Source of the DNA: an uncultured Acidiferrobacteraceae bacterium
GTDB taxonomy: Bacteria; Pseudomonadota; Gammaproteobacteria; Acidiferrobacterales; SZUA-150
Assembly: GCA_913009895.1 (NCBI GenBank)
Contig: CAJVXY010000012.1
Span: forward strand, 1-64,000
DNA length: 64,000 nucleotides
Direction of reading: 5' to 3'
The first letter of the stretch is position 1; every line of letters begins with the position of its first letter. Under the pieces are notes generated by a model. That model was not told the DNA's origin, searched no databases, and saw only the letters and a list, made by a program, of their open reading frames with translations. Shown here piece after piece: positions 1 through 64,000 of this stretch. Position numbers and translations under genes: made by a program.

Positions 1-1198
1 CGGTAGAGGGTGCGTTTGCTGGCGTTCTGTGCCAAACAGCGGTCTCGCTTTGGGCATTGCCGACAAACTGCGGGTTTGCTGGTGTAAAAGTGTTGGATCT
101 TATTCTGCATTTTCCGTGGTTTTCCTAACGGTTTTAACCGTTCTCCCTGGGGGCAGAGGTACGCGTTTTGGGCTTTGTCAAATTGAAAGGCTTGGCGCGG
201 GTAGCGTCCCAAATCCCGAACAGCGGGTATCGGCACATAGGCGGTGATCGTTTGATCTTCGCATTGTTTGAGTTGGTCACTTTCGTAGTATCCGGCATCG
301 GCCACCGCCGTCAGCGCGTCTACCGCCAGGGTGGCTTGGCCTGGGTAGCCATGGGTGAAAGTTGTTGGGAATCATTGCCGTCATTGGTCGCTGCGCTTGC
401 TACGATGAGCTTATGTCTGGCGTCCACTGCGATCTGTACGTTGTAACCCGCAGTGACCTGGCCTCGCTTGCGCAGCAAGCGGGCGTCTTGATCTGTTGTG
501 GATACCTGGGTTTGTCCGCTGGCTTGCAATTGCCTGGCAAGCGCTTGTTTTTCTGCCTGTCTTTCCTGTAGCCGCTGCAGCTTGTTGGCCAGTGCCGGAT
601 CTTCGATCAGACTGCCTGTGCCCGATTCATCATCGTTTTGGTCTTGTTTGGCCAGTTGTTGTTGATAGTCTTCGATCTTCTTGTCCAGTTCATGCAGTTG
701 TTTGTCCAGTTTCTCCTGGGTATAGATGCTTGCTTTGCTGGCATTGCCATTAAAAAAGCTGCCATCAATGCCAACTACCTCACCCCCGAATAAATCCAAT
801 TCTTTGCACATCAAGATAAAGTCTTTATTGGTGGCCTTTAAGGCCCTGGCGTTGTTTTTGCGAAAATCGGCGATGGTTTTGTAGGTCGGTTGAAGCTTGC
901 CCATTAACCAGATCACTTCAAGATTACGGTGCGTTTCGCTTTCCAAGCAACGGCTACTGCGAACTTTATGAATATAGCCATACAAATAGAGTTTGAGCAA
1001 CGAAGCAGGATCATAGGCGGGTTGGCCCCGGGTCGGTTTCCCCAGTGTATTTTGAAAACTCAGTAACGCTAAATCCACTGAATCGACATAGGCATCGATC
1101 ACCCGAACGGGATTATCTTTACCTACGTAATCTTCTATGTGCTCTGGTAGAAAACTTTGCTGCGCTCTGTTCGCAGGTACTTTATAGCGTCTGGTCAT
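1..1198 (-). pseudogene. IS1182-like DDE transposase, frameshifted and truncated by the window edge
   Basis: ORF MTRRYKVPANRAQQSFLPEHIEDYVGKDNPVRVIDAYVDSV... resembles IS1182-type transposases. The frame stops at about 320, but the adjacent minus frame continues without stops to base 1 (ATLAVDALTAVADAGYYESDQLKQCEDQTITAYVPIPAVRDLGRYPRQAFQFDKAQNAYLCPQGERLKPLGKPRKMQNKIQHFYTSKPAVCRQCPKRDRCLAQNASKRTLY). Confidence 0.85.
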
Positions 1199-1598
1199 TG
1201 TTGTGTTTCCAGCATTGTTTTGGTAGATGTAGAGGTTTGTTAGTATAACAAATACGGTGGAATACTTTCACAGTCTCAGTGCGTACGCTACATACTGATG
1301 AGGGCGTCTGGGCAAGTACTCCGGTTCATTATATTGCCGTTAGAGGAAGCGCCACATAAGGTGGTAATCCAGGTCAGCTCTGATGATCCAGGGACGTAAA
1401 AAATAGCATTAAACAATGCCGTCAACCTAATTTTTGTGAACGAACGTTTACGGGGCGCAGGCCAAGGCGGCGTTGAGTTCAGGAATTATCAGCGCTAGAC
1501 TGTTGATAGTTTCAATCGTATAGATTCTTTTATTCTCTTAAACACGACCATGTCCGTGTTTAAAAGAGTTAGAGATACTATCAGATAGGGATGTTGTT

Positions 1599-3950
1599 AT
1601 GCGCAAGCTGGTCGAACAAGTTGTCCCGGATTATGCTCGCTGGATTATACGTTGGCGTTGGCTGGTAGTAATTGGAAGTCTGGTTGCAGTTGCTGCTGCC
1701 GGTTATGGTTTACGTAATTTTGCATTCACTGCCGATTACAAAGTTTATTTCGGAAAAGACAATCCCGAACTCATCACTTTTGAAAAATTCGAGAAAACTT
1801 ATACCAATACCGAGAATATTCTTTTTGTCCTCCAGCCGAAGGATAAAAATGTTTTTACCCCCAGGACCCTGGAGATCGTCAAGCAACTGACCGAAAAGGC
1901 CTGGCAAATACCTTATGCAATTCGTGTTGACTCACTCACTAATTACCAGCATACCGAGGCCAATGGCGATGATTTGACGGTGGCCGACCTGGTGGCAAAA
2001 CCGCAAGCATTGAACACTGCTGACCTGACCAGGATCAGGGCCGTGGCACTTAAAGAACCGGCACTGGTGGGGCGCATGATCGCCTCTAATGGCGCCACCA
2101 CTGGCATTTCGGTGACGCTGCAATTTCCCGGCACAGACCACACTGGCCACTTGCCTGAGGCAGTGGCCTATGCAGAAAAACTGACGGCGGAGCTGCGCGC
2201 CGCCCATCCCGATCTGAGGGTGGCTCTCACCGGCATTTCCATTTTCAGTGCAGCGGAAATCCAGGTCAGTGAATCGGACTCTTACATCCTGGTACCGGTG
2301 ATGTACGGCCTGATGATCACGCTCCTGCTGCTGCTCTTGCGCTCGGTTTCCGGTACCGTGGGCACACTGCTTGTTGTAAGTTTGTCGGTCGTTACCGCCC
2401 TTGGTCTCATGTCATGGTTCGGTCTTAAAATGAATGCCTCGACCGCATTGGCACCAATTATTATTCTTACGCTCGCTATCGCCGACAGTGTCCACATCCT
2501 GTTAACCACCTTTGATGAAATACGTGCTGGTCGTTCAAAAAATGATGCCCTGGTAGAAAGTCTGACCATTAATGCCGAACCGGTATTTTTGACTATGTTA
2601 ACCACAGGCATCGGGTTTTTCAGTCTTAATTTTTCTGATTCACCGCCATTTAATGATCTTGGTAATATCACTGCCATCGGTGTTATTGCTGCCTGGATAT
2701 TCTCCATGACTTTCCTGCCAGCACTGATGTCGATCCTGCCGTTGCGAGTACGGCCGACTACCAGTGACCGACGTCTGGCCATGGATCGCTTCGGCGATTT
2801 CGTAGTCGGTCGTCGTGTGCCCTTATTCTGGAGCATGATGGTTGCAAGTCTTGTAATTATAGCCTTTATTCCCCGTCTCGAACTGGATGATCGGTTCATA
2901 AAGTGGTTTGATGAAAGTGTCCCGTTTCGTGTTGATACGGATTTCGCCACTGCTAATCTTACAGGCCCTTATGTGCTGGAGTATTCCATCGACTCCGGCG
3001 AGGCCGGAGGGATTTCTGAACCCGAATATTTGCAACAACTGGAGACTTTTACCACCTGGTTGCGGGCACAGCCCGAGATTACCCATGTCAACAGTTTCAC
3101 CGATGTCATGAAGCGGCTCAACAAATCCATGCACGGTGATGACCCCGGCTGGTACCGGTTGCCCGACAAGCGCAATCTGGCGGCCCAGTATCTATTATTA
3201 TACGAAATGTCTCTGCCCTATGGTCTTGATCTCAATAGCCAGATTGATCTGGGTAAATCGGCAACGCGGCTAACGGTGACCCTGGACACCATTCCGCAGA
3301 AAAATATTATCGAGGTGATAAAGCGTAGTGAAATTTGGCTAACGGAAAACGTGCCGCCAGCCATGCAGGCCAGGGCAACAGGCACTATCGTTATGTTCGT
3401 GAATCTTGCGATCCGGAATATTTACAGTATGTTGGGCGGGACAGTCCTGGCTTTTGTATTGATTTCCCTAACGCTGATGTTTGCCCTGCGTAGTATTCGC
3501 CTGGGCCTGATTAGCCTGATTCCAAACTTTCTGCCGGTATTGATCACCTTTGGGTTGTGGGCAATTTTTGTTGGCGAGATCGGTATCATTGCCTCCATGA
3601 TCACGGCCACCAGCATGGGACTCATCGTTGACGATACGGTCCACATACTCAGCAAGTACCGGCGTGCCAAACGCGCCCATAACCTTGGCACCCACGATGC
3701 CATTCGCTACAGCTTTTCCCATGTGGGCAAGGCTTTGTGGGTGACTACCCTGATTATGGTGGCCGGTTTTTCGGTGCTGGCCTTTTCCAGTTACAAACTC
3801 AATGTCGACATGGGTGTGCTCACTACCATGGCCGTTGGTGTGGCCCTGGTGATGGATTTTCTGTTACTGCCATCTTTATTAATGTACATGGACAAAGACA
3901 AACAATGTAACTGTGTCACATGCCGGGAGAAACATCTTGCCGCAACATGA
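1599..3950 (+). CDS. RND/MMPL superfamily transporter
   Basis: 783 aa, two repeated multi-TM blocks, large periplasmic loops, RND-type TM motifs (ADSVHILLTTFDEIR, DDTVHILSKYRRAK). Confidence 0.9.
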   Translation: MRKLVEQVVPDYARWIIRWRWLVVIGSLVAVAAAGYGLRNFAFTADYKVYFGKDNPELITFEKFEKTYTNTENILFVLQPKDKNVFTPRTLEIVKQLTEKAWQIPYAIRVDSLTNYQHTEANGDDLTVADLVAKPQALNTADLTRIRAVALKEPALVGRMIASNGATTGISVTLQFPGTDHTGHLPEAVAYAEKLTAELRAAHPDLRVALTGISIFSAAEIQVSESDSYILVPVMYGLMITLLLLLLRSVSGTVGTLLVVSLSVVTALGLMSWFGLKMNASTALAPIIILTLAIADSVHILLTTFDEIRAGRSKNDALVESLTINAEPVFLTMLTTGIGFFSLNFSDSPPFNDLGNITAIGVIAAWIFSMTFLPALMSILPLRVRPTTSDRRLAMDRFGDFVVGRRVPLFWSMMVASLVIIAFIPRLELDDRFIKWFDESVPFRVDTDFATANLTGPYVLEYSIDSGEAGGISEPEYLQQLETFTTWLRAQPEITHVNSFTDVMKRLNKSMHGDDPGWYRLPDKRNLAAQYLLLYEMSLPYGLDLNSQIDLGKSATRLTVTLDTIPQKNIIEVIKRSEIWLTENVPPAMQARATGTIVMFVNLAIRNIYSMLGGTVLAFVLISLTLMFALRSIRLGLISLIPNFLPVLITFGLWAIFVGEIGIIASMITATSMGLIVDDTVHILSKYRRAKRAHNLGTHDAIRYSFSHVGKALWVTTLIMVAGFSVLAFSSYKLNVDMGVLTTMAVGVALVMDFLLLPSLLMYMDKDKQCNCVTCREKHLAAT

Positions 3951-3975
3951 TCACGCCATAAGGAGGGCATATGTT

Positions 3976-4779
3976 ATGAATAAATTAATTATGATACTTG
4001 TTGCTGCATTTGTATTGCCATTACTGGTTCCGGTTTTGGCCGGGGCAGCCGAGGATCCCGTGGCCAAAGGCGAAGCTATTGCCCGCGAGTGGGATCGTCG
4101 CGATCGCGGCTATGGTGATACCAGTGCGACCATGAAAATGATTCTGGAAAACCGCCAGGGGCAAACCAGTGAACGGAAAATGCGTATTCTCTTTCTTGAA
4201 GTGCCTGACGAAAACGATGGTGACAAGTCCATGGTGGTGTTTGATTACCCCCGCGATATCAAGGGCACGGCATTATTGAGTTATTCTCATATACTGAAAC
4301 CTGATGATCAGTGGCTCTATCTTCCGGCTTTGAAGCGTGTCAAGCGTATTTCTTCCAACAACAAGTCCGGCCCCTTCATGGGCAGCGAGTTTGCCTATGA
4401 AGATATTAGCTCACAGGAATTAAAAAAGTTTCAATACAAATGGTTGCGCGATGAAGCCTGCGACAAGTCTGTGTGTTTTGTGCTGGAACAACGCCCGTTG
4501 TATGAGAATTCCGGTTATACCCGTCAAGTTGCCTGGTATGACAAGGAGACGTATCGCCTGCAGCGCGTCGATTATTATGACCGCAGGAATGCGTTGCTGA
4601 AGACGCTTATTTTCAGCAAGTATCAACAACATTTGGGTAAATACTGGCGTGCCCACGACATGTATATGGTTAATCAGCAGACGGGCAAAAAAACCAGGTT
4701 GATTTATGAAAAACTAAAGTTCAAAAGTGGACTGACAGAAAAAGACTTTACCCAAAGCAGTCTGAAACGTATGCGTTGA
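3976..4779 (+). CDS. Outer membrane lipoprotein-sorting (LolA-like) protein
   Basis: Signal peptide after ATG 3976 with AGGAGGG upstream; content (FDYPRDIKGTALLSYSH, DDQWLYLPALKRVKRISS) typical of LolA-like partners of RND exporters. Confidence 0.8.
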   Translation: MNKLIMILVAAFVLPLLVPVLAGAAEDPVAKGEAIAREWDRRDRGYGDTSATMKMILENRQGQTSERKMRILFLEVPDENDGDKSMVVFDYPRDIKGTALLSYSHILKPDDQWLYLPALKRVKRISSNNKSGPFMGSEFAYEDISSQELKKFQYKWLRDEACDKSVCFVLEQRPLYENSGYTRQVAWYDKETYRLQRVDYYDRRNALLKTLIFSKYQQHLGKYWRAHDMYMVNQQTGKKTRLIYEKLKFKSGLTEKDFTQSSLKRMR

Positions 4780-4789
4780 TATTTATTAC

Positions 4790-6049
4790 ATGATCCTGCT
4801 TATGAGGTCCGCGACATATTTATTGATAATCATGGCTATCTTCTCAAAATCAGCGATGGCCGTGGAGTTCGCTGGTTGGGCCGAGCTGGAAGGTAAATAC
4901 TTTCCAAACGAACCACTATACGAAAGGCAACAACAGCACAGTGCCTCGGCCGCCATCCAGCCTGAAATCTATCATGCATGGACGAGCGGGAGCTCGTTTA
5001 CCTTTGTTCCTTTTTACCGTTATGACAGTGCCGACGATCAACGAACCCACTTTGATATCAGGGAGGCCATGTTTCTCCTGCCCAGGGAAAATTATGAGCT
5101 AAGGGTTGGTGTTGGCAAGGTCTTTTGGGGTGTAACAGAAGCCAGTCATCTCGTTGATATTATCAATCAAACTGACCTGGTTGAATCGCTCGACGGGGAA
5201 GAAAAACTGGGTCAACCAATGGTGAATCTTGGCTTGCTGGCTTATCAAGAAACCCTGGGTGTCATGGATTTTTTTGTGCTTCCCTATTTTCGTGAACGAA
5301 CGTTTCCGGGGCGTGGCGGGCGTTTGCGGTTTGATCCTTATATTGATGTTGAGAATGAGGCGGAGTACGAACATAGTGCCAGGCAGCGCCATATCGATTA
5401 CGCATTACGTTACAGCAATACCTTTGACAGGCTGGACGTGGGTATTTCCCACTTTTATGGAACAAGCCGGGAGCCCGCCTATTTACCGAAGTTTGATGCC
5501 AATGGAAACCTGAACATCATTCCCTTTTATGAAATCATTAACCAGACCGGTCTTGATTTGCAATATGCCGGCGACGCCTGGTTATGGAAACTGGAAGCCA
5601 TTTACCGCAGCGGTTACGAAAACGGTAGTTATTATGCCGCTGACGCTGGTCTTGAATACACATTTTCAGGGACTGGTTTGGGTGGCATGGATCTTGGTCT
5701 GATCGTAGAGTATATGTACGACAGCCGGGATTTTGACGTGGATATAGCAACACTTATAACCAGCGGTTATATCGGCAGTCAATTTAATACCTTTCTTAAT
5801 AATGACTATATGATTGGATTACGCTTGGCATTTAACGACGAGGCCTCGTCCGAGATTCTGACAGGAATCATTCGGGAGGACCTCGACAACCATGCCTCGG
5901 TCTTTCAGTTAGAAGCGAGCCGCAGAATCGGTGGCAACTGGAAAGCGGAACTGGATGCCTACATATTCATCGGTGCCAACAAAGACCCGTTGCTGGATTT
6001 TCTGCGTAAGGACAGTTTTGTCCAGCTGGCACTGAAGTATTATTTCTAA
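4790..6049 (+). CDS. Outer membrane beta-barrel protein linked to the RND exporter
   Basis: Signal sequence, amphipathic beta-strand pattern, C-terminal aromatic residues (LALKYYF); RND/LolA-like/OMP gene order. Confidence 0.7.
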   Translation: MILLMRSATYLLIIMAIFSKSAMAVEFAGWAELEGKYFPNEPLYERQQQHSASAAIQPEIYHAWTSGSSFTFVPFYRYDSADDQRTHFDIREAMFLLPRENYELRVGVGKVFWGVTEASHLVDIINQTDLVESLDGEEKLGQPMVNLGLLAYQETLGVMDFFVLPYFRERTFPGRGGRLRFDPYIDVENEAEYEHSARQRHIDYALRYSNTFDRLDVGISHFYGTSREPAYLPKFDANGNLNIIPFYEIINQTGLDLQYAGDAWLWKLEAIYRSGYENGSYYAADAGLEYTFSGTGLGGMDLGLIVEYMYDSRDFDVDIATLITSGYIGSQFNTFLNNDYMIGLRLAFNDEASSEILTGIIREDLDNHASVFQLEASRRIGGNWKAELDAYIFIGANKDPLLDFLRKDSFVQLALKYYF

Positions 6050-6214
6050 AAGATATTATGGTGCTGGCAGGCACGACTTGACATGTTACTGACACATATC
6101 TTTTACAATTGCGTTGTGAGTTTAAGTGTCTAAGAAGCGTAATTGCGGGAATCTTGCTGGATACAAGCGTCATTGGCGGACTTTTTTCTTAACAAACCAG
6201 GAGAAAGTAATGAG

Positions 6215-6382
6215 ATGGCTAACGGAGAAATAATGGAATGGCTAATAGAGAACTGGATTTGGGTGCTGGTCGGTATAGCATTTTTTGCCCTGCATTTTCT
6301 GGGTCATGGTCGTCATGGTAAACACAGAAAACAGGATGAACCAGACAAGCAAACAGGTCATCGGGATAAACAAGACCATTAG
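6215..6382 (+). CDS. DUF2933-like small membrane protein
   Basis: MEWLIENWIWVLVGIAFFALHFLGHGRHGKHRK: one TM helix then a His-rich tail; SD-like GGAGAAA upstream. Start could be 6233. Confidence 0.6.
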   Translation: MANGEIMEWLIENWIWVLVGIAFFALHFLGHGRHGKHRKQDEPDKQTGHRDKQDH

Positions 6383-6448
6383 CGAATAAATGCTAGCGTA
6401 AACCAGCATCACCGGCGTTTTATGCTTCAAATTTTCAAGGAGAAAACC

Positions 6449-6622
6449 ATGAAAGCGCAAAACAGTGAATACGAACAGAACCATAAGGACCCGGTTTGCG
6501 GAATGGAAGTCAGCCACGACGCAGCAGGCGAAGAAATTATATATCAGGATAAGACTTACTACTTTTGTTCCGGTGCCTGCCGGGAAATATTTGAGACGGA
6601 ACCCGAGAAGTACATTCATTAG
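6449..6622 (+). CDS. YHS domain-containing protein
   Basis: DPVCGMEVSHDAAGEEIIYQDKTYYFCSGACREIFETEPEKYIH; AAGGAG upstream. Confidence 0.85.
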   Translation: MKAQNSEYEQNHKDPVCGMEVSHDAAGEEIIYQDKTYYFCSGACREIFETEPEKYIH

Positions 6623-6841
6623 TCCTGTCAGTGTAGTTCAGTCAAGACCAGACCACCAGGACCATGGCTTACAGGCTGTGTTTGGCAGCCTGTGCCTTGT
6701 TATTCGAGCTGAGCCTCCAAAATTACCGTGGTATTCCCATTTTACTCCTGAAAGAATGCACGACTGTTATTGGTTGCAACAGCCTGTTAATGCAAGATGC
6801 TTAATTCAAACAATAAAGTTAATAAGACAAAGGAAGGAAAA

Positions 6842-7372
6842 ATGAAGAAAAATATTTTTTACATGCTCTTGATTAGTTTTTCATTACTGGCAGGTTGCAC
6901 AACGGTCCCTACAGATGATATTAAAATTGAAGCTGTGGCCGATGAGAATGTTAATTTTAGTACTTATAAATCCTACGCCTGGGTAGGAGCAGTGGGCATT
7001 CTTAAAGATCCGGAAGGTAAGTGGAAGCAGCCAAAGTTCGATATTGATAAAGAAATCCAGTTTTTAATGGATCGTGAATTTAGAAAAACTGGCTTGACGG
7101 AAACGTCCAGCGATCCAGACATGCTTGTCGCATACGCTTTGGGTGTCGACATGTCTGCACTCAAGATTAAAGATGATCCAAAAACGAAGTCACCAATTCT
7201 TAAAAATGTTCCAAAAGGGGCCTTAATCGTTGTTGTAGTTGATGCAAAGACGGGTTATGCAATATGGATTGGTCAGGCAAGTGCGAAAATTAAACAAAAC
7301 CCGGACATGAAAATTGCTAAAGGACGACTGGATTATGCGATAACACAAATAATTAAAAAGATGCCCAGGTAG
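6842..7372 (+). CDS. DUF4136-like lipoprotein
   Basis: Lipobox LLAGC; NVNFSTYKSYAWVG motif typical of DUF4136; AAGGAAGG upstream. Confidence 0.8.
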   Translation: MKKNIFYMLLISFSLLAGCTTVPTDDIKIEAVADENVNFSTYKSYAWVGAVGILKDPEGKWKQPKFDIDKEIQFLMDREFRKTGLTETSSDPDMLVAYALGVDMSALKIKDDPKTKSPILKNVPKGALIVVVVDAKTGYAIWIGQASAKIKQNPDMKIAKGRLDYAITQIIKKMPR

Positions 7373-7408
7373 TTTTTTTCGGTAGAAAATTATTTAAGCA
7401 ATATTAAC

Positions 7409-7438
7409 CCCGCTATGTGACAGTGTAGCGGGATTTTT
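7409..7438 (+). terminator. Rho-independent terminator
   Basis: CCCGCTA-tgtgacagtg-TAGCGGG followed by ATTTTT, just after the DUF4136 gene. Confidence 0.8.
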
Positions 7439-7463
7439 AGTGCATATTTTTTAATTGTAAAAT

Positions 7464-8645
7464 TTAAAAAAATCTAAGGTAGAGTATATAGAGCTTTTCA
7501 AATGAATTTTTAACCTTAACGAGAAACTTTGATCGTCGTGGAAAGATATTCCAGAACGGCGGTTTGTTGTCGCTGGACATGTGCATCCACATACCGTCGT
7601 TCTCCATGTTTAATATACAGGACAGTTCATAGCGATAAGTGGCAACAGGTTCTTTGTTATTTAGTACGTCATTCATATTCTTTGCAACGGCCTGCGAACG
7701 AAGTTGCGCCATGTGTGCCTGGTGTGGCACCCATTGAGGGGGATTTTCGTGGCTGGCGCAGTCACCCGCCGCAAATACATTTAATAGGCCTTTGACCCGG
7801 CCATATTTATCCACATCAACATGACCGCCTGGGGAAACGGTTATGCATGATTGTTGTAACCAGCTTGCGCCTGTTATACCGGGAGAATAAAGCACCAAAT
7901 CTGCTTTGCGGATACTCCCGTCTTTATCTTTCAGACCGCCTTTGATAAATTCGGCCGGTTCATAACCGTAATCCAGGATTATGCCGCGTTCCTGCAAGCG
8001 ATCGGTAATAGAGCCCGTTTCACCGGGTTTTCTATTGGGCGAAAAAAAATGAATTTCAAATTTATCCCGCACGCCTTTTTCCTTTAAAGCAAAGTCCAGC
8101 AAGCAGGCGCACTCATATATTTGACCGGCACGGCCCGCCACAAACCCATCCTGCTTATTGATTTTAAATCCAATGTAAATAATACCGGAAGTCATTGATT
8201 CCAGCTTAGCCATAAACTTGTCCATCTCGTCGGGACCATGGCAGGGAGAATAGGTGTGTGCTTTTGTGCCGGGAATATCATTATCCAGAAATGCCGGGCC
8301 AATACCCAGAAATAATGCATCATTTTCGTATGACCCATTTTTAGTAATGACTTTCCGGCCATCATTTTGTACATCAACCACTACATCGTTTATAAATTTA
8401 ATATTTCGGCGTCGCAAAAATGGACGAATATCTGTGAGCACGCTTTTTTTGTTTTTCTTGCCTGTGATAAATTCCGGGATTGATGGAAAATAGGTAAAAA
8501 CACCATTACCGATAAGTGCGATATCGTATCGCGCTATTATTTTTCGGAAAAAAAACGTAAAAAATGGATATACTGGAAATAGTAAATACTGAATTAAAAA
8601 TAATGAAGCAAAACCATTTCCGACAATTGTTATTTTTTTCCTCAC
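7464..8645 (-). CDS. FAD-dependent pyridine nucleotide-disulphide oxidoreductase (NDH-2/SQR-like)
   Basis: N-terminal GNGFAS dinucleotide-binding motif and LLNVFAAGDCA C-terminal FAD motif. Confidence 0.75.
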   Translation of the reverse strand: MRKKITIVGNGFASLFLIQYLLFPVYPFFTFFFRKIIARYDIALIGNGVFTYFPSIPEFITGKKNKKSVLTDIRPFLRRRNIKFINDVVVDVQNDGRKVITKNGSYENDALFLGIGPAFLDNDIPGTKAHTYSPCHGPDEMDKFMAKLESMTSGIIYIGFKINKQDGFVAGRAGQIYECACLLDFALKEKGVRDKFEIHFFSPNRKPGETGSITDRLQERGIILDYGYEPAEFIKGGLKDKDGSIRKADLVLYSPGITGASWLQQSCITVSPGGHVDVDKYGRVKGLLNVFAAGDCASHENPPQWVPHQAHMAQLRSQAVAKNMNDVLNNKEPVATYRYELSCILNMENDGMWMHMSSDNKPPFWNIFPRRSKFLVKVKNSFEKLYILYLRFF

Positions 8646-8830
8646 AACGCTTCCCCGTTCATTAATATGGAAAACAACTAGTCTAACTGCAGTTTTTCAG
8701 TATATAGTAAATATTATAAGGGTGGAATACCATATGGAATAACGGCATCAAATATAACATTTAGTAATATATCAGGAGTGTGTTTAAGATGAGGCGGGCG
8801 GAAGTAAAATTACGATATTACTGTATGATA

Positions 8831-9793
8831 TTACTGGCGTATCATGACACAATTTCCACCCAGGTTCTTCGCCCGTTTACAGGCATCCATGGCATTGTTT
8901 AAGACGTCGCCGAGGGTATCCGTCTTGCCGTCAATGAGTGTTATACCAATCGAGCAGTGCAAAGTTATTTTTTTTCCTTCGTATTCAACCAGATCTTTTG
9001 TAACGAACTTATGAAATTCGTTACCAGTATATTCAGCAAGTGCTTCAGTCGTGTTATAGATTAATACTGCAAATTCATCACCGCTCAACCTGGCGGCCAT
9101 ATCTGATCCGCGCAGACGCTGTTTTATTTTTTTACCAAACGCAACCAGAACACTGTCTCCTGCATCAAGCCCCATAGTGTCATTGATAAATTTAAACCTG
9201 TCTATATTAATATACAAAAGCGCGCTTGGTTTACCTTCTCTACGCTTCCTGCGTTCCATAACCCGGCCCAGCTCCATTTTCAGGTAATTGTAATTGTAGA
9301 GCCCAGTCAGTGGATCATGATCTGCAATTTTATGGATATCTTCAAGACTGGGTCCACGATCATTGATGTCTTTCATAACCGCCATAAATAAGCATTTATT
9401 GTCGTTAGCTAACTCAGCCAGTGTTAATTCCACCAGTGTAGAGCTGCCATCTTTATGACCAACAACCACTTCCTTCGGGCCATGGCTAATGATTTCAGTG
9501 CTGTCACTTTTCAGGAATCGTTCCACATATTTATCAAAACGACCGGCATCAAAAGGCGTCATGAGTTTAGTCACGCTTTTGCCAAGTACCTCGTCGGCTG
9601 AAAAACCAAATAATGTCTGGGCGGCATTATTGTAGGTTTCAATGGTGCCATCTATGTCAGCAATAATCACTGCATCAGATACACTTTTTAACAGCGTCTT
9701 GAGCCTGTCTTTGCTCTCATCCAGATCCTGGCGTAGAGATTCGGGCTTATCGCCCAATCCGGATTTAAGCCTGGTTTGATTCTGATCGCCCAT
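8831..9793 (-). CDS. PAS domain-containing diguanylate cyclase
   Basis: PAS region (VSDAVIIADIDGTIETYNNAAQTLFGFSADEVLGK) then GGDEF domain with SGDEF active site and RxxD I-site (RGSDMAARLSGDEF). Start placed at MGDQNQ. Confidence 0.9.
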   Translation of the reverse strand: MGDQNQTRLKSGLGDKPESLRQDLDESKDRLKTLLKSVSDAVIIADIDGTIETYNNAAQTLFGFSADEVLGKSVTKLMTPFDAGRFDKYVERFLKSDSTEIISHGPKEVVVGHKDGSSTLVELTLAELANDNKCLFMAVMKDINDRGPSLEDIHKIADHDPLTGLYNYNYLKMELGRVMERRKRREGKPSALLYINIDRFKFINDTMGLDAGDSVLVAFGKKIKQRLRGSDMAARLSGDEFAVLIYNTTEALAEYTGNEFHKFVTKDLVEYEGKKITLHCSIGITLIDGKTDTLGDVLNNAMDACKRAKNLGGNCVMIRQ

Positions 9794-10084
9794 TTTACGT
9801 CTCGATATTGAGAATTTTTGAACAAAAAAGTATTGAACTTCCTCTATTTCATATAGCACATGAAAACGTCGCCAGGTCCATTGCGGGGAATAAATCATCA
9901 AAAATAAGACGATTTCTTTGGCTCATTTTTAAGTAAAAATCAGGGGAAATTCCGGTAAATAGTTGCTGCTATAGCTTAACTTTTGAGACTGGTTTGCTAG
10001 TCTTTCTAGTGAAGTCAGTGGCATTAAGTCCTGAGCAATCAATTCTTCTATCTTACTGAATATAAACAACTATTAGGTTGATTA

Positions 10085-12097
10085 GTGGCAAATATAAGCA
10101 TATCAAAAGACAATTCTGCCCCAGGTCAGCGCAAATCGACTGTTGTGACAAGACCAAAAAGCACCCAGGGTGATGGATTTACCCAGAAACTTGCCAGTTT
10201 CAGCATTTGGCGTGAACAGTTTGTAGCGGCGATTGAGGCCTACCAGGAATGGGTAGAGCAGAATGAGCCAGCCGAGGGTGAAAAAGATCTGCGAATTTAC
10301 CAACTGATTGAATCGTTAAAATCAGACAAGTTAAAAATCGCTTTTGTGGGTGAGTTCTCCCGCGGTAAAACAGAATTGCTCAATGCCGTATTTTTTTCAG
10401 ATTATAAAAAACGTTTATTGCCCTCATCAGCAGGGCGGACAACCATGTGTCCGACAGAGCTTCGTTATGACGTTAAAACAGGAGCCTGTATAAAATTGCT
10501 ACCTATCGAAACACGTAAAACGGATACAACTATTGCTGAGTACAAACAGAATCCGGTGCAGTGGACAACCTTGCACTTGCTTAAGCGAGATTCTGGTGAG
10601 GAACTTGAGGCAGCCTTTTTGGAAGTCACCAAGACCAAGAGAGTGCACACCCGGGAAGCCGAAGAGCTTGGTTTATATAATCCAGATAATAAAATAGCAA
10701 ACAGGGGAGTCTCGATTATTGATGACATGATTGAGATACCCTGCTGGCGGCACGCAATTATTAACTATCCTCATCCTTTACTTGAAAATGGCCTGGTGAT
10801 ATTGGACACACCAGGATTAAATTCCCTGGGTTCTGAGCCAGAGCTTACATTGAGCATGTTACCGGAAGCTCATGCCGTGGTATTTGTGCTGGCGGCCGAT
10901 ACTGGTGTAACAGTAAGTGACATGGAAATATGGGTCAACCATGTCACCAGTGCCAAAAAAGACAAGTTACATGAACGTTTGGTCGTCCTGAATAAAATTG
11001 ATGCTATGTGGGACCCGTTACGTACAGAATCAGAAATCAAGAAATTAATAAATAATCAAATTGAAAGTACGGCACTGTCGTTAAAAGAAAACAGAAATAT
11101 AATAATGCCCGTATCGGCTAAAGCTGGCCTGACTGCAAAAATAAATGACGATAAGGAATTACTTGAAAAGAGCGGAATAAGTGATCTTGAGTTATGCCTG
11201 GCCAGGAAAATTTTACCTGCTAAACACGAGATAATACGCCGCAAAGTTGTTTATGAAGTTAGTGGCAGGATAGAAAAAAGTCAGCAGTTACTAAAAGCAA
11301 AATATAACGGTGTAGATAACCAGCTAAAAAAATTAAAAGAAATTGGCGGAAAAAATCTTGATGAAATACAGGAAATGGTCTCTATGATGCGTCAGGAGAA
11401 GAAGAAATATGAAATGGAAATCAAGGGGTTTGAGATAACGAGAAAAGTATTAACCGAACAGGCAACCGTTTTATTTAACGATCTGAATTTAAAGGTGCTT
11501 GACAAACTAATTCGTCTGACGCGCAAACATATGAAAGAGAGCTGGACAACCGCTGGCTTAAAGAAGGCCATAAAACAGTTTTTTGCAACTGCCATGAGCC
11601 CAATGGACAATGTTAAAGAGCAGTCAGAGGAAATTAAAAAATCAGTAGATGAGATTTGTCTGAAAATGCACAAAGAATATGGACTTCCCCTGATTCATGT
11701 ACCTGCTTTGTCACTGGTTCCTTACGTTATGGACCTGAAGAAACTGGAGGGCAGGGCTGAGGTGTTCAGGAGTAGTGCAGAAATTATTGTTACTGAACAA
11801 AATACAGTAATCAGTAAATTTTTTGTTGTGATGGTTTCAGAAGCGAGAAAAATATTTGATGACTGTAGCCAGCACGCCCAGGGATGGTTTCAGGAACTGG
11901 CCAGCCAGGTACACAACCATTTAAGAATACATAAAAATATAATTGATAAAGGACTGGAATCTATTCGTGCAATTCATGAAGATATCGATGCAATTGGACA
12001 GCAAATTTCAGGCCTTGAGCAGGAAAAGGCCAGTATCGCAGTTCAGCTTGGGACAGTTAATGGTCTGTTTAAGAAAATTCAAAAACCAATAGTTTAA
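10085..12097 (+). CDS. Dynamin-family GTPase (bacterial dynamin-like protein)
   Basis: P-loop GEFSRGKTELLNAV, switch LDTPGLNS, VLNKID; long coiled-coil helices downstream. GTG start. Confidence 0.85.
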   Translation: MANISISKDNSAPGQRKSTVVTRPKSTQGDGFTQKLASFSIWREQFVAAIEAYQEWVEQNEPAEGEKDLRIYQLIESLKSDKLKIAFVGEFSRGKTELLNAVFFSDYKKRLLPSSAGRTTMCPTELRYDVKTGACIKLLPIETRKTDTTIAEYKQNPVQWTTLHLLKRDSGEELEAAFLEVTKTKRVHTREAEELGLYNPDNKIANRGVSIIDDMIEIPCWRHAIINYPHPLLENGLVILDTPGLNSLGSEPELTLSMLPEAHAVVFVLAADTGVTVSDMEIWVNHVTSAKKDKLHERLVVLNKIDAMWDPLRTESEIKKLINNQIESTALSLKENRNIIMPVSAKAGLTAKINDDKELLEKSGISDLELCLARKILPAKHEIIRRKVVYEVSGRIEKSQQLLKAKYNGVDNQLKKLKEIGGKNLDEIQEMVSMMRQEKKKYEMEIKGFEITRKVLTEQATVLFNDLNLKVLDKLIRLTRKHMKESWTTAGLKKAIKQFFATAMSPMDNVKEQSEEIKKSVDEICLKMHKEYGLPLIHVPALSLVPYVMDLKKLEGRAEVFRSSAEIIVTEQNTVISKFFVVMVSEARKIFDDCSQHAQGWFQELASQVHNHLRIHKNIIDKGLESIRAIHEDIDAIGQQISGLEQEKASIAVQLGTVNGLFKKIQKPIV

Positions 12098-12237
12098 GGA
12101 ACCCCTGATTAATCCCTGAAGTGGCGCTGACTACGTCAAAAAAGAACTCGAAATGCTCATTTACTACCGTGTAAACACCGCTATCTCGTTCCTTTTTGCC
12201 TTGTCATCATCCGCTTGATGAATTAATCAGGGGCCCC
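12098..12237. mobile_element. MITE-like element with terminal inverted repeats
   Basis: Left GGAACCCCTGATTAAT (12098-12113) and right ATTAATCAGGGGCCCC (12222-12237), 14/16 matching inverted repeats; no ORF; internal imperfect inverted symmetry. Confidence 0.65.
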
Positions 12238-12242
12238 TCAAA

Positions 12243-13370
12243 TTATGATGCAGCTCTGTTACCGGTCAAATTCCCCGCGGCCCAGCGAGCTATGTAAGAT
12301 GGAATATCACTAATCGATAGTATTTTATTGACAGCACCAAGTTTATTCGCCTGATCAGGCATGCCATATATCACACTGCTCTTTTTATCCTGGGCAATTG
12401 TATAGGAACCATTCCTGTACATGGAGAGCATTCCTTTGGCACCATCTTTGCCCATACCTGTAAGGATAATCCCCAGTATATCTGCGCCAGGGTAATGACT
12501 GACAGACTCAAACAAAACATCGACTGCCGGTTTGTGTTGATTGACCAGGTCGCCATCGAAGACATTTACAACAAAATCATTCCTGGCATTTTGTGATACA
12601 GCTAAATGATAGGCGCCATTGGCTATCAGCATCGTTCCCGGTGTCAATGTATCTCCATCTTTGGCTTCCCTGATATCGAGGGCCGATAACAGGTTGATTC
12701 TCTGAGCATACATATCGGTAAAACGAGGCGGCATGTGCTGGACGACAGCAATCCCCGGGCTGTCTACCGGTAATGCCTCGGCAATTTCCTGAATTGCCTT
12801 GGTTCCGCCAGTAGACGCGCCAATGGCAATGATTTTTTTGTTTCCTGATCGGGACGCCCTGATTTTTACTTTCCTGGGACCAGTAACTGTTCTCAGGTGG
12901 TCAAGCGAACCCCTGTCGTTTGTTTTTACCTGTTTATTGATTAAATTGACACCGGGGTGAATTTTTGCATTGGCAGCGGCTTCCAGTTTGTTGCAAAGAT
13001 CTGCAATAAATGGATCCAATGAACCGCTGGCATTCATTTTTGGTTTGGTTATAAAATCAATCGCGCCCAGTTCAAGTGCCCGAAAGGTTTCGCGGGCGCC
13101 TTTTTCCGTATGTGACGAGACCATGACAACAGGCATTGGTCTTACTTCCATTAATTCTTTCAAAAATGTCAGGCCATCCATGCGCGGCATTTCTACATCC
13201 AGGGTAAGGACGTCAGGGTTAACCCGGGGTATTTTATTTCTAGCAAGAATAGGATCAGAAGAAATGCCTACAACTTCGAACCTTGGATCTTCCGTAATAA
13301 TGGATTTAAGCAGCTCTCGCATGACAGCAGAGTCATCTATAATCAGGACTTTTATTATTTTAGTCAACAA
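12243..13370 (-). CDS. cheB: Chemotaxis response regulator protein-glutamate methylesterase CheB
   Basis: Receiver domain plus methylesterase motifs (IGASTGGTKAIQEIAEALP, VVQHMPPRFT, ILTGMGKDGAKGM). Confidence 0.95.
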   Translation of the reverse strand: MLTKIIKVLIIDDSAVMRELLKSIITEDPRFEVVGISSDPILARNKIPRVNPDVLTLDVEMPRMDGLTFLKELMEVRPMPVVMVSSHTEKGARETFRALELGAIDFITKPKMNASGSLDPFIADLCNKLEAAANAKIHPGVNLINKQVKTNDRGSLDHLRTVTGPRKVKIRASRSGNKKIIAIGASTGGTKAIQEIAEALPVDSPGIAVVQHMPPRFTDMYAQRINLLSALDIREAKDGDTLTPGTMLIANGAYHLAVSQNARNDFVVNVFDGDLVNQHKPAVDVLFESVSHYPGADILGIILTGMGKDGAKGMLSMYRNGSYTIAQDKKSSVIYGMPDQANKLGAVNKILSISDIPSYIARWAAGNLTGNRAAS

Positions 13371-13390
13371 AACTCACCAGTTTGTTATAA

Positions 13391-13996
13391 CTAAAAAAGG
13401 GTAGGTATTCCGTCCAGTTCATCTGTTCTAAGCCTGGAAAGGAAGATATTTTCTTCAGTTATTGTTTTAGTTGCTTCATTTTCGCCAAGACGTTTTAAAT
13501 ATACTTTTCCAGTATGCGGGAAGAATAGAACGCGTTTGGGGTGATTGCCACCGAGGTCGCTGGTAATAACTTTTATTTTTTCGGTTGCAAGAAACTTACC
13601 GACAAAACTGATATTCATACTGGGAACACTGTTATTGGAGTCAGGGATATCAAGAACGTGGCCGCCACCAAAAACTTTTACAATAAACCGGGCGCGAACA
13701 CCGCCAATTTTAATGAGATTGTTTATTAGTAGCTCCATGGCATGGACACCGTAACGCGTGCTTAATGGGTTATTCAGGTCCGTTGCTTTTGGCAACATAA
13801 AATGATTCATACCACCAACATTACATTCTGGATCATACATACAGACGGAAATACATGAGCCCAATACAGTGTCAAAAACAACAGGGTCTTTGCTGACTTT
13901 GACACAACCAATATTGATACGCTCGAGAGGAAGCCCTTCCACTTCTCTAGGCAGACGACGATGTTTCGAAGAATTTAAATTAGTATTTGTTAACAT
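13391..13996 (-). CDS. cheD: Chemoreceptor glutamine deamidase CheD
   Basis: VLGSCISVCMYDP...GGMNHFMLP motifs. Confidence 0.95.
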   Translation of the reverse strand: MLTNTNLNSSKHRRLPREVEGLPLERINIGCVKVSKDPVVFDTVLGSCISVCMYDPECNVGGMNHFMLPKATDLNNPLSTRYGVHAMELLINNLIKIGGVRARFIVKVFGGGHVLDIPDSNNSVPSMNISFVGKFLATEKIKVITSDLGGNHPKRVLFFPHTGKVYLKRLGENEATKTITEENIFLSRLRTDELDGIPTLF

Positions 13997-14005
13997 AGAA
14001 GTAAT

Positions 14006-14884
14006 TCAATTGGTCCTGTTAATCTGGTAAATATTTTTACCAAGATTTACCAGATTTGTTTCTTGTCCATGCAGTGACTCGGAATGACCAAGCATCAGAT
14101 AACCATCTAAAACCAGATTGTCCTGAAAACGGTGAATTAGTTCATGTTGTGTTTTTTTATCAAAATAAATTATAACGTTTCGACAAAAAATGATATCGAA
14201 TTTTTGTTTATGATGCCATTTGGTATCAAGCAAGTTGAGCTGCTGAAACGTAATTAAGTCTCTTAATTTGTCCGCGGCCCTGAAGAATCCGTTGTTTTCT
14301 CCTCTTCCTTTATGGAAATATTTAAGTAAAAGATTATTTGGAATTTGATCAGCATTCTCCATGGGATAAATACCATCATATGCCTTTTTGAGGACATTGG
14401 TGTCTATGTCCGTAGCAAGTATCTTTACATGCCATCCAAAATTATCGGGAAAGGCTTCAGAAAGCGCCATAGCAATAGTATATGCTTCTTCGCCAGTTGA
14501 GCAGCCGGCACTCCAGATATTTATAGTTTTAGTATGATGACTTAGGGCGTTTTTCTTTAGAGCTGGAAACAGGGTTTCACTTAAAAACTTAAAATGAAAA
14601 TCTTCACGAAAAAAACTGGTCTTATTGGTTGTAATTGCGTTAATCATTTCAACCAGCTCTGTGCCGGTAGTATCTTTATTTAAAATATAATTATAATAAT
14701 CAAGATAAGTCTTAAGGCCATGGAATCGCAATCTCTTGCCAAGGCGGGAATAGACGAGCGCACGCTTATGTTCAGACAAAGAAATACCCGTCTGCTCATA
14801 TATCAATTCCCTGAATAATCTAAACTCCTTGTCGGTTAAATTATCCGCGTGATGTATCACTGGAGATTGCAAATTTGCGGTCAT
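14006..14884 (-). CDS. cheR: Protein-glutamate O-methyltransferase CheR
   Basis: NIWSAGCSTGEEAYTIAM, IFCRNVIIYFD motifs. Confidence 0.95.
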   Translation of the reverse strand: MTANLQSPVIHHADNLTDKEFRLFRELIYEQTGISLSEHKRALVYSRLGKRLRFHGLKTYLDYYNYILNKDTTGTELVEMINAITTNKTSFFREDFHFKFLSETLFPALKKNALSHHTKTINIWSAGCSTGEEAYTIAMALSEAFPDNFGWHVKILATDIDTNVLKKAYDGIYPMENADQIPNNLLLKYFHKGRGENNGFFRAADKLRDLITFQQLNLLDTKWHHKQKFDIIFCRNVIIYFDKKTQHELIHRFQDNLVLDGYLMLGHSESLHGQETNLVNLGKNIYQINRTN

Positions 14885-14984
14885 ACCCTAATGGCCCATG
14901 CTCATTTACTTTAATGGTGTAATGCATAATTTTATGCAGCTTGTTAACAGGCTGAAGCACTGTCAAATATTTTCAGAGGTGCGA

Positions 14985-15506
14985 TTAATTCTCTTCAGGC
15001 GTGGTACTGTGGCCCTGATCAGCACTAACGTCAGCCAGATCATCAATATCAGCAAGTTTGCTTATATCCAGTAGAATGAGCAGTTTTTCATCAAACTGGA
15101 CCAGCCCCTCAATAAACTGCCTGTTGAGCTGCCCCTCAAATTCAGGTGCTTCACAGTGCTGTTCGTTGGATGCGTTCACCACATCACTAACAGAATCAAC
15201 AACCAGGCCAGCAAGTTTGCCAGCAATATTTACAACTATGATTACTGTAAATTGGTCGTATTCCTTTCTTTCAAGATTAAAGCGTAATCGTAAATCGATA
15301 ATGGGGACGATTGTACCACGCAGATTTAAAACTCCTTTTATAAAATGGGGCGAATTGGGGATTGGCGTAACGGCGGTCCATCCTTTTATCTCCTGAACTT
15401 CGAGAATGGGTATACCATAATCCTGATCACTCAGTCTGAATGTCAGGTACTGTTGTTCAAGGTCATCCATATTTTCTTTAATGTCTGCCAGGTTCGTGTT
15501 ATCCAT
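14985..15506 (-). CDS. cheW: Chemotaxis protein CheW
   Basis: CheW fold motifs (VTPIPNSPHFIKGVLNLRGTIVPIIDLR). Confidence 0.95.
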   Translation of the reverse strand: MDNTNLADIKENMDDLEQQYLTFRLSDQDYGIPILEVQEIKGWTAVTPIPNSPHFIKGVLNLRGTIVPIIDLRLRFNLERKEYDQFTVIIVVNIAGKLAGLVVDSVSDVVNASNEQHCEAPEFEGQLNRQFIEGLVQFDEKLLILLDISKLADIDDLADVSADQGHSTTPEEN

Positions 15507-15550
15507 TGCTATACTCCAAAATAACCAAATATAAGTAAGTTAAAAAAACG

Positions 15551-17593
15551 TCAGGATGCCGCTTTAAGCGAATGGCCCTGATGGTGTTTGTGATTTACCA
15601 GGTTTGCAAGGGTAGATATATCAAGAATTAATGCTACTTCTCCATCGCCAAGAATGGTTGCAGTGGCCACACCTTCAACACGTTTGTAATGTGTCTCAAG
15701 GCTTTTGACGACCACCTGTTGCTGACCCACGATCTCATCGACCAACAGGCCAATTTTTTTGCTTTCAGCTTCCACAATTATGATAATACCGTCAGAAGTA
15801 TTTTTAACTGCTGAGCTTAAATTAAATAATTCGTAGAGTTTCAGGAATGGCAAGTATTCGCCATGAAAGGGAACCAGCTCAGAACCGCCGGCGGGCCTGC
15901 TAATATTCTGATCCGGAACTGATAAGGACTCAATTACAGACAAGAGGGGAATGATGTAAACCTGGGAACCAACCTTGACACAAAGTCCATCCATAATTGC
16001 AAGTGTTAACGGTAGACGTAATGTTAATTTTGTTCCTGATCCAGGCTTGTTTATCACTTCCACATTGCCACCCAGCTCGCTGATGCGGGTTCTTACCACG
16101 TCCATGCCTACACCTCTGCCGGATACACCTGTTACCTGGGCGGCTGTGGAGAAACCAGGTATAAAAATGAGGTTATCAATTTGTTCGTCAGTTAAATTCG
16201 CATCTTCCGCGACCAGATCTTTTTCTATAGCTTTGTGTAAAATTAAATCACGGTCCAGACCATTGCCATCGTCTTCGATTGTGATCACGACACTGCCGCC
16301 TTTTTGGGAAGCCTGTACCTGGATGGTGCCCGTTTCAGGTTTACCGGCATTAATTCTTTCTGCGGGTGACTCAAGACCGTGATCAACAGAATTACGAACA
16401 ATATGCATCAGGGCATCGCCCATGCTTTCAATAACACTTTTATCAAGCTCTGTGCCTTCGCCGCTGATATCAAGCTTTACTTTTTTACCCAGTTTTTGGC
16501 TGACATCGCGAACAATCCTGGGTAATTTGTTGAGTGCAAAACCTACTGGCAGCATTCGAATTCCCATTACACTTTCCTGTAATTCTCGTGTATTCCTTTC
16601 CAGCAGGCCAAGACCAAACTGTAGTTTTTCAATTGATTCAGGGGTTATTTCTTCAGAGAATTGGCTAAGCATTGTCTGGGTTATTACAAGTTCGCCCACC
16701 AAATCAACCAGGGCATCAACTTTCGGTGTGCTAACCCGGATTGACTGGACCTCGAGCCCGTTACCTGAAGCCCCTGGGGCTGGCGCCCTGGTATCAACAT
16801 TTGAGTCAGTGTCTGGCACGGGTTTGGAAGTCGGCGACTTTTGCGTATCAGTTTTTTGTATAATGTTTAAGACACAATCATCTATCACCCATGAAAATAC
16901 ATTTTCAATCTGACTTTTCTTGATTGGTTCAGAAAAATCAATATGCCATGATAAATAAATATCTTCAGGATTTATGTTTTTCCAGCTCGGTAGGGATTTT
17001 ATATTTAATCTTGACCTGATTTTACCAAGTTGTGTTAACGCGCGAATAATACGAACTGGATCATTGCCGGTAGACAATATGTTCTTATTTGGTACAAATG
17101 ATATATCCCAGCCAGCAACATCATTATGATCAATGGATCTTGTTTTTTGCCTTCTGTCCAGGGTTACAGCACAATTTGTTCCCTGTAGACTTTCCAGTTT
17201 GATCTGAAACTCATTTATATCAGCAGGGACTGTGTTAATTCCGTTTTGAGCATTCTGGACTAAAGTTCTCAGGCAATCACACGATTGCAGTAAAATGCTA
17301 ATAAGATCGCGTGTTGTTTTACAGCGATTTTCTCGAATGTCATCAAGGAGGCTCTCAAGAACATGACTGAAGTTGGCAACCACTTCAAAACCAAAAGTAC
17401 TGCTTCCGCCCTTAATTGAATGGACAGCTCGAAATATAATATTTAGAGATTCGTTGTCTGCTTTAAACTCGTCAGAAACTCTTCGCCCGGACATGTGGCT
17501 ATCAAGACGAAGTAGTTCGGCTTCCATGTCAGACAATGCCTCAAGACTTTCTTCAAAAAAAGTCTGATGAAATTGTGTGAGATCGATAGCCAT
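15551..17593 (-). CDS. cheA: Chemotaxis histidine kinase CheA
   Basis: HPt motif VHSIKGGSSTFGF, HATPase motifs (HIVRNSVDHGLE, GRGVGMDVVRT), C-terminal CheW-like domain. Confidence 0.95.
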   Translation of the reverse strand: MAIDLTQFHQTFFEESLEALSDMEAELLRLDSHMSGRRVSDEFKADNESLNIIFRAVHSIKGGSSTFGFEVVANFSHVLESLLDDIRENRCKTTRDLISILLQSCDCLRTLVQNAQNGINTVPADINEFQIKLESLQGTNCAVTLDRRQKTRSIDHNDVAGWDISFVPNKNILSTGNDPVRIIRALTQLGKIRSRLNIKSLPSWKNINPEDIYLSWHIDFSEPIKKSQIENVFSWVIDDCVLNIIQKTDTQKSPTSKPVPDTDSNVDTRAPAPGASGNGLEVQSIRVSTPKVDALVDLVGELVITQTMLSQFSEEITPESIEKLQFGLGLLERNTRELQESVMGIRMLPVGFALNKLPRIVRDVSQKLGKKVKLDISGEGTELDKSVIESMGDALMHIVRNSVDHGLESPAERINAGKPETGTIQVQASQKGGSVVITIEDDGNGLDRDLILHKAIEKDLVAEDANLTDEQIDNLIFIPGFSTAAQVTGVSGRGVGMDVVRTRISELGGNVEVINKPGSGTKLTLRLPLTLAIMDGLCVKVGSQVYIIPLLSVIESLSVPDQNISRPAGGSELVPFHGEYLPFLKLYELFNLSSAVKNTSDGIIIIVEAESKKIGLLVDEIVGQQQVVVKSLETHYKRVEGVATATILGDGEVALILDISTLANLVNHKHHQGHSLKAAS

Positions 17594-17597
17594 TATA

Positions 17598-17960
17598 TTA
17601 ATTTAAAACATTCTTTATAACGTTTAAAAGCTGCTCTGGATTGAAGGGCTTCACTATCCAGCCCGTAGCACCAGCTTCCTTGCTTTCCTTTCTTTTTGAA
17701 TCCTGGGATTCTGTTGTTAACATAAGGATGGGTGTAAATTTGTATTCAGGTAATGAGCGCAATTCACGTACCAGGGAAATGCCATCCATATTAGGCATAT
17801 TGATATCTGTAATTATCGCATCAAACTTTGACTTGCGGGCAGCAGCAAGCGCTTCATTACCATCAGCAGCTTCAGTTACTTCATAACCAGCGTCGTTAAG
17901 GGTAAATCCAATCATTTGTCTCATTGAAGCAGTATCATCTACTGTGAGTATTGTTGCCAT
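17598..17960 (-). CDS. cheY: CheY-like response regulator
   Basis: Single receiver domain, 120 aa, in the che operon (ILTVDDTASMRQMI, DAIITDINMPNMDGI). Confidence 0.9.
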   Translation of the reverse strand: MATILTVDDTASMRQMIGFTLNDAGYEVTEAADGNEALAAARKSKFDAIITDINMPNMDGISLVRELRSLPEYKFTPILMLTTESQDSKRKESKEAGATGWIVKPFNPEQLLNVIKNVLN

Positions 17961-17971
17961 ATATACCTCCT

Positions 17972-19315
17972 TTAAAATAATTCCACATTTGGACCGCTAT
18001 TGGGTACCGCATTATCTTTGCTGACACCGTCATTATTGCTGGCCGGTTGAGGGCTCCCGTTTGTAGCTGATTTCTTTTGTTGATTTTGCATGGCTAAATT
18101 ATTATTCCAGCTGTCAGCAAGACCAAGACTGTGGGTTTCATTCGTAAGTAAATCGATTTCTGAAGCAAGATTATCCATAGGTGCAGCAATGCTATTCAAC
18201 TTCTGGGAGATGATGTCGTGAAATTGAAGTGAAATAACCACGTTCTGTACATCCTGTGCAATTTCTTTGCTGATGGTATTAATGTCGCTAACTGTCTCGG
18301 CAACCTCACGGTTTTTATCTTCGAGAGTTTTTGTAAGCGTCATGATTTCATTCTTGATATTATTTGCATGAGCCATATCTTTTGATGTCAGTGTCTGCAT
18401 ATTACTGTAGGTAGCATTAAGCCCATTTTTTACCATCCTGAGATGGTTGCGAATTTCATGACTGAATACATTGGAGCGTTTACTAAGACGCCTGACTTCC
18501 TGGGCAACAATACCAAAACCACGACCGGCTTCACCGGCGCGAGATGCCTCGATATCCGCATTTAGCGCCAACAGGCTTGTTTGATCGGCAAGTTTGCCAA
18601 CATCAAGTAAAAATCCATCAATAGCCTGTGTTCGATCTTTTACATCATCCAGATCCCTGACCATTTTTACTGACAAGTCGGCTACACGCATTACCTCATC
18701 TGCCATTTTGTTCAGGCGCTCATCAGAAACCCGAATAAAATCCTGTAGCGATTGGGGTGAACCATCGCTGGTGGCGCCTTGTGTTCCTTCCAGCAGGTTC
18801 ATTGCCTGGCTGGCCTGCAAAGTGGCTTTGTTGATAACAGTTTTAAAGCTGCTGGCAATAGTATCTGTTGCGTCTTCACTCTGATTTATTACTTCATTGA
18901 TCTGTGCATCCAGGTGCTGTTTAACGGCGTTAAATTGTTTGGCAAGTTCTGCCCATTTCCCGACGAGTCCGTCAATACGGCGTCTTTCGCTTGCGCCTGC
19001 CATTGTCGTCAGGAGATCATCGATTTTTGGAAGCTGGTTCATCTCACCTTTGGCTGGTTCAATTGCTGATCTTAATTGCTCATCAATGGCATCAATAGGC
19101 GACGTTTTTTCATCAAGTGAAGCATCCTGAAATTCATCGAAATCATCCTGTTTCCTGGCAAAATCTATAATCAAGACCATGGCAATAGCTGTGCTAAGTC
19201 CACTACTGACTGCCACCCAGACAGAAACAAAGGAGAAGGTTAAAAGCCATGAGCCCGCAATAAACAGGGTGATTAGAGCCCAAAATATTTTATTTTTTGA
19301 TGCGCTTGAATTCAA
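17972..19315 (-). CDS. Methyl-accepting chemotaxis protein without periplasmic domain; CheZ-like C-terminal helix and VELF tail
   Basis: N-terminal TM hairpin; signalling tip [40 protein letters not shown]; then [19 protein letters not shown] and C-terminus NVELF. Confidence 0.9.
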
Positions 19316-19339
19316 AATAATTCCAGGAGGTTTTGCAGA

Positions 19340-19651
19340 CTAGATGTTATGGAGACCAAGTGCTTCATTCATGCCGGCGTATTCAATGCATTCACGAAAC
19401 TCTTTACTGGTTTCAGTCCAGCCGACTGTTTTTTTCAGGCGTATTGCTTCGCGAGTGCAGGCAATAAGTAATTGTAATACCGCCGTATCGACGCGAGTTA
19501 GTTTTCCAGCATTAAAAATAATCCTGCCTGGTTTTCGTTTCAGGGCTTTACCCAAATCAGCATAAAGTTCGTTGGCATTACTCACGTCGAGAGACTCACC
19601 CAGGTTAATAAGTGTTGCGCCATTCTTATGTTGTAATTTCAGTAACCCCAT
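19340..19651 (-). CDS. STAS domain protein
   Basis: STAS pattern GESLDVSNANELYADLGKALKRKPGRIIFNAGKLTRVDTAVLQLLIAC; first gene of the che operon. Confidence 0.8.
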   Translation of the reverse strand: MGLLKLQHKNGATLINLGESLDVSNANELYADLGKALKRKPGRIIFNAGKLTRVDTAVLQLLIACTREAIRLKKTVGWTETSKEFRECIEYAGMNEALGLHNI

Positions 19652-20022
19652 GTCTCTAATACCTGTTTGTTAACTTGAGTAAAAACAGCTAGTTACGATT
19701 AATACCTGGGTGAAAAAATCTCGGTGAGTAAACGAGGTTTTAGCGGTCCTGACTTAAACATAGCAATAATTACGCAATTGTCACGGTGCGGTCAGGGATA
19801 AAAATAGCTATTAAAAACAACATAATAAGACTAAAAAACAGGCTGTATGTCGCTTCATGACATTTGCCGGATCATGCCAGGCTCGTTATGGAGAATAAGG
19901 TGTTGTTGATTGACAACAGTAATTGTCTGGACTATTTATTCTAGTGTAAGCGCGGGTTTAAGACAGCCAGCGATGAGACTCCTGTTCTTATCTATTCAAA
20001 GGCTATTTTCAGAGGAAAAATA

Positions 20023-20601
20023 ATGAAACCATCTGCCGTTGGTGTTACCCCTAAATCTACATCCAGCGAGCCTGATCTGGACTGGAGCCAGGTCAGGGAA
20101 ACCATACTGATGTTAAATCTGGCAACGGCGCGCATAGAATACTGTATGCGTGATGGGGATGACTCGGTCAATACCCTCACCAATTCATTTACCAATATGG
20201 CTGGCCATGTTGCAGCTATCAGAAGTGCACTTGACCAGGTGTGGGAAAATTCTGATGTCGATGAGACCATAAAAGACGGCGTGCTGGGTAACTGTAATGA
20301 TGTCAGCACAAAAATGCAGAGTGTTATTGTTGCATTTCAGTTTTACGACAAACTGGTTCAGCGCCTGGCTCATATAAGTCGCAGCATGTCTGCTTTGGCT
20401 GCGCTTGTTTCCGATCCAGCTCGTTTGTATTCTCCTTATGAATGGAAAGGATTGCAGGAAAAAATACGTTCCCAGTATTCATTGTCTGATGAAGTAAAAA
20501 TGTTTGATGCCGTCCTGGAGGGGGCCAGTATTGAAGAGGTTGTGAAGCTGATGGAAGAACAGGATAAGTCTCGCAAAGAGAACGATGTCGAGCTTTTCTA
20601 A
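20023..20601 (+). CDS. Remote CheZ-like chemotaxis protein (candidate CheY-P phosphatase)
   Basis: All-helical; helix MQSVIVAFQFYDKLVQRLAHI with D-x3-Q as in the CheZ active site (E. coli D143/Q147); linker; C-terminus NDVELF; divergent from the che operon. Confidence 0.55.
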   Translation: MKPSAVGVTPKSTSSEPDLDWSQVRETILMLNLATARIEYCMRDGDDSVNTLTNSFTNMAGHVAAIRSALDQVWENSDVDETIKDGVLGNCNDVSTKMQSVIVAFQFYDKLVQRLAHISRSMSALAALVSDPARLYSPYEWKGLQEKIRSQYSLSDEVKMFDAVLEGASIEEVVKLMEEQDKSRKENDVELF

Positions 20602-20615
20602 CCAGGTTATATTAT

Positions 20616-21836
20616 CTATTTTGCAATTTGGTCAATTATTACTTCCAGGGTCTCAGTGTGCGCACTTGATATTACAGGACTATAACCCTCAAGATCGCCA
20701 GGCTTTGAAACAGGCCCGCCGTTCCTGGAAATTCTGGCACCAATAATTATTTGACTCACGCTTGAAATAGTCCTGCCAGGAATCATGGCACTTCCGTCGT
20801 TCAGTACTACCTCTGCCGGCAAGTCACTTACCTGCATTCGCTTACCAGCCAGGGGTATTCGTGGACCCTTGGCCGCCCGGGCAAAAATAAATAAAGTAGC
20901 ATCCTGGGGCGCCGCGTTTTCAAGTTTTTTAGCGAGCCTGACTTTAACTCTAATGCCGGTATGATCCTGATCAGGTTTATCATCCTTCGTTGCAGGTCGG
21001 CTGCTGCTCTCGGCTTTACCCCCCAGCTGACTGATGTATTGGCGAACTTTTTGCGCAGATTCATGATCCGGTGGCAGGCTGGCCAGAAGTCTTTGCCAGT
21101 ACTCTACAGCCTTTTTATTGTTACCGAATTGCATCTGGGCATGTCCGGCCAACCAGAGTGCGCGCGGGTGATTTTTGTTTATTGTAAGTGCTTTTTCAAT
21201 TAACTTGAGCGGACGACCTTGCATTTGATTATTCTGGACAATCGCCAGTGACTCAGCCAGGCCGGTTAGAATATCCGGATCTTCAGGTGCGAGTGTGTTG
21301 GCCTTTTCGTAAGCTGTCAACGCTTTATCAAACTGGTTCACTGCCGCGTACGTCCTGCCCAACATTGTCCAGCCAATGACGTTATCAGGTTCAGATTCAA
21401 GTCGTTTCTTAAGACCTGCAATCATTTTTTTGATGTCTGGACTTGGCTGGCGGGTAGTGATTTCAATATTACCAGTTGCAACGTCTTTATTTCCCAGTAG
21501 CATGTAGAGACCAATAGAAAGCGCGGGTATCAAAAGAAAAGTAGCAATAATAGTTTGTTTAGACCACGGCTTTGAGCTGCTTTCCGCTTTTGCCTGGTCT
21601 TCAGGGACGTCAGATAAAAGTTGCAGTTTAAGTTCTGAGACTGCTACATCATATTGTTCCTGATCCAGCACATCATTATTCAGGTCAAGTTCAAGCTCTG
21701 CCATGCGCTGTTTAAAAAGCAGGATATTAAGCTCATTACTGCCAAGTGCACTTGTGTCTAGTTTGCGCCAATAGGGGATGGTCGCAATTGCGAGCGCGAT
21801 GAGTATGAAAAATATTATAATAAGCCAAAAAATCAT
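20616..21836 (-). CDS. ccmI: c-type cytochrome biogenesis protein CcmI
   Basis: Two N-terminal TM segments, TPR region (VIGWTMLGRTYAAVNQFDKALTAYEKA), next to ccmH. Confidence 0.9.
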   Translation of the reverse strand: MIFWLIIIFFILIALAIATIPYWRKLDTSALGSNELNILLFKQRMAELELDLNNDVLDQEQYDVAVSELKLQLLSDVPEDQAKAESSSKPWSKQTIIATFLLIPALSIGLYMLLGNKDVATGNIEITTRQPSPDIKKMIAGLKKRLESEPDNVIGWTMLGRTYAAVNQFDKALTAYEKANTLAPEDPDILTGLAESLAIVQNNQMQGRPLKLIEKALTINKNHPRALWLAGHAQMQFGNNKKAVEYWQRLLASLPPDHESAQKVRQYISQLGGKAESSSRPATKDDKPDQDHTGIRVKVRLAKKLENAAPQDATLFIFARAAKGPRIPLAGKRMQVSDLPAEVVLNDGSAMIPGRTISSVSQIIIGARISRNGGPVSKPGDLEGYSPVISSAHTETLEVIIDQIAK

Positions 21837-21849
21837 TTGCAGTTGTATC

Positions 21850-22341
21850 CTATTTCTTTGGCCCAATTAATTTATTCAGGCGATCTTCTGCATTATCGTC
21901 AAGTGTGACTTTTTGATCCTGACGGCTTCTTTTTTTAATAATTGCAATAATAAAAATTAACGCCAGGATGACAAGAATGCCAGGGAGAAACCAGAGCAGG
22001 AAAGTCTGCGCATTAACAGGTGGACGATAGAGTATGAAATTACCATAGCGAGCCACAAGAAAATCAATTGCTTCCTGGTCGGACTTGCCAGCGATAATCA
22101 TATCGTATACTTCTTTGCGCAAATCCTGCGCCAATTCGGCATTTGAGTCGGCAATGGACTGGTTCTGGCATACCAGGCAACGTAACTGGCCAATCAGATT
22201 TTTAAATCGCGCTTCTTTTTTGGCATCGGTAAATACCAGGGGATCAACTGCTGCAATTGCATTTTTTTGGCCAAGTAGACCCAGGCTTAGCAATAGCGCA
22301 AATGAGATAAAAAGATATTTTAATGGCTTGCTGGGACTCAC
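21850..22341 (-). CDS. ccmH: Cytochrome c-type biogenesis protein CcmH
   Basis: LRCLVCQNQSIADSNAELAQDLRKEV motif, signal peptide, C-terminal TM. Confidence 0.95.
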   Translation of the reverse strand: MSPSKPLKYLFISFALLLSLGLLGQKNAIAAVDPLVFTDAKKEARFKNLIGQLRCLVCQNQSIADSNAELAQDLRKEVYDMIIAGKSDQEAIDFLVARYGNFILYRPPVNAQTFLLWFLPGILVILALIFIIAIIKKRSRQDQKVTLDDNAEDRLNKLIGPKK

Positions 22342-24320
22342 GAAATACTGGCTTCCATATTTTCATTATTTTTCAGGCCTGCCTTTTTTTTGGCGGCAAG
22401 CCGGTAGCGCTTGTCACCAACGGCCAATGCGCCTCCCAGAGCCATAAATATAGTGCCTAGCCATATCCATCTTACATACGGCTTGTAGTAGATGCGTACA
22501 CTCCAGGCGCCAGAATCAAGGGGCTCGCCCATGGCGACGTACAGATCCCGAAACAGACCTGGGTCTATTGCTGCTTCGGTCATTGGATTGCGCTGAACGT
22601 TGTAAATACGCTTTTGGGGCCTGAGGGTGGTGACTGGTTTGCCTGCCTGGGTGACGGTTATTATGCCTTGTTTGGCCTGGAAGTTGGGGCCGGTATAATT
22701 TTCTATGCCATCGAACCGGAATGTGTAACCTCCAATGTCACGGCTTTGACCAATGTCCATTCGCACATCTTTTTCAATACTGTAGACTGAGGCAAAAGTT
22801 ACGCCAACAACAAGAACTGCAATGCCGATATGTGCCAGCGTCATACCGTAAAAAGCCAGCGGTGTCGTTTTGATTCCTGTGACCAGATTATTTTTTGATT
22901 GAATCCTTTTCCAGAGATTTAACAAGGCACTGCCTACTATCCAGATGGCCAGGGTAATACTAAACAGCACACCAAGGGAAAGTTCTGCTGTGACAGACCA
23001 TGTGAATATCACCGCAATTATAAAACTAAAAAGCAATACCAGGCGCAGGTGACGCATTAACTTGACAGGATCATCTTTTTTCCAGCGCATGAGTGGCCCA
23101 ATACCCATTAGAAACAGTAACGGAATCATGATCGGAACAAACACCCGGGAGAAATAGGGTGGACCGACAGAAATTTTCCCCATGCCCAGCGCATCGAGAA
23201 CCAATGGATAAAGTGTGCCAATCAAAACAGCGGCACAGGCAACCACCAGTAAAACGTTGTTGATTAGCAGTAAGGATTCTCGCGACACTAATTGAAATTT
23301 TCCAAAGCTCCGGATTTGTGGGCCGCGCCAGGCGTAAAGCGTAAGTGACCCGCCAATGATAATGGCAAGAAATGCCAGAATAAATACACCCCGCTCAGGG
23401 TCAGTGGCAAAAGCATGGACTGATGTCAGTACACCGGAACGGACAAGAAAAGTTCCCAGCAGGCTAAGGGAAAACGCCAACAGGGCAAGCAAAACAGTCC
23501 ATGACTTGAAGGTCCCGCGTTTTTCAGTCACTGCCAGTGAATGTATGAGCGCCGTGCCTACCAGCCAGGGCATGAATGAGGAATTTTCGACCGGATCCCA
23601 AAACCACCAGCCACCCCAGCCCAGTTCGTAATAGGCCCACCAACTGCCCAGTGAAATCCCGAGTGTCAGGAATAACCAGGCAACCGTTGTCCAGGGTCGG
23701 GACCAGCGGGCCCAGGTCGCATCAAGATGACCGCTTAAAAGGGCCGCAGCTGCAAAACTAAATGCCACGGAAAAACCAACATATCCCATATACAGCATCG
23801 GGGGGTGCAAAATGAGTCCGATATCCTGCAACAAGGGATTGAGATCGCGTCCGTCGGGAGCTGCCGGGATTAATCTGTCGAAAGGATTGGAAGTCAGCAA
23901 CATAAAAAGCAGGAATCCAATACTGATAATGCCCATTACACCGAGAACCTGGGCAATCGTTGTTTGCGGTAATTTCTTGCTAAACATGGCGACTGCAGAT
24001 GTCCAGAGCCCCATTACCAGCGCCCATAAAAGCAGGGAACCTTCGTGTCCTCCCCAGACCGCAGATATTCGGTAACCGATCGGTAATGCGGAATTTGAAT
24101 TCGTCGCCGCATATTTAACCGAGAAGTCGTTGATGATAAAGGCGTAAGTTAATGCCGCGAACGAGATGATGAGAAAAAACGTCTGGCCATAAGCCAGTGG
24201 CCTGGCTAATTGCATCCACTGAATGTTTCCCCGGTCGGCACCAATAATCGGCAACACCGCCTGCATTATCGCCAGGCTGAGTGCTAAAATGAGGGCAAAA
24301 TGACCAATTTCAGGAATCAT
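22338..24320 (-). CDS. ccmF: Heme lyase CcmF
   Basis: Multi-TM, WGGWWFWDPVENSSFMPWL signature; 4-nt overlap with ccmH. Confidence 0.95.
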   Translation of the reverse strand: MIPEIGHFALILALSLAIMQAVLPIIGADRGNIQWMQLARPLAYGQTFFLIISFAALTYAFIINDFSVKYAATNSNSALPIGYRISAVWGGHEGSLLLWALVMGLWTSAVAMFSKKLPQTTIAQVLGVMGIISIGFLLFMLLTSNPFDRLIPAAPDGRDLNPLLQDIGLILHPPMLYMGYVGFSVAFSFAAAALLSGHLDATWARWSRPWTTVAWLFLTLGISLGSWWAYYELGWGGWWFWDPVENSSFMPWLVGTALIHSLAVTEKRGTFKSWTVLLALLAFSLSLLGTFLVRSGVLTSVHAFATDPERGVFILAFLAIIIGGSLTLYAWRGPQIRSFGKFQLVSRESLLLINNVLLVVACAAVLIGTLYPLVLDALGMGKISVGPPYFSRVFVPIMIPLLFLMGIGPLMRWKKDDPVKLMRHLRLVLLFSFIIAVIFTWSVTAELSLGVLFSITLAIWIVGSALLNLWKRIQSKNNLVTGIKTTPLAFYGMTLAHIGIAVLVVGVTFASVYSIEKDVRMDIGQSRDIGGYTFRFDGIENYTGPNFQAKQGIITVTQAGKPVTTLRPQKRIYNVQRNPMTEAAIDPGLFRDLYVAMGEPLDSGAWSVRIYYKPYVRWIWLGTIFMALGGALAVGDKRYRLAAKKKAGLKNNENMEASIS

Positions 24321-24620
24321 AAGGCCCGGGAATCGAAAATAAAGAAATCAAAAGCTTGGGAATCATAAAGCGGGGTATTGTGATTGATCAATATGAATGA
24401 TTAAAGACAGTTTGTTATCTCGGATTAATAAATCTGGTTACACCTGAACACACAAAGCGTTAAATACAACAACGTTGTACAACAAAGTCTGGAGCGCGGT
24501 ATTCTATCATGGCATGGCAGCAAACAAAGATATAATTATCATTAAAATTGGCCAATTTTGTGCGCCCATTGGAAAATATCAACGAATGGTGAATAATCGC
24601 CTTCAACAATTGAACTAATT

Positions 24621-26267
24621 ATGGCTTATCTTACACAATTTCCTGCCTGGACTAAATTGACCGAACACCGCCAGCAGTGGTTCGGGGCACAGTTGCGCGA
24701 TCTTTTCCAGGAAGACGAATCAAGATTCGAAAAATTCTCTCTCCAGCTTGATGATTTTTTGCTGGATATTTCCAAGCATTTCATAACTGAAGAAACCTTA
24801 TCCCTGTTGTTGCAATTGGCAAATGAAGCCACATTGCCAGCGTGGACAAATAAAATGCTTGCCGGCGACAAAATTAACCACACTGAATCAAGGGCGGCTC
24901 TCCATATTGCGCTTAGAAACAAAAGTAAGCGACCCATGCTGGTTGACGGGCTTGATGTTATGCCATCGGTCAATCGGGTGTTGCGGCAGATGCGCCATTT
25001 TTCTGACGCGGTAAGAACGGGGCAACTGACTGGCTTCACGGGCAAGAAATTTACAGATGTGGTCAATATTGGTGTCGGCGGTTCTGATTTGGGTACGGCG
25101 ATGGTATGTGAGGCGCTCGACCCCTATGCAAGCAAAGACATCAATGTCCACTTTTTATCAAATATTGATGGTAATCACTTTCAGCAAATTACCAGGCATC
25201 TGAATCCCGAGACGACATTATTCATCGTGGCCTCAAAAACATTTACCACACAGGAAACGATGGTGAATGCAGAAACTGCCAGGTTATGGCTGGTGAATTT
25301 AATTGGTGATAGTCAGGCAGTGACTGATCATTTTGTGGCTATTTCATCAAATATTGGAGCAGCAACAAAATTTGGTGTCGCCAAAGAAAATATATTTGAG
25401 CTGTGGGACTGGGTAGGCGGCAGATTTTCACTCTGGTCTGCAATAGGCCTGCCAATCGCTTTGTATGTTGGTATGGATCACTTTGAAGATTTTCTTGCCG
25501 GTGCCTGTGAAATGGATGAACATTTTTTAACTGCTGATTATCGAAATAACTTACCGGTAATGATGGCCATGCTGGGTGTCTGGTATATTAACTTTTTTGA
25601 TGTTCGCGCCCATGCTGTTTTGCCTTATGACCAGCAGTTGCGTGGACTGCCCGCGTACTTGTGTCAGGCGGAAATGGAAAGCAATGGCAAGGGTGTAGAC
25701 AGACAGGGAAAACCTGCTGACTATTTAACATCGCCAATTGTTTTTGGGGACGCCGGGACAGACGGGCAGCATAGTTTTTACCAGCTACTGCACCAGGGCA
25801 CCCAATTTACAACATCAGATTTTATTGTTGCCGCCAGACCCAGTCATAATATGGAAAGTCATCACGAAATACTGATCTCAAATTATTTTGCTCAAACCGA
25901 GGCCTTTATGAATGGCCGTGGTGAAAATGAGGCAATAAAAAGCCTTAAGCAGCAGGGTTATGATGATAAAATGATTAAGTCCCTGTTGCCATACAAGATA
26001 TTTTCCGGTAACAAACCAAGTACGTCGATCATGTATAAACAACTTGACCCAAAGACACTGGGAAAACTAATTGCTTTATATGAACACAAGATATTTGTCC
26101 AGGGTGTGATTTGGAACATCAACTCCTTTGACCAAATGGGTGTCGAGCTTGGCAAAGAACTGGCCAGGTCGATTCAGGCTGAAATACATGATGAAAAACA
26201 GGTTACGTCCCATGATTCTTCGACCAACGGCTTAATTAATTATTACAAAAAGCTACGCGGCAACTAA
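24621..26267 (+). CDS. pgi: Glucose-6-phosphate isomerase
   Basis: 548 aa with PGI signatures (VNIGVGGSDLG, GGRFSLWSAIGLP). Confidence 0.97.
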   Translation: MAYLTQFPAWTKLTEHRQQWFGAQLRDLFQEDESRFEKFSLQLDDFLLDISKHFITEETLSLLLQLANEATLPAWTNKMLAGDKINHTESRAALHIALRNKSKRPMLVDGLDVMPSVNRVLRQMRHFSDAVRTGQLTGFTGKKFTDVVNIGVGGSDLGTAMVCEALDPYASKDINVHFLSNIDGNHFQQITRHLNPETTLFIVASKTFTTQETMVNAETARLWLVNLIGDSQAVTDHFVAISSNIGAATKFGVAKENIFELWDWVGGRFSLWSAIGLPIALYVGMDHFEDFLAGACEMDEHFLTADYRNNLPVMMAMLGVWYINFFDVRAHAVLPYDQQLRGLPAYLCQAEMESNGKGVDRQGKPADYLTSPIVFGDAGTDGQHSFYQLLHQGTQFTTSDFIVAARPSHNMESHHEILISNYFAQTEAFMNGRGENEAIKSLKQQGYDDKMIKSLLPYKIFSGNKPSTSIMYKQLDPKTLGKLIALYEHKIFVQGVIWNINSFDQMGVELGKELARSIQAEIHDEKQVTSHDSSTNGLINYYKKLRGN

Positions 26268-26304
26268 TTTATTATTTCCGGTTTATTATTTCCAGGCGCC
26301 TGAT

Positions 26305-28233
26305 TTGCCCGACTCTGATTACAATTCAATGCAGGATATTCTTGGCGCTGATGGTGCCCTGGCAGCTGCTATTGAAGGGTTTCGTGTCCGCTCCGGGCAA
26401 ATTGAAATGGCTGCAAAAATCAGCCTTGCAATCAAGGAAGGCAAACGACTCATCGTGGAGTCGGGTACAGGAACCGGTAAAACATTTGCCTACCTGGCGC
26501 CCATTATTTTATCGGGACAAAAAGCACTAATTTCTACGGGCACCCGCCATTTGCAAGACCAGTTATTCCAGCAGGACCTGCCTGTGATTGCCCGCGCAAT
26601 GAATATGCCCGGTAATTTTTCCTTGCTGAAAGGACGCAGTAATTATTTGTGCATCTATCGACTACACCGGGCGGCATTGGAAGGACGATTCAGGACCAGG
26701 AGCGATTCCGAAAATATACATTCGATTACAGAGTGGTCATCCCTGACAAGAACGGGAGATATTTCAGAAGTCGAGTCTGTTGCCGAAGATTCGATGCTTT
26801 GGCCAATGGTGACTTCAACAGTCGATAATTGTATCGGTTCGGAATGTGAACATTTTTCAGAATGTTTTGTGGTTAAAGCGCGACGTGATGCGCTAGAGGC
26901 AGATATTGTGGTAATCAACCACCATCTCTTTTTTGCCGACCTGATGCTGCAAGAGGAGGGCTTCGGACGGTTGCTGCCTAATGTCGACACGGTCATTTTT
27001 GATGAGGCACACCAGTTGGTAGACACGGCATCACGATTTTTTAGCAAAACGGTGAGCAGTTATCGCCTGAAAAATCTGTGTCGGGATGTTGTTACAGAAG
27101 AATTGGTTGCTAAAAGTGCCGTCAGAAAACTTGCAGATGTCGCCAGGTCAACAGAAAAATCGGTAGCAGATTTTCGACTCACTTTTGGCAGGGAAAATAC
27201 AGAGCGGGGTCCATGGAATGATGCAAACGCCAGTAAACACATCAATGGCCTCGAAAAACTGGCTATTAATTTGCAAAATTTACATGGCTTGCTTGAGGTA
27301 GCCAGTGTCAAGAGCAAGGGATTGGCAAATTGTTTTCGCCGGGCCACTGATATTTTGCAGAATTTACAAAACTTTTCCAATCAAGTGTTACCTGAATTTG
27401 TTCCCTGGTTTGAGACCAGCAAACGGGGCTTCAACTTGCATATGACACCGATCAATATCGCCCAAGCCTTCCAGGAAATTACCAGTGAACAAGAGACTGC
27501 CTGGGTTTTTGTATCTGCGACCCTGGCCGTAAATAAAAAATTTAACCATTTCCAGGATCAACTGGGCCTGGCAGATAGCGACACTGGCATATGGGACAGC
27601 CCCTTTAATTACCGGGACCAGACCATGTTGTATTTACCGCGCAACCTGCCAGAACCCAATCAGCCCGAATTCACACAATCCATGATCCAGGCCATTTTGC
27701 CAGTACTGGAGGCGAGCGGTGGCCGGACATTCCTGCTTTTTACCAGTTACAGGGCGTTAAATATGGCGGCCAAGTTGCTGGCAACCCTGATTGATTATCC
27801 AATTCTGGTACAGGGAGACGCGCCCCGGACGCAGCTCCTGGGTAAATTCAAGACCCTGGGCAATGCTGTGCTTCTGGGAACAGGTAGTTTCTGGGAGGGC
27901 GTTGATGTAAGGGGACAGGCACTGACCTGCGTCATTATAGATAAACTGCCCTTCGCCTCACCCGGTGAACCGGTTTTAAAGGCCCGTTGTCAGGCTCTGG
28001 AAGAGGCCGGTATAAACCCATTTTTCCAGTTCCAGGTGCCTAACGCAGTTATCAGCCTGAAACAGGGTGCGGGCCGCTTGATCAGGGACGAAAAGGACCG
28101 GGGCGTGCTTGTTTTGTGTGACCCAAGATTACTTAGCAAGGGTTATGGTAAATCGTTCCTGAACAGCCTGCCAGCAATGCCACAGGTGCAGTCCCTGGCT
28201 CAAGTGACCGAGTTCCTAAGAAATATTCAGTAA
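26305..28233 (+). CDS. ATP-dependent DNA helicase, DinG/YoaA family
   Basis: VESGTGTGKTFAYL, DEAH box (FDEAHQL), conserved Cys cluster, QGAGRLIRDEKDRG. TTG start. Confidence 0.9.
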   Translation: MPDSDYNSMQDILGADGALAAAIEGFRVRSGQIEMAAKISLAIKEGKRLIVESGTGTGKTFAYLAPIILSGQKALISTGTRHLQDQLFQQDLPVIARAMNMPGNFSLLKGRSNYLCIYRLHRAALEGRFRTRSDSENIHSITEWSSLTRTGDISEVESVAEDSMLWPMVTSTVDNCIGSECEHFSECFVVKARRDALEADIVVINHHLFFADLMLQEEGFGRLLPNVDTVIFDEAHQLVDTASRFFSKTVSSYRLKNLCRDVVTEELVAKSAVRKLADVARSTEKSVADFRLTFGRENTERGPWNDANASKHINGLEKLAINLQNLHGLLEVASVKSKGLANCFRRATDILQNLQNFSNQVLPEFVPWFETSKRGFNLHMTPINIAQAFQEITSEQETAWVFVSATLAVNKKFNHFQDQLGLADSDTGIWDSPFNYRDQTMLYLPRNLPEPNQPEFTQSMIQAILPVLEASGGRTFLLFTSYRALNMAAKLLATLIDYPILVQGDAPRTQLLGKFKTLGNAVLLGTGSFWEGVDVRGQALTCVIIDKLPFASPGEPVLKARCQALEEAGINPFFQFQVPNAVISLKQGAGRLIRDEKDRGVLVLCDPRLLSKGYGKSFLNSLPAMPQVQSLAQVTEFLRNIQ

Positions 28234-28315
28234 ATTGATTAAATTAAAAATTAATAAGCTATTGTTTATTATAATAAATTGAAATAATTTTCATTTATAG
28301 TGAATAATATTTGAT

Positions 28316-28486
28316 TTTTATGCCAGATTTTTGCATGATCGCAAGCAGTGGCAAGGAGGCCACTGACATGGAAGTTAAGACCGCCTGATAAAGCTGCAAT
28401 AAAACAGGATGGCCATGGAAGGTGATAAAGCTGGTCAGGAGGGTGGTAAAGGAAAAGGCGGTCTTATGACCGCCTTTTCCTTTTTT
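28316..28486 (+). ncRNA. Candidate CsrA/RsmA-titrating small RNA
   Basis: No ORF; six GGA motifs within 28355-28453; perfect hairpin CAGTGGC-AAGGAG-GCCACTG (28346-28365); 13-bp terminator; TTGAAA-18 nt-AATAAT promoter-like boxes upstream. Confidence 0.4.
28448..28486 (+). terminator. Strong Rho-independent terminator
   Basis: GGAAAAGGCGGTC-ttat-GACCGCCTTTTCC (28451-28480) followed by TTTTTT. Confidence 0.9.
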
Positions 28487-28505
28487 GTTGAGACTTTGCT
28501 GCGAC

Positions 28506-28538
28506 GGTTTTTTCTTGGTTTTTTCTTGGTTTTTTCTT
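28506..28538. repeat. 11-bp tandem repeat GGTTTTTTCTT x3
   Basis: Three consecutive perfect units read directly. Confidence 0.9.
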
Positions 28539-28633
28539 CAATCATAGTAGAAACAGCTTAAAATTCTGTTTTACCGATAAATGTTAAAAACCTCAGCACA
28601 TCAGTCAGTAGATCAAGGTAAGTATTGCAGATT

Positions 28634-28957
28634 TCAGCGTTCCAGTAATTTCAGCTTATCAGGTTTGTCTTTCCAGTCATCGGCATCAGCAGGCGCATCT
28701 TTCATTTCGGTCAAAACTGGCCAAATCTTGGACAATTCTTCATTGAGCGCAAGAAATTCCTGTTGATTCTCGGGCAAGTCATCATCTGCGTAGATAGCAT
28801 TTATTGGGCATTCCGGTACACACAAGGTGCAGTCTATGCATTCCTCCGGGTCAATCACCAGAAAGTTAGGCCCCTCGTGGAAACAATCGACAGGACAGAC
28901 CTCAACACAGTCTGTGTACTTACATTTGATACAATTTTCAGTGACCACGTAGGTCAT
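28634..28957 (-). CDS. fdxA: Ferredoxin FdxA (7Fe/8Fe type)
   Basis: [51 protein letters not shown]. Confidence 0.95.
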
Positions 28958-29294
28958 AACGACTATCTCCAGCGTAGTTATCCAAGGCAATGGGCGCGCA
29001 TCATACACGTTCGGTGAGGCTGGATGAACAGTCTTATGCAGTGAATTGGCCGCTAAACTGGTATTTTACTGCTATATTTACTGTTGTTAAAAGTGAGACA
29101 AATGATTGCCAGCCGCCGGGCATGTTACTGGCCGGGTTTACCTCTGGATTAAATGTAATTCCAGGCTAGCGCGCCTGATTTCGGTATAACTATCTAGTGC
29201 AATCGAGAATACAGTCGTAGAAGTCGTTTTAACTTGTTGATAGAATTAAGCATTAAAGCCTGGAATCAGTAATAATTTATTTTAAATCTGACTA

Positions 29295-31040
29295 ATGTCA
29301 TCGAATATTACACAGGAAATTGCCCCTTTTTCGGTACCCGCAAAACAAGTGTCTGCGTGGGTCACTGAAACTGACCCCAAAAGTGCCCGGGAATGGATTA
29401 CCAGCTTACCGATGGGCGACATCGCCGAGGCTTCGCGGGAGATTTATCAGGCAATATACACGCTTAACAGGCTCAAGATCGGCCCAGCCAGCCGTTTTAA
29501 ATTATTGCAGCTTTATCAGCAGCCAGTTGATACTGTCAGTAGTGCCCTCAAGTCCCAGTATCAAAAAAATGTTTTCCCCTTAAACGATATCAAAAGACAA
29601 CTGGCTGAATTTGTCCGTGAGCTGCAGATGGAAATGGCACATGGCTACAAGTGCACAATTCTGGATGCAGAAAAGGCACGTTTCATGTGGGGCAAAAAAG
29701 AACTCAAGGTGCAGGCCGCTACCCATGCAATGTTTTATCTTGGCGAGGTGCTGAAATGTTCCTACGAGGTTTACATGGCCTGCCCGTCCATGGTCTGGCA
29801 TGAAATTCACGGCATTTATCAATATGCCGAACACCTCGGCTGGTTAGATTTTAAAAATGACACAGATACTGATATTTCGCCGATAACAAAAGAGTACCTG
29901 ATCAACATTCTAACGGGGTTAAACAACCCCTATCAAATGCCTGAACACGAGCTTGGAAAAGTCAGGGAGTTTTTGGGAGTCTGGGCGCAGCTCGCAGAAA
30001 TATCACCGAATCTTGAGATTAATAATGTCGCCGGACATTTTTTAATTGACCTGACCTCTGATTCTCCTCCAGCACCATTCCCCAGTGACGTTAGCATGCA
30101 ACCGGTGACACATTTACGTTCGTTGAATGCGCTCGGTATTGCCAGGAAATTGCAGGATGCCATTGTCAAGCTCAAGGGCGGGGCACATGTTTCAACACTT
30201 GGTTTGGGGACTGATTCTCTCGACTCAGATTGTCTGGAAATGCTGAAACGCATGATGCGTAACTGGGGGCTGGCCGTCAGGCGATCCCGGTCACGAATCA
30301 AAGCCCGCGGTAATTGTTTTATTGCTTCCGGTTTGCGCGCGATTCATTATTTCAGTAGTGGCCAAACCCCGTTTTCCGTCCATGGGCAGAACAGTATTGA
30401 GACTCAGTCACCCGCGGCAATGCCAGATTCTGAAAATGGTACAGATATAAAAAATGATGAGGATTTGGGTTATATCGATCTTGATGTGGTCGCTGGTGAT
30501 GATAAGACCAGTGCGAAAGATTTCCAGGCAAAACCGTCAATCGTCGATTCTGTTTTTAGAATTGAACAATGGCAAATCGCCGATGAAAGTGCGGGCGGAA
30601 TGAGGATTCTGCATAAAGGCAAAATTGGCGCCAGAGTCAGGGTAGGTGATTTACTTGGTGTTCAGGATGGCAATAACCCCCAGGCATGGCGTATTGGCAC
30701 AGTCAGGTGGTTAAAAGCGGCATCCAAGGCCAGGATTGAAGTCGGACTTGAAATGATTACCCCGGATGCAAAACCTGTGGCAATTCGCTTGCTCGAAAAA
30801 GAAAATATGGAATATACCCAGGCGTTGCTTGTACCGCCAATGCCTGCATTAAAAAGGCCGGCAACATTAATTATGCCTGCGGGTTTTTATAAGCGTGAAA
30901 AACCGCTTGAGATGACTGAGGCAGATGGACTGCAACGAAAAATCAAGGCACTAGATTTGCTGGAGTACACAAATGTTTATGAGCATATTGTTTTTGCAGA
31001 TATGGCTGCCGATGCCAGTGATACGATGTTTTCTCTTTAG
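29295..31040 (+). CDS. Hypothetical 581-aa protein with C-terminal PilZ-like domain
   Basis: C-terminal IADESAGGMRI (D-x-S-x-x-G) followed by beta-rich VRVGDLLGVQDGNNPQAWRIGTVRWLKAASKARIEVGLEMI. Confidence 0.55.
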   Translation: MSSNITQEIAPFSVPAKQVSAWVTETDPKSAREWITSLPMGDIAEASREIYQAIYTLNRLKIGPASRFKLLQLYQQPVDTVSSALKSQYQKNVFPLNDIKRQLAEFVRELQMEMAHGYKCTILDAEKARFMWGKKELKVQAATHAMFYLGEVLKCSYEVYMACPSMVWHEIHGIYQYAEHLGWLDFKNDTDTDISPITKEYLINILTGLNNPYQMPEHELGKVREFLGVWAQLAEISPNLEINNVAGHFLIDLTSDSPPAPFPSDVSMQPVTHLRSLNALGIARKLQDAIVKLKGGAHVSTLGLGTDSLDSDCLEMLKRMMRNWGLAVRRSRSRIKARGNCFIASGLRAIHYFSSGQTPFSVHGQNSIETQSPAAMPDSENGTDIKNDEDLGYIDLDVVAGDDKTSAKDFQAKPSIVDSVFRIEQWQIADESAGGMRILHKGKIGARVRVGDLLGVQDGNNPQAWRIGTVRWLKAASKARIEVGLEMITPDAKPVAIRLLEKENMEYTQALLVPPMPALKRPATLIMPAGFYKREKPLEMTEADGLQRKIKALDLLEYTNVYEHIVFADMAADASDTMFSL

Positions 31041-31069
31041 ATGTATCCCTAAGGTGTATTCAGGGTAAA

Positions 31070-31843
31070 TCACTTATTCAGAATTTTTAACATAGCTTCA
31101 TAAATTTTTACCGTGCCGGCCACAATATTTCCGGTTTCAAGATAACTGTCAGTTCCATCAATATCTGTCACAATGCCGCCAGCTTCCTGTATCAGCAAGC
31201 AGCCAGCGGCCATATCCCAGGGTTTTAAACCAAACTCCCAGAACCCGTCGAGCCTGCCACTGGCCAGGTGGGCAAGATCAAGTGCGGCCGAGCCCGCGCG
31301 CCTGACGCCACTGGTTATGGGCAGTAGTTGTTTGAAGGTCTCAACCCAAACGTCAAGTCTGTCAAATTCCTTGAATGGAAAACCGGTCCCCAGCAAAGCA
31401 GCCCCCATCTCTACAGTTTTGCTGACCCTGATTTTTCTGTCATTGAGTTGCGCACCCTTGCCTCGTGAAGCCATAAACATTTCATTTCTCAATGGATCGA
31501 ATACAACAGCCTGGTCAAGCTTGCCTTCATTGGTGACTGCTATTGAAACAGCGTATTGCGGGTAACCATGGAGAAAATTGGTGGTGCCATCAAGCGGATC
31601 AATAATCCATTTGTATTGCGATCCTGCCTGCTCGCCACTTTCTTCTGCCAGGATTGCATGATCCGGATAGGCGCTTTGGATTGTATGGATAATCTCAGAT
31701 TCAGCAAGTCGATCGACCTCGGATACAAAATCGTTACGTCCCTTGGTTTCAATTGCCAGCCTGTCCAGGTGATCGGCATGACGAAGGATAACGGTGCCGG
31801 CTTTTCGGGCGGCCTTGATGGCTGTATTGAGTAAGGGATGCAT
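31070..31843 (-). CDS. suhB: Inositol-1-monophosphatase family protein SuhB
   Basis: IDPLDGTTNFLHGYPQYAVSIA and WDMAAGCLLIQEAGG motifs. Confidence 0.92.
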   Translation of the reverse strand: MHPLLNTAIKAARKAGTVILRHADHLDRLAIETKGRNDFVSEVDRLAESEIIHTIQSAYPDHAILAEESGEQAGSQYKWIIDPLDGTTNFLHGYPQYAVSIAVTNEGKLDQAVVFDPLRNEMFMASRGKGAQLNDRKIRVSKTVEMGAALLGTGFPFKEFDRLDVWVETFKQLLPITSGVRRAGSAALDLAHLASGRLDGFWEFGLKPWDMAAGCLLIQEAGGIVTDIDGTDSYLETGNIVAGTVKIYEAMLKILNK

Positions 31844-32170
31844 TGACTGTCCTGCTACTTTTCAATAATCAAAAAAATTTGCCATGGATTGTAGCTTTAG
31901 TAAACACGGCGGTATAGCCAGGCCATTATAGTCCAAAGAACATTGAAAGTGTGTTGTCATTTCGAACTCCGGTTTTTTCATACTGCCATTTGTCTGCCAA
32001 GTCCGGATACTTGCTGAAACACGACAAATAGTGGCAGAATGGGTCATATAAGCGTGACAAATTCAAACCAAAAGCAAGCCGTACTCTTGTGTGATCCTTT
32101 TTGTCTGTGACTGGAAGCAATAAAGGATATCGGCAGCCATTAGTGCAGTTTACTAGCAGGGAGGTGAACA

Positions 32171-33514
32171 GTGAAAAAAATATTATTAGTTAATCCCTCG
32201 TATAAGGGAAGTCTGCATACCAATATAAAGGTGCTGGCAATTCCACCGCTAAACCTGGCGATAATTGCCAGTCAAACCCCCGAACGATTTGATGTATCAA
32301 TTATAGATGAGGCGGTTGAGGATATTGATTTCAGCCAGCATTACGATTTAGTTGGTATCACTTGCATGACACCGCTTGCACCCAGGGCTTATGAACTCTG
32401 CGAGGAATTTAAAAAACGGGGCATGCCTGTCGTCATCGGCGGGGTCCACGTTTCTTACATGAGCGAAGAAGCAGCAAGGTATGCCGACTGTGTCATTATT
32501 GGCGAAGCTGATCATATTTGGGCCAAAGTCCTGGAAGATTTCGAAAACGGACAAATGCAAAAATTTTATACCGTTACAGACAGGCCGGATATTACCAATC
32601 TGCCAGTTCCGAGAAGAGATCTCTTTAATGGAGATTATTTTGTAGAAACTATCCAGACCAGTCGCGGCTGCCCGTTCAAGTGCAGCTTTTGTTCTGTTAC
32701 CGCGTTCAACGGCGCCAAATACCGGCTTAGAGATATTGATAATGTTATTGATGAAGTTAACTCTCTTAAGTCAAAGCGAATTTTTTTTACAGATGACAAT
32801 ATCGTTGGTTCCGGGAAAAAGTGCATCGAGAGATCTTATGAGTTATTTGATCGCATGAAGGATACCGGTAAAGAGTGGGGCGGTCAGGCGTGCATCAATA
32901 TCGTCGAGCACGATAACTTGTTGAAAGCTGCGCGACTTGGCGGTTGTAAAGCATTGCTGATTGGGTTTGAGTCCATCGACGCTGAAACGATTGCTTCGGA
33001 TATGAACAAATCGGTTAATTTGCGGGCAAAAACAAAAAACTTTAAAGATGCAATCAAGAAAATCCATGATCATGGCATTGCCATGGTTGGTTGTTTCATT
33101 TTTGGTTCTGATACGCAGAATAAAGACATATTTAAAAGGACAGTCGATTTTGTGCTTGAAAACGAGATTGATGCGGTCCAGTTTACGATTGAAACGCCAT
33201 TGCCAGGTACGGCAAGGTATAAACAGATTGTTAGTGAGGACCGCATGTTGCTGACGGATTACCCGCGTGACTGGCAGCATTACACGATTTTCCAGCCTGT
33301 GTTTAAACCGAAAAACATGACGCCTGATGAATTATACGAAGGCCTTGTTGGCGCCTACAAAGAAGTATCATCCTTCGGTACATCCCTGACCAGGGGCATC
33401 AGGACATTTATGAACACCAGGAGTTTATTTAGCACAGGTTTGTCGTTTTCCTGGAATTATGATGCTTACAAAACAATCACCAACACAGTAGCTGGAATAC
33501 AGGCCAGACGCTAA
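32171..33514 (+). CDS. B12-binding domain radical SAM protein
   Basis: N-terminal B12-binding-like domain, radical SAM CPFKCSFC, TDDNIV; GTG start with GGGAGGTG upstream. Confidence 0.9.
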   Translation: MKKILLVNPSYKGSLHTNIKVLAIPPLNLAIIASQTPERFDVSIIDEAVEDIDFSQHYDLVGITCMTPLAPRAYELCEEFKKRGMPVVIGGVHVSYMSEEAARYADCVIIGEADHIWAKVLEDFENGQMQKFYTVTDRPDITNLPVPRRDLFNGDYFVETIQTSRGCPFKCSFCSVTAFNGAKYRLRDIDNVIDEVNSLKSKRIFFTDDNIVGSGKKCIERSYELFDRMKDTGKEWGGQACINIVEHDNLLKAARLGGCKALLIGFESIDAETIASDMNKSVNLRAKTKNFKDAIKKIHDHGIAMVGCFIFGSDTQNKDIFKRTVDFVLENEIDAVQFTIETPLPGTARYKQIVSEDRMLLTDYPRDWQHYTIFQPVFKPKNMTPDELYEGLVGAYKEVSSFGTSLTRGIRTFMNTRSLFSTGLSFSWNYDAYKTITNTVAGIQARR

Positions 33515-33647
33515 TAAGGGTAATAGGGTTCTCTTGTATTATTTGATGATCAATTAAATATTGAATAAGTTTTGTAAGCAGCTAAAGCACTTGGCAGCCA
33601 TTTATTGTTATTACTGCCTTGTTGCATGAGTGTTACGCAATTTAATA

Positions 33648-34421
33648 ATGACCCCAGATTTAAACCGTATAAGAATTGTTTTAGTCAATCCGTCACATGC
33701 CGGTAACATTGGCGCGGTTGCGCGGGTTATGAAAAATATGGGATTAACCAGGTTATACCTGGTTAATCCAAAACAATTCCCCGATCAGCAAGCGGTTGCG
33801 CGTTCAGCCGGTGCTAACGATATATTGGATAATGCAGTAGTCGTTGACTCACTGGATGAAGCAATTTCCGAGGCCAGGCTGGTTATTGGCACGAGTACAC
33901 GGGCGCGTCGATTATCCTGGCCTGCACTTGACCCTGTTAAATGTGCCAGTAAGGCCATCAGCGAAAGTTGTGCAGGCAATGTGGCTATTATTTTTGGCAA
34001 CGAGCGGACCGGATTAACCAATGAACAACTGGATAAATGCCAGTTTTTTGTGACCATACCGGTCGATCCCGATTTTCCTTCATTAAACCTGGCGGCGGCA
34101 GTGCAGATTATTGTTTATGAACTGCACAAGACTTACCTGAATTCTGTCCAGGGGGCTAACCATGACGATCAGGAAAGCACGCTGGCTTCACAGTTCGAGA
34201 TCCAGGGCTTTTTTAAACACCTTGAAAAGGTATTGATTGAGATAGATTTTCTTAATCCTGTTACCCCCAAAAAATTAATGCGGCGTTTATATCGATTATT
34301 CCACAGGGCGCAGTTACAAGAAAAAGAGGTGAACATCCTGCGAGGCATGTTGACCAGCATAGAGAAAGTTGCCGGCCTTAACCCCCAAGGCGCACGAGGG
34401 AAAAAGCACAAGCAAAAATAG
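33648..34421 (+). CDS. trmJ: tRNA (cytidine/uridine-2'-O-)-methyltransferase TrmJ
   Basis: SPOUT motifs ([48 protein letters not shown]). Confidence 0.93.
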
Positions 34422-34453
34422 TGGAAAACAAAAGAATGTTTTACAATGGCGCC

Positions 34454-35224
34454 ATGTATCACGACCTCAAGGACTATTTAGAAATCGTACCCGTCAGGGA
34501 TCCGGCTGCACGATCCAAACTGGAAATCGTGACGGCTTATCCCGGGCTGCATGCCATTGCCTTGCACCGAATTTCACATTTTATCTGGCAGATGGGCCTG
34601 GTGTGGCTTGCCCGTATGTTGTCCCAGATTGGACGCTGGATAACCGGTATAGAAATTCATCCGGGCGCGACCATCGGGCGCCGGTTTTTCATTGATCATG
34701 GTATGGGAGTTGTGATTGGTGAAACGGCAGAAATTGGTGACGACTGCACCCTGTATCACGGGGTCACCCTGGGCGGCACCACCTGGAAAAAAGAAAAACG
34801 TCATCCAACCCTTGGCAATAATGTGGTAGTAGGTGCTGGCGCTAAAGTCCTTGGGCCCATTGTAATTGGCGCCAATGCCCGTATTGGCTCAAATTCTGTC
34901 GTGGTTAAAGACATACCAGCGGATGCCACGGTTGTGGGTATACCGGGCAGGGTCGTGGTACAGCGGGACCTGAAAAAACATGAAAAACGCAAAGCCATGG
35001 CCGAAAAAATCGGGTTTGATGCCTATGGGCAAAGCCCGGATATGCCAGATCCCATCGCTTATGCGGTTGATTGCATGCTCGATCACATGCAGGCCGCTGA
35101 CCACAAGTTGGAAAAAATCTGTAAGGTATTGAAAAGTAAGGGATTTGATATAAATGACGCCGATTTGCCTGAGCTGGATCTGCCCCATTTGGGCGATACA
35201 AAGACACCAAAAGACGAGCATTAA
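34454..35224 (+). CDS. cysE: Serine O-acetyltransferase CysE
   Basis: Left-handed beta-helix hexapeptides ([43 protein letters not shown]). Confidence 0.95.
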
Positions 35225-35313
35225 CCTGATATCCCCGAGGCTGAAATAGTTGACTAAAATTGTCGGGAATGTACACTCTCGAAAGTGTTAACTGGCCAGG
35301 GGATATATCCAAG

Positions 35314-35769
35314 ATGAAACTGACAACCAAAGGGCGATATGCCGTCACAGCAATGCTGGATTTAGCCCTGCATTTTGATCAGGGCGCGGTCACACTGGCC
35401 GAGATTGCCAAAAGACAAGGCATTTCACTTTCATATCTCGAACAACTTTTTGCCAAACTGAGACGCAATGGACTGGTTGACAGCGTCCGTGGCCCGGGTG
35501 GTGGTTATAATTTAGCCAGGGCCCCTGAAGAAATTACCGTCGCATCCATTATTTTTGCCATAAACGAGAATGTTGATATTAGAAAATGTGCAGGCGAACA
35601 GAATTGTGAAGGAGATACGAAATGTCTGACACACCAGTTATGGGAAGATCTTAGTCAAAGAATAAGTGATTTTTTGACAAATATCACTTTAGGGGATTTG
35701 GTGTCGCAACCAAATGTCCAGGAAGTTGCCAAACGACAGTCAATCAGGACTGAACTGGCCTCAGCGTAA
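35314..35769 (+). CDS. iscR: Rrf2-family regulator IscR
   Basis: [20 protein letters not shown]; Cys ligands [13 protein letters not shown]; first gene of the isc cluster. Confidence 0.95.
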
Positions 35770-35850
35770 GTTTAAGTCAGACAAAACGGTTTTTCTCGTT
35801 TCATAGAGTCCATCATGCGTTTATTATCAGGAATGTGTTGAGGACTGCTT

Positions 35851-37011
35851 GTGATGATTTACCTGGATAATAACGCGACCACACAAATGGATTCGACCGT
35901 TGTCGAAACCATGTTGCCTTACCTGGGGGAAAAGTTTGGCAACCCGTCCAGTCGTCATCGACAGGGGCGGGCAGCAAGAGCAGCCATAGATACTGCACGA
36001 GAGCAGGTTGCATGTTTGGTGTCGGCGCATCCCAGTCAGGTTATTTTTACGGGCAGCGGCACCGAGGCCAATAATTTAGCGATTAAAGGATATGCGGCCG
36101 GTCTTGTATCTGGCCGTTTATTTATTGGCAGCACAGAGCATCCCTCTGTCACAAAAACTGCCGACCAGCAGGCACGGCTTGATGGTTGGTTTAAAGTTGC
36201 ATTGCCAGTGACAGAAAATGGTTTGTTAAGTGACGAGGCCATGGCGTTATTGAGCACTGCCAAACCGGGTGATTTGGTGTCGGTAATGTTGGCTAACAAT
36301 GAAACCGGTGTTATTCAGCCGATCAGCGAATTGTATGGGCAGCTCGGATTAAAAGACAAAGGTATCGTGATTCATACGGATGCGGTACAGGCGGCAGGTA
36401 AAATAGCATTGGAATTTTCGGTATTAGGTGTACACATGCTGACACTGTCGGCACATAAAATTCATGGTCCGAAAGGAATTGGTGCGTTGATTCGTGATAA
36501 ATCAATTGTGCTTGAGCCACAAATGAACGGTGGTGGTCATGAAGCAGGACTCCGATCCGGTACCGAGAATGTTGCCGCCATTGCTGGATTTGGCGCAGCA
36601 GCAGAGTTGGTCCATGAAGCTTTGGCGCAAACAAGCGAAAAGTTGTTAGCGCTCAGGACAAGACTGGAAAATGGCTTAAGAGCAATACCCGGCATTGAAA
36701 TTATCGCCGACAAGACTGAGCGGCTTGTCAATACAAGCTGTTTTACCATGGCATCAGTGGAAGGCGAAACAATGTTAATGATGCTGGACAAAGCAGGTAT
36801 TGCCATTGCCAGTGGTTCGGCTTGCTCCAGCCATGATAATGCCCCGAGCAAAACCTTAACCGAAATGGGTCTGGATAAAAGTCGTGTCCGGCGTGCCTTG
36901 AGGGTGAGCCTGGGAAAAAATAATACTGAAAATGAAGTTGATACGTTTCTCGATACTTTAAAAATGAAGCTTGCAAGTTTTAATAGTGTTGTTAGTAACG
37001 TGGCCATCTGA
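35851..37011 (+). CDS. Cysteine desulfurase, NifS/IscS paralog
   Basis: [26 protein letters not shown] (PLP Lys), ASGSACSSHD active Cys loop. Confidence 0.92.
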   Translation: MMIYLDNNATTQMDSTVVETMLPYLGEKFGNPSSRHRQGRAARAAIDTAREQVACLVSAHPSQVIFTGSGTEANNLAIKGYAAGLVSGRLFIGSTEHPSVTKTADQQARLDGWFKVALPVTENGLLSDEAMALLSTAKPGDLVSVMLANNETGVIQPISELYGQLGLKDKGIVIHTDAVQAAGKIALEFSVLGVHMLTLSAHKIHGPKGIGALIRDKSIVLEPQMNGGGHEAGLRSGTENVAAIAGFGAAAELVHEALAQTSEKLLALRTRLENGLRAIPGIEIIADKTERLVNTSCFTMASVEGETMLMMLDKAGIAIASGSACSSHDNAPSKTLTEMGLDKSRVRRALRVSLGKNNTENEVDTFLDTLKMKLASFNSVVSNVAI

Positions 37012-37053
37012 ACCTGAACTTTTAATATTTATAATATTGTTAAAGTAGCATTT

Positions 37054-38268
37054 ATGAAAAAACCGATTTACATGGACAATTCAGCGACAACACCTTGTGA
37101 TCCACGGGTTGCCGAAAAATTATGCCAGCATCTTACGACTGAGGGTGTTTATGGTAACCCCGCTTCGCGCTCCCACGAATATGGCTGGTTGGCCGATGAA
37201 GCCGCTGAGGCAGGGCGCGCTCACGTGGCGGCACTGATCGGCGCCTCTCTGAAAGAGATTGTCTGGACTTCAGGCGCAACCGAGTCTGATAACCTGGCGC
37301 TTAAGGGTGCAGCACACTTTTATAAAAAGAAAGGTAATCATTTAATTACGGTCAAGACCGAACACAAGGCCATACTGGACACCTGTCGTCAGCTTGAGCG
37401 CGAAGGTTTTGAAATTACTTATCTAGATCCAAAAGAAAACGGACGCCTGGATTTGACTGTACTGGAAGCTGCAATTAAACCTGAAACAATTCTCGTATCA
37501 GTCATGCATGTTAATAACGAAATTGGCGTGATCCAGGATATGGCGGCAATTGGCAAACTGACCCGCGAGAAAGGAATATTATTACATTGTGATGCTGCGC
37601 AAAGTGCCGGCAAGATTTCCATCGACGTGAATGAGATGAATGTGGATTTATTGTCACTATCTGCACATAAAATCTATGGCCCAAAAGGAATCGGTGCACT
37701 TTATGTCAGACGCAAACCACGGGTTAGATTAGAAGCACAGATTCATGGCGGTGGGCACGAAAGAGGCATGCGCTCCGGTACCCTGGCCACGCACCAGATT
37801 GTCGGTATGGGCGAGGCATTTAGAATCGCGAAAGAAGAAATGGCATCTGAGGCAGAAAGAATTGGCAAGTTACGCGACAAGTTACTGCAAGGCCTGCAGG
37901 ATATTGAGGAAGTGTATGTCAATGGTGACATGGGGCATCGAATTCCGGGCAATCTGAATATCAGTTTTAATTATGTTGAGGGTGAATCCCTGATCATGGC
38001 CCTTAAAGATGTGGCCGTCTCTTCCGGCTCGGCTTGCACCTCTGCAAGCCTGGAACCATCGTATGTTTTAAGAGCGCTGGGTCGCAGCGATGAACTTGCC
38101 CATAGCTCGATCAGGTTTACCATCGGTCGGTTTACCACCGAAGAAGAAATTGATTACACAATTGAACTTGTTAAAGGGAAAATTGGAAAATTAAGGGAAT
38201 TATCTCCTTTGTGGGACATGTACAAAGAGGGGATAGATCTAAACAGTGTGCAATGGGCGGCTCATTAG
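37054..38268 (+). CDS. iscS: Cysteine desulfurase IscS
   Basis: 404 aa, [81 protein letters not shown]. Confidence 0.97.
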
Positions 38269-38315
38269 CATTTTTACGATTTTAGTTTTACCAATAGATA
38301 TTTTAGTGAGGTAGT

Positions 38316-38702
38316 TTGATTATGGCTTACAGTGAAAAAGTACTTGATCATTACGAAAACCCCCGCAACGTGGGCACATTCGATAAAGATGATTCATCCG
38401 TTGGCACGGGCATGGTGGGTGCGCCAGCATGTGGTGATGTTATGAAACTACAGCTCAAGGTTAGTGATCAGGGCGTTATTGAAGACGCAAAATTCAAAAC
38501 TTATGGCTGTGGCTCTGCAATCGCTTCCAGTTCACTGGTGACAGAGTGGGTCAAGGGCAAATCAATTGATGAAGCGCTTGAAATCAAAAACTCCGATATT
38601 GCAGAAGAACTTGCGCTGCCACCCGTAAAGATTCACTGTTCAGTTTTGGCTGAAGATGCAATCAAGGCCGCCATTGAAGACTATAAGGGCAAGCAAAAAT
38701 AA
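38316..38702 (+). CDS. iscU: Fe-S cluster scaffold IscU
   Basis: YSEKVLDHYENPRNVG, GAPACGDVMKLQ, KIHCSVLAEDAI. Confidence 0.97.
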   Translation: MIMAYSEKVLDHYENPRNVGTFDKDDSSVGTGMVGAPACGDVMKLQLKVSDQGVIEDAKFKTYGCGSAIASSSLVTEWVKGKSIDEALEIKNSDIAEELALPPVKIHCSVLAEDAIKAAIEDYKGKQK

Positions 38703-38770
38703 GGAATAACCAGGTGTATTATTTCTGGCTATTCTGGAATATTTCAAAAATTAAACGTAAAGAGTAATTC

Positions 38771-39094
38771 ATGCCTGTAACACTAACTGAAAAAGCTGCT
38801 GAGCATATTAAAAATTCCCTGGCACAAAGAGGGTCGGGTAAAGGTTTGCGCCTGGCCGTTCGGACTTCAGGGTGTTCAGGCATGGCTTACGTGCTCGAGT
38901 TTGTTGATGAAATTAATGTTGAAGACAACATTTTCGAGAATCATGGCGTGAAGATTGTGGTTGATCCCAAGAGCATGGTTTATCTCGACGGTACCGAGCT
39001 TGATTTTACCCGCGAGGGTCTTAACGAAGGATTCAAGTTCAATAATCCCAACGTAAAGGATGAGTGCGGCTGCGGCGAAAGCTTTACTATTTAG
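38771..39094 (+). CDS. iscA: Iron-sulfur assembly protein IscA
   Basis: [24 protein letters not shown]. Confidence 0.97.
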
Positions 39095-39132
39095 TCTGGT
39101 AAGACCCGAACTGGCAAGACAAAGATTTAATT

Positions 39133-39672
39133 ATGTTGTCTGATTTAACAAAAAACTATTTTGAATTATTCAGCCTGAACACCACGTTTGATTTAGACCT
39201 TGATGACCTGGAAAGTCGCTTCAGGAAGCTGCAAAAAGAATTTCACCCCGATCGATTCGTTTCAGTCTCTGAGCAAGAACGGAGAATTGCCATGCAGTTA
39301 ACTGCACAAATTAATGAGGCCTACCAAACATTAATTAAACCACTGAGCCGTGGCAGTTACATGTTGAAATTAAATGACATTAACGTCAATGATGAAAAAG
39401 ACACAAAAATGGATGCATCGTTTCTCATGGAGCAAATGGAACTGCGAGAACAGCTCGATGAAATGAAAAATAAAAACGGCCAGCAAGAAAAAATTGAGGA
39501 TTTGGCAAGCACAATCAAATCCGGCCAAACGAAGAGAATTAATGAATTACAAAAATGTTTTGAAACGGGTACTGATGAATCACTTTCGCACGCCAGGAAC
39601 CTGATCAGGGAAATGCAATTTTTTGAAAAAATGGCATCCCAGCTCGAAGAGCTTGATGACGAACTTTTGTAA
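39133..39672 (+). CDS. hscB: Co-chaperone HscB
   Basis: J-domain with HPD (EFHPDRFV); position in isc operon. Confidence 0.95.
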   Translation: MLSDLTKNYFELFSLNTTFDLDLDDLESRFRKLQKEFHPDRFVSVSEQERRIAMQLTAQINEAYQTLIKPLSRGSYMLKLNDINVNDEKDTKMDASFLMEQMELREQLDEMKNKNGQQEKIEDLASTIKSGQTKRINELQKCFETGTDESLSHARNLIREMQFFEKMASQLEELDDELL

Positions 39673-39735
39673 TATTGATATTTTTTTAGTAACTTCACCC
39701 GGCAAATTAGATATATCCAGGCCTCAGTTTAACAT

Positions 39736-41619
39736 ATGGCATTACTGCAAATTAGTGAACCAGGAAAATCCACGTCGCCCCATGAGCATCGTCTGGCGAT
39801 CGGGATTGATTTGGGCACTACTAACTCCCTGGTAGCATCAGTGCGCAGCGGCATTGCAGATACCATGCCTGATGAGAATGGCAACCACCTTTTACCATCA
39901 GTTGTCCATTATGTTGACGAGAAAAACAGCATTGTCGGCCATGGTGCGTTACAGGCGGCGCAAATGGATCCGGTGAATACAATATCCTCTGTAAAGAGAA
40001 TGATGGGCAGATCATTTGCCGAGATCAATGGCGAGATCAACAGGTCAGGCAATAAAATAATTGATACAGAAGCCAGTGTGCCAAGAGTTGAAACTGCAGC
40101 AGGCTCAAAAAGTGCAATTGAAATTTCTTCAGATATTCTCAAGTCATTGCGCGATCGTGCTGAAAAAACACTAGGCGGTGAGCTATTTGGTGCCGTGATA
40201 ACCGTGCCTGCCTATTTTGATGATGCCCAAAGACAGGCTACAAAAGATGCTGCCAGGCTGGCCGGGCTCAGGATTTTACGGTTAATTAACGAGCCGACCG
40301 CAGCTGCTGTTGCTTATGGCCTGGATAAAAAGGCCAAGGGGACGTTTGTCATTTATGATCTCGGTGGTGGCACCATGGATGTATCAATTCTTAAGCTCAA
40401 CAAGGGGATATTCGAGGTGCTGGCAACTGCCGGAGATACTGCCCTGGGTGGTGATGACATGGACCATGAAATTATTGATTACCTCATGGCCGAGTGTGGC
40501 GAAGAAAATACAGACGAACCAGTATTTAAACGAAACGCACTTATGCAGGCAAGAAATATAAAAGAAAATCTGCTGACAAATGAAAAAACAGATATCAAGC
40601 TATTATTGACTAATGGCAAAGAATGGTCAGGACAATTAACCAGGGAAAAAATGCAGGTCTTGGTAGCACCCGTGGTAGAAAAAAGTCTCAAACCCTGCAA
40701 GCGGGCCATGCGCGATGCCGGTATTAAAAAAAGCGACATCGATGGCATTGTAATGGTTGGTGGCCCCACTCGCATGCAGATTGTCAGAGAAAAAGTTTCA
40801 GAATTTTTTGGGCAAACACCCCTAACGGATATTGACCCGGATAGAGTTGTCGCAGTCGGCGCGGCCTTGCAGGCCGATATGCTGGCGGGCAATAAAAATA
40901 ACGATGTACTACTGCTTGATGTAACACCCTTATCGCTGGGTCTTGAAATAATGGGTGGCATGGTTGAAAAAATTATACCAAGGAACGCTACAATCCCGGT
41001 TGCACGGGCACAGGAGTTTACCACTTTTAAAGACGGGCAAACTGCAATGTCAATTCATGTATTGCAGGGTGAGCGAGAAATGGTAGCTGACTGCAGGTCA
41101 CTGGCAAAATTCGAATTAAAAGGAATTCCACCCCTGGTGGCGGGCGCGGCACGTATTAGGGTGACTTTTCAGGTTGACGCCGATGGGTTGCTAAATGTAG
41201 CTGCAACCGAGTTAACAAGCGGAATCGAAACCAGGGTTGAGGTTATTCCTTCCTACGGCCTGACAGATGGTGAGATTGAATCCATGCTGAAAGACTCCAT
41301 ATCACATGCGGGCGATGATATGGCCGCCCGTGCCTTGCGTGAACAGCAGGTTGAAGCTGACAGATTATTTCAGGCGGTTTCGGCAGCGCTTGCCCGGGAT
41401 GGTGAAACACTTCTTAATGAGAGCACACTTTCCGAGATCAATGATTGCCTGAACAGACTCGGGGAGGTCAGTAGAAAAAACGACAGAAATGCAATCAAGA
41501 CAGCTATTGAGAAGCTGGATAAAGTAACCCAGGACTTTGCTGCCAAAAGAATGGATCTGGGAGTGTCACGGGCATTATCAGGCCACAATATTAATGAATT
41601 TACCAAAGAGCCTGATTAG
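39736..41619 (+). CDS. hscA: Fe-S protein chaperone HscA
   Basis: Hsp70 motifs ([28 protein letters not shown]); isc operon. Confidence 0.96.
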
Positions 41620-41623
41620 CAAT

Positions 41624-41962
41624 ATGCCGAAATTGACTTTTTTACCCCATGAAGAAATTTGCCCCGAGGGCAAAACCATCGACGTCGCACCCGGCACGAC
41701 CATATGCGATGCTGCACTTGAAGCCGGTATTGAAATTGAACATGCCTGTGAAAAGGCGTGCGCCTGTACAACTTGTCATGTCATTATCAGGCAGGGCTTT
41801 GACAGTCTCGAGGAGGCCGAGGAAACCGAAGAAGACTTGCTCGATAAGGCATGGGGACTGGAAGCTGAGTCCCGCTTGAGTTGTCAGGCCACGGTGGACC
41901 GGGAAGATTTAATCGTTGAGATTCCGAAATACACAATCAACCAGGTCTCTGAGACCCACTGA
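41624..41962 (+). CDS. fdx: [2Fe-2S] ferredoxin, ISC type
   Basis: CEKACACTTCHVIIRQGFDSLEEAEETEEDLLDKAWGLEAESRLSCQA. Confidence 0.95.
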   Translation: MPKLTFLPHEEICPEGKTIDVAPGTTICDAALEAGIEIEHACEKACACTTCHVIIRQGFDSLEEAEETEEDLLDKAWGLEAESRLSCQATVDREDLIVEIPKYTINQVSETH

Positions 41963-41984
41963 GATTAAAACAAGGAGCGCAGCC

Positions 41985-42185
41985 ATGCTTAAATGGACGG
42001 ATAGTCTGGAGATAGCAATTTCCTTACATGAAGCAAGGCCAGAAACAGACCCCGCAACAGTCCGGTTTACCGATTTACGGGAATGGGTTTTGGCCCTGAA
42101 TGACTTTGAAGATGACCCCGGGCACTCTGGTGAAAAAATTCTGGAGGCTATTCAGATGGCCTGGATTGAAGAAGCCGGGGATTAA
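41985..42185 (+). CDS. iscX: Fe-S cluster assembly protein IscX
   Basis: MLKWTDSLEIAISLHEARPETDPATVRFTDLREWVLALNDFEDDP. Confidence 0.95.
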   Translation: MLKWTDSLEIAISLHEARPETDPATVRFTDLREWVLALNDFEDDPGHSGEKILEAIQMAWIEEAGD

Positions 42186-42434
42186 CCAAAGACCATATAA
42201 ATCAACCCGCTAGTTCAGATTAAACTTGCCCCTGAAAAAGCTGACCACCGGCGCACAACAAGTCGCCTAACTCATTGTTTAAACTGCCTCCAACCGCTAC
42301 ACTAGCGCCAATTTTCAGACTGGTCGAAATATCAGCTATTTAATATTATTTAATATAAACATATAGTTATAATTGAAACTTAAAGTATTAGATTAGTTTA
42401 AATTTCAATATATACTCTACTAGTACATTTGAGC

Positions 42435-43553
42435 ATGAGTACTCCATTGCAGCAAAATCTCCTTAATATGAATCTCGCGGTTATCCAGGCGTATTTTGAG
42501 GGCCTGGGCGAAAAAGCTTTTCGCGGTCGCCAGGTATTCAAGTGGATACATCAGCACGGTTTTTGTGATTTTGCAGAAATGACTGATATCTCAAAAGAGC
42601 TGCGTTCACAACTAACACAGCAAGCCTGTATCAAGGCGCCGGAAATAGCGTTACAGGAAATTTCAGACGATGGCACATATAAATGGTTGCTGCGCCTGGC
42701 AGATGGCAATTCTATCGAAACAGTATTTATTCCTGAAGATGATCGTGGCACCTTGTGTATATCATCCCAGGCGGGTTGTGTTTTAAATTGCACATTTTGC
42801 GCAACAGCCAGGCAGGGGTTTAACCGAAATCTGGAGGTTCATGAGATCATCGGCCAGCTGTATGTTGCCAACCAGGTACTGAGAAAGCTAACCGACAACC
42901 AGAGAGAAAAGAATACCCGAATTATTACGAATGTTGTCATGATGGGCATGGGAGAACCACTGCTTAATTTTGATAATGTTAATCAGGCGATGGATATTAT
43001 GCAGGACGATCTTGGTTATGGTCTTTCAAAAAGGAGAGTTACCCTGAGTACATCTGGCGTAATTCCAAAGATCGACAAGTTAAAGGAAACGAATCCTGTA
43101 AGCCTGGCCGTGTCATTACACGCGCCAAATGACAAGTTGCGTGACCAGTTGGTTCCTTTGAATAAAAAATATCCCATAAAGGATCTCATGAATGCCTGCA
43201 AAAGATATGTTGCAGGCGAGCCCAGGAGAAGGGTGACCATGGAATATGTCATGTTAAAAGGGATTAACGATAATGAAAAACATGCCAGGCAGTTAATAAA
43301 AATTTTATCTGGAGTTCCGGCAAAAGTTAACCTTATTCCCTTTAATTCATTCGATGGTTCTGGTTTTGAACGATCAGGCATGGATTCCATAAATAACTTT
43401 CGGGAAATACTAATGCAGGCCGGCATTGTTACCGTAACGAGAAAAACAAGAGGTGACGATATTAATGCGGCGTGTGGTCAATTAGCCGGTAGCATTGTTG
43501 ATCGCACACAGCGTTCTAAATCCTGCACGCCTGAGGCGGTAAATCAGTCATGA
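42435..43553 (+). CDS. rlmN: Dual-specificity RNA methyltransferase RlmN
   Basis: Radical [42 protein letters not shown]. Confidence 0.96.
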
Positions 43554-44314
43554 ATATTTTTGAAAAATTTTCAAGATTATCTCGTATTTCAATTTTATTG
43601 ACTGTATTCATCCTGACTGGTTGCGTGACCGCACAAGAGCAAAAAATTCAGGATAGAAAACTGGAAAAACAAATAAACACCAATATTCAACTGGGTGTTG
43701 AATATATAGCCAGGAAAAAATGGGGATATGCCAAGGAACGACTGGATGCTGCCCTGGCACTGGATCCGAACAACTCACATGCCAATAATGCCATGGGACT
43801 GTTAATGTGGAAACTAAAAGAACTGGACAAGGCTGAAGAATTTCTAACAAAAGCCACAGACCTGAATCCAAATGATGCCAGCGCCCAAAATAACCTCGGC
43901 GTCTTTCTTTGCCAGCAAGGAAAACTGGATGATGCCGTTGAACGCTTTGAACTGGCCCTTAAAAATCCCATGTATGAGACACCAGCTCAGGCAAATTTAA
44001 ATGCCGGTCTTTGTCTCATGAAAAAGTACGATACTGCAAATGCTACTAAATTCTTTCGTGCTGCATTGAAGGAAAATCGTAACCTGCCAAGAGCATTAAG
44101 TGCAATGGCAAAAATTAGTTATGAAAAAAAGAAATATTTAACAACCAGGGCTTTTTTGCAAAGATATTTTGAGGTCGGCAAAGATACGCCGGAGATATTA
44201 TACATTGCAGTAAAAGTTGAAGAAAAACTGGGAGGACGTGATGCCCATGCAAGTTATAAGATACGGCTAAAAGGAAAATTTCCAGATTCAAAGGAAGCTA
44301 AATTAGTTCGTTGA
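43550..44314 (+). CDS. pilW: Type IV pilus biogenesis/stability lipoprotein PilW/PilF
   Basis: Lipobox LTGC, TPR repeats, position between rlmN and rodZ. Confidence 0.9.
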
Positions 44315-44325
44315 TACAATAAAAT

Positions 44326-45354
44326 ATGGATCACAAGGAAAAATCGATGACAGAAGAGATTGACAATGAAGAGATTGACAATAAAGAACCAGGCTTGTCA
44401 TTAGCAAGGGCCAGGCAGGAAAAAGGTTTTGCGGTTGATGAAGTGGCCGCGCGCTTACACTTATCTGCTGTTCAAATTCAATCACTCGAGGAGAATGAAT
44501 ATGAATCATTGCCTGAAGCTACCTATATAAAAGGTTACTTAAAAAATTATGCAAAATTACTGGAATTGGATCCTGCTCCGTTAATTGCATCATATATAGA
44601 ACGGGTGAGTCCTAAAAAAAATGACACCATTGAAACAGTTGCCGTCAATCAACAAAAATTAAGCGCCGCAAACGACTCGAAAGTAATGTATACAATTTTC
44701 GGGATTGTAGTTTTGGTGATCGCGATTGTTGCTATCTGGATTGGCACACAGGGTTATGGCGAGAAAGTTACCGGGCAGGCAGAAACTACTGTAACAACAG
44801 CCGAACACACTTCAGAAGAATTATTCGGCCCTCAATTAGAAGCGCAAACTGATGAAGGCGCCGGGATAGACTCAGAAGCAGAGGGCGATACAACAGATGT
44901 TTCATTACAGGCGCAAGAACAACTGGAACCACAATATCCTGTAGCACCCAAAAAGCCGGATACGATTCCTGCCGAAATCCCTGTGACCAAAACCAGTCCA
45001 GTTACTGACGAGAGCAGGGTAAAGAAAGAACCTGCCCCGGAAAAAAAACGGATCGCAAAAATATCAGCAATTGATGATACGAAAACCGAAGTATTGGTCG
45101 AAAATGAACGTTTAGATGAAATTGTTTTATTTTTTGAGGAAAATTCCTGGGCTGACGTGCGGGATAAAAATGGCAAGAAACTGCTCTATAAAACCATGAG
45201 CGAAGGACGAGTTGTCACGGTCAAGGGCATCGCCCCCTTCAAGATTTTTCTTGGTAATGCCGATGGCGTTAAACTGAGTTATAACGGGAGGCAGGTCAAC
45301 TTTGATAAATACAAACGCGGGTTAATTGCCAGGTTTACAGTAGGCAAGCAATAA
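44326..45354 (+). CDS. rodZ: RodZ-like HTH membrane protein
   Basis: N-terminal HTH, single TM, C-terminal DUF4115-like beta domain ([20 protein letters not shown]). Confidence 0.9.
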
Positions 45355-45364
45355 AATTTTTAAT

Positions 45365-46483
45365 ATGACTGATTTGACTACAATCACAAGGCGGAAAACA
45401 CGCCAGATTACTGTTGGCAATGTGCCAATTGGTGGCGATGCACCGATTAGTGTCCAGTCCATGACTACAACCGACACTTGTGACGTGGAATCAACCACCA
45501 AACAAATCTTGCGCCTGTCAGAAGTGGGAGCGGATATAGTTAGAGTTTCCGTGCCGACAATTGATGACGCAATCGCCTTTGGAAAAATCAAAAAAAATGT
45601 CGCTGTGCCACTGGTAGCAGATATTCACTTCGATTACCGCATCGCCCTGGAAGTGGCGAAACAGGGCGTAGACTGTCTCAGGATAAATCCTGGCAACATC
45701 GGTAAGGAAGACCGAATCAAACAAGTCATCCAGTGTGCGAAAGATCACGGCATACCCATAAGAATTGGTGTTAATGCCGGCTCCCTGGAGAAGGATCTTC
45801 AAAAAAAATATACAGAGCCGACACCCGAGGCATTGGTTGAATCGGCATTTCGCCATATTGATATACTGGATAAATATGATTTTCAGAATTATAAAATCAG
45901 CCTCAAGGCTTCAGAAATTTTTATGACTATTGCTGCCTATAAATTACTGGCAGACCAGATCGATCAACCATTTCACCTGGGTATCACAGAAGCAGGTGGT
46001 TTACAGTCGGGCACCGTAAAAAGCGCCATTGGCCTGGGCGCACTACTAATGGCTGGTATTGGCGATACCTTGCGAGTATCGCTTGCTGCCGATCCGGTTG
46101 AAGAAGTAAAGGTTGGTTTTAACATCCTGAAAAGTTTACATTTGCGAAAGAAAGGGATTAATTTCATTGCTTGTCCTACATGTTCACGTAAACAATTCGA
46201 TGTTATTGCAACTGTCAATGCGCTGGAAGAACGTTTAAGTGATATCAATGAGTCAATTGATGTGGCAATTATTGGTTGCGTTGTAAACGGACCTGGCGAA
46301 GCAAAAACAGCAGATATCGGCATTACCGGCGGCAAACCGAATCTTTTATACGTGAATGGTAAAACAGCAGGAAAACTTGAAGACGATGAACTTATAGATG
46401 AGCTAGAGAAAACGATTCGCAAGCAGATAAGCAGGCTGGAAAAGCCGGATGAAAATATTATTCCTGTTATAAAAGTAGGATAG
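45365..46483 (+). CDS. ispG: 4-hydroxy-3-methylbut-2-en-1-yl diphosphate synthase IspG
   Basis: [43 protein letters not shown]. Confidence 0.97.
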
Positions 46484-46488
46484 GTTTG

Positions 46489-47745
46489 ATGGCGAACATT
46501 ATACAGGCGGTTCGCGGCATGAATGACTTGTTGCCAGATCAGACAAGTACATGGCAAGCAGTAGAATCTATTATTAAAACTACACTGTCGGAGTATGCCT
46601 ATAAGGAAATAAGATTACCATTACTGGAAAAGACCACCTTGTTTTCCCGATCAATCGGCGGAGCAACAGATATTGTCGAGAAAGAAATGTATACCTTTGC
46701 CGATAGAAATGGCGATAATCTTACGTTAAGGCCGGAGGGAACAGCAGGATGTGTCCGTGCAGGCATCGAGAATGGTTTGTTCCACAACCAGACCCAACGG
46801 TTATGGTACATGGGGCCAATGTTTCGCCACGAACGGCCACAAAAGGGGCGTTACAGACAATTCTACCAGACCGGTGTTGAGTGTTTTGGTTTTGATGGTC
46901 CTGATATTGATTGTGAGTTAATCGCGTTGTCTGCACGTATCTGGAGAAAGCTCGGATTAGAGAATATTAAACTCGAATTGAATTCACTAGGCAGCCTGGA
47001 ATCAAGGACTGCATATATCAAGGTGTTAACAGCGTACCTTTCCGACAATGTTGATGAGCTTGATGAAGACAGTAGACGCAGGCTTAAAAGTAATCCGCTA
47101 AGGGTGCTGGATAGTAAAAATCCTGACATGCAAAATATTATTGAGCAGGCACCAAAGCTCATTGATAACCTGGATTCGGTCTCGCAGGAACATTTTAATC
47201 AACTAAAGGAAATGCTTACCAGCCATGGTATTAAATTTTTCATAAATCCCAGGCTGGTCAGGGGGCTGGATTATTATTCAAGAACTGTATTTGAGTGGAC
47301 CACCGACAAATTGGGCGCCCAGGGCGCAATTTGTGCTGGCGGTCGTTTTGACAGCCTGGTCGAACAATTGGGCGGTAAACAGGTTCCTGCGGTTGGATTT
47401 GCCATGGGACATGAGAGAATAATAGAGTTGGTCAAGACCGCCGGCAACAGTATGCAGTCCGGACACCTGGACATATACATGTGCCTGCTGGGTGGCGAAG
47501 CAAAAAGGGCGGGTATGTTACTGGCGGAAAAATTACGTGATAAATCACTTAATATACTGGCCCATTGTGGTGATGGCAGCATCAAGAGCCAGCTTAAACA
47601 AGCCGACAAGAGCGGGGCTAAAGTTGCGCTTATTTTGGGAGAAGACGAGGTGAGTAGCGACAAGATCATCATAAAACCACTGCGGGAAAAAAAATCACAG
47701 TATTCAGTAGACCAAAAAGATTTATTTTCTCATTTATTACCCTAG
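46489..47745 (+). CDS. hisS: Histidyl-tRNA synthetase
   Basis: AVRGMNDLLP, LRPEGTAGCVRA, GLDYYSRTVFEW. Confidence 0.97.
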   Translation: MANIIQAVRGMNDLLPDQTSTWQAVESIIKTTLSEYAYKEIRLPLLEKTTLFSRSIGGATDIVEKEMYTFADRNGDNLTLRPEGTAGCVRAGIENGLFHNQTQRLWYMGPMFRHERPQKGRYRQFYQTGVECFGFDGPDIDCELIALSARIWRKLGLENIKLELNSLGSLESRTAYIKVLTAYLSDNVDELDEDSRRRLKSNPLRVLDSKNPDMQNIIEQAPKLIDNLDSVSQEHFNQLKEMLTSHGIKFFINPRLVRGLDYYSRTVFEWTTDKLGAQGAICAGGRFDSLVEQLGGKQVPAVGFAMGHERIIELVKTAGNSMQSGHLDIYMCLLGGEAKRAGMLLAEKLRDKSLNILAHCGDGSIKSQLKQADKSGAKVALILGEDEVSSDKIIIKPLREKKSQYSVDQKDLFSHLLP

Positions 47746-47812
47746 AGATTGATTTTTTAAAAGCACCTGAAGCAAGAACACGCTAACCAAAATATATAAA
47801 TATGATAATACA

Positions 47813-48466
47813 TTGCAGGAGACATCAGAATTGAGCGAACATTATGCAGATCAAGACCAGATGGAAGCACTAAAAACCTGGTGGAAGGAATACGGCGTTG
47901 CTGTCATTGTCGGTGTTACATTTGGCGCCGTTTTTATTGGCGGTTATCGTTTCTGGAATTATTACACTGACATGCAAAATGACAAGGCGTCAGAGATATA
48001 TGAGCTGGTATTAACCGATATCTCTCAAGGGAAACTGATGAGTGCCGATAAATCCGCAAAAGAGCTGATTGATGGATATTCTTCGTCACCTTACCTGGCA
48101 ATGGCATCATTGATGCTGGCAAAAAAATACATAGACAATAAAGAAATTTCCAAAGCAAAAGAATATTTGAATATTGCAATTGACCAGGGGGACGAAAACG
48201 ATATTGTCCATGTGGCAAGACTAAGACTGGCAAGAATATTATTTTTTCAGGAAAAAAAGGCTGATGAAGCGCTGGAGATCATCAATACAATACAAACAGA
48301 TGGCTACTCTTCCCAGTATAATGAATTACGCGGTGATATTTATATGAGTAATGGCAAAACAGATGATGCAATAAAAAGTTACGAGCTGGCACTGTCAAGC
48401 ACATCTACATCGGGTGATTACAAGCCAGTCCTGAAAATGAAGCTTGATAATGCAAAATCGAAATAA
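47813..48466 (+). CDS. yfgM: YfgM-like TPR membrane protein
   Basis: LKTWWKEYGVAVIVGVTFGAVFIGGYRFWN, TPR repeats, between hisS and bamB; start codon uncertain. Confidence 0.88.
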   Translation: MQETSELSEHYADQDQMEALKTWWKEYGVAVIVGVTFGAVFIGGYRFWNYYTDMQNDKASEIYELVLTDISQGKLMSADKSAKELIDGYSSSPYLAMASLMLAKKYIDNKEISKAKEYLNIAIDQGDENDIVHVARLRLARILFFQEKKADEALEIINTIQTDGYSSQYNELRGDIYMSNGKTDDAIKSYELALSSTSTSGDYKPVLKMKLDNAKSK

Positions 48467-48467
48467 C

Positions 48468-49652
48468 ATGCCATATAAAATTATTATCCTCCTGCTGGTA
48501 AGCTTATTTCTGCAGGCATGTGGTGCCAGTAGTAATGTCCGTCCTCCTGAACCGTTGATCGAGATTGAGTCAGAAAATTCAGTTGAGGTGGTCTGGAATG
48601 AAAGTTTTGGCGGAACAGATGAGAAAAAACAACTAAAATTGTCCATTGCGATACTTGGTGAAAATTTGTTTACCGTAGACTCACGAGGTGAACTAAGTGC
48701 ATTTAATCTGAATGATGGTGACGATGTCTGGTCTGTAAAACTTGATCGGGAAATCACAGCAGGCGTAGGCGCGTCTGAAGACAAGATACTGCTTGGAACA
48801 AAAGATGGCGCAGTTTTAGCGCTTGATCCAAAAAATGGCGCGGTACTATGGTCTCGGCGACTGGCGACCGAAATACTGTCAAAGCCAGTGGCAGCTTCCG
48901 GTAAAGTTATTGTGCAAACTGTGGATGGAAAAATTTACGCCCTGGATGAAAAAACCGGGAGACAGGTATGGCAGTTTCATAAAGAGGGGCCTGCATTAAG
49001 CCTGAGAGGTACCAGTACACCAATCTTTATACAAAATGTAGTCATTACCGGCTTTGCAACTGGAACCATAGTTGCACTCACGCTGGAAAACGGCAAGTTG
49101 ATCTGGGAGATACCAGTATCACAGCCAACAGGCAGAAATGAAATTGAACGCCTGACAGATGTTGATGCCCAGCCGATAGTCAATAAATTCAGATTATTTG
49201 TTGCCAGTTATCAAGGGAAGCTGGTTGCTATAGATATAAGAAGCGGTGAACAATTATGGTCAAGAGATATATCGGTTTTTAGAGACATGACAATAGACAG
49301 TAAAAATATTTATGCCCTGGACGACAGGGGTGTAATGTTTGCCTATGAACAGTCAACCGGTGCATCTGTCTGGCAACAGGCTCAATTTTTTGGCAGAAAA
49401 CCATCACCTCCTGCCATTGTCGATGGCAACATAATAGTAGGCGACCTGGAAGGATACGTGCATTGGTTAAATGCGGATGATGGCCGTATTCTGGCCAGGA
49501 CCCGGATAGATGATGACCCCATTGTGACACAAGCCGTGGTTCGCGACCGGATTGCCTATGTCAACTCGGTTAGTGGCGAATTAACAGCGTTAAAATTAAA
49601 GAATAATCAAGAGAGCAAGTTTTCGTTTTCTTTTAAACCAGATAAAAATTAA
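48468..49652 (+). CDS. bamB: Outer membrane protein assembly factor BamB
   Basis: Lipobox LQACG, repeated PQQ-type beta-propeller blades, between yfgM and der. Confidence 0.94.
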   Translation: MPYKIIILLLVSLFLQACGASSNVRPPEPLIEIESENSVEVVWNESFGGTDEKKQLKLSIAILGENLFTVDSRGELSAFNLNDGDDVWSVKLDREITAGVGASEDKILLGTKDGAVLALDPKNGAVLWSRRLATEILSKPVAASGKVIVQTVDGKIYALDEKTGRQVWQFHKEGPALSLRGTSTPIFIQNVVITGFATGTIVALTLENGKLIWEIPVSQPTGRNEIERLTDVDAQPIVNKFRLFVASYQGKLVAIDIRSGEQLWSRDISVFRDMTIDSKNIYALDDRGVMFAYEQSTGASVWQQAQFFGRKPSPPAIVDGNIIVGDLEGYVHWLNADDGRILARTRIDDDPIVTQAVVRDRIAYVNSVSGELTALKLKNNQESKFSFSFKPDKN

Positions 49653-49666
49653 TTTTATTTTACTAA

Positions 49667-51052
49667 ATGAAACCGGTAGTAGCACTAGTAGGCAGGCCCA
49701 ATGTTGGCAAGTCTACCTTATTTAACAGGCTTACTAAAAAAAAAGCAGCGCTGGTCATTGATGAGCCGGGCATCACCAGAGACAGGCAATACGGTACTTG
49801 TGAACGAGAACCCTATTCATTTTTTGTAATTGATACCGGTGGGATTACAGATCTCTCCAGCAATAAAAAAACAGAAAGTGATGATATAACCCGCCTGGTA
49901 AGCTTGCAGACACAGCAGGCAATTGATGAAGCGGACTATATTGTATTGATGGTTGACAGGCGATCGGGACTGCAACCACAAGATCAGGAAATTGCCAATA
50001 CACTCAGGAAACAGGAAAAACCGGTTTTTCTTGTTGTCAATAAATCGGAAGGTGTAGAAGAAGAATTTGCTGTTTCCGAATTTTATGAGTTATCGCTAGG
50101 CGAGCCAGTCGCTATATCTGCATCTCAAGGAGATAACCTTGACGAGTTGCTCGCGCTGCTTTTTGCTGATCGTAATTTTAATACTGAACAGGCAGACCCG
50201 GACTCAGATATACCCAGGGTAGCATTTGTTGGCCGGCCAAATGTTGGAAAATCCACGCTTATCAATTCACTGTTAGGCGCTGAGCGCGTACTTGTCTTTG
50301 ATGAGCCAGGCACGACAAGAGACAGTGTGTACGTACCTTTTGAGTTGAATGGCCAATCCTATATGCTGATTGACACTGCAGGCCTGAGGAGAAAAGGTAA
50401 AATAACTGAAACCGTTGAAAAGTTCTCGGGCATAAAAACACTACAATCCATAGATGAAGCAAATATAGTGATCCTGGTGATTGATGCTGCAGATGGTGTT
50501 ACTGATCAGGATGCCACCCTGGCAGGCCATATTCTTGAAAAAGGCTGCGCGCTGGTGGTAGTGTTAAATAAATGGGATTTACTGGATAACGAAAAAAGGG
50601 AAACAATAAAAGAGGAGATAGACAGGCGCTTGCCTTTTCTGGCGTTTGCCAATCATCACTATCTATCGGCCCTCAAGGGGACTGGCCTGAGAAATTTGTT
50701 TTCATCGGTTGATGAAGCCTATGCTGCGGCGATCCAGGTGTTGCCCACGTCATTGTTAACCAGAATACTGGAACAAGCTACTACCAAAACAACACCGCCG
50801 ATGGTCAAGGGCAGGCGGATTCGACTGAAGTTTGCTCATCAAGCAGGTAAAAATCCACCAAAAATAATGATTCACGGTAATCAGGTAAAATCTGTACCCG
50901 AACACTATAAACGCTATCTGGTAAACTCCTATCGTAAAAAGCTGAATCTTACGGGCACACCTGTCAGAATAGATTTTAAAGCTAGCGAGAATCCGTACAA
51001 GGGAAGAAAGGTTAAAAAACATAAAAAGAAAGTGTATAAAAAAAGAAAATAA
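49667..51052 (+). CDS. der: Ribosome biogenesis GTPase Der
   Basis: Tandem G domains (GRPNVGKSTLFN, GRPNVGKSTLIN), C-terminal KH-like domain and basic tail. Confidence 0.97.
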   Translation: MKPVVALVGRPNVGKSTLFNRLTKKKAALVIDEPGITRDRQYGTCEREPYSFFVIDTGGITDLSSNKKTESDDITRLVSLQTQQAIDEADYIVLMVDRRSGLQPQDQEIANTLRKQEKPVFLVVNKSEGVEEEFAVSEFYELSLGEPVAISASQGDNLDELLALLFADRNFNTEQADPDSDIPRVAFVGRPNVGKSTLINSLLGAERVLVFDEPGTTRDSVYVPFELNGQSYMLIDTAGLRRKGKITETVEKFSGIKTLQSIDEANIVILVIDAADGVTDQDATLAGHILEKGCALVVVLNKWDLLDNEKRETIKEEIDRRLPFLAFANHHYLSALKGTGLRNLFSSVDEAYAAAIQVLPTSLLTRILEQATTKTTPPMVKGRRIRLKFAHQAGKNPPKIMIHGNQVKSVPEHYKRYLVNSYRKKLNLTGTPVRIDFKASENPYKGRKVKKHKKKVYKKRK

Positions 51053-51072
51053 AATGAAAAGTAGAAACTAAA

Positions 51073-52233
51073 TTGAGCGGTTATCATAAAAATGCCCTGC
51101 CCAGGGGTCACGAACTTGCTGAATATACAATTGAGACTGTGCTTGGCCACGGAGGATTCGGCATTACCTACCTTGCCCATGATACAAGCCTGGGTGCAAA
51201 AGTTGCTATCAAGGAATATTTGCCTCACGACATGGCAACAAGGGGGGAAGCAACAAAAATTATACCCAATCTTGATATTAAAGATGCAGTTAAGGATTAT
51301 CACTGGGGCTTAAAAAGATTTTTAAAAGAGGCCCAGGCACTGGCGCAGTTCAAGCACACAAACATAGTGCGGGTGCTGCGTTACATAAGAGCCAACGACA
51401 CGGCCTATATGGTAATGGAGTATGAAAAAGGTCAAAGTCTTGGCCAGTACTTGCGCCAACATGGCAATAGAATGAAAGAAGCAGACTTGCTGCAAATCAT
51501 GTTGCCGATATTAAACGGACTGGAAGCAGTACATGCTGCCGGTATGCTGCACCTGGATATCAAACCGGATAATATTTATTTACGCGAAGATAATACGCCT
51601 ATGTTGATTGATTTCGGTTCGGCGCGCCAGGCAATGAGTGGCCATAGCCAGAGAACGATATTAACACCTGGGTATGCACCTATTGAACAATATCCCGATA
51701 AAGGTGAGCAGGGACCATGGACTGATATTTATGCGATCGGCGCGAGTATGTATCGTTGTTTTCATGGCAAGCGGCCAACAGAGTCTCTTGATCGATATCA
51801 GATGATTCTTAAGTTCCATGCCGATCCCATGACACCTGTAAATAAAATAGGAAATAGAAAGTTACAGGAAAAAACAATCAAGTGTATGGAATGGGCATTG
51901 CAATGTTATCCCACTGATCGACCTAAGTCAGCCAGGGAATTTCAGGATGCATTGCTGGGAAAAACAGTCGCCTCATTTAGCACGGCCTTACCCATAGAAA
52001 AAAAAGGAGAAACCGTTAGCGTTCATGCCCATGAAGATAAAACGGCCCTGCACAGGAAAATAAAACCAGCAATCTATACAATACTATTGGCCGTGATTTT
52101 TTTTGTAGTTATTTATTTCTGGTCAGAAATAATCGCGTATATGCCAACAGCAAAAAAGATGGCATTAGACGCCTACAAGGATGGGCTTGAAATTGCCAAA
52201 AACCTGAAACAAATTATTTTGGATAAACTATAA
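51073..52233 (+). CDS. Serine/threonine protein kinase with C-terminal TM segment
   Basis: GHGGFGITYLA, VAIKEYLP, HLDIKPDNIYL, LIDFGSARQ, TPGYAPIEQY; TM AIYTILLAVIFFVVIYFW. TTG start. Confidence 0.92.
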   Translation: MSGYHKNALPRGHELAEYTIETVLGHGGFGITYLAHDTSLGAKVAIKEYLPHDMATRGEATKIIPNLDIKDAVKDYHWGLKRFLKEAQALAQFKHTNIVRVLRYIRANDTAYMVMEYEKGQSLGQYLRQHGNRMKEADLLQIMLPILNGLEAVHAAGMLHLDIKPDNIYLREDNTPMLIDFGSARQAMSGHSQRTILTPGYAPIEQYPDKGEQGPWTDIYAIGASMYRCFHGKRPTESLDRYQMILKFHADPMTPVNKIGNRKLQEKTIKCMEWALQCYPTDRPKSAREFQDALLGKTVASFSTALPIEKKGETVSVHAHEDKTALHRKIKPAIYTILLAVIFFVVIYFWSEIIAYMPTAKKMALDAYKDGLEIAKNLKQIILDKL

Positions 52234-52266
52234 ATAAAAATAGATTTTAATTCTCGTTTTTAAAAT

Positions 52267-52527
52267 ATGTTAATATCCGCTGCATTAATTGATAGTATCT
52301 ACCGTCTAATGAGAGAAGTAGAGATTAAAAAAGAACCAGTAGAACTTTACAAAATCCTGAAGTTTGAAGGCATTGTCTCTAATGGGGCAGAAGCAAAATC
52401 GATGATTGCGAATGGCCAGGTTGTGGTAAATGGCCATGTAGAAACCAGAAAACGTAACAAAATTCTGTCAGGGGATATTATCGAGTGCGGGCAGTATAAA
52501 TTACACATAAAAGTCAAATCTGAATAG
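52267..52527 (+). CDS. RNA-binding S4 domain protein (YbcJ-like)
   Basis: LYKILKFEGIVSNGAEAKSMIANGQVVVNGHVETRKRNKILSGDII. Start may be 52309. Confidence 0.88.
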   Translation: MLISAALIDSIYRLMREVEIKKEPVELYKILKFEGIVSNGAEAKSMIANGQVVVNGHVETRKRNKILSGDIIECGQYKLHIKVKSE

Positions 52528-52565
52528 TTACCATGCGCAAGGAATATAATCACGTTTTTACGGGC

Positions 52566-53429
52566 TTACTTCACCCCCAGGAATTTTTTGGTACTTTTAT
52601 TTAGCAGCAACACAGGGTTTACTCTCGCATTGTTAAGACTAACAGACCAGTGCAAATGCGGTCCTGTAACCCTGCCAGTTTTCCCCACTTGGCCAATCAC
52701 ATCACCGCGTTTCACAGTTTGTCCTTTTGAGACACTAATAATATCCAGGTGGTTGTACATGGTTACCAGGCCATGGCCATGGTCAATAAAAACGGTATTG
52801 CCATTAAAGAAAAAGTTACCTGTTGCGATAATTTCTCCATCTACAGGCGCTTTAATGCGGGTACCGAGTGGGGCGGCGATATCAATACCACTATGTGGTT
52901 TACGGGGTTTGTTATTAAAATATCGCCTGAGACCGAATTTACTGGACAATCGGCCTTGCACGGGCAACAGGAAATTAAAATTATCTGCACCTCTTTCAGT
53001 CCAGTAGCCAAAGGCATTGCGGACAATTTTCGATTCTTTCTTTATTCGCTTAAGATCCTGTTCGTTAGGGACTACTTTCCTGCGATTTTTGATGCGCAGA
53101 TTTTGCCTGGGGTAATCGTATTTTTTGACAAAAAACGGGTAAGACTTCTGATCGCCATCCATATTGACCGTATAGAGAATGTGTTCACCTGGACTAACAT
53201 CAAGACCCAGGCCGATTATGGCTGTCCAGGAATTGTTCTCTTTCACGACGGTCACGCGATTACCGGAAAAATAGGCTTCAGGTTTTGGTAAATCAACGGC
53301 CACGGTTTTAACCAGGACGATACCACCAGGTACTGGTGAAGCTTTTGGCAGTACGATTTCGTTAGCAGCCAGCGAGGTTTGCATTAGTAACAAAAAAATT
53401 ATTAATGTCTGAAGTAAACGAGCGATCAT
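52566..53429 (-). CDS. M23 family metallopeptidase
   Basis: HSGIDIAAPLGTRIKAPVDGEII, HGHGLVTMYNHL, GPHLHWSV. Confidence 0.93.
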   Translation of the reverse strand: MIARLLQTLIIFLLLMQTSLAANEIVLPKASPVPGGIVLVKTVAVDLPKPEAYFSGNRVTVVKENNSWTAIIGLGLDVSPGEHILYTVNMDGDQKSYPFFVKKYDYPRQNLRIKNRRKVVPNEQDLKRIKKESKIVRNAFGYWTERGADNFNFLLPVQGRLSSKFGLRRYFNNKPRKPHSGIDIAAPLGTRIKAPVDGEIIATGNFFFNGNTVFIDHGHGLVTMYNHLDIISVSKGQTVKRGDVIGQVGKTGRVTGPHLHWSVSLNNARVNPVLLLNKSTKKFLGVK

Positions 53430-53460
53430 GTGTGTTTCGGTGTATATGATTATGACAAAG

Positions 53461-54813
53461 TTATTTTTTATTTATTTTTTCGACTTTACTGACAATGGCC
53501 GCATTTTTTATTACTGTTTCAATCAAGTCACCTTTTATGACCTGTTCGCTATCTCGAAGAATAATACCAGATGCCACCACCCGGGTAATTGAATAACCCC
53601 TGGCCATGGTCTCAAGGGGACTGATTGCATTGAGCTCACGGGATAACCCATGAAGCCGGTTTTGAAAGGTAGCAACTTTTTCATTACAAGAGGATATTAT
53701 CCTGCCAGTCAGATTTTTGACACTTTGTTTTTGAAGTTGTAATTTATTGGAAGGTAGCATGCTATTTAGATTTACATCCAGACGTTCGCTTAACTGCTGT
53801 TTTTTACTCAAGGACAAGAGGATTGTTGTTGACAATCTTTTTCCGAGTCCCTGAATCCTTAACAAAAACTGTTCAATTTGCTGGTCAGGTGTTTTTAGCT
53901 GCCTTGTTAAAAAATCAATTTTTTGAGAAAGATTCTGAATTGTTGTATTTGTTTGTTTAACCAGTTTTTTTTCAAAAGCCATAAGGGAGTTTGTTATATC
54001 AATTTGATCAGGGCTAATAATTTCGGCCGCAGCTGTTGGCGTGGGCGCTCTTTTATCGGCAACCCAGTCGGCGATGGTTGTATCAGTTTCATGGCCAATA
54101 CCGGAAACAATCGGAATCTTGCAGTTATATATTGCTCGGGCAACGGGTTCTTCATTAAATGGCCAAAGATCTTCCAGTGAGCCACCGCCGCGGGCAAGAA
54201 TCAGGACATCGCATTCATAACGCTCGGAGGCGATTTTAATCATGTTTGTTATGTTGTCAGCAGCAGTTGCGCCCTGTACCTGGGATGGATAGATTAAAAC
54301 CGGCAGTGCCGGGAAACGCCGGTTAAGGGCAGTCAGAATGTCATGTATAACGGCACCGGTCGGAGAGGTAATGACGCCTAATCGTTTTGGAAATACAGGT
54401 AGCTCAATTTTTGCAGACTCATCAAACAGGCCTTCCGCCAACAATTTATTTTTTAATTGCTCAAATTTCTTTATTAGCTGGCCTTCACCGGCATCTTCAA
54501 ACGACTCAATAATGAGCTGAAAATCTCCCCGGCTTTCATAAAGGCTGACTTGTGCCCGGACAATAATTTTTTTTCCGTCTTCAAGTTTTGCGCTAATTTT
54601 ATTGAGCCTGTTTCTAAATAACGCACAGCGAATCTGGGCACCTTCATCTTTGAGAGAAAAATAACAATGACCAGATGCCGGGCGTACCAGGTTAGATACC
54701 TCTCCTTCAATCCAGGCAATGGGGTAACTCGCCTCCAGCAAGGTGCGAACGCTTTTATTAAACTGCGAAACAGAGTAAATATTTTTTCCTGAATTGTTGC
54801 TACTATTTTGCAT
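53461..54813 (-). CDS. xseA: Exodeoxyribonuclease VII large subunit
   Basis: SYPIAWIEGEVSN OB-fold, LARGGGSLEDLWPFNEEPVARAI, GHETDTTIADWVADKRAPTPTAAAE. Confidence 0.97.
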   Translation of the reverse strand: MQNSSNNSGKNIYSVSQFNKSVRTLLEASYPIAWIEGEVSNLVRPASGHCYFSLKDEGAQIRCALFRNRLNKISAKLEDGKKIIVRAQVSLYESRGDFQLIIESFEDAGEGQLIKKFEQLKNKLLAEGLFDESAKIELPVFPKRLGVITSPTGAVIHDILTALNRRFPALPVLIYPSQVQGATAADNITNMIKIASERYECDVLILARGGGSLEDLWPFNEEPVARAIYNCKIPIVSGIGHETDTTIADWVADKRAPTPTAAAEIISPDQIDITNSLMAFEKKLVKQTNTTIQNLSQKIDFLTRQLKTPDQQIEQFLLRIQGLGKRLSTTILLSLSKKQQLSERLDVNLNSMLPSNKLQLQKQSVKNLTGRIISSCNEKVATFQNRLHGLSRELNAISPLETMARGYSITRVVASGIILRDSEQVIKGDLIETVIKNAAIVSKVEKINKK

Positions 54814-54861
54814 TGTTTAGCAGAGATTTATCCATAAGTGGCGTCAAAGTCTACGCCATAA

Positions 54862-54887
54862 AAAAAGCCGGGAGAACCCGGCTTTTT
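54862..54887 (-). terminator. Rho-independent terminator of the small lipoprotein gene
   Basis: AAAAAGCCGGG-agaa-CCCGGCTTTTT. Confidence 0.9.
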
Positions 54888-54913
54888 AAATATATGACTT
54901 AAACGCTTGAGAC

Positions 54914-55204
54914 TTATTTGTAATAAGGCGCTGCGCTCATTTCTGCCATACCTTGAGCCTGTGCAAGTTGCGCTTGTTTCAACGCTTTTTTGGCAAGCTT
55001 CATGGCTTTGTCGTCATCACCGGCTTTTTTGGCTTTATCGGCCTTTTTAAGAAACTTGCCAGTATCGCGCCACAAGGCATCCATGCTTTTGGCTACTTTC
55101 ATTTCTTTTTTGGCTTGTGTAACCACTTCTTCATAGGAAGGTCCTTGTGTTCCGGCGCAAGCGCTCAGGGCCAACAGGGCGGCAAAAATTATGGCTTTTT
55201 TCAT
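54914..55204 (-). CDS. Small Lys/Ala-rich lipoprotein, similar in pattern to SoxXA-binding (SoxK-like) proteins
   Basis: Lipobox LSACA; WRDTGKFLKKADKAKKAGDDDKAMKLAKKALKQAQLAQAQ. Confidence 0.6.
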   Translation of the reverse strand: MKKAIIFAALLALSACAGTQGPSYEEVVTQAKKEMKVAKSMDALWRDTGKFLKKADKAKKAGDDDKAMKLAKKALKQAQLAQAQGMAEMSAAPYYK

Positions 55205-55356
55205 GTACTACTCCTCCAGGGTGTGTTCTGTATGTAATTATATTGTTATGTTTTCTTAAACGTAGCAATCCTGCCTAAAATCAGACACACATCAAAACAA
55301 AACATGGTCACCACGTCAAGGCTCCAGATATAGACTATTTTACTTCTACCAGACAG

Positions 55357-56848
<1,492 letters not shown>

Positions 56849-56909
56849 TGTTTTATAATTTTACTTAAGAAAACTCTGATCAATAATATGGTTGCCATTC
56901 CGACCTATA

Positions 56910-57092
56910 TTTGTCATTACGATATATGTTTGTCATTCCGACCGAAGCGGAGGAATCTTGTCACTACCTGATACTACTGAAGTTCCATGGTATGAGATCT
57001 CTCGGCAACTCGATTGCTGTTCCCGACGCAATTCTACCTCCTCCATGGCCCAGGCCAGCCTCTCGACCTCCGGTCTCACCTTCTCCATGGAG
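56910..57092. repeat. Candidate interspersed intergenic repeat, copy A (TTTGTCATTNCGA units plus two hairpins)
   Basis: TTTGTCATT(A/C)CGA twice (56910, 56929); hairpin ATTGC-tgttcccgac-GCAAT (57013-57032); CTCCATGG...CCATGGAG stem (57041-57092). Confidence 0.5.
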
Positions 57093-57177
57093 TCGTCCAC
57101 TGCGGTCGAGACGACAATTGATCAGATTTCCTGCGTTTATCGCAAGATCAGTTAACCGTTCATACAAATAAAAAATA

Positions 57178-58749
57178 ATGTCTGACCTTCATAACCAAAA
57201 AATCTTAATCCTGGATTTTGGTTCCCAGTACACGCAACTGATTGCCCGTCGTATCCGTGAGGCCGGGGTTTACTGCGAGATCCAGTACGAAGACATGTCG
57301 GCAGCGGCCATCCAGGCCTTTGGGCCGAAGGGAATTATATTGTCCGGTGGGCCCGAGTCTGTTACTGCCGATAATACGTCCCGTGCCAATGATATTGTTT
57401 TTACCCTGGGCGTGCCGGTACTGGGTATTTGTTATGGCATGCAAACCATGGCGGCCCAGCTTGGCGGCAAGGTAGAGTCTTCAAATCATCGTGAATACGG
57501 ATACGCGCAAGTCAAAGTATTAAAAGAATCAAAATTGTTCGGTGACTTGAACGATGGTAAAGATAAAAATAATCAAAAACTTGATGTCTGGATGAGCCAT
57601 GGCGATCGTGTTACCTCTTTGCCTGATGGTTTCCAGGCTATTGCCGGTTCGGAAAATGCGCCCCTGGCGGCTATTGCTGACGAAAGCAAAAATTTTTACG
57701 GACTTCAGTTTCACCCGGAAGTAACCCATACAAAACAGGGTCAGCAAATTATAGAAAAATTTGTCCACAATATTTGTGGCTGCGCCTCTGATTGGGTGCC
57801 TGGCAATATTATTGATGACATTGTCAGCCAGGCAAGAAAACAGGTGGGTCACGACCAGGTGATTCTCGGTTTATCAGGGGGCGTTGACTCATCCGTTGTT
57901 GCCGCGTTATTGCACAAAGCCATTGGCAAACAACTGACCTGTATTTTTGTTGATAATGGTTTGTTACGCCTCAATGAAGGCGACCAGGTCATGGATACCT
58001 TCGCTGACCACATGGGTGTTAATGTAATACGGGTGGATGCAGAAAATCGTTTCCTGGAAAAACTGGCTGGCATTTCGAACCCGGAAGAGAAACGTAAACA
58101 AATCGGTTATACCTTTATTGAGATATTTGAAGAAGAAGCCGAAAAAATCAGTAATGCCAAATGGCTTGCCCAGGGAACGATTTACCCCGACGTAATCGAA
58201 TCTTCGAGAATCAAAAATGGCAAGTCACATGTCATTAAATCGCATCATAATGTTGGTGGTTTGCCAGAAGATATGGCCTTGAGTTTGCTGGAGCCATTAA
58301 GAGAGCTATTCAAGGATGAGGTGCGAAGAATTGGCGAGGCACTGGGCCTGCCCCACAAAATGATTTATCGCCATCCATTTCCTGGCCCCGGGCTCGGTGT
58401 CAGGATTCTTGGCGAAGTCAAAAAAGAATACGCCGACCTGTTGAGACAGGCCGACGCGATTTATATGGACGAGCTTTACAAAAATAATTTGTACGAAAAA
58501 GTATCCCAGGCTTTTACTGTATTTTTACCAGTCAAGTCTGTGGGTGTTGTGGGTGATACCCGTGCCTATGAATACGTAGTGGCCATACGGGCAGTTGAAA
58601 CCATTGATTTCATGACGGCCACCTGGGCCCATTTGCCCTATGAAGTACTGGCGACGATTTCCAATCGAATCATTAATGAGGTGCGTGGCATCAGCCGTGT
58701 GGTTTATGATATTTCAGGCAAACCACCCGCGACCATTGAGTGGGAATAA
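57178..58749 (+). CDS. guaA: GMP synthase (glutamine-hydrolysing)
   Basis: [48 protein letters not shown]. Confidence 0.98.
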
Positions 58750-59229
<480 letters not shown>

Positions 59230-59262
59230 ATATAATCAAATTGGATTCCCGTTGCCACGGGC

Positions 59263-59362
59263 AAGCATTGTTCCCGACAATGCTTTTGCATTTCCTCCAT
59301 TGCACAAGGATGTGCAGGTGCCGTGAAGCACAGGGAAGTGCGAGAACGGCCATCCATGGAGG
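59263..59362. repeat. Structured intergenic element, copy B (hairpin plus three-way-junction-like fold)
   Basis: AAGCATTGT-tcccg-ACAATGCTT (59263-59285); CCTCCAT...ATGGAGG (59294/59362) enclosing TGCAC-AAGGAT-GTGCA and GCCGT..GCAC-AGGGAA-GTGC..ACGGC. Confidence 0.6.
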
Positions 59363-59395
59363 TCAGAATTCAGCTCTTGATTTTATAGGCTGTAG

Positions 59396-59412
59396 GGTGG
59401 GCATTGCCCACC
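59396..59412. repeat. Palindrome GGTGGGCATTGCCCACC
   Basis: Perfect 8-bp arms around one central base. Confidence 0.8.
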
Positions 59413-59499
59413 ATTTAGCGTCGTTCATGCCGTGATGTTTATGATGGGCAGCCGCTTCCAGCAATCGAGTGCCGCCGGAGAGCCAATTGCTTTTTCAAC

Positions 59500-60939
59500 C
59501 TATATCGCAGGCGCCTTGAGCTTGATCGCATCCGTTTGTTGTGATGACTGTTCTCGTTCATCAATGCGTACCAGTGCATCATGGTAATTACGAATCCGCG
59601 TGACAAATCGTACCGGCTCAATACCACGGGCATAACCATATTTTGTTTTGCTATACCATCGCTTGCGTGACAGTAACGGCAGGTTACGTTTTACGTCGGC
59701 CCACTTGTCAGGGTTGCCTTTTCTTTTTTGGGTAATAATCCGTGCATCTTCCAGGTGGCCGAAACCGACATTATAAGCAGCCAACGCCATCCAGAGCCTG
59801 TCAGGCTCTTTAATACTTTCGGGTAAACGTTCACGAAGTTCCTTAATGTAGCGGGCGCCACCGTTGATTGCCTGTTCCGGATCCGTTCGGTCGGTCACAC
59901 CGAGAGATTTTGCTGTATTTTTGGTTAACATCATCATGCCGCGCACACCAGTCGGCGAGGTTGCCTTGGGGTTCCAGAATGATTCCTGGTAACCCATGGC
60001 TGCAAGCAAGCGCCAGTCTATGCCCGTGTCCCTGCCGGCTTTTTCAAACAGGGTTTGATATTTTGGTAAACGATTCTGAATACGCAAATGGTAAACACTC
60101 ATATTGACCGGGTTGGAAACACCGGAAGTACCGTAATAATTATCAAGCAAACGGGCCAGCTCGCCATTCCTGCGAATCTTTTTAATAAATTTTACCGCGG
60201 CTTCGTAAAGGCTCTTGTCCTGGATCCGTGGAAATGCCCAGGCAAGTTTTTCCGGCGTACCAATTTTAAAGGCAATACGAAGATCAGGATAATAAGGACG
60301 ATTTAAATCAAAAAAATTTGAATCAGTCACAGTCAGGTCAAGCAAACCTTCCGTAACCATTTGCAATAAATCCTCTTCACTTTTATCAACAACTTCCATC
60401 CAGCTTGTTTTCGGGTATTTCTTTTTGACTGTTTCCAGTTGTTTTATGTGCCGGGTATTGGCCACCACCTCTATATGGTGTTGGTAAAGATACATGGCCT
60501 CTTTTGGCGGAAACGTACCGGCACGATAAATAACCGCATGGTTGACGACCTGGTAGTGAGGTGTATAACGCAAGGATAAATTATTTTTCTCGTCAATATT
60601 CAAGCCAGCTGCAATCATATCAACCTCGCCACGCTCAAGCACACTTAACCCGGTTTCATTATCCATAATTTGAAACACCGCAGCCACGCCAAGTTGTTCG
60701 GCAAATGCAGTCACCATGTTGTACTCGATGCCGGCATAACCGTCCGGGCCTTTATAAAAAGTGGTGGGACTATTTTTAGTCAAAACAACCAGCTCGCCGG
60801 CACTAATCACCGATTCGAGTTTTGTCTTCGGGCGCTGGCTGCAAGCCGAGATACCGATGGTGACCAAAATAATGATCAGTCCAGACCAGCACCTAAAGCG
60901 CAGGCGAGGGCGAGCAGTTTGAGGGGGAAGTTGGGACAT
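59500..60939 (-). CDS. mltF: Membrane-bound lytic murein transglycosylase F
   Basis: SBP_bac_3-like N-terminal domain plus SLT domain (MGYQESFWNPKATSPTGVRGMMMLTKNTAKSLGV, ALAAYNVGFGHLEDA). Confidence 0.94.
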   Translation of the reverse strand: MSQLPPQTARPRLRFRCWSGLIIILVTIGISACSQRPKTKLESVISAGELVVLTKNSPTTFYKGPDGYAGIEYNMVTAFAEQLGVAAVFQIMDNETGLSVLERGEVDMIAAGLNIDEKNNLSLRYTPHYQVVNHAVIYRAGTFPPKEAMYLYQHHIEVVANTRHIKQLETVKKKYPKTSWMEVVDKSEEDLLQMVTEGLLDLTVTDSNFFDLNRPYYPDLRIAFKIGTPEKLAWAFPRIQDKSLYEAAVKFIKKIRRNGELARLLDNYYGTSGVSNPVNMSVYHLRIQNRLPKYQTLFEKAGRDTGIDWRLLAAMGYQESFWNPKATSPTGVRGMMMLTKNTAKSLGVTDRTDPEQAINGGARYIKELRERLPESIKEPDRLWMALAAYNVGFGHLEDARIITQKRKGNPDKWADVKRNLPLLSRKRWYSKTKYGYARGIEPVRFVTRIRNYHDALVRIDEREQSSQQTDAIKLKAPAI

Positions 60940-61071
60940 AAAAATAGTATAGCGTCACCGGCTAAGCTTGCCGATGTAAAATTACAATGTATGATAATTA
61001 CTCGCCTGATGTTAGTATCAGTCAAGGCAGGCTCTTGATTCAGAAGACAAAAATTAGATAAAAACAGGACT

Positions 61072-62181
61072 ATGTCAGAATCCAGCGAAAACGAGCAAAA
61101 AGCGGCAGACCTGGAAAGGCTGCGCAATACTATTCCCCTGAATTCCCTCAGCGACAGCAATCTTGTTTCGTTAATAGAAGGCTCGAAAATTGAAAACCTG
61201 GGCAAGGGCAAAGTCATATTTAAAGAAGGCAGTAGCGACACCTTATCGATTTATTTACTTGAAGGTGCCGTTGAGCTGGTCTCAAAAGCCACCGGCGCAA
61301 AACGATCCATCACTGCCAATACCGATGAGGCCAGTTATGCCCTGGCCCAACTGCGGCCAAGACAGTACACGGGCAAAACCATTAGCAAGGCCAGGGTCGC
61401 CAAAATTGATAGTTTGCAAATTGATCGTTACCTGACCATGGATCACCTGTCCGATGACTGGGCCATATCAGATGATCCTGATGGTGGCCTTGAAGTTGAT
61501 GAAATGTTTTTTGAAGTTGATGGCGAGTGGATGATGGAAATGCTGCGCGGCAGTGTTTTTGAAAAACTGCCCGCGGCCAGCATGAATGAAATCTTTGCCC
61601 GCCTTGAATCCGTCCCGGTTAAAGCGGGTGAAGTAATTATCAAGCAGGGCGAAGCAGGGGATTTTTACTATATTATCAAGAGTGGCAAGTTTAATATTTC
61701 CCGTAAAATGTCTGATGGCAAAGTCCAGGTTCTGGCAACCATGAAAGACGGCGATATTTTTGGTGAAGAAGCACTGCTCTCCAATGCACCAAGAAATGCC
61801 AATGTGATTTCAATGAGTGAAGGCGAGCTCATGCGATTAAACAAGACTGATTTTGATGACCTGTTAAAAGAACCACTGGTTGCATCCCTGCCAATGCAAA
61901 ATGCAGAAACGGAAATAAAAGCTGGCGCGATTTTAATTGATGTGCGCACCATAGGTGAGTTTAAAAGTGGCGCTATTAAAATTGCCAAAAACATTCCCCT
62001 GAATGAACTACGTCGTACGCTACCCAAGCTGGATCACGATAAAAAATATCTATTGTGTTGTTTGACCAGCGGTCGTAGCCAGGTCGCTGCTTTTATTATG
62101 AACCAGCGCGGTTTTGATGCCCATTACCTGGAGGGAGGATTGCAATCCTTGCCCAGCTGGCCAGCGCCGGGGAAATCTTAA
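61072..62181 (+). CDS. Cyclic nucleotide-binding domain / rhodanese fusion protein
   Basis: cNMP-binding cassette GDIFGEEALLSNAPRNANVIS, a degenerate N-terminal cNMP-like domain, C-terminal rhodanese (ILIDVRTIGEFKSGAI, LLCCLTSGRSQVAAF). Confidence 0.88.
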   Translation: MSESSENEQKAADLERLRNTIPLNSLSDSNLVSLIEGSKIENLGKGKVIFKEGSSDTLSIYLLEGAVELVSKATGAKRSITANTDEASYALAQLRPRQYTGKTISKARVAKIDSLQIDRYLTMDHLSDDWAISDDPDGGLEVDEMFFEVDGEWMMEMLRGSVFEKLPAASMNEIFARLESVPVKAGEVIIKQGEAGDFYYIIKSGKFNISRKMSDGKVQVLATMKDGDIFGEEALLSNAPRNANVISMSEGELMRLNKTDFDDLLKEPLVASLPMQNAETEIKAGAILIDVRTIGEFKSGAIKIAKNIPLNELRRTLPKLDHDKKYLLCCLTSGRSQVAAFIMNQRGFDAHYLEGGLQSLPSWPAPGKS

Positions 62182-62259
62182 GAGACCGGAGTTATTTTCG
62201 AAGGGGCAGCTGTTTTATGCTGAAAGCGGACGCTGACCAAATAATTTGTATAATTTAAG

Positions 62260-63465
62260 CTATCCTGGAACATCCAAGTCCACTAAATTAACAAACTTAA
62301 GAAACCCCAATACACTTTTACCTGTTTTTATATTTACGACATCAGCGCCAGCCCCTAAGCCAATAATCAAGTACCTGCCAATATTATGGGCATATCCGCC
62401 CTCAGATAACTGCACCGCTTCTTTTCCTTGTGCTTCGAGGAAAAGTCCCATGATTCCAGTATTTCTGCCCTCAGAATATTTTGATTTAACATAACTTATC
62501 TTTGTTTTCATTCCTTCGATTTCATAATAAAGATCAGTTATTTCATAAAGATTATAGTCTTCTCTTAAGTTGCCCATCCTTAGTTTGTGACGCACCACAA
62601 AAGGATTGTGGTCCTTATTCCAATCCAAACGGGTATAAGGTAGAAAAGCTTTCTTTTCATAACTATTATTTATTAAATCGAAACTGCATCGTCCCTTTCT
62701 TCCGCAAATTTTACTTTCTAATATTTCCCATTCTTTACCGTCAAACTTCCAAAGATGATTCAACGATCCATCAGCTATGTCCCAGGCGGCCTGATGAACT
62801 AGCAAGGAACCATCTGGATGGATACCTGCAGTCCTGACTTCTGGGCCGAAATATACTTTGTCTATTTTGATAGGCACTGTCAGTTCTTCGCTAACAGCAA
62901 TATCCGGGGTAATTGAAACGACTCGCAGGCTCTTGCGGTAGATTAAAAATATTTTTTTATATTTATTGTTAACAGATATCCATCGTGCACATGTTTTGGG
63001 TTTATAAAGGACCTTGACCTTGTTTGTTTTAATATTCCAGTATTGGATTTTGCACTCCTCATCTTCTGTATGAATATAGATGAGGCCAGTAGGTTTCCTG
63101 GCTTGCTCCCAAGGTACTGTTTGAGGAACATTTTGTTGATATTTTGGCGGCAAACTCTTTTTAGGGTTGAGTATGAGAGTTACCGGGAAATCCATTCCGG
63201 AATGGGCAGGATGGCCTTTTATTAAGGTCGCCATAATTCGTACTTCTGCACCTACATTACACCTGGGTGGTTGATAATTCATAGGCTGATACGTGTAACC
63301 AAATGAATCATAAATTACACATAGTTTCGGGTTATGCTTACTAACTTTCCAGTATCCATCTAACAGAAACGTTTTTTGTGCCTGGACTGTGCCAATACTG
63401 GTAAGTACCAGTACACTGAAGAGTATTATCAGTACGTTTATAATTTTATTTATCTTTTTCATCAT
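62260..63465 (-). CDS. Hypothetical secreted protein
   Basis: 401 aa ORF with N-terminal signal sequence (IINVLIILFSVLVLTSIGTVQA); no family recognised. Confidence 0.7.
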   Translation of the reverse strand: MMKKINKIINVLIILFSVLVLTSIGTVQAQKTFLLDGYWKVSKHNPKLCVIYDSFGYTYQPMNYQPPRCNVGAEVRIMATLIKGHPAHSGMDFPVTLILNPKKSLPPKYQQNVPQTVPWEQARKPTGLIYIHTEDEECKIQYWNIKTNKVKVLYKPKTCARWISVNNKYKKIFLIYRKSLRVVSITPDIAVSEELTVPIKIDKVYFGPEVRTAGIHPDGSLLVHQAAWDIADGSLNHLWKFDGKEWEILESKICGRKGRCSFDLINNSYEKKAFLPYTRLDWNKDHNPFVVRHKLRMGNLREDYNLYEITDLYYEIEGMKTKISYVKSKYSEGRNTGIMGLFLEAQGKEAVQLSEGGYAHNIGRYLIIGLGAGADVVNIKTGKSVLGFLKFVNLVDLDVPG

Positions 63466-63603
63466 TAAAATATTCTTGATGATCGGCTTTTTATACTGGA
63501 AGTGGTCGTTTTATTTCATCGTTTCAAGTACTTTTGGGATATCTGGGGCCACTGTAAAAATCAATAGATAGTTTTTACTTTGAGCTTTCCCAGCTTTCCC
63601 AGC

Positions 63604-63852
63604 TTACCCGGCTTGCTTGAACTCTTCTCGTATCACTTTACGTAACGTATCTTCCAAAGATTCTTCATGCGAACGAATATAATTATGCAATGATTCATTG
63701 ATCAGTGTTTGGTAATTACCACCACCCGCAGAATGAACCTTGTTTTTAAAGTAATCTATAATGTCACCGTCCAGTCGTATGGTGATACGAACTTTATTTG
63801 GATCGGGCTTTATCACAGCGCCTCGTTTTCCTTTACTGAAGTCTTCACTCAT
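63604..63852 (-). CDS. brnA: BrnA-family antitoxin
   Basis: VRITIRLDGDIIDYFKNKVHSAGGGNYQTLINESLHNYI; ATGA overlap with upstream toxin frame. Confidence 0.85.
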   Translation of the reverse strand: MSEDFSKGKRGAVIKPDPNKVRITIRLDGDIIDYFKNKVHSAGGGNYQTLINESLHNYIRSHEESLEDTLRKVIREEFKQAG

Positions 63853-64000
63853 AATTTTAACCCTCGGTAATACTGCCTGGTTTCGCTGCGGTCTGCTCTT
63901 CGAGCTGAAATAATACGGATACAATCATTCTCACGGTATGTATAAATTACATATAGAATGTTTATGTCTGGGCCCATTCCCAATGTTTTAAAACGTTGCT
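63849..64000 (-). CDS. brnT: BrnT-family toxin, C-terminal part only (continues past window)
   Basis: My translation of the minus strand from base 64000: QRFKTLGMGPDINILYVIYTYRENDCIRIISARRADRSETRQYYRGLKL*; not in the ORF track because it is partial. Confidence 0.85.
   Translation of the reverse strand, partial: QRFKTLGMGPDINILYVIYTYRENDCIRIISARRADRSETRQYYRGLKL

Follow-up and report, generated by a model that had tools for sequence, protein, structure and literature searches.

In B. subtilis and T. maritima, the pairing of CheC with CheD couples CheD to CheY-P turnover. Within F7 chemosensory clusters, the C-terminal end of the McpA-like receptors (PA0180/CttP) is conserved, position 2 of the pentapeptide being Val, and the role of this end was called unclear (Ortega et al. 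2020, PMC7184735). According to work cited in the same paper, McpA of P. aeruginosa, one of the receptors with this Val, binds none of the four CheRs. The paper also describes F7 clusters of stages 1-2 as containing a CheY and no CheZ, and organisms with early F7 systems as having cheZ only with an F6 system. In CheZ, the AXXFQ motif is conserved beside DXXXQ (PMC7750401). Finally, CheY3 of Shewanella is able to bind diguanylate cyclases (PMC7666153).

The window analysed here is a stretch of 64,000 nucleotides from an uncultured Acidiferrobacteraceae bacterium. Its chemosensory operon lies on the minus strand and encodes CheB (12243-13370), which, used as a query, matched CheB-like ORFs in related clusters; CheD (201 residues, 13391-13996; Pfam CheD, 1.4e-24); CheR (14006-14884), CheW (14985-15506) and CheA (15551-17593), all three recognised by Pfam scan; a CheY-type receiver of 120 residues (17598-17960; Response_reg, 1.4e-30); a chemoreceptor of 447 residues (17972-19315; MCPsignal, 3.4e-26); and an anti-sigma-antagonist-like STAS protein (19340-19651; STAS_2, 1.9e-11). 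A helical protein of 192 residues, hereafter the small protein, is encoded on the plus strand (20023-20601). Two neighbours of the operon were recognised by eye: a PAS-GGDEF-like protein, which lacks the tail described below (8831-9901, minus), and a dynamin-like GTPase (10085-12097, plus).

The receptor is composed of a hydrophobic N-terminal segment, the MCP signalling domain (residues 217-362), a D-x3-Q helix, a low-complexity linker and the VELF end; no separate sensor domain was recognised in it. Judging from its sequence, it appears to be an McpA-like receptor of F7 clusters. Indeed, its MCP signalling domain is encoded in a cluster that contains cheD and is of F7 type by gene content and order, and its end, NVELF, has Val at pentapeptide position 2 and no xWxxF, in line with the McpA-like definition in PMC7184735. 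The CheR-binding pattern x-[HFYW]-x2-[HFYW] is not matched by this C-terminus, where V occupies an aromatic position. The conservation of the McpA C-terminus is itself already published (2020, PMC7184735). The available parts of that paper differ from the present analysis in reporting neither the D-x3-Q helix nor the occurrence of the tail on CheD, the small protein and cyclases. A literature search for IELF, VELF and DIELF strings, in a library with few subscription papers, found no chemosensory paper. The helix, the tail common to CheD, the small protein and cyclases, and the docking hypothesis appear to be new here, although they may have been noticed elsewhere before.

The chemosensory locus occurs twice in the genome. 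The other copy lies on a different contig, its small protein ending in VEIF and its receptor in NVELF. It is about 94% identical (contig C9, about 52600-59800; loci L004, L115, L356) and stems either from a duplication or, with assembly contamination at 4.45%, from mixed strains. A single copy was seen in the sister genome G029. FliM was found in neither genome, and CheZ was absent from the genome of the window, so that, at 90-95% completeness, control of a flagellar motor is an unlikely role for this system.

An earlier note, made from the sequence alone, had drawn attention to the receptor and the small protein as sharing a helix and an identical tail. Translation of the ORFs bore this out: both proteins end in V-E-L-F (receptor, 17975-17986, minus; small protein, 20587-20598, plus). 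With the stop included, the codons read GTG GAA TTA TTT TAA in the receptor (17972-17986, minus) and GTC GAG CTT TTC TAA in the small protein (20587-20601, plus). As had been pointed out, the difference is synonymous at all four positions; recent copying of this DNA was therefore rejected, and conservation among homologs indicates that the tail is selected. The helices were also found as quoted. In the receptor, D367 and Q371 (D-x3-Q at 18203-18217, minus), with the spacing of the CheZ active site, lie within LQFHDIISQ. The corresponding stretch of the small protein, AFQFYDKLVQ (20332-20361, plus), contains A104, F107, D109 and Q113 in the arrangement A-x-x-F-x-D-x3-Q.

This similarity goes beyond chance. 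A profile built from five small proteins found the receptor at 18155-18340 (minus, E=2.1e-6) and matched receptor-length ORFs in other genomes as well, the relation between small protein and receptor reaching 3e-14 in related clusters. At the level of profiles, the small protein and the McpA-like receptors are related. The helix was then counted in the fetched loci as [QE][FY]-x-D-x3-Q. F-x-D-x3-Q was present in every small protein (112/112) and every McpA-like receptor (37/37), and elsewhere in 2 of 119 Aer2-like receptors, 26 of 9537 unlabelled ORFs, 9 of 111 CheRs and at most one member of each of the CheA, CheB, CheW, CheY, CheD and STAS sets. One of the two helix-bearing Aer2-like receptors, in L079, carries the tail. 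Helix and tail occurred together in 40 of the 41 receptor-like ORFs examined, and the remaining one had neither. The window receptor and its McpA-like counterpart in L009 share 30% identity. An AlphaFold2 model of the receptor, built with 3 sequences, was unusable, with a mean pLDDT of 46. A receptor-like protein of 587 residues (L079:169-1932) seemingly consists of two receptor-like halves and ends in GDNVEIF.

The small protein matched no family in Pfam or NCBIfam, and a sequence search of the PDB returned no relative. Searching contigs of species genomes with the profile of five homologs yielded 346 relatives. Of the 80 that were kept, most came from Gammaproteobacteria and Betaproteobacteria, and some lie on contigs classified as Desulfobacterales. 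The taxonomic labels of contigs L017, L018, L021, L052 and L071 are Desulfobacteraceae, Nitrospira, a cyanobacterium and Manganitrophaceae, and some of these contigs may be gammaproteobacterial ones that were misbinned. Culturable carriers of the system include Azonexus, Zoogloea and Ectothiorhodospira. Within the class, small-protein or receptor-type matches were obtained by profile search in 51 of 369 genomes. In an alignment of 60 homologs, most of which have roughly 50% identity to the window protein, the invariant residues include F105, Q106, F107, Y108, D109, Q113, H117, E190 and F192, and A104 is conserved in at least 90%. At the C-terminal end, F is found at -1 in 108 of 111 homologs, L at -2 in 95, E at -3 in 104, and I or V at -4 in 105, while the linker preceding the tail varies in sequence and length. 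The earlier reading could have been undone by homologs losing the tail or the D and Q at random; no such loss was seen in the survey, and the reading survives in this respect. The AlphaFold2 model of the small protein (mean pLDDT 81.7) is nearly all helix, with long helices at 21-76 and 81-129, the latter containing D109 and Q113. Proteins of 158-163 residues with LQFHDxxxQ and a VELF or IDLF tail are encoded upstream of cheY-cheA (L152:3077-3553, L163:3722-4213) and look, from their sequences, like a further branch of this family.

The gene order STAS, small protein, cheR, cheD, cheB is common to F7-type clusters of many lineages. Outside clusters, the small gene is encoded alone and no constant neighbour was found. 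Comparison of genome lists from profile searches, with the small-protein genomes counted by hand, showed cheD in 39 of 43 small-protein genomes versus 82 of 326 others (Fisher p=4e-17). Canonical CheZ is also present in most small-protein genomes (about 31/43). Proximity to cheY was seen twice: the 158-residue LQFHDMSSQ/VELF protein of L152 is encoded directly upstream of cheY, and in L335 cheY is directly upstream of the small gene. CheD as the hub of the system was considered and rejected, since one genome (G218), where no CheD was found, encodes the small protein in an F7-like cluster, and another (G358) lacks both CheD and a second CheA. In the latter, a single CheA is encoded next to CheZ and the small protein ends in PDPDIELF, which argues against any partner restricted to F7 systems.

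The distribution of the tail was analysed in 100 fetched cheD regions, most of which contain clusters of F7 layout. The consensus is [GDE]-[DE]-[IV]-[DE]-L-F-COOH on a flexible linker, and its bearers in these regions are CheD (G[DE][IV][DE]LF), the McpA-like receptors and the small protein. The Aer2-like receptor of the same clusters ends in EWEEF or a similar pentapeptide, separate from the tail. With the strict pattern, the tail was counted in 115/129 small proteins, 109/141 CheDs and 30/38 McpA-like receptors, versus 0/679 for CheA, CheB, CheR, CheW, CheY, STAS and ParA together; a tail of this class was present in all 37 McpA-like receptors of the fetched loci. Among 9923 unlabelled ORFs of the same loci, one ended exactly in VELF and three in [IV][DE]LF. 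Searching DNA for the tail pattern gave 50 sites in 25 genomes versus 7 sites for the reversed pattern, and 42 sites in 22 genomes versus 2 in a second set, that is 92 sites in 47 genomes versus 9 controls; since these genomes were picked as known carriers of the system, the enrichment is no estimate for genomes at large. With the loose pattern of the window CheD tail, the own genome gave no signal over control. Thus, the tail is a selected C-terminal motif common to several unrelated components of F7-type chemosensory systems. That the two VELF ends coincide by accident, which their length of only four residues might suggest, has a negligible probability: the motif is kept over many homologs behind variable linkers and is nearly absent from other ORFs, and chance was rejected on the tail counts, the reversed-pattern controls and the unlabelled-ORF counts.

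Tail bearers are also found beyond the small protein and the McpA-like receptors. The CheD of the window ends in a divergent form, DGIPTLF (GIPTLF codons at 13394-13411, minus), and the CheB of the window has no tail. Elsewhere in the genome, a GGDEF protein of 360 residues with an intact GGEEF motif (L117; contig C1, 98585-98599; Pfam E 7.5e-35) ends in GDIELF, and its counterpart in the sister genome ends in SGDIELF. Relatives of this protein lie in or beside F7 clusters (L262, L288). The tail is also present on receptors that have CZB, HAMP-like or hemerythrin-like parts and lack the helix. The earlier note had read VELF as a docking peptide of phosphatase-type proteins on a flexible tether. 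Of the earlier reading, the shared D-x3-Q helix, the selected tail on a variable linker and the close association of the two are upheld. The link to phosphatases was too narrow: that note had missed the tail on CheD (GDIELF outside the window), GGDEF proteins and other receptors, so the tail is not restricted to proteins with a CheZ-like helix and is not phosphatase-specific.

The relation to CheZ required a finer distinction. The earlier note had proposed the small protein to be a remote CheZ, and membership in this family was not borne out. No match to the CheZ model (PF04344) was found in the own genome or in the Pfam scan of the small protein. Alignment of 60 small proteins with 22 CheZ sequences by hhalign gave a probability of 0.95%, and the active-site helices were not aligned. 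Foldseek with the small-protein model returned nothing at E<=0.001; all matches had E above 0.2, and no CheZ was among the 50 shown. CheZ builds a dimeric four-helix bundle from a long helical hairpin; for comparison, the model of the small protein has the two long helices given above. Recognisable descent from CheZ was therefore rejected. What stands of the CheZ-like helix is the active-site spacing and part of the AXXFQ-DXXXQ signature. The helix A/S-x-x-F-x-D-x3-Q of the small protein and receptor coincides with CheZ in four positions, with A at -5, F at -2, D at 0 and Q at +4; in the small proteins, A is found at -5 in 89%, F at -2 in 100% and Y at -1 in 96%. However, Q at -1, the most conserved AXXFQ residue, is replaced by Y or E, and the T-G at +2/+3 is absent. 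Like CheZ, the small protein is helical, carries an A-x-x-F-x-D-x3-Q helix and ends in an acidic/hydrophobic, F-ending peptide on a linker. The peptide is D-I-E-L-F here and VDDLLSSLGF in CheZ and, within clusters, the small gene differs in usually preceding cheR-cheD. From these sequence features, the small protein may work like CheZ despite not belonging to its family.

Other known CheY ligands and tethers resemble the tail in part. It is similar to the CheZ C-terminal end QDDVDDLLSSLGF from the same genome set, with an acidic residue, I/V, an acidic residue, L and a hydrophobic end. The N-terminal CheY-binding peptide of FliM (QDEIDALL, same genome set) also has acidic-I/V-acidic followed by L and sits on a linker. 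Unlike the tail, it is N-terminal, has one extra residue between the acid and L, and ends in L instead of a terminal F. The xWxxF pentapeptide that tethers CheR/CheB (EWEEF, NWETF) is likewise an F-ending C-terminal docking peptide on a linker. The tail differs from it in having I/V for W and L for E/T at -2, and in being borne by non-receptors too.

The best explanation of these data holds that the shared tail docks on a CheY-type receiver and that two families bear a CheZ-like phosphatase helix in addition; as a whole, we give it an even chance of being correct. The tail of McpA-like receptors, the small protein, CheD, some GGDEF cyclases and other receptors would dock on a CheY-type receiver, the one encoded at 17598-17960 being the proposed partner and substrate in the window. 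In the small protein and the McpA-like receptors, CheY-P would be gripped by the tail and, as in CheZ, lose its phosphoryl group by hydrolysis that D and Q promote. The system would then possess two phosphatases, one soluble (the small protein) and one built into the receptor. Through the same tail, CheD and the cyclase would read CheY-P, leading to receptor-deamidation feedback and c-di-GMP output. In contrast to the CheC-CheD pairing, CheD itself would carry the link, in the form of its tail. The scheme fits the published facts that, in organisms with early F7 systems, cheZ accompanies only the F6 system (PMC7184735), and that Shewanella CheY3 binds diguanylate cyclases (PMC7666153). Against it stand the negative profile and Foldseek comparisons with CheZ, the missing Q at -1 and T-G at +2/+3, and the canonical CheZ of most small-protein genomes. 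No natural fusion of CheY with the tail was found. More tentatively, one code, [DE][IV][DE]LF, might dock receptor, CheD, CheZ-like protein and cyclase on CheY-P, which would be destroyed on the receptor and would drive both deamidation feedback and c-di-GMP output; we regard this full version as possible, if rather doubtful.

The two parts of the preferred explanation can each be read differently. The D-x3-Q helix might be a structural coiled-coil motif, present by descent in McpA-like receptors and the small protein, with no phosphatase site. The profile relation between the two families, the lack of a significant hhalign relation to CheZ and the missing CheZ Q at -1 are consistent with this. 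Yet, over many divergent sequences of both families, F, D and Q never change (100%) while neighbouring positions vary, and a purely structural role has no obvious need of an exact acid and amide; we consider this reading somewhat unlikely. The tail cannot settle the matter, since CheD, GGDEF proteins and CZB/HAMP receptors carry it without the helix, and by itself it is silent on phosphatase activity.

The tail, for its part, might be a recruitment tag for the array or the pole, binding a scaffold (CheA, CheW, a ParC/ParP-type protein or a polar landmark) and gathering CheD, receptor, small protein and cyclase without contact to CheY. All tail bearers would profit from co-localisation, receptors carry the tail with and without the helix, and ParA genes are common in tail-bearing clusters. 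However, many clusters, including that of the window, have no ParA-like gene, the tail follows the same acidic-I/V-acidic-L-F pattern as CheY ligands do, and the tight link of helix and tail in two families is left unexplained, which makes a mere tag unlikely. Still less probable is a variant of the receptor pentapeptide that binds the CheR or CheB of its own system. The two motifs occupy the same position and end in F, and in the divergent systems L182, L236, L244 and L248 they change together. This reading is opposed by the failure of P. aeruginosa McpA, with Val at position 2, to bind any of the four CheRs (work cited in PMC7184735), by CheD and cyclases, which have no obvious need of tethering to CheR or CheB, and by G358, a genome that keeps the tail but lacks CheD and has its only CheA next to CheZ. 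In the divergent systems L182, L236, L248 and L244, the pentapeptides are FERY, FQRY and FESF (GFERY-like), and the tails of CheD, McpA and the small protein are VYFL, VVFF and LVFF (xFF or FL).

CheY docking combined with a phosphatase helix would answer, in a testable way, two questions raised by PMC7184735: how F7 clusters with their own CheY do without CheZ, and what the McpA end is for. CheD feedback and c-di-GMP synthesis would both be connected to chemoreceptors through one short motif. The specificity of this motif is also sufficient for predicting further pathway members in genomes without annotation. Indeed, when the pattern sites were read back, with similarity search or inspection by eye, and in some cases Pfam, identifying the proteins, 77 of 80 belonged to CheD, small proteins, receptors or GGDEF proteins (50/50 in the first set, 27/30 in the second). 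A further ORF of 73 residues, in L391 (G394:C9:158595), consists of a hydrophobic helix and a coiled stretch and ends in DEGDIELF; from its sequence, it is possibly a minimal membrane bearer of the tail.
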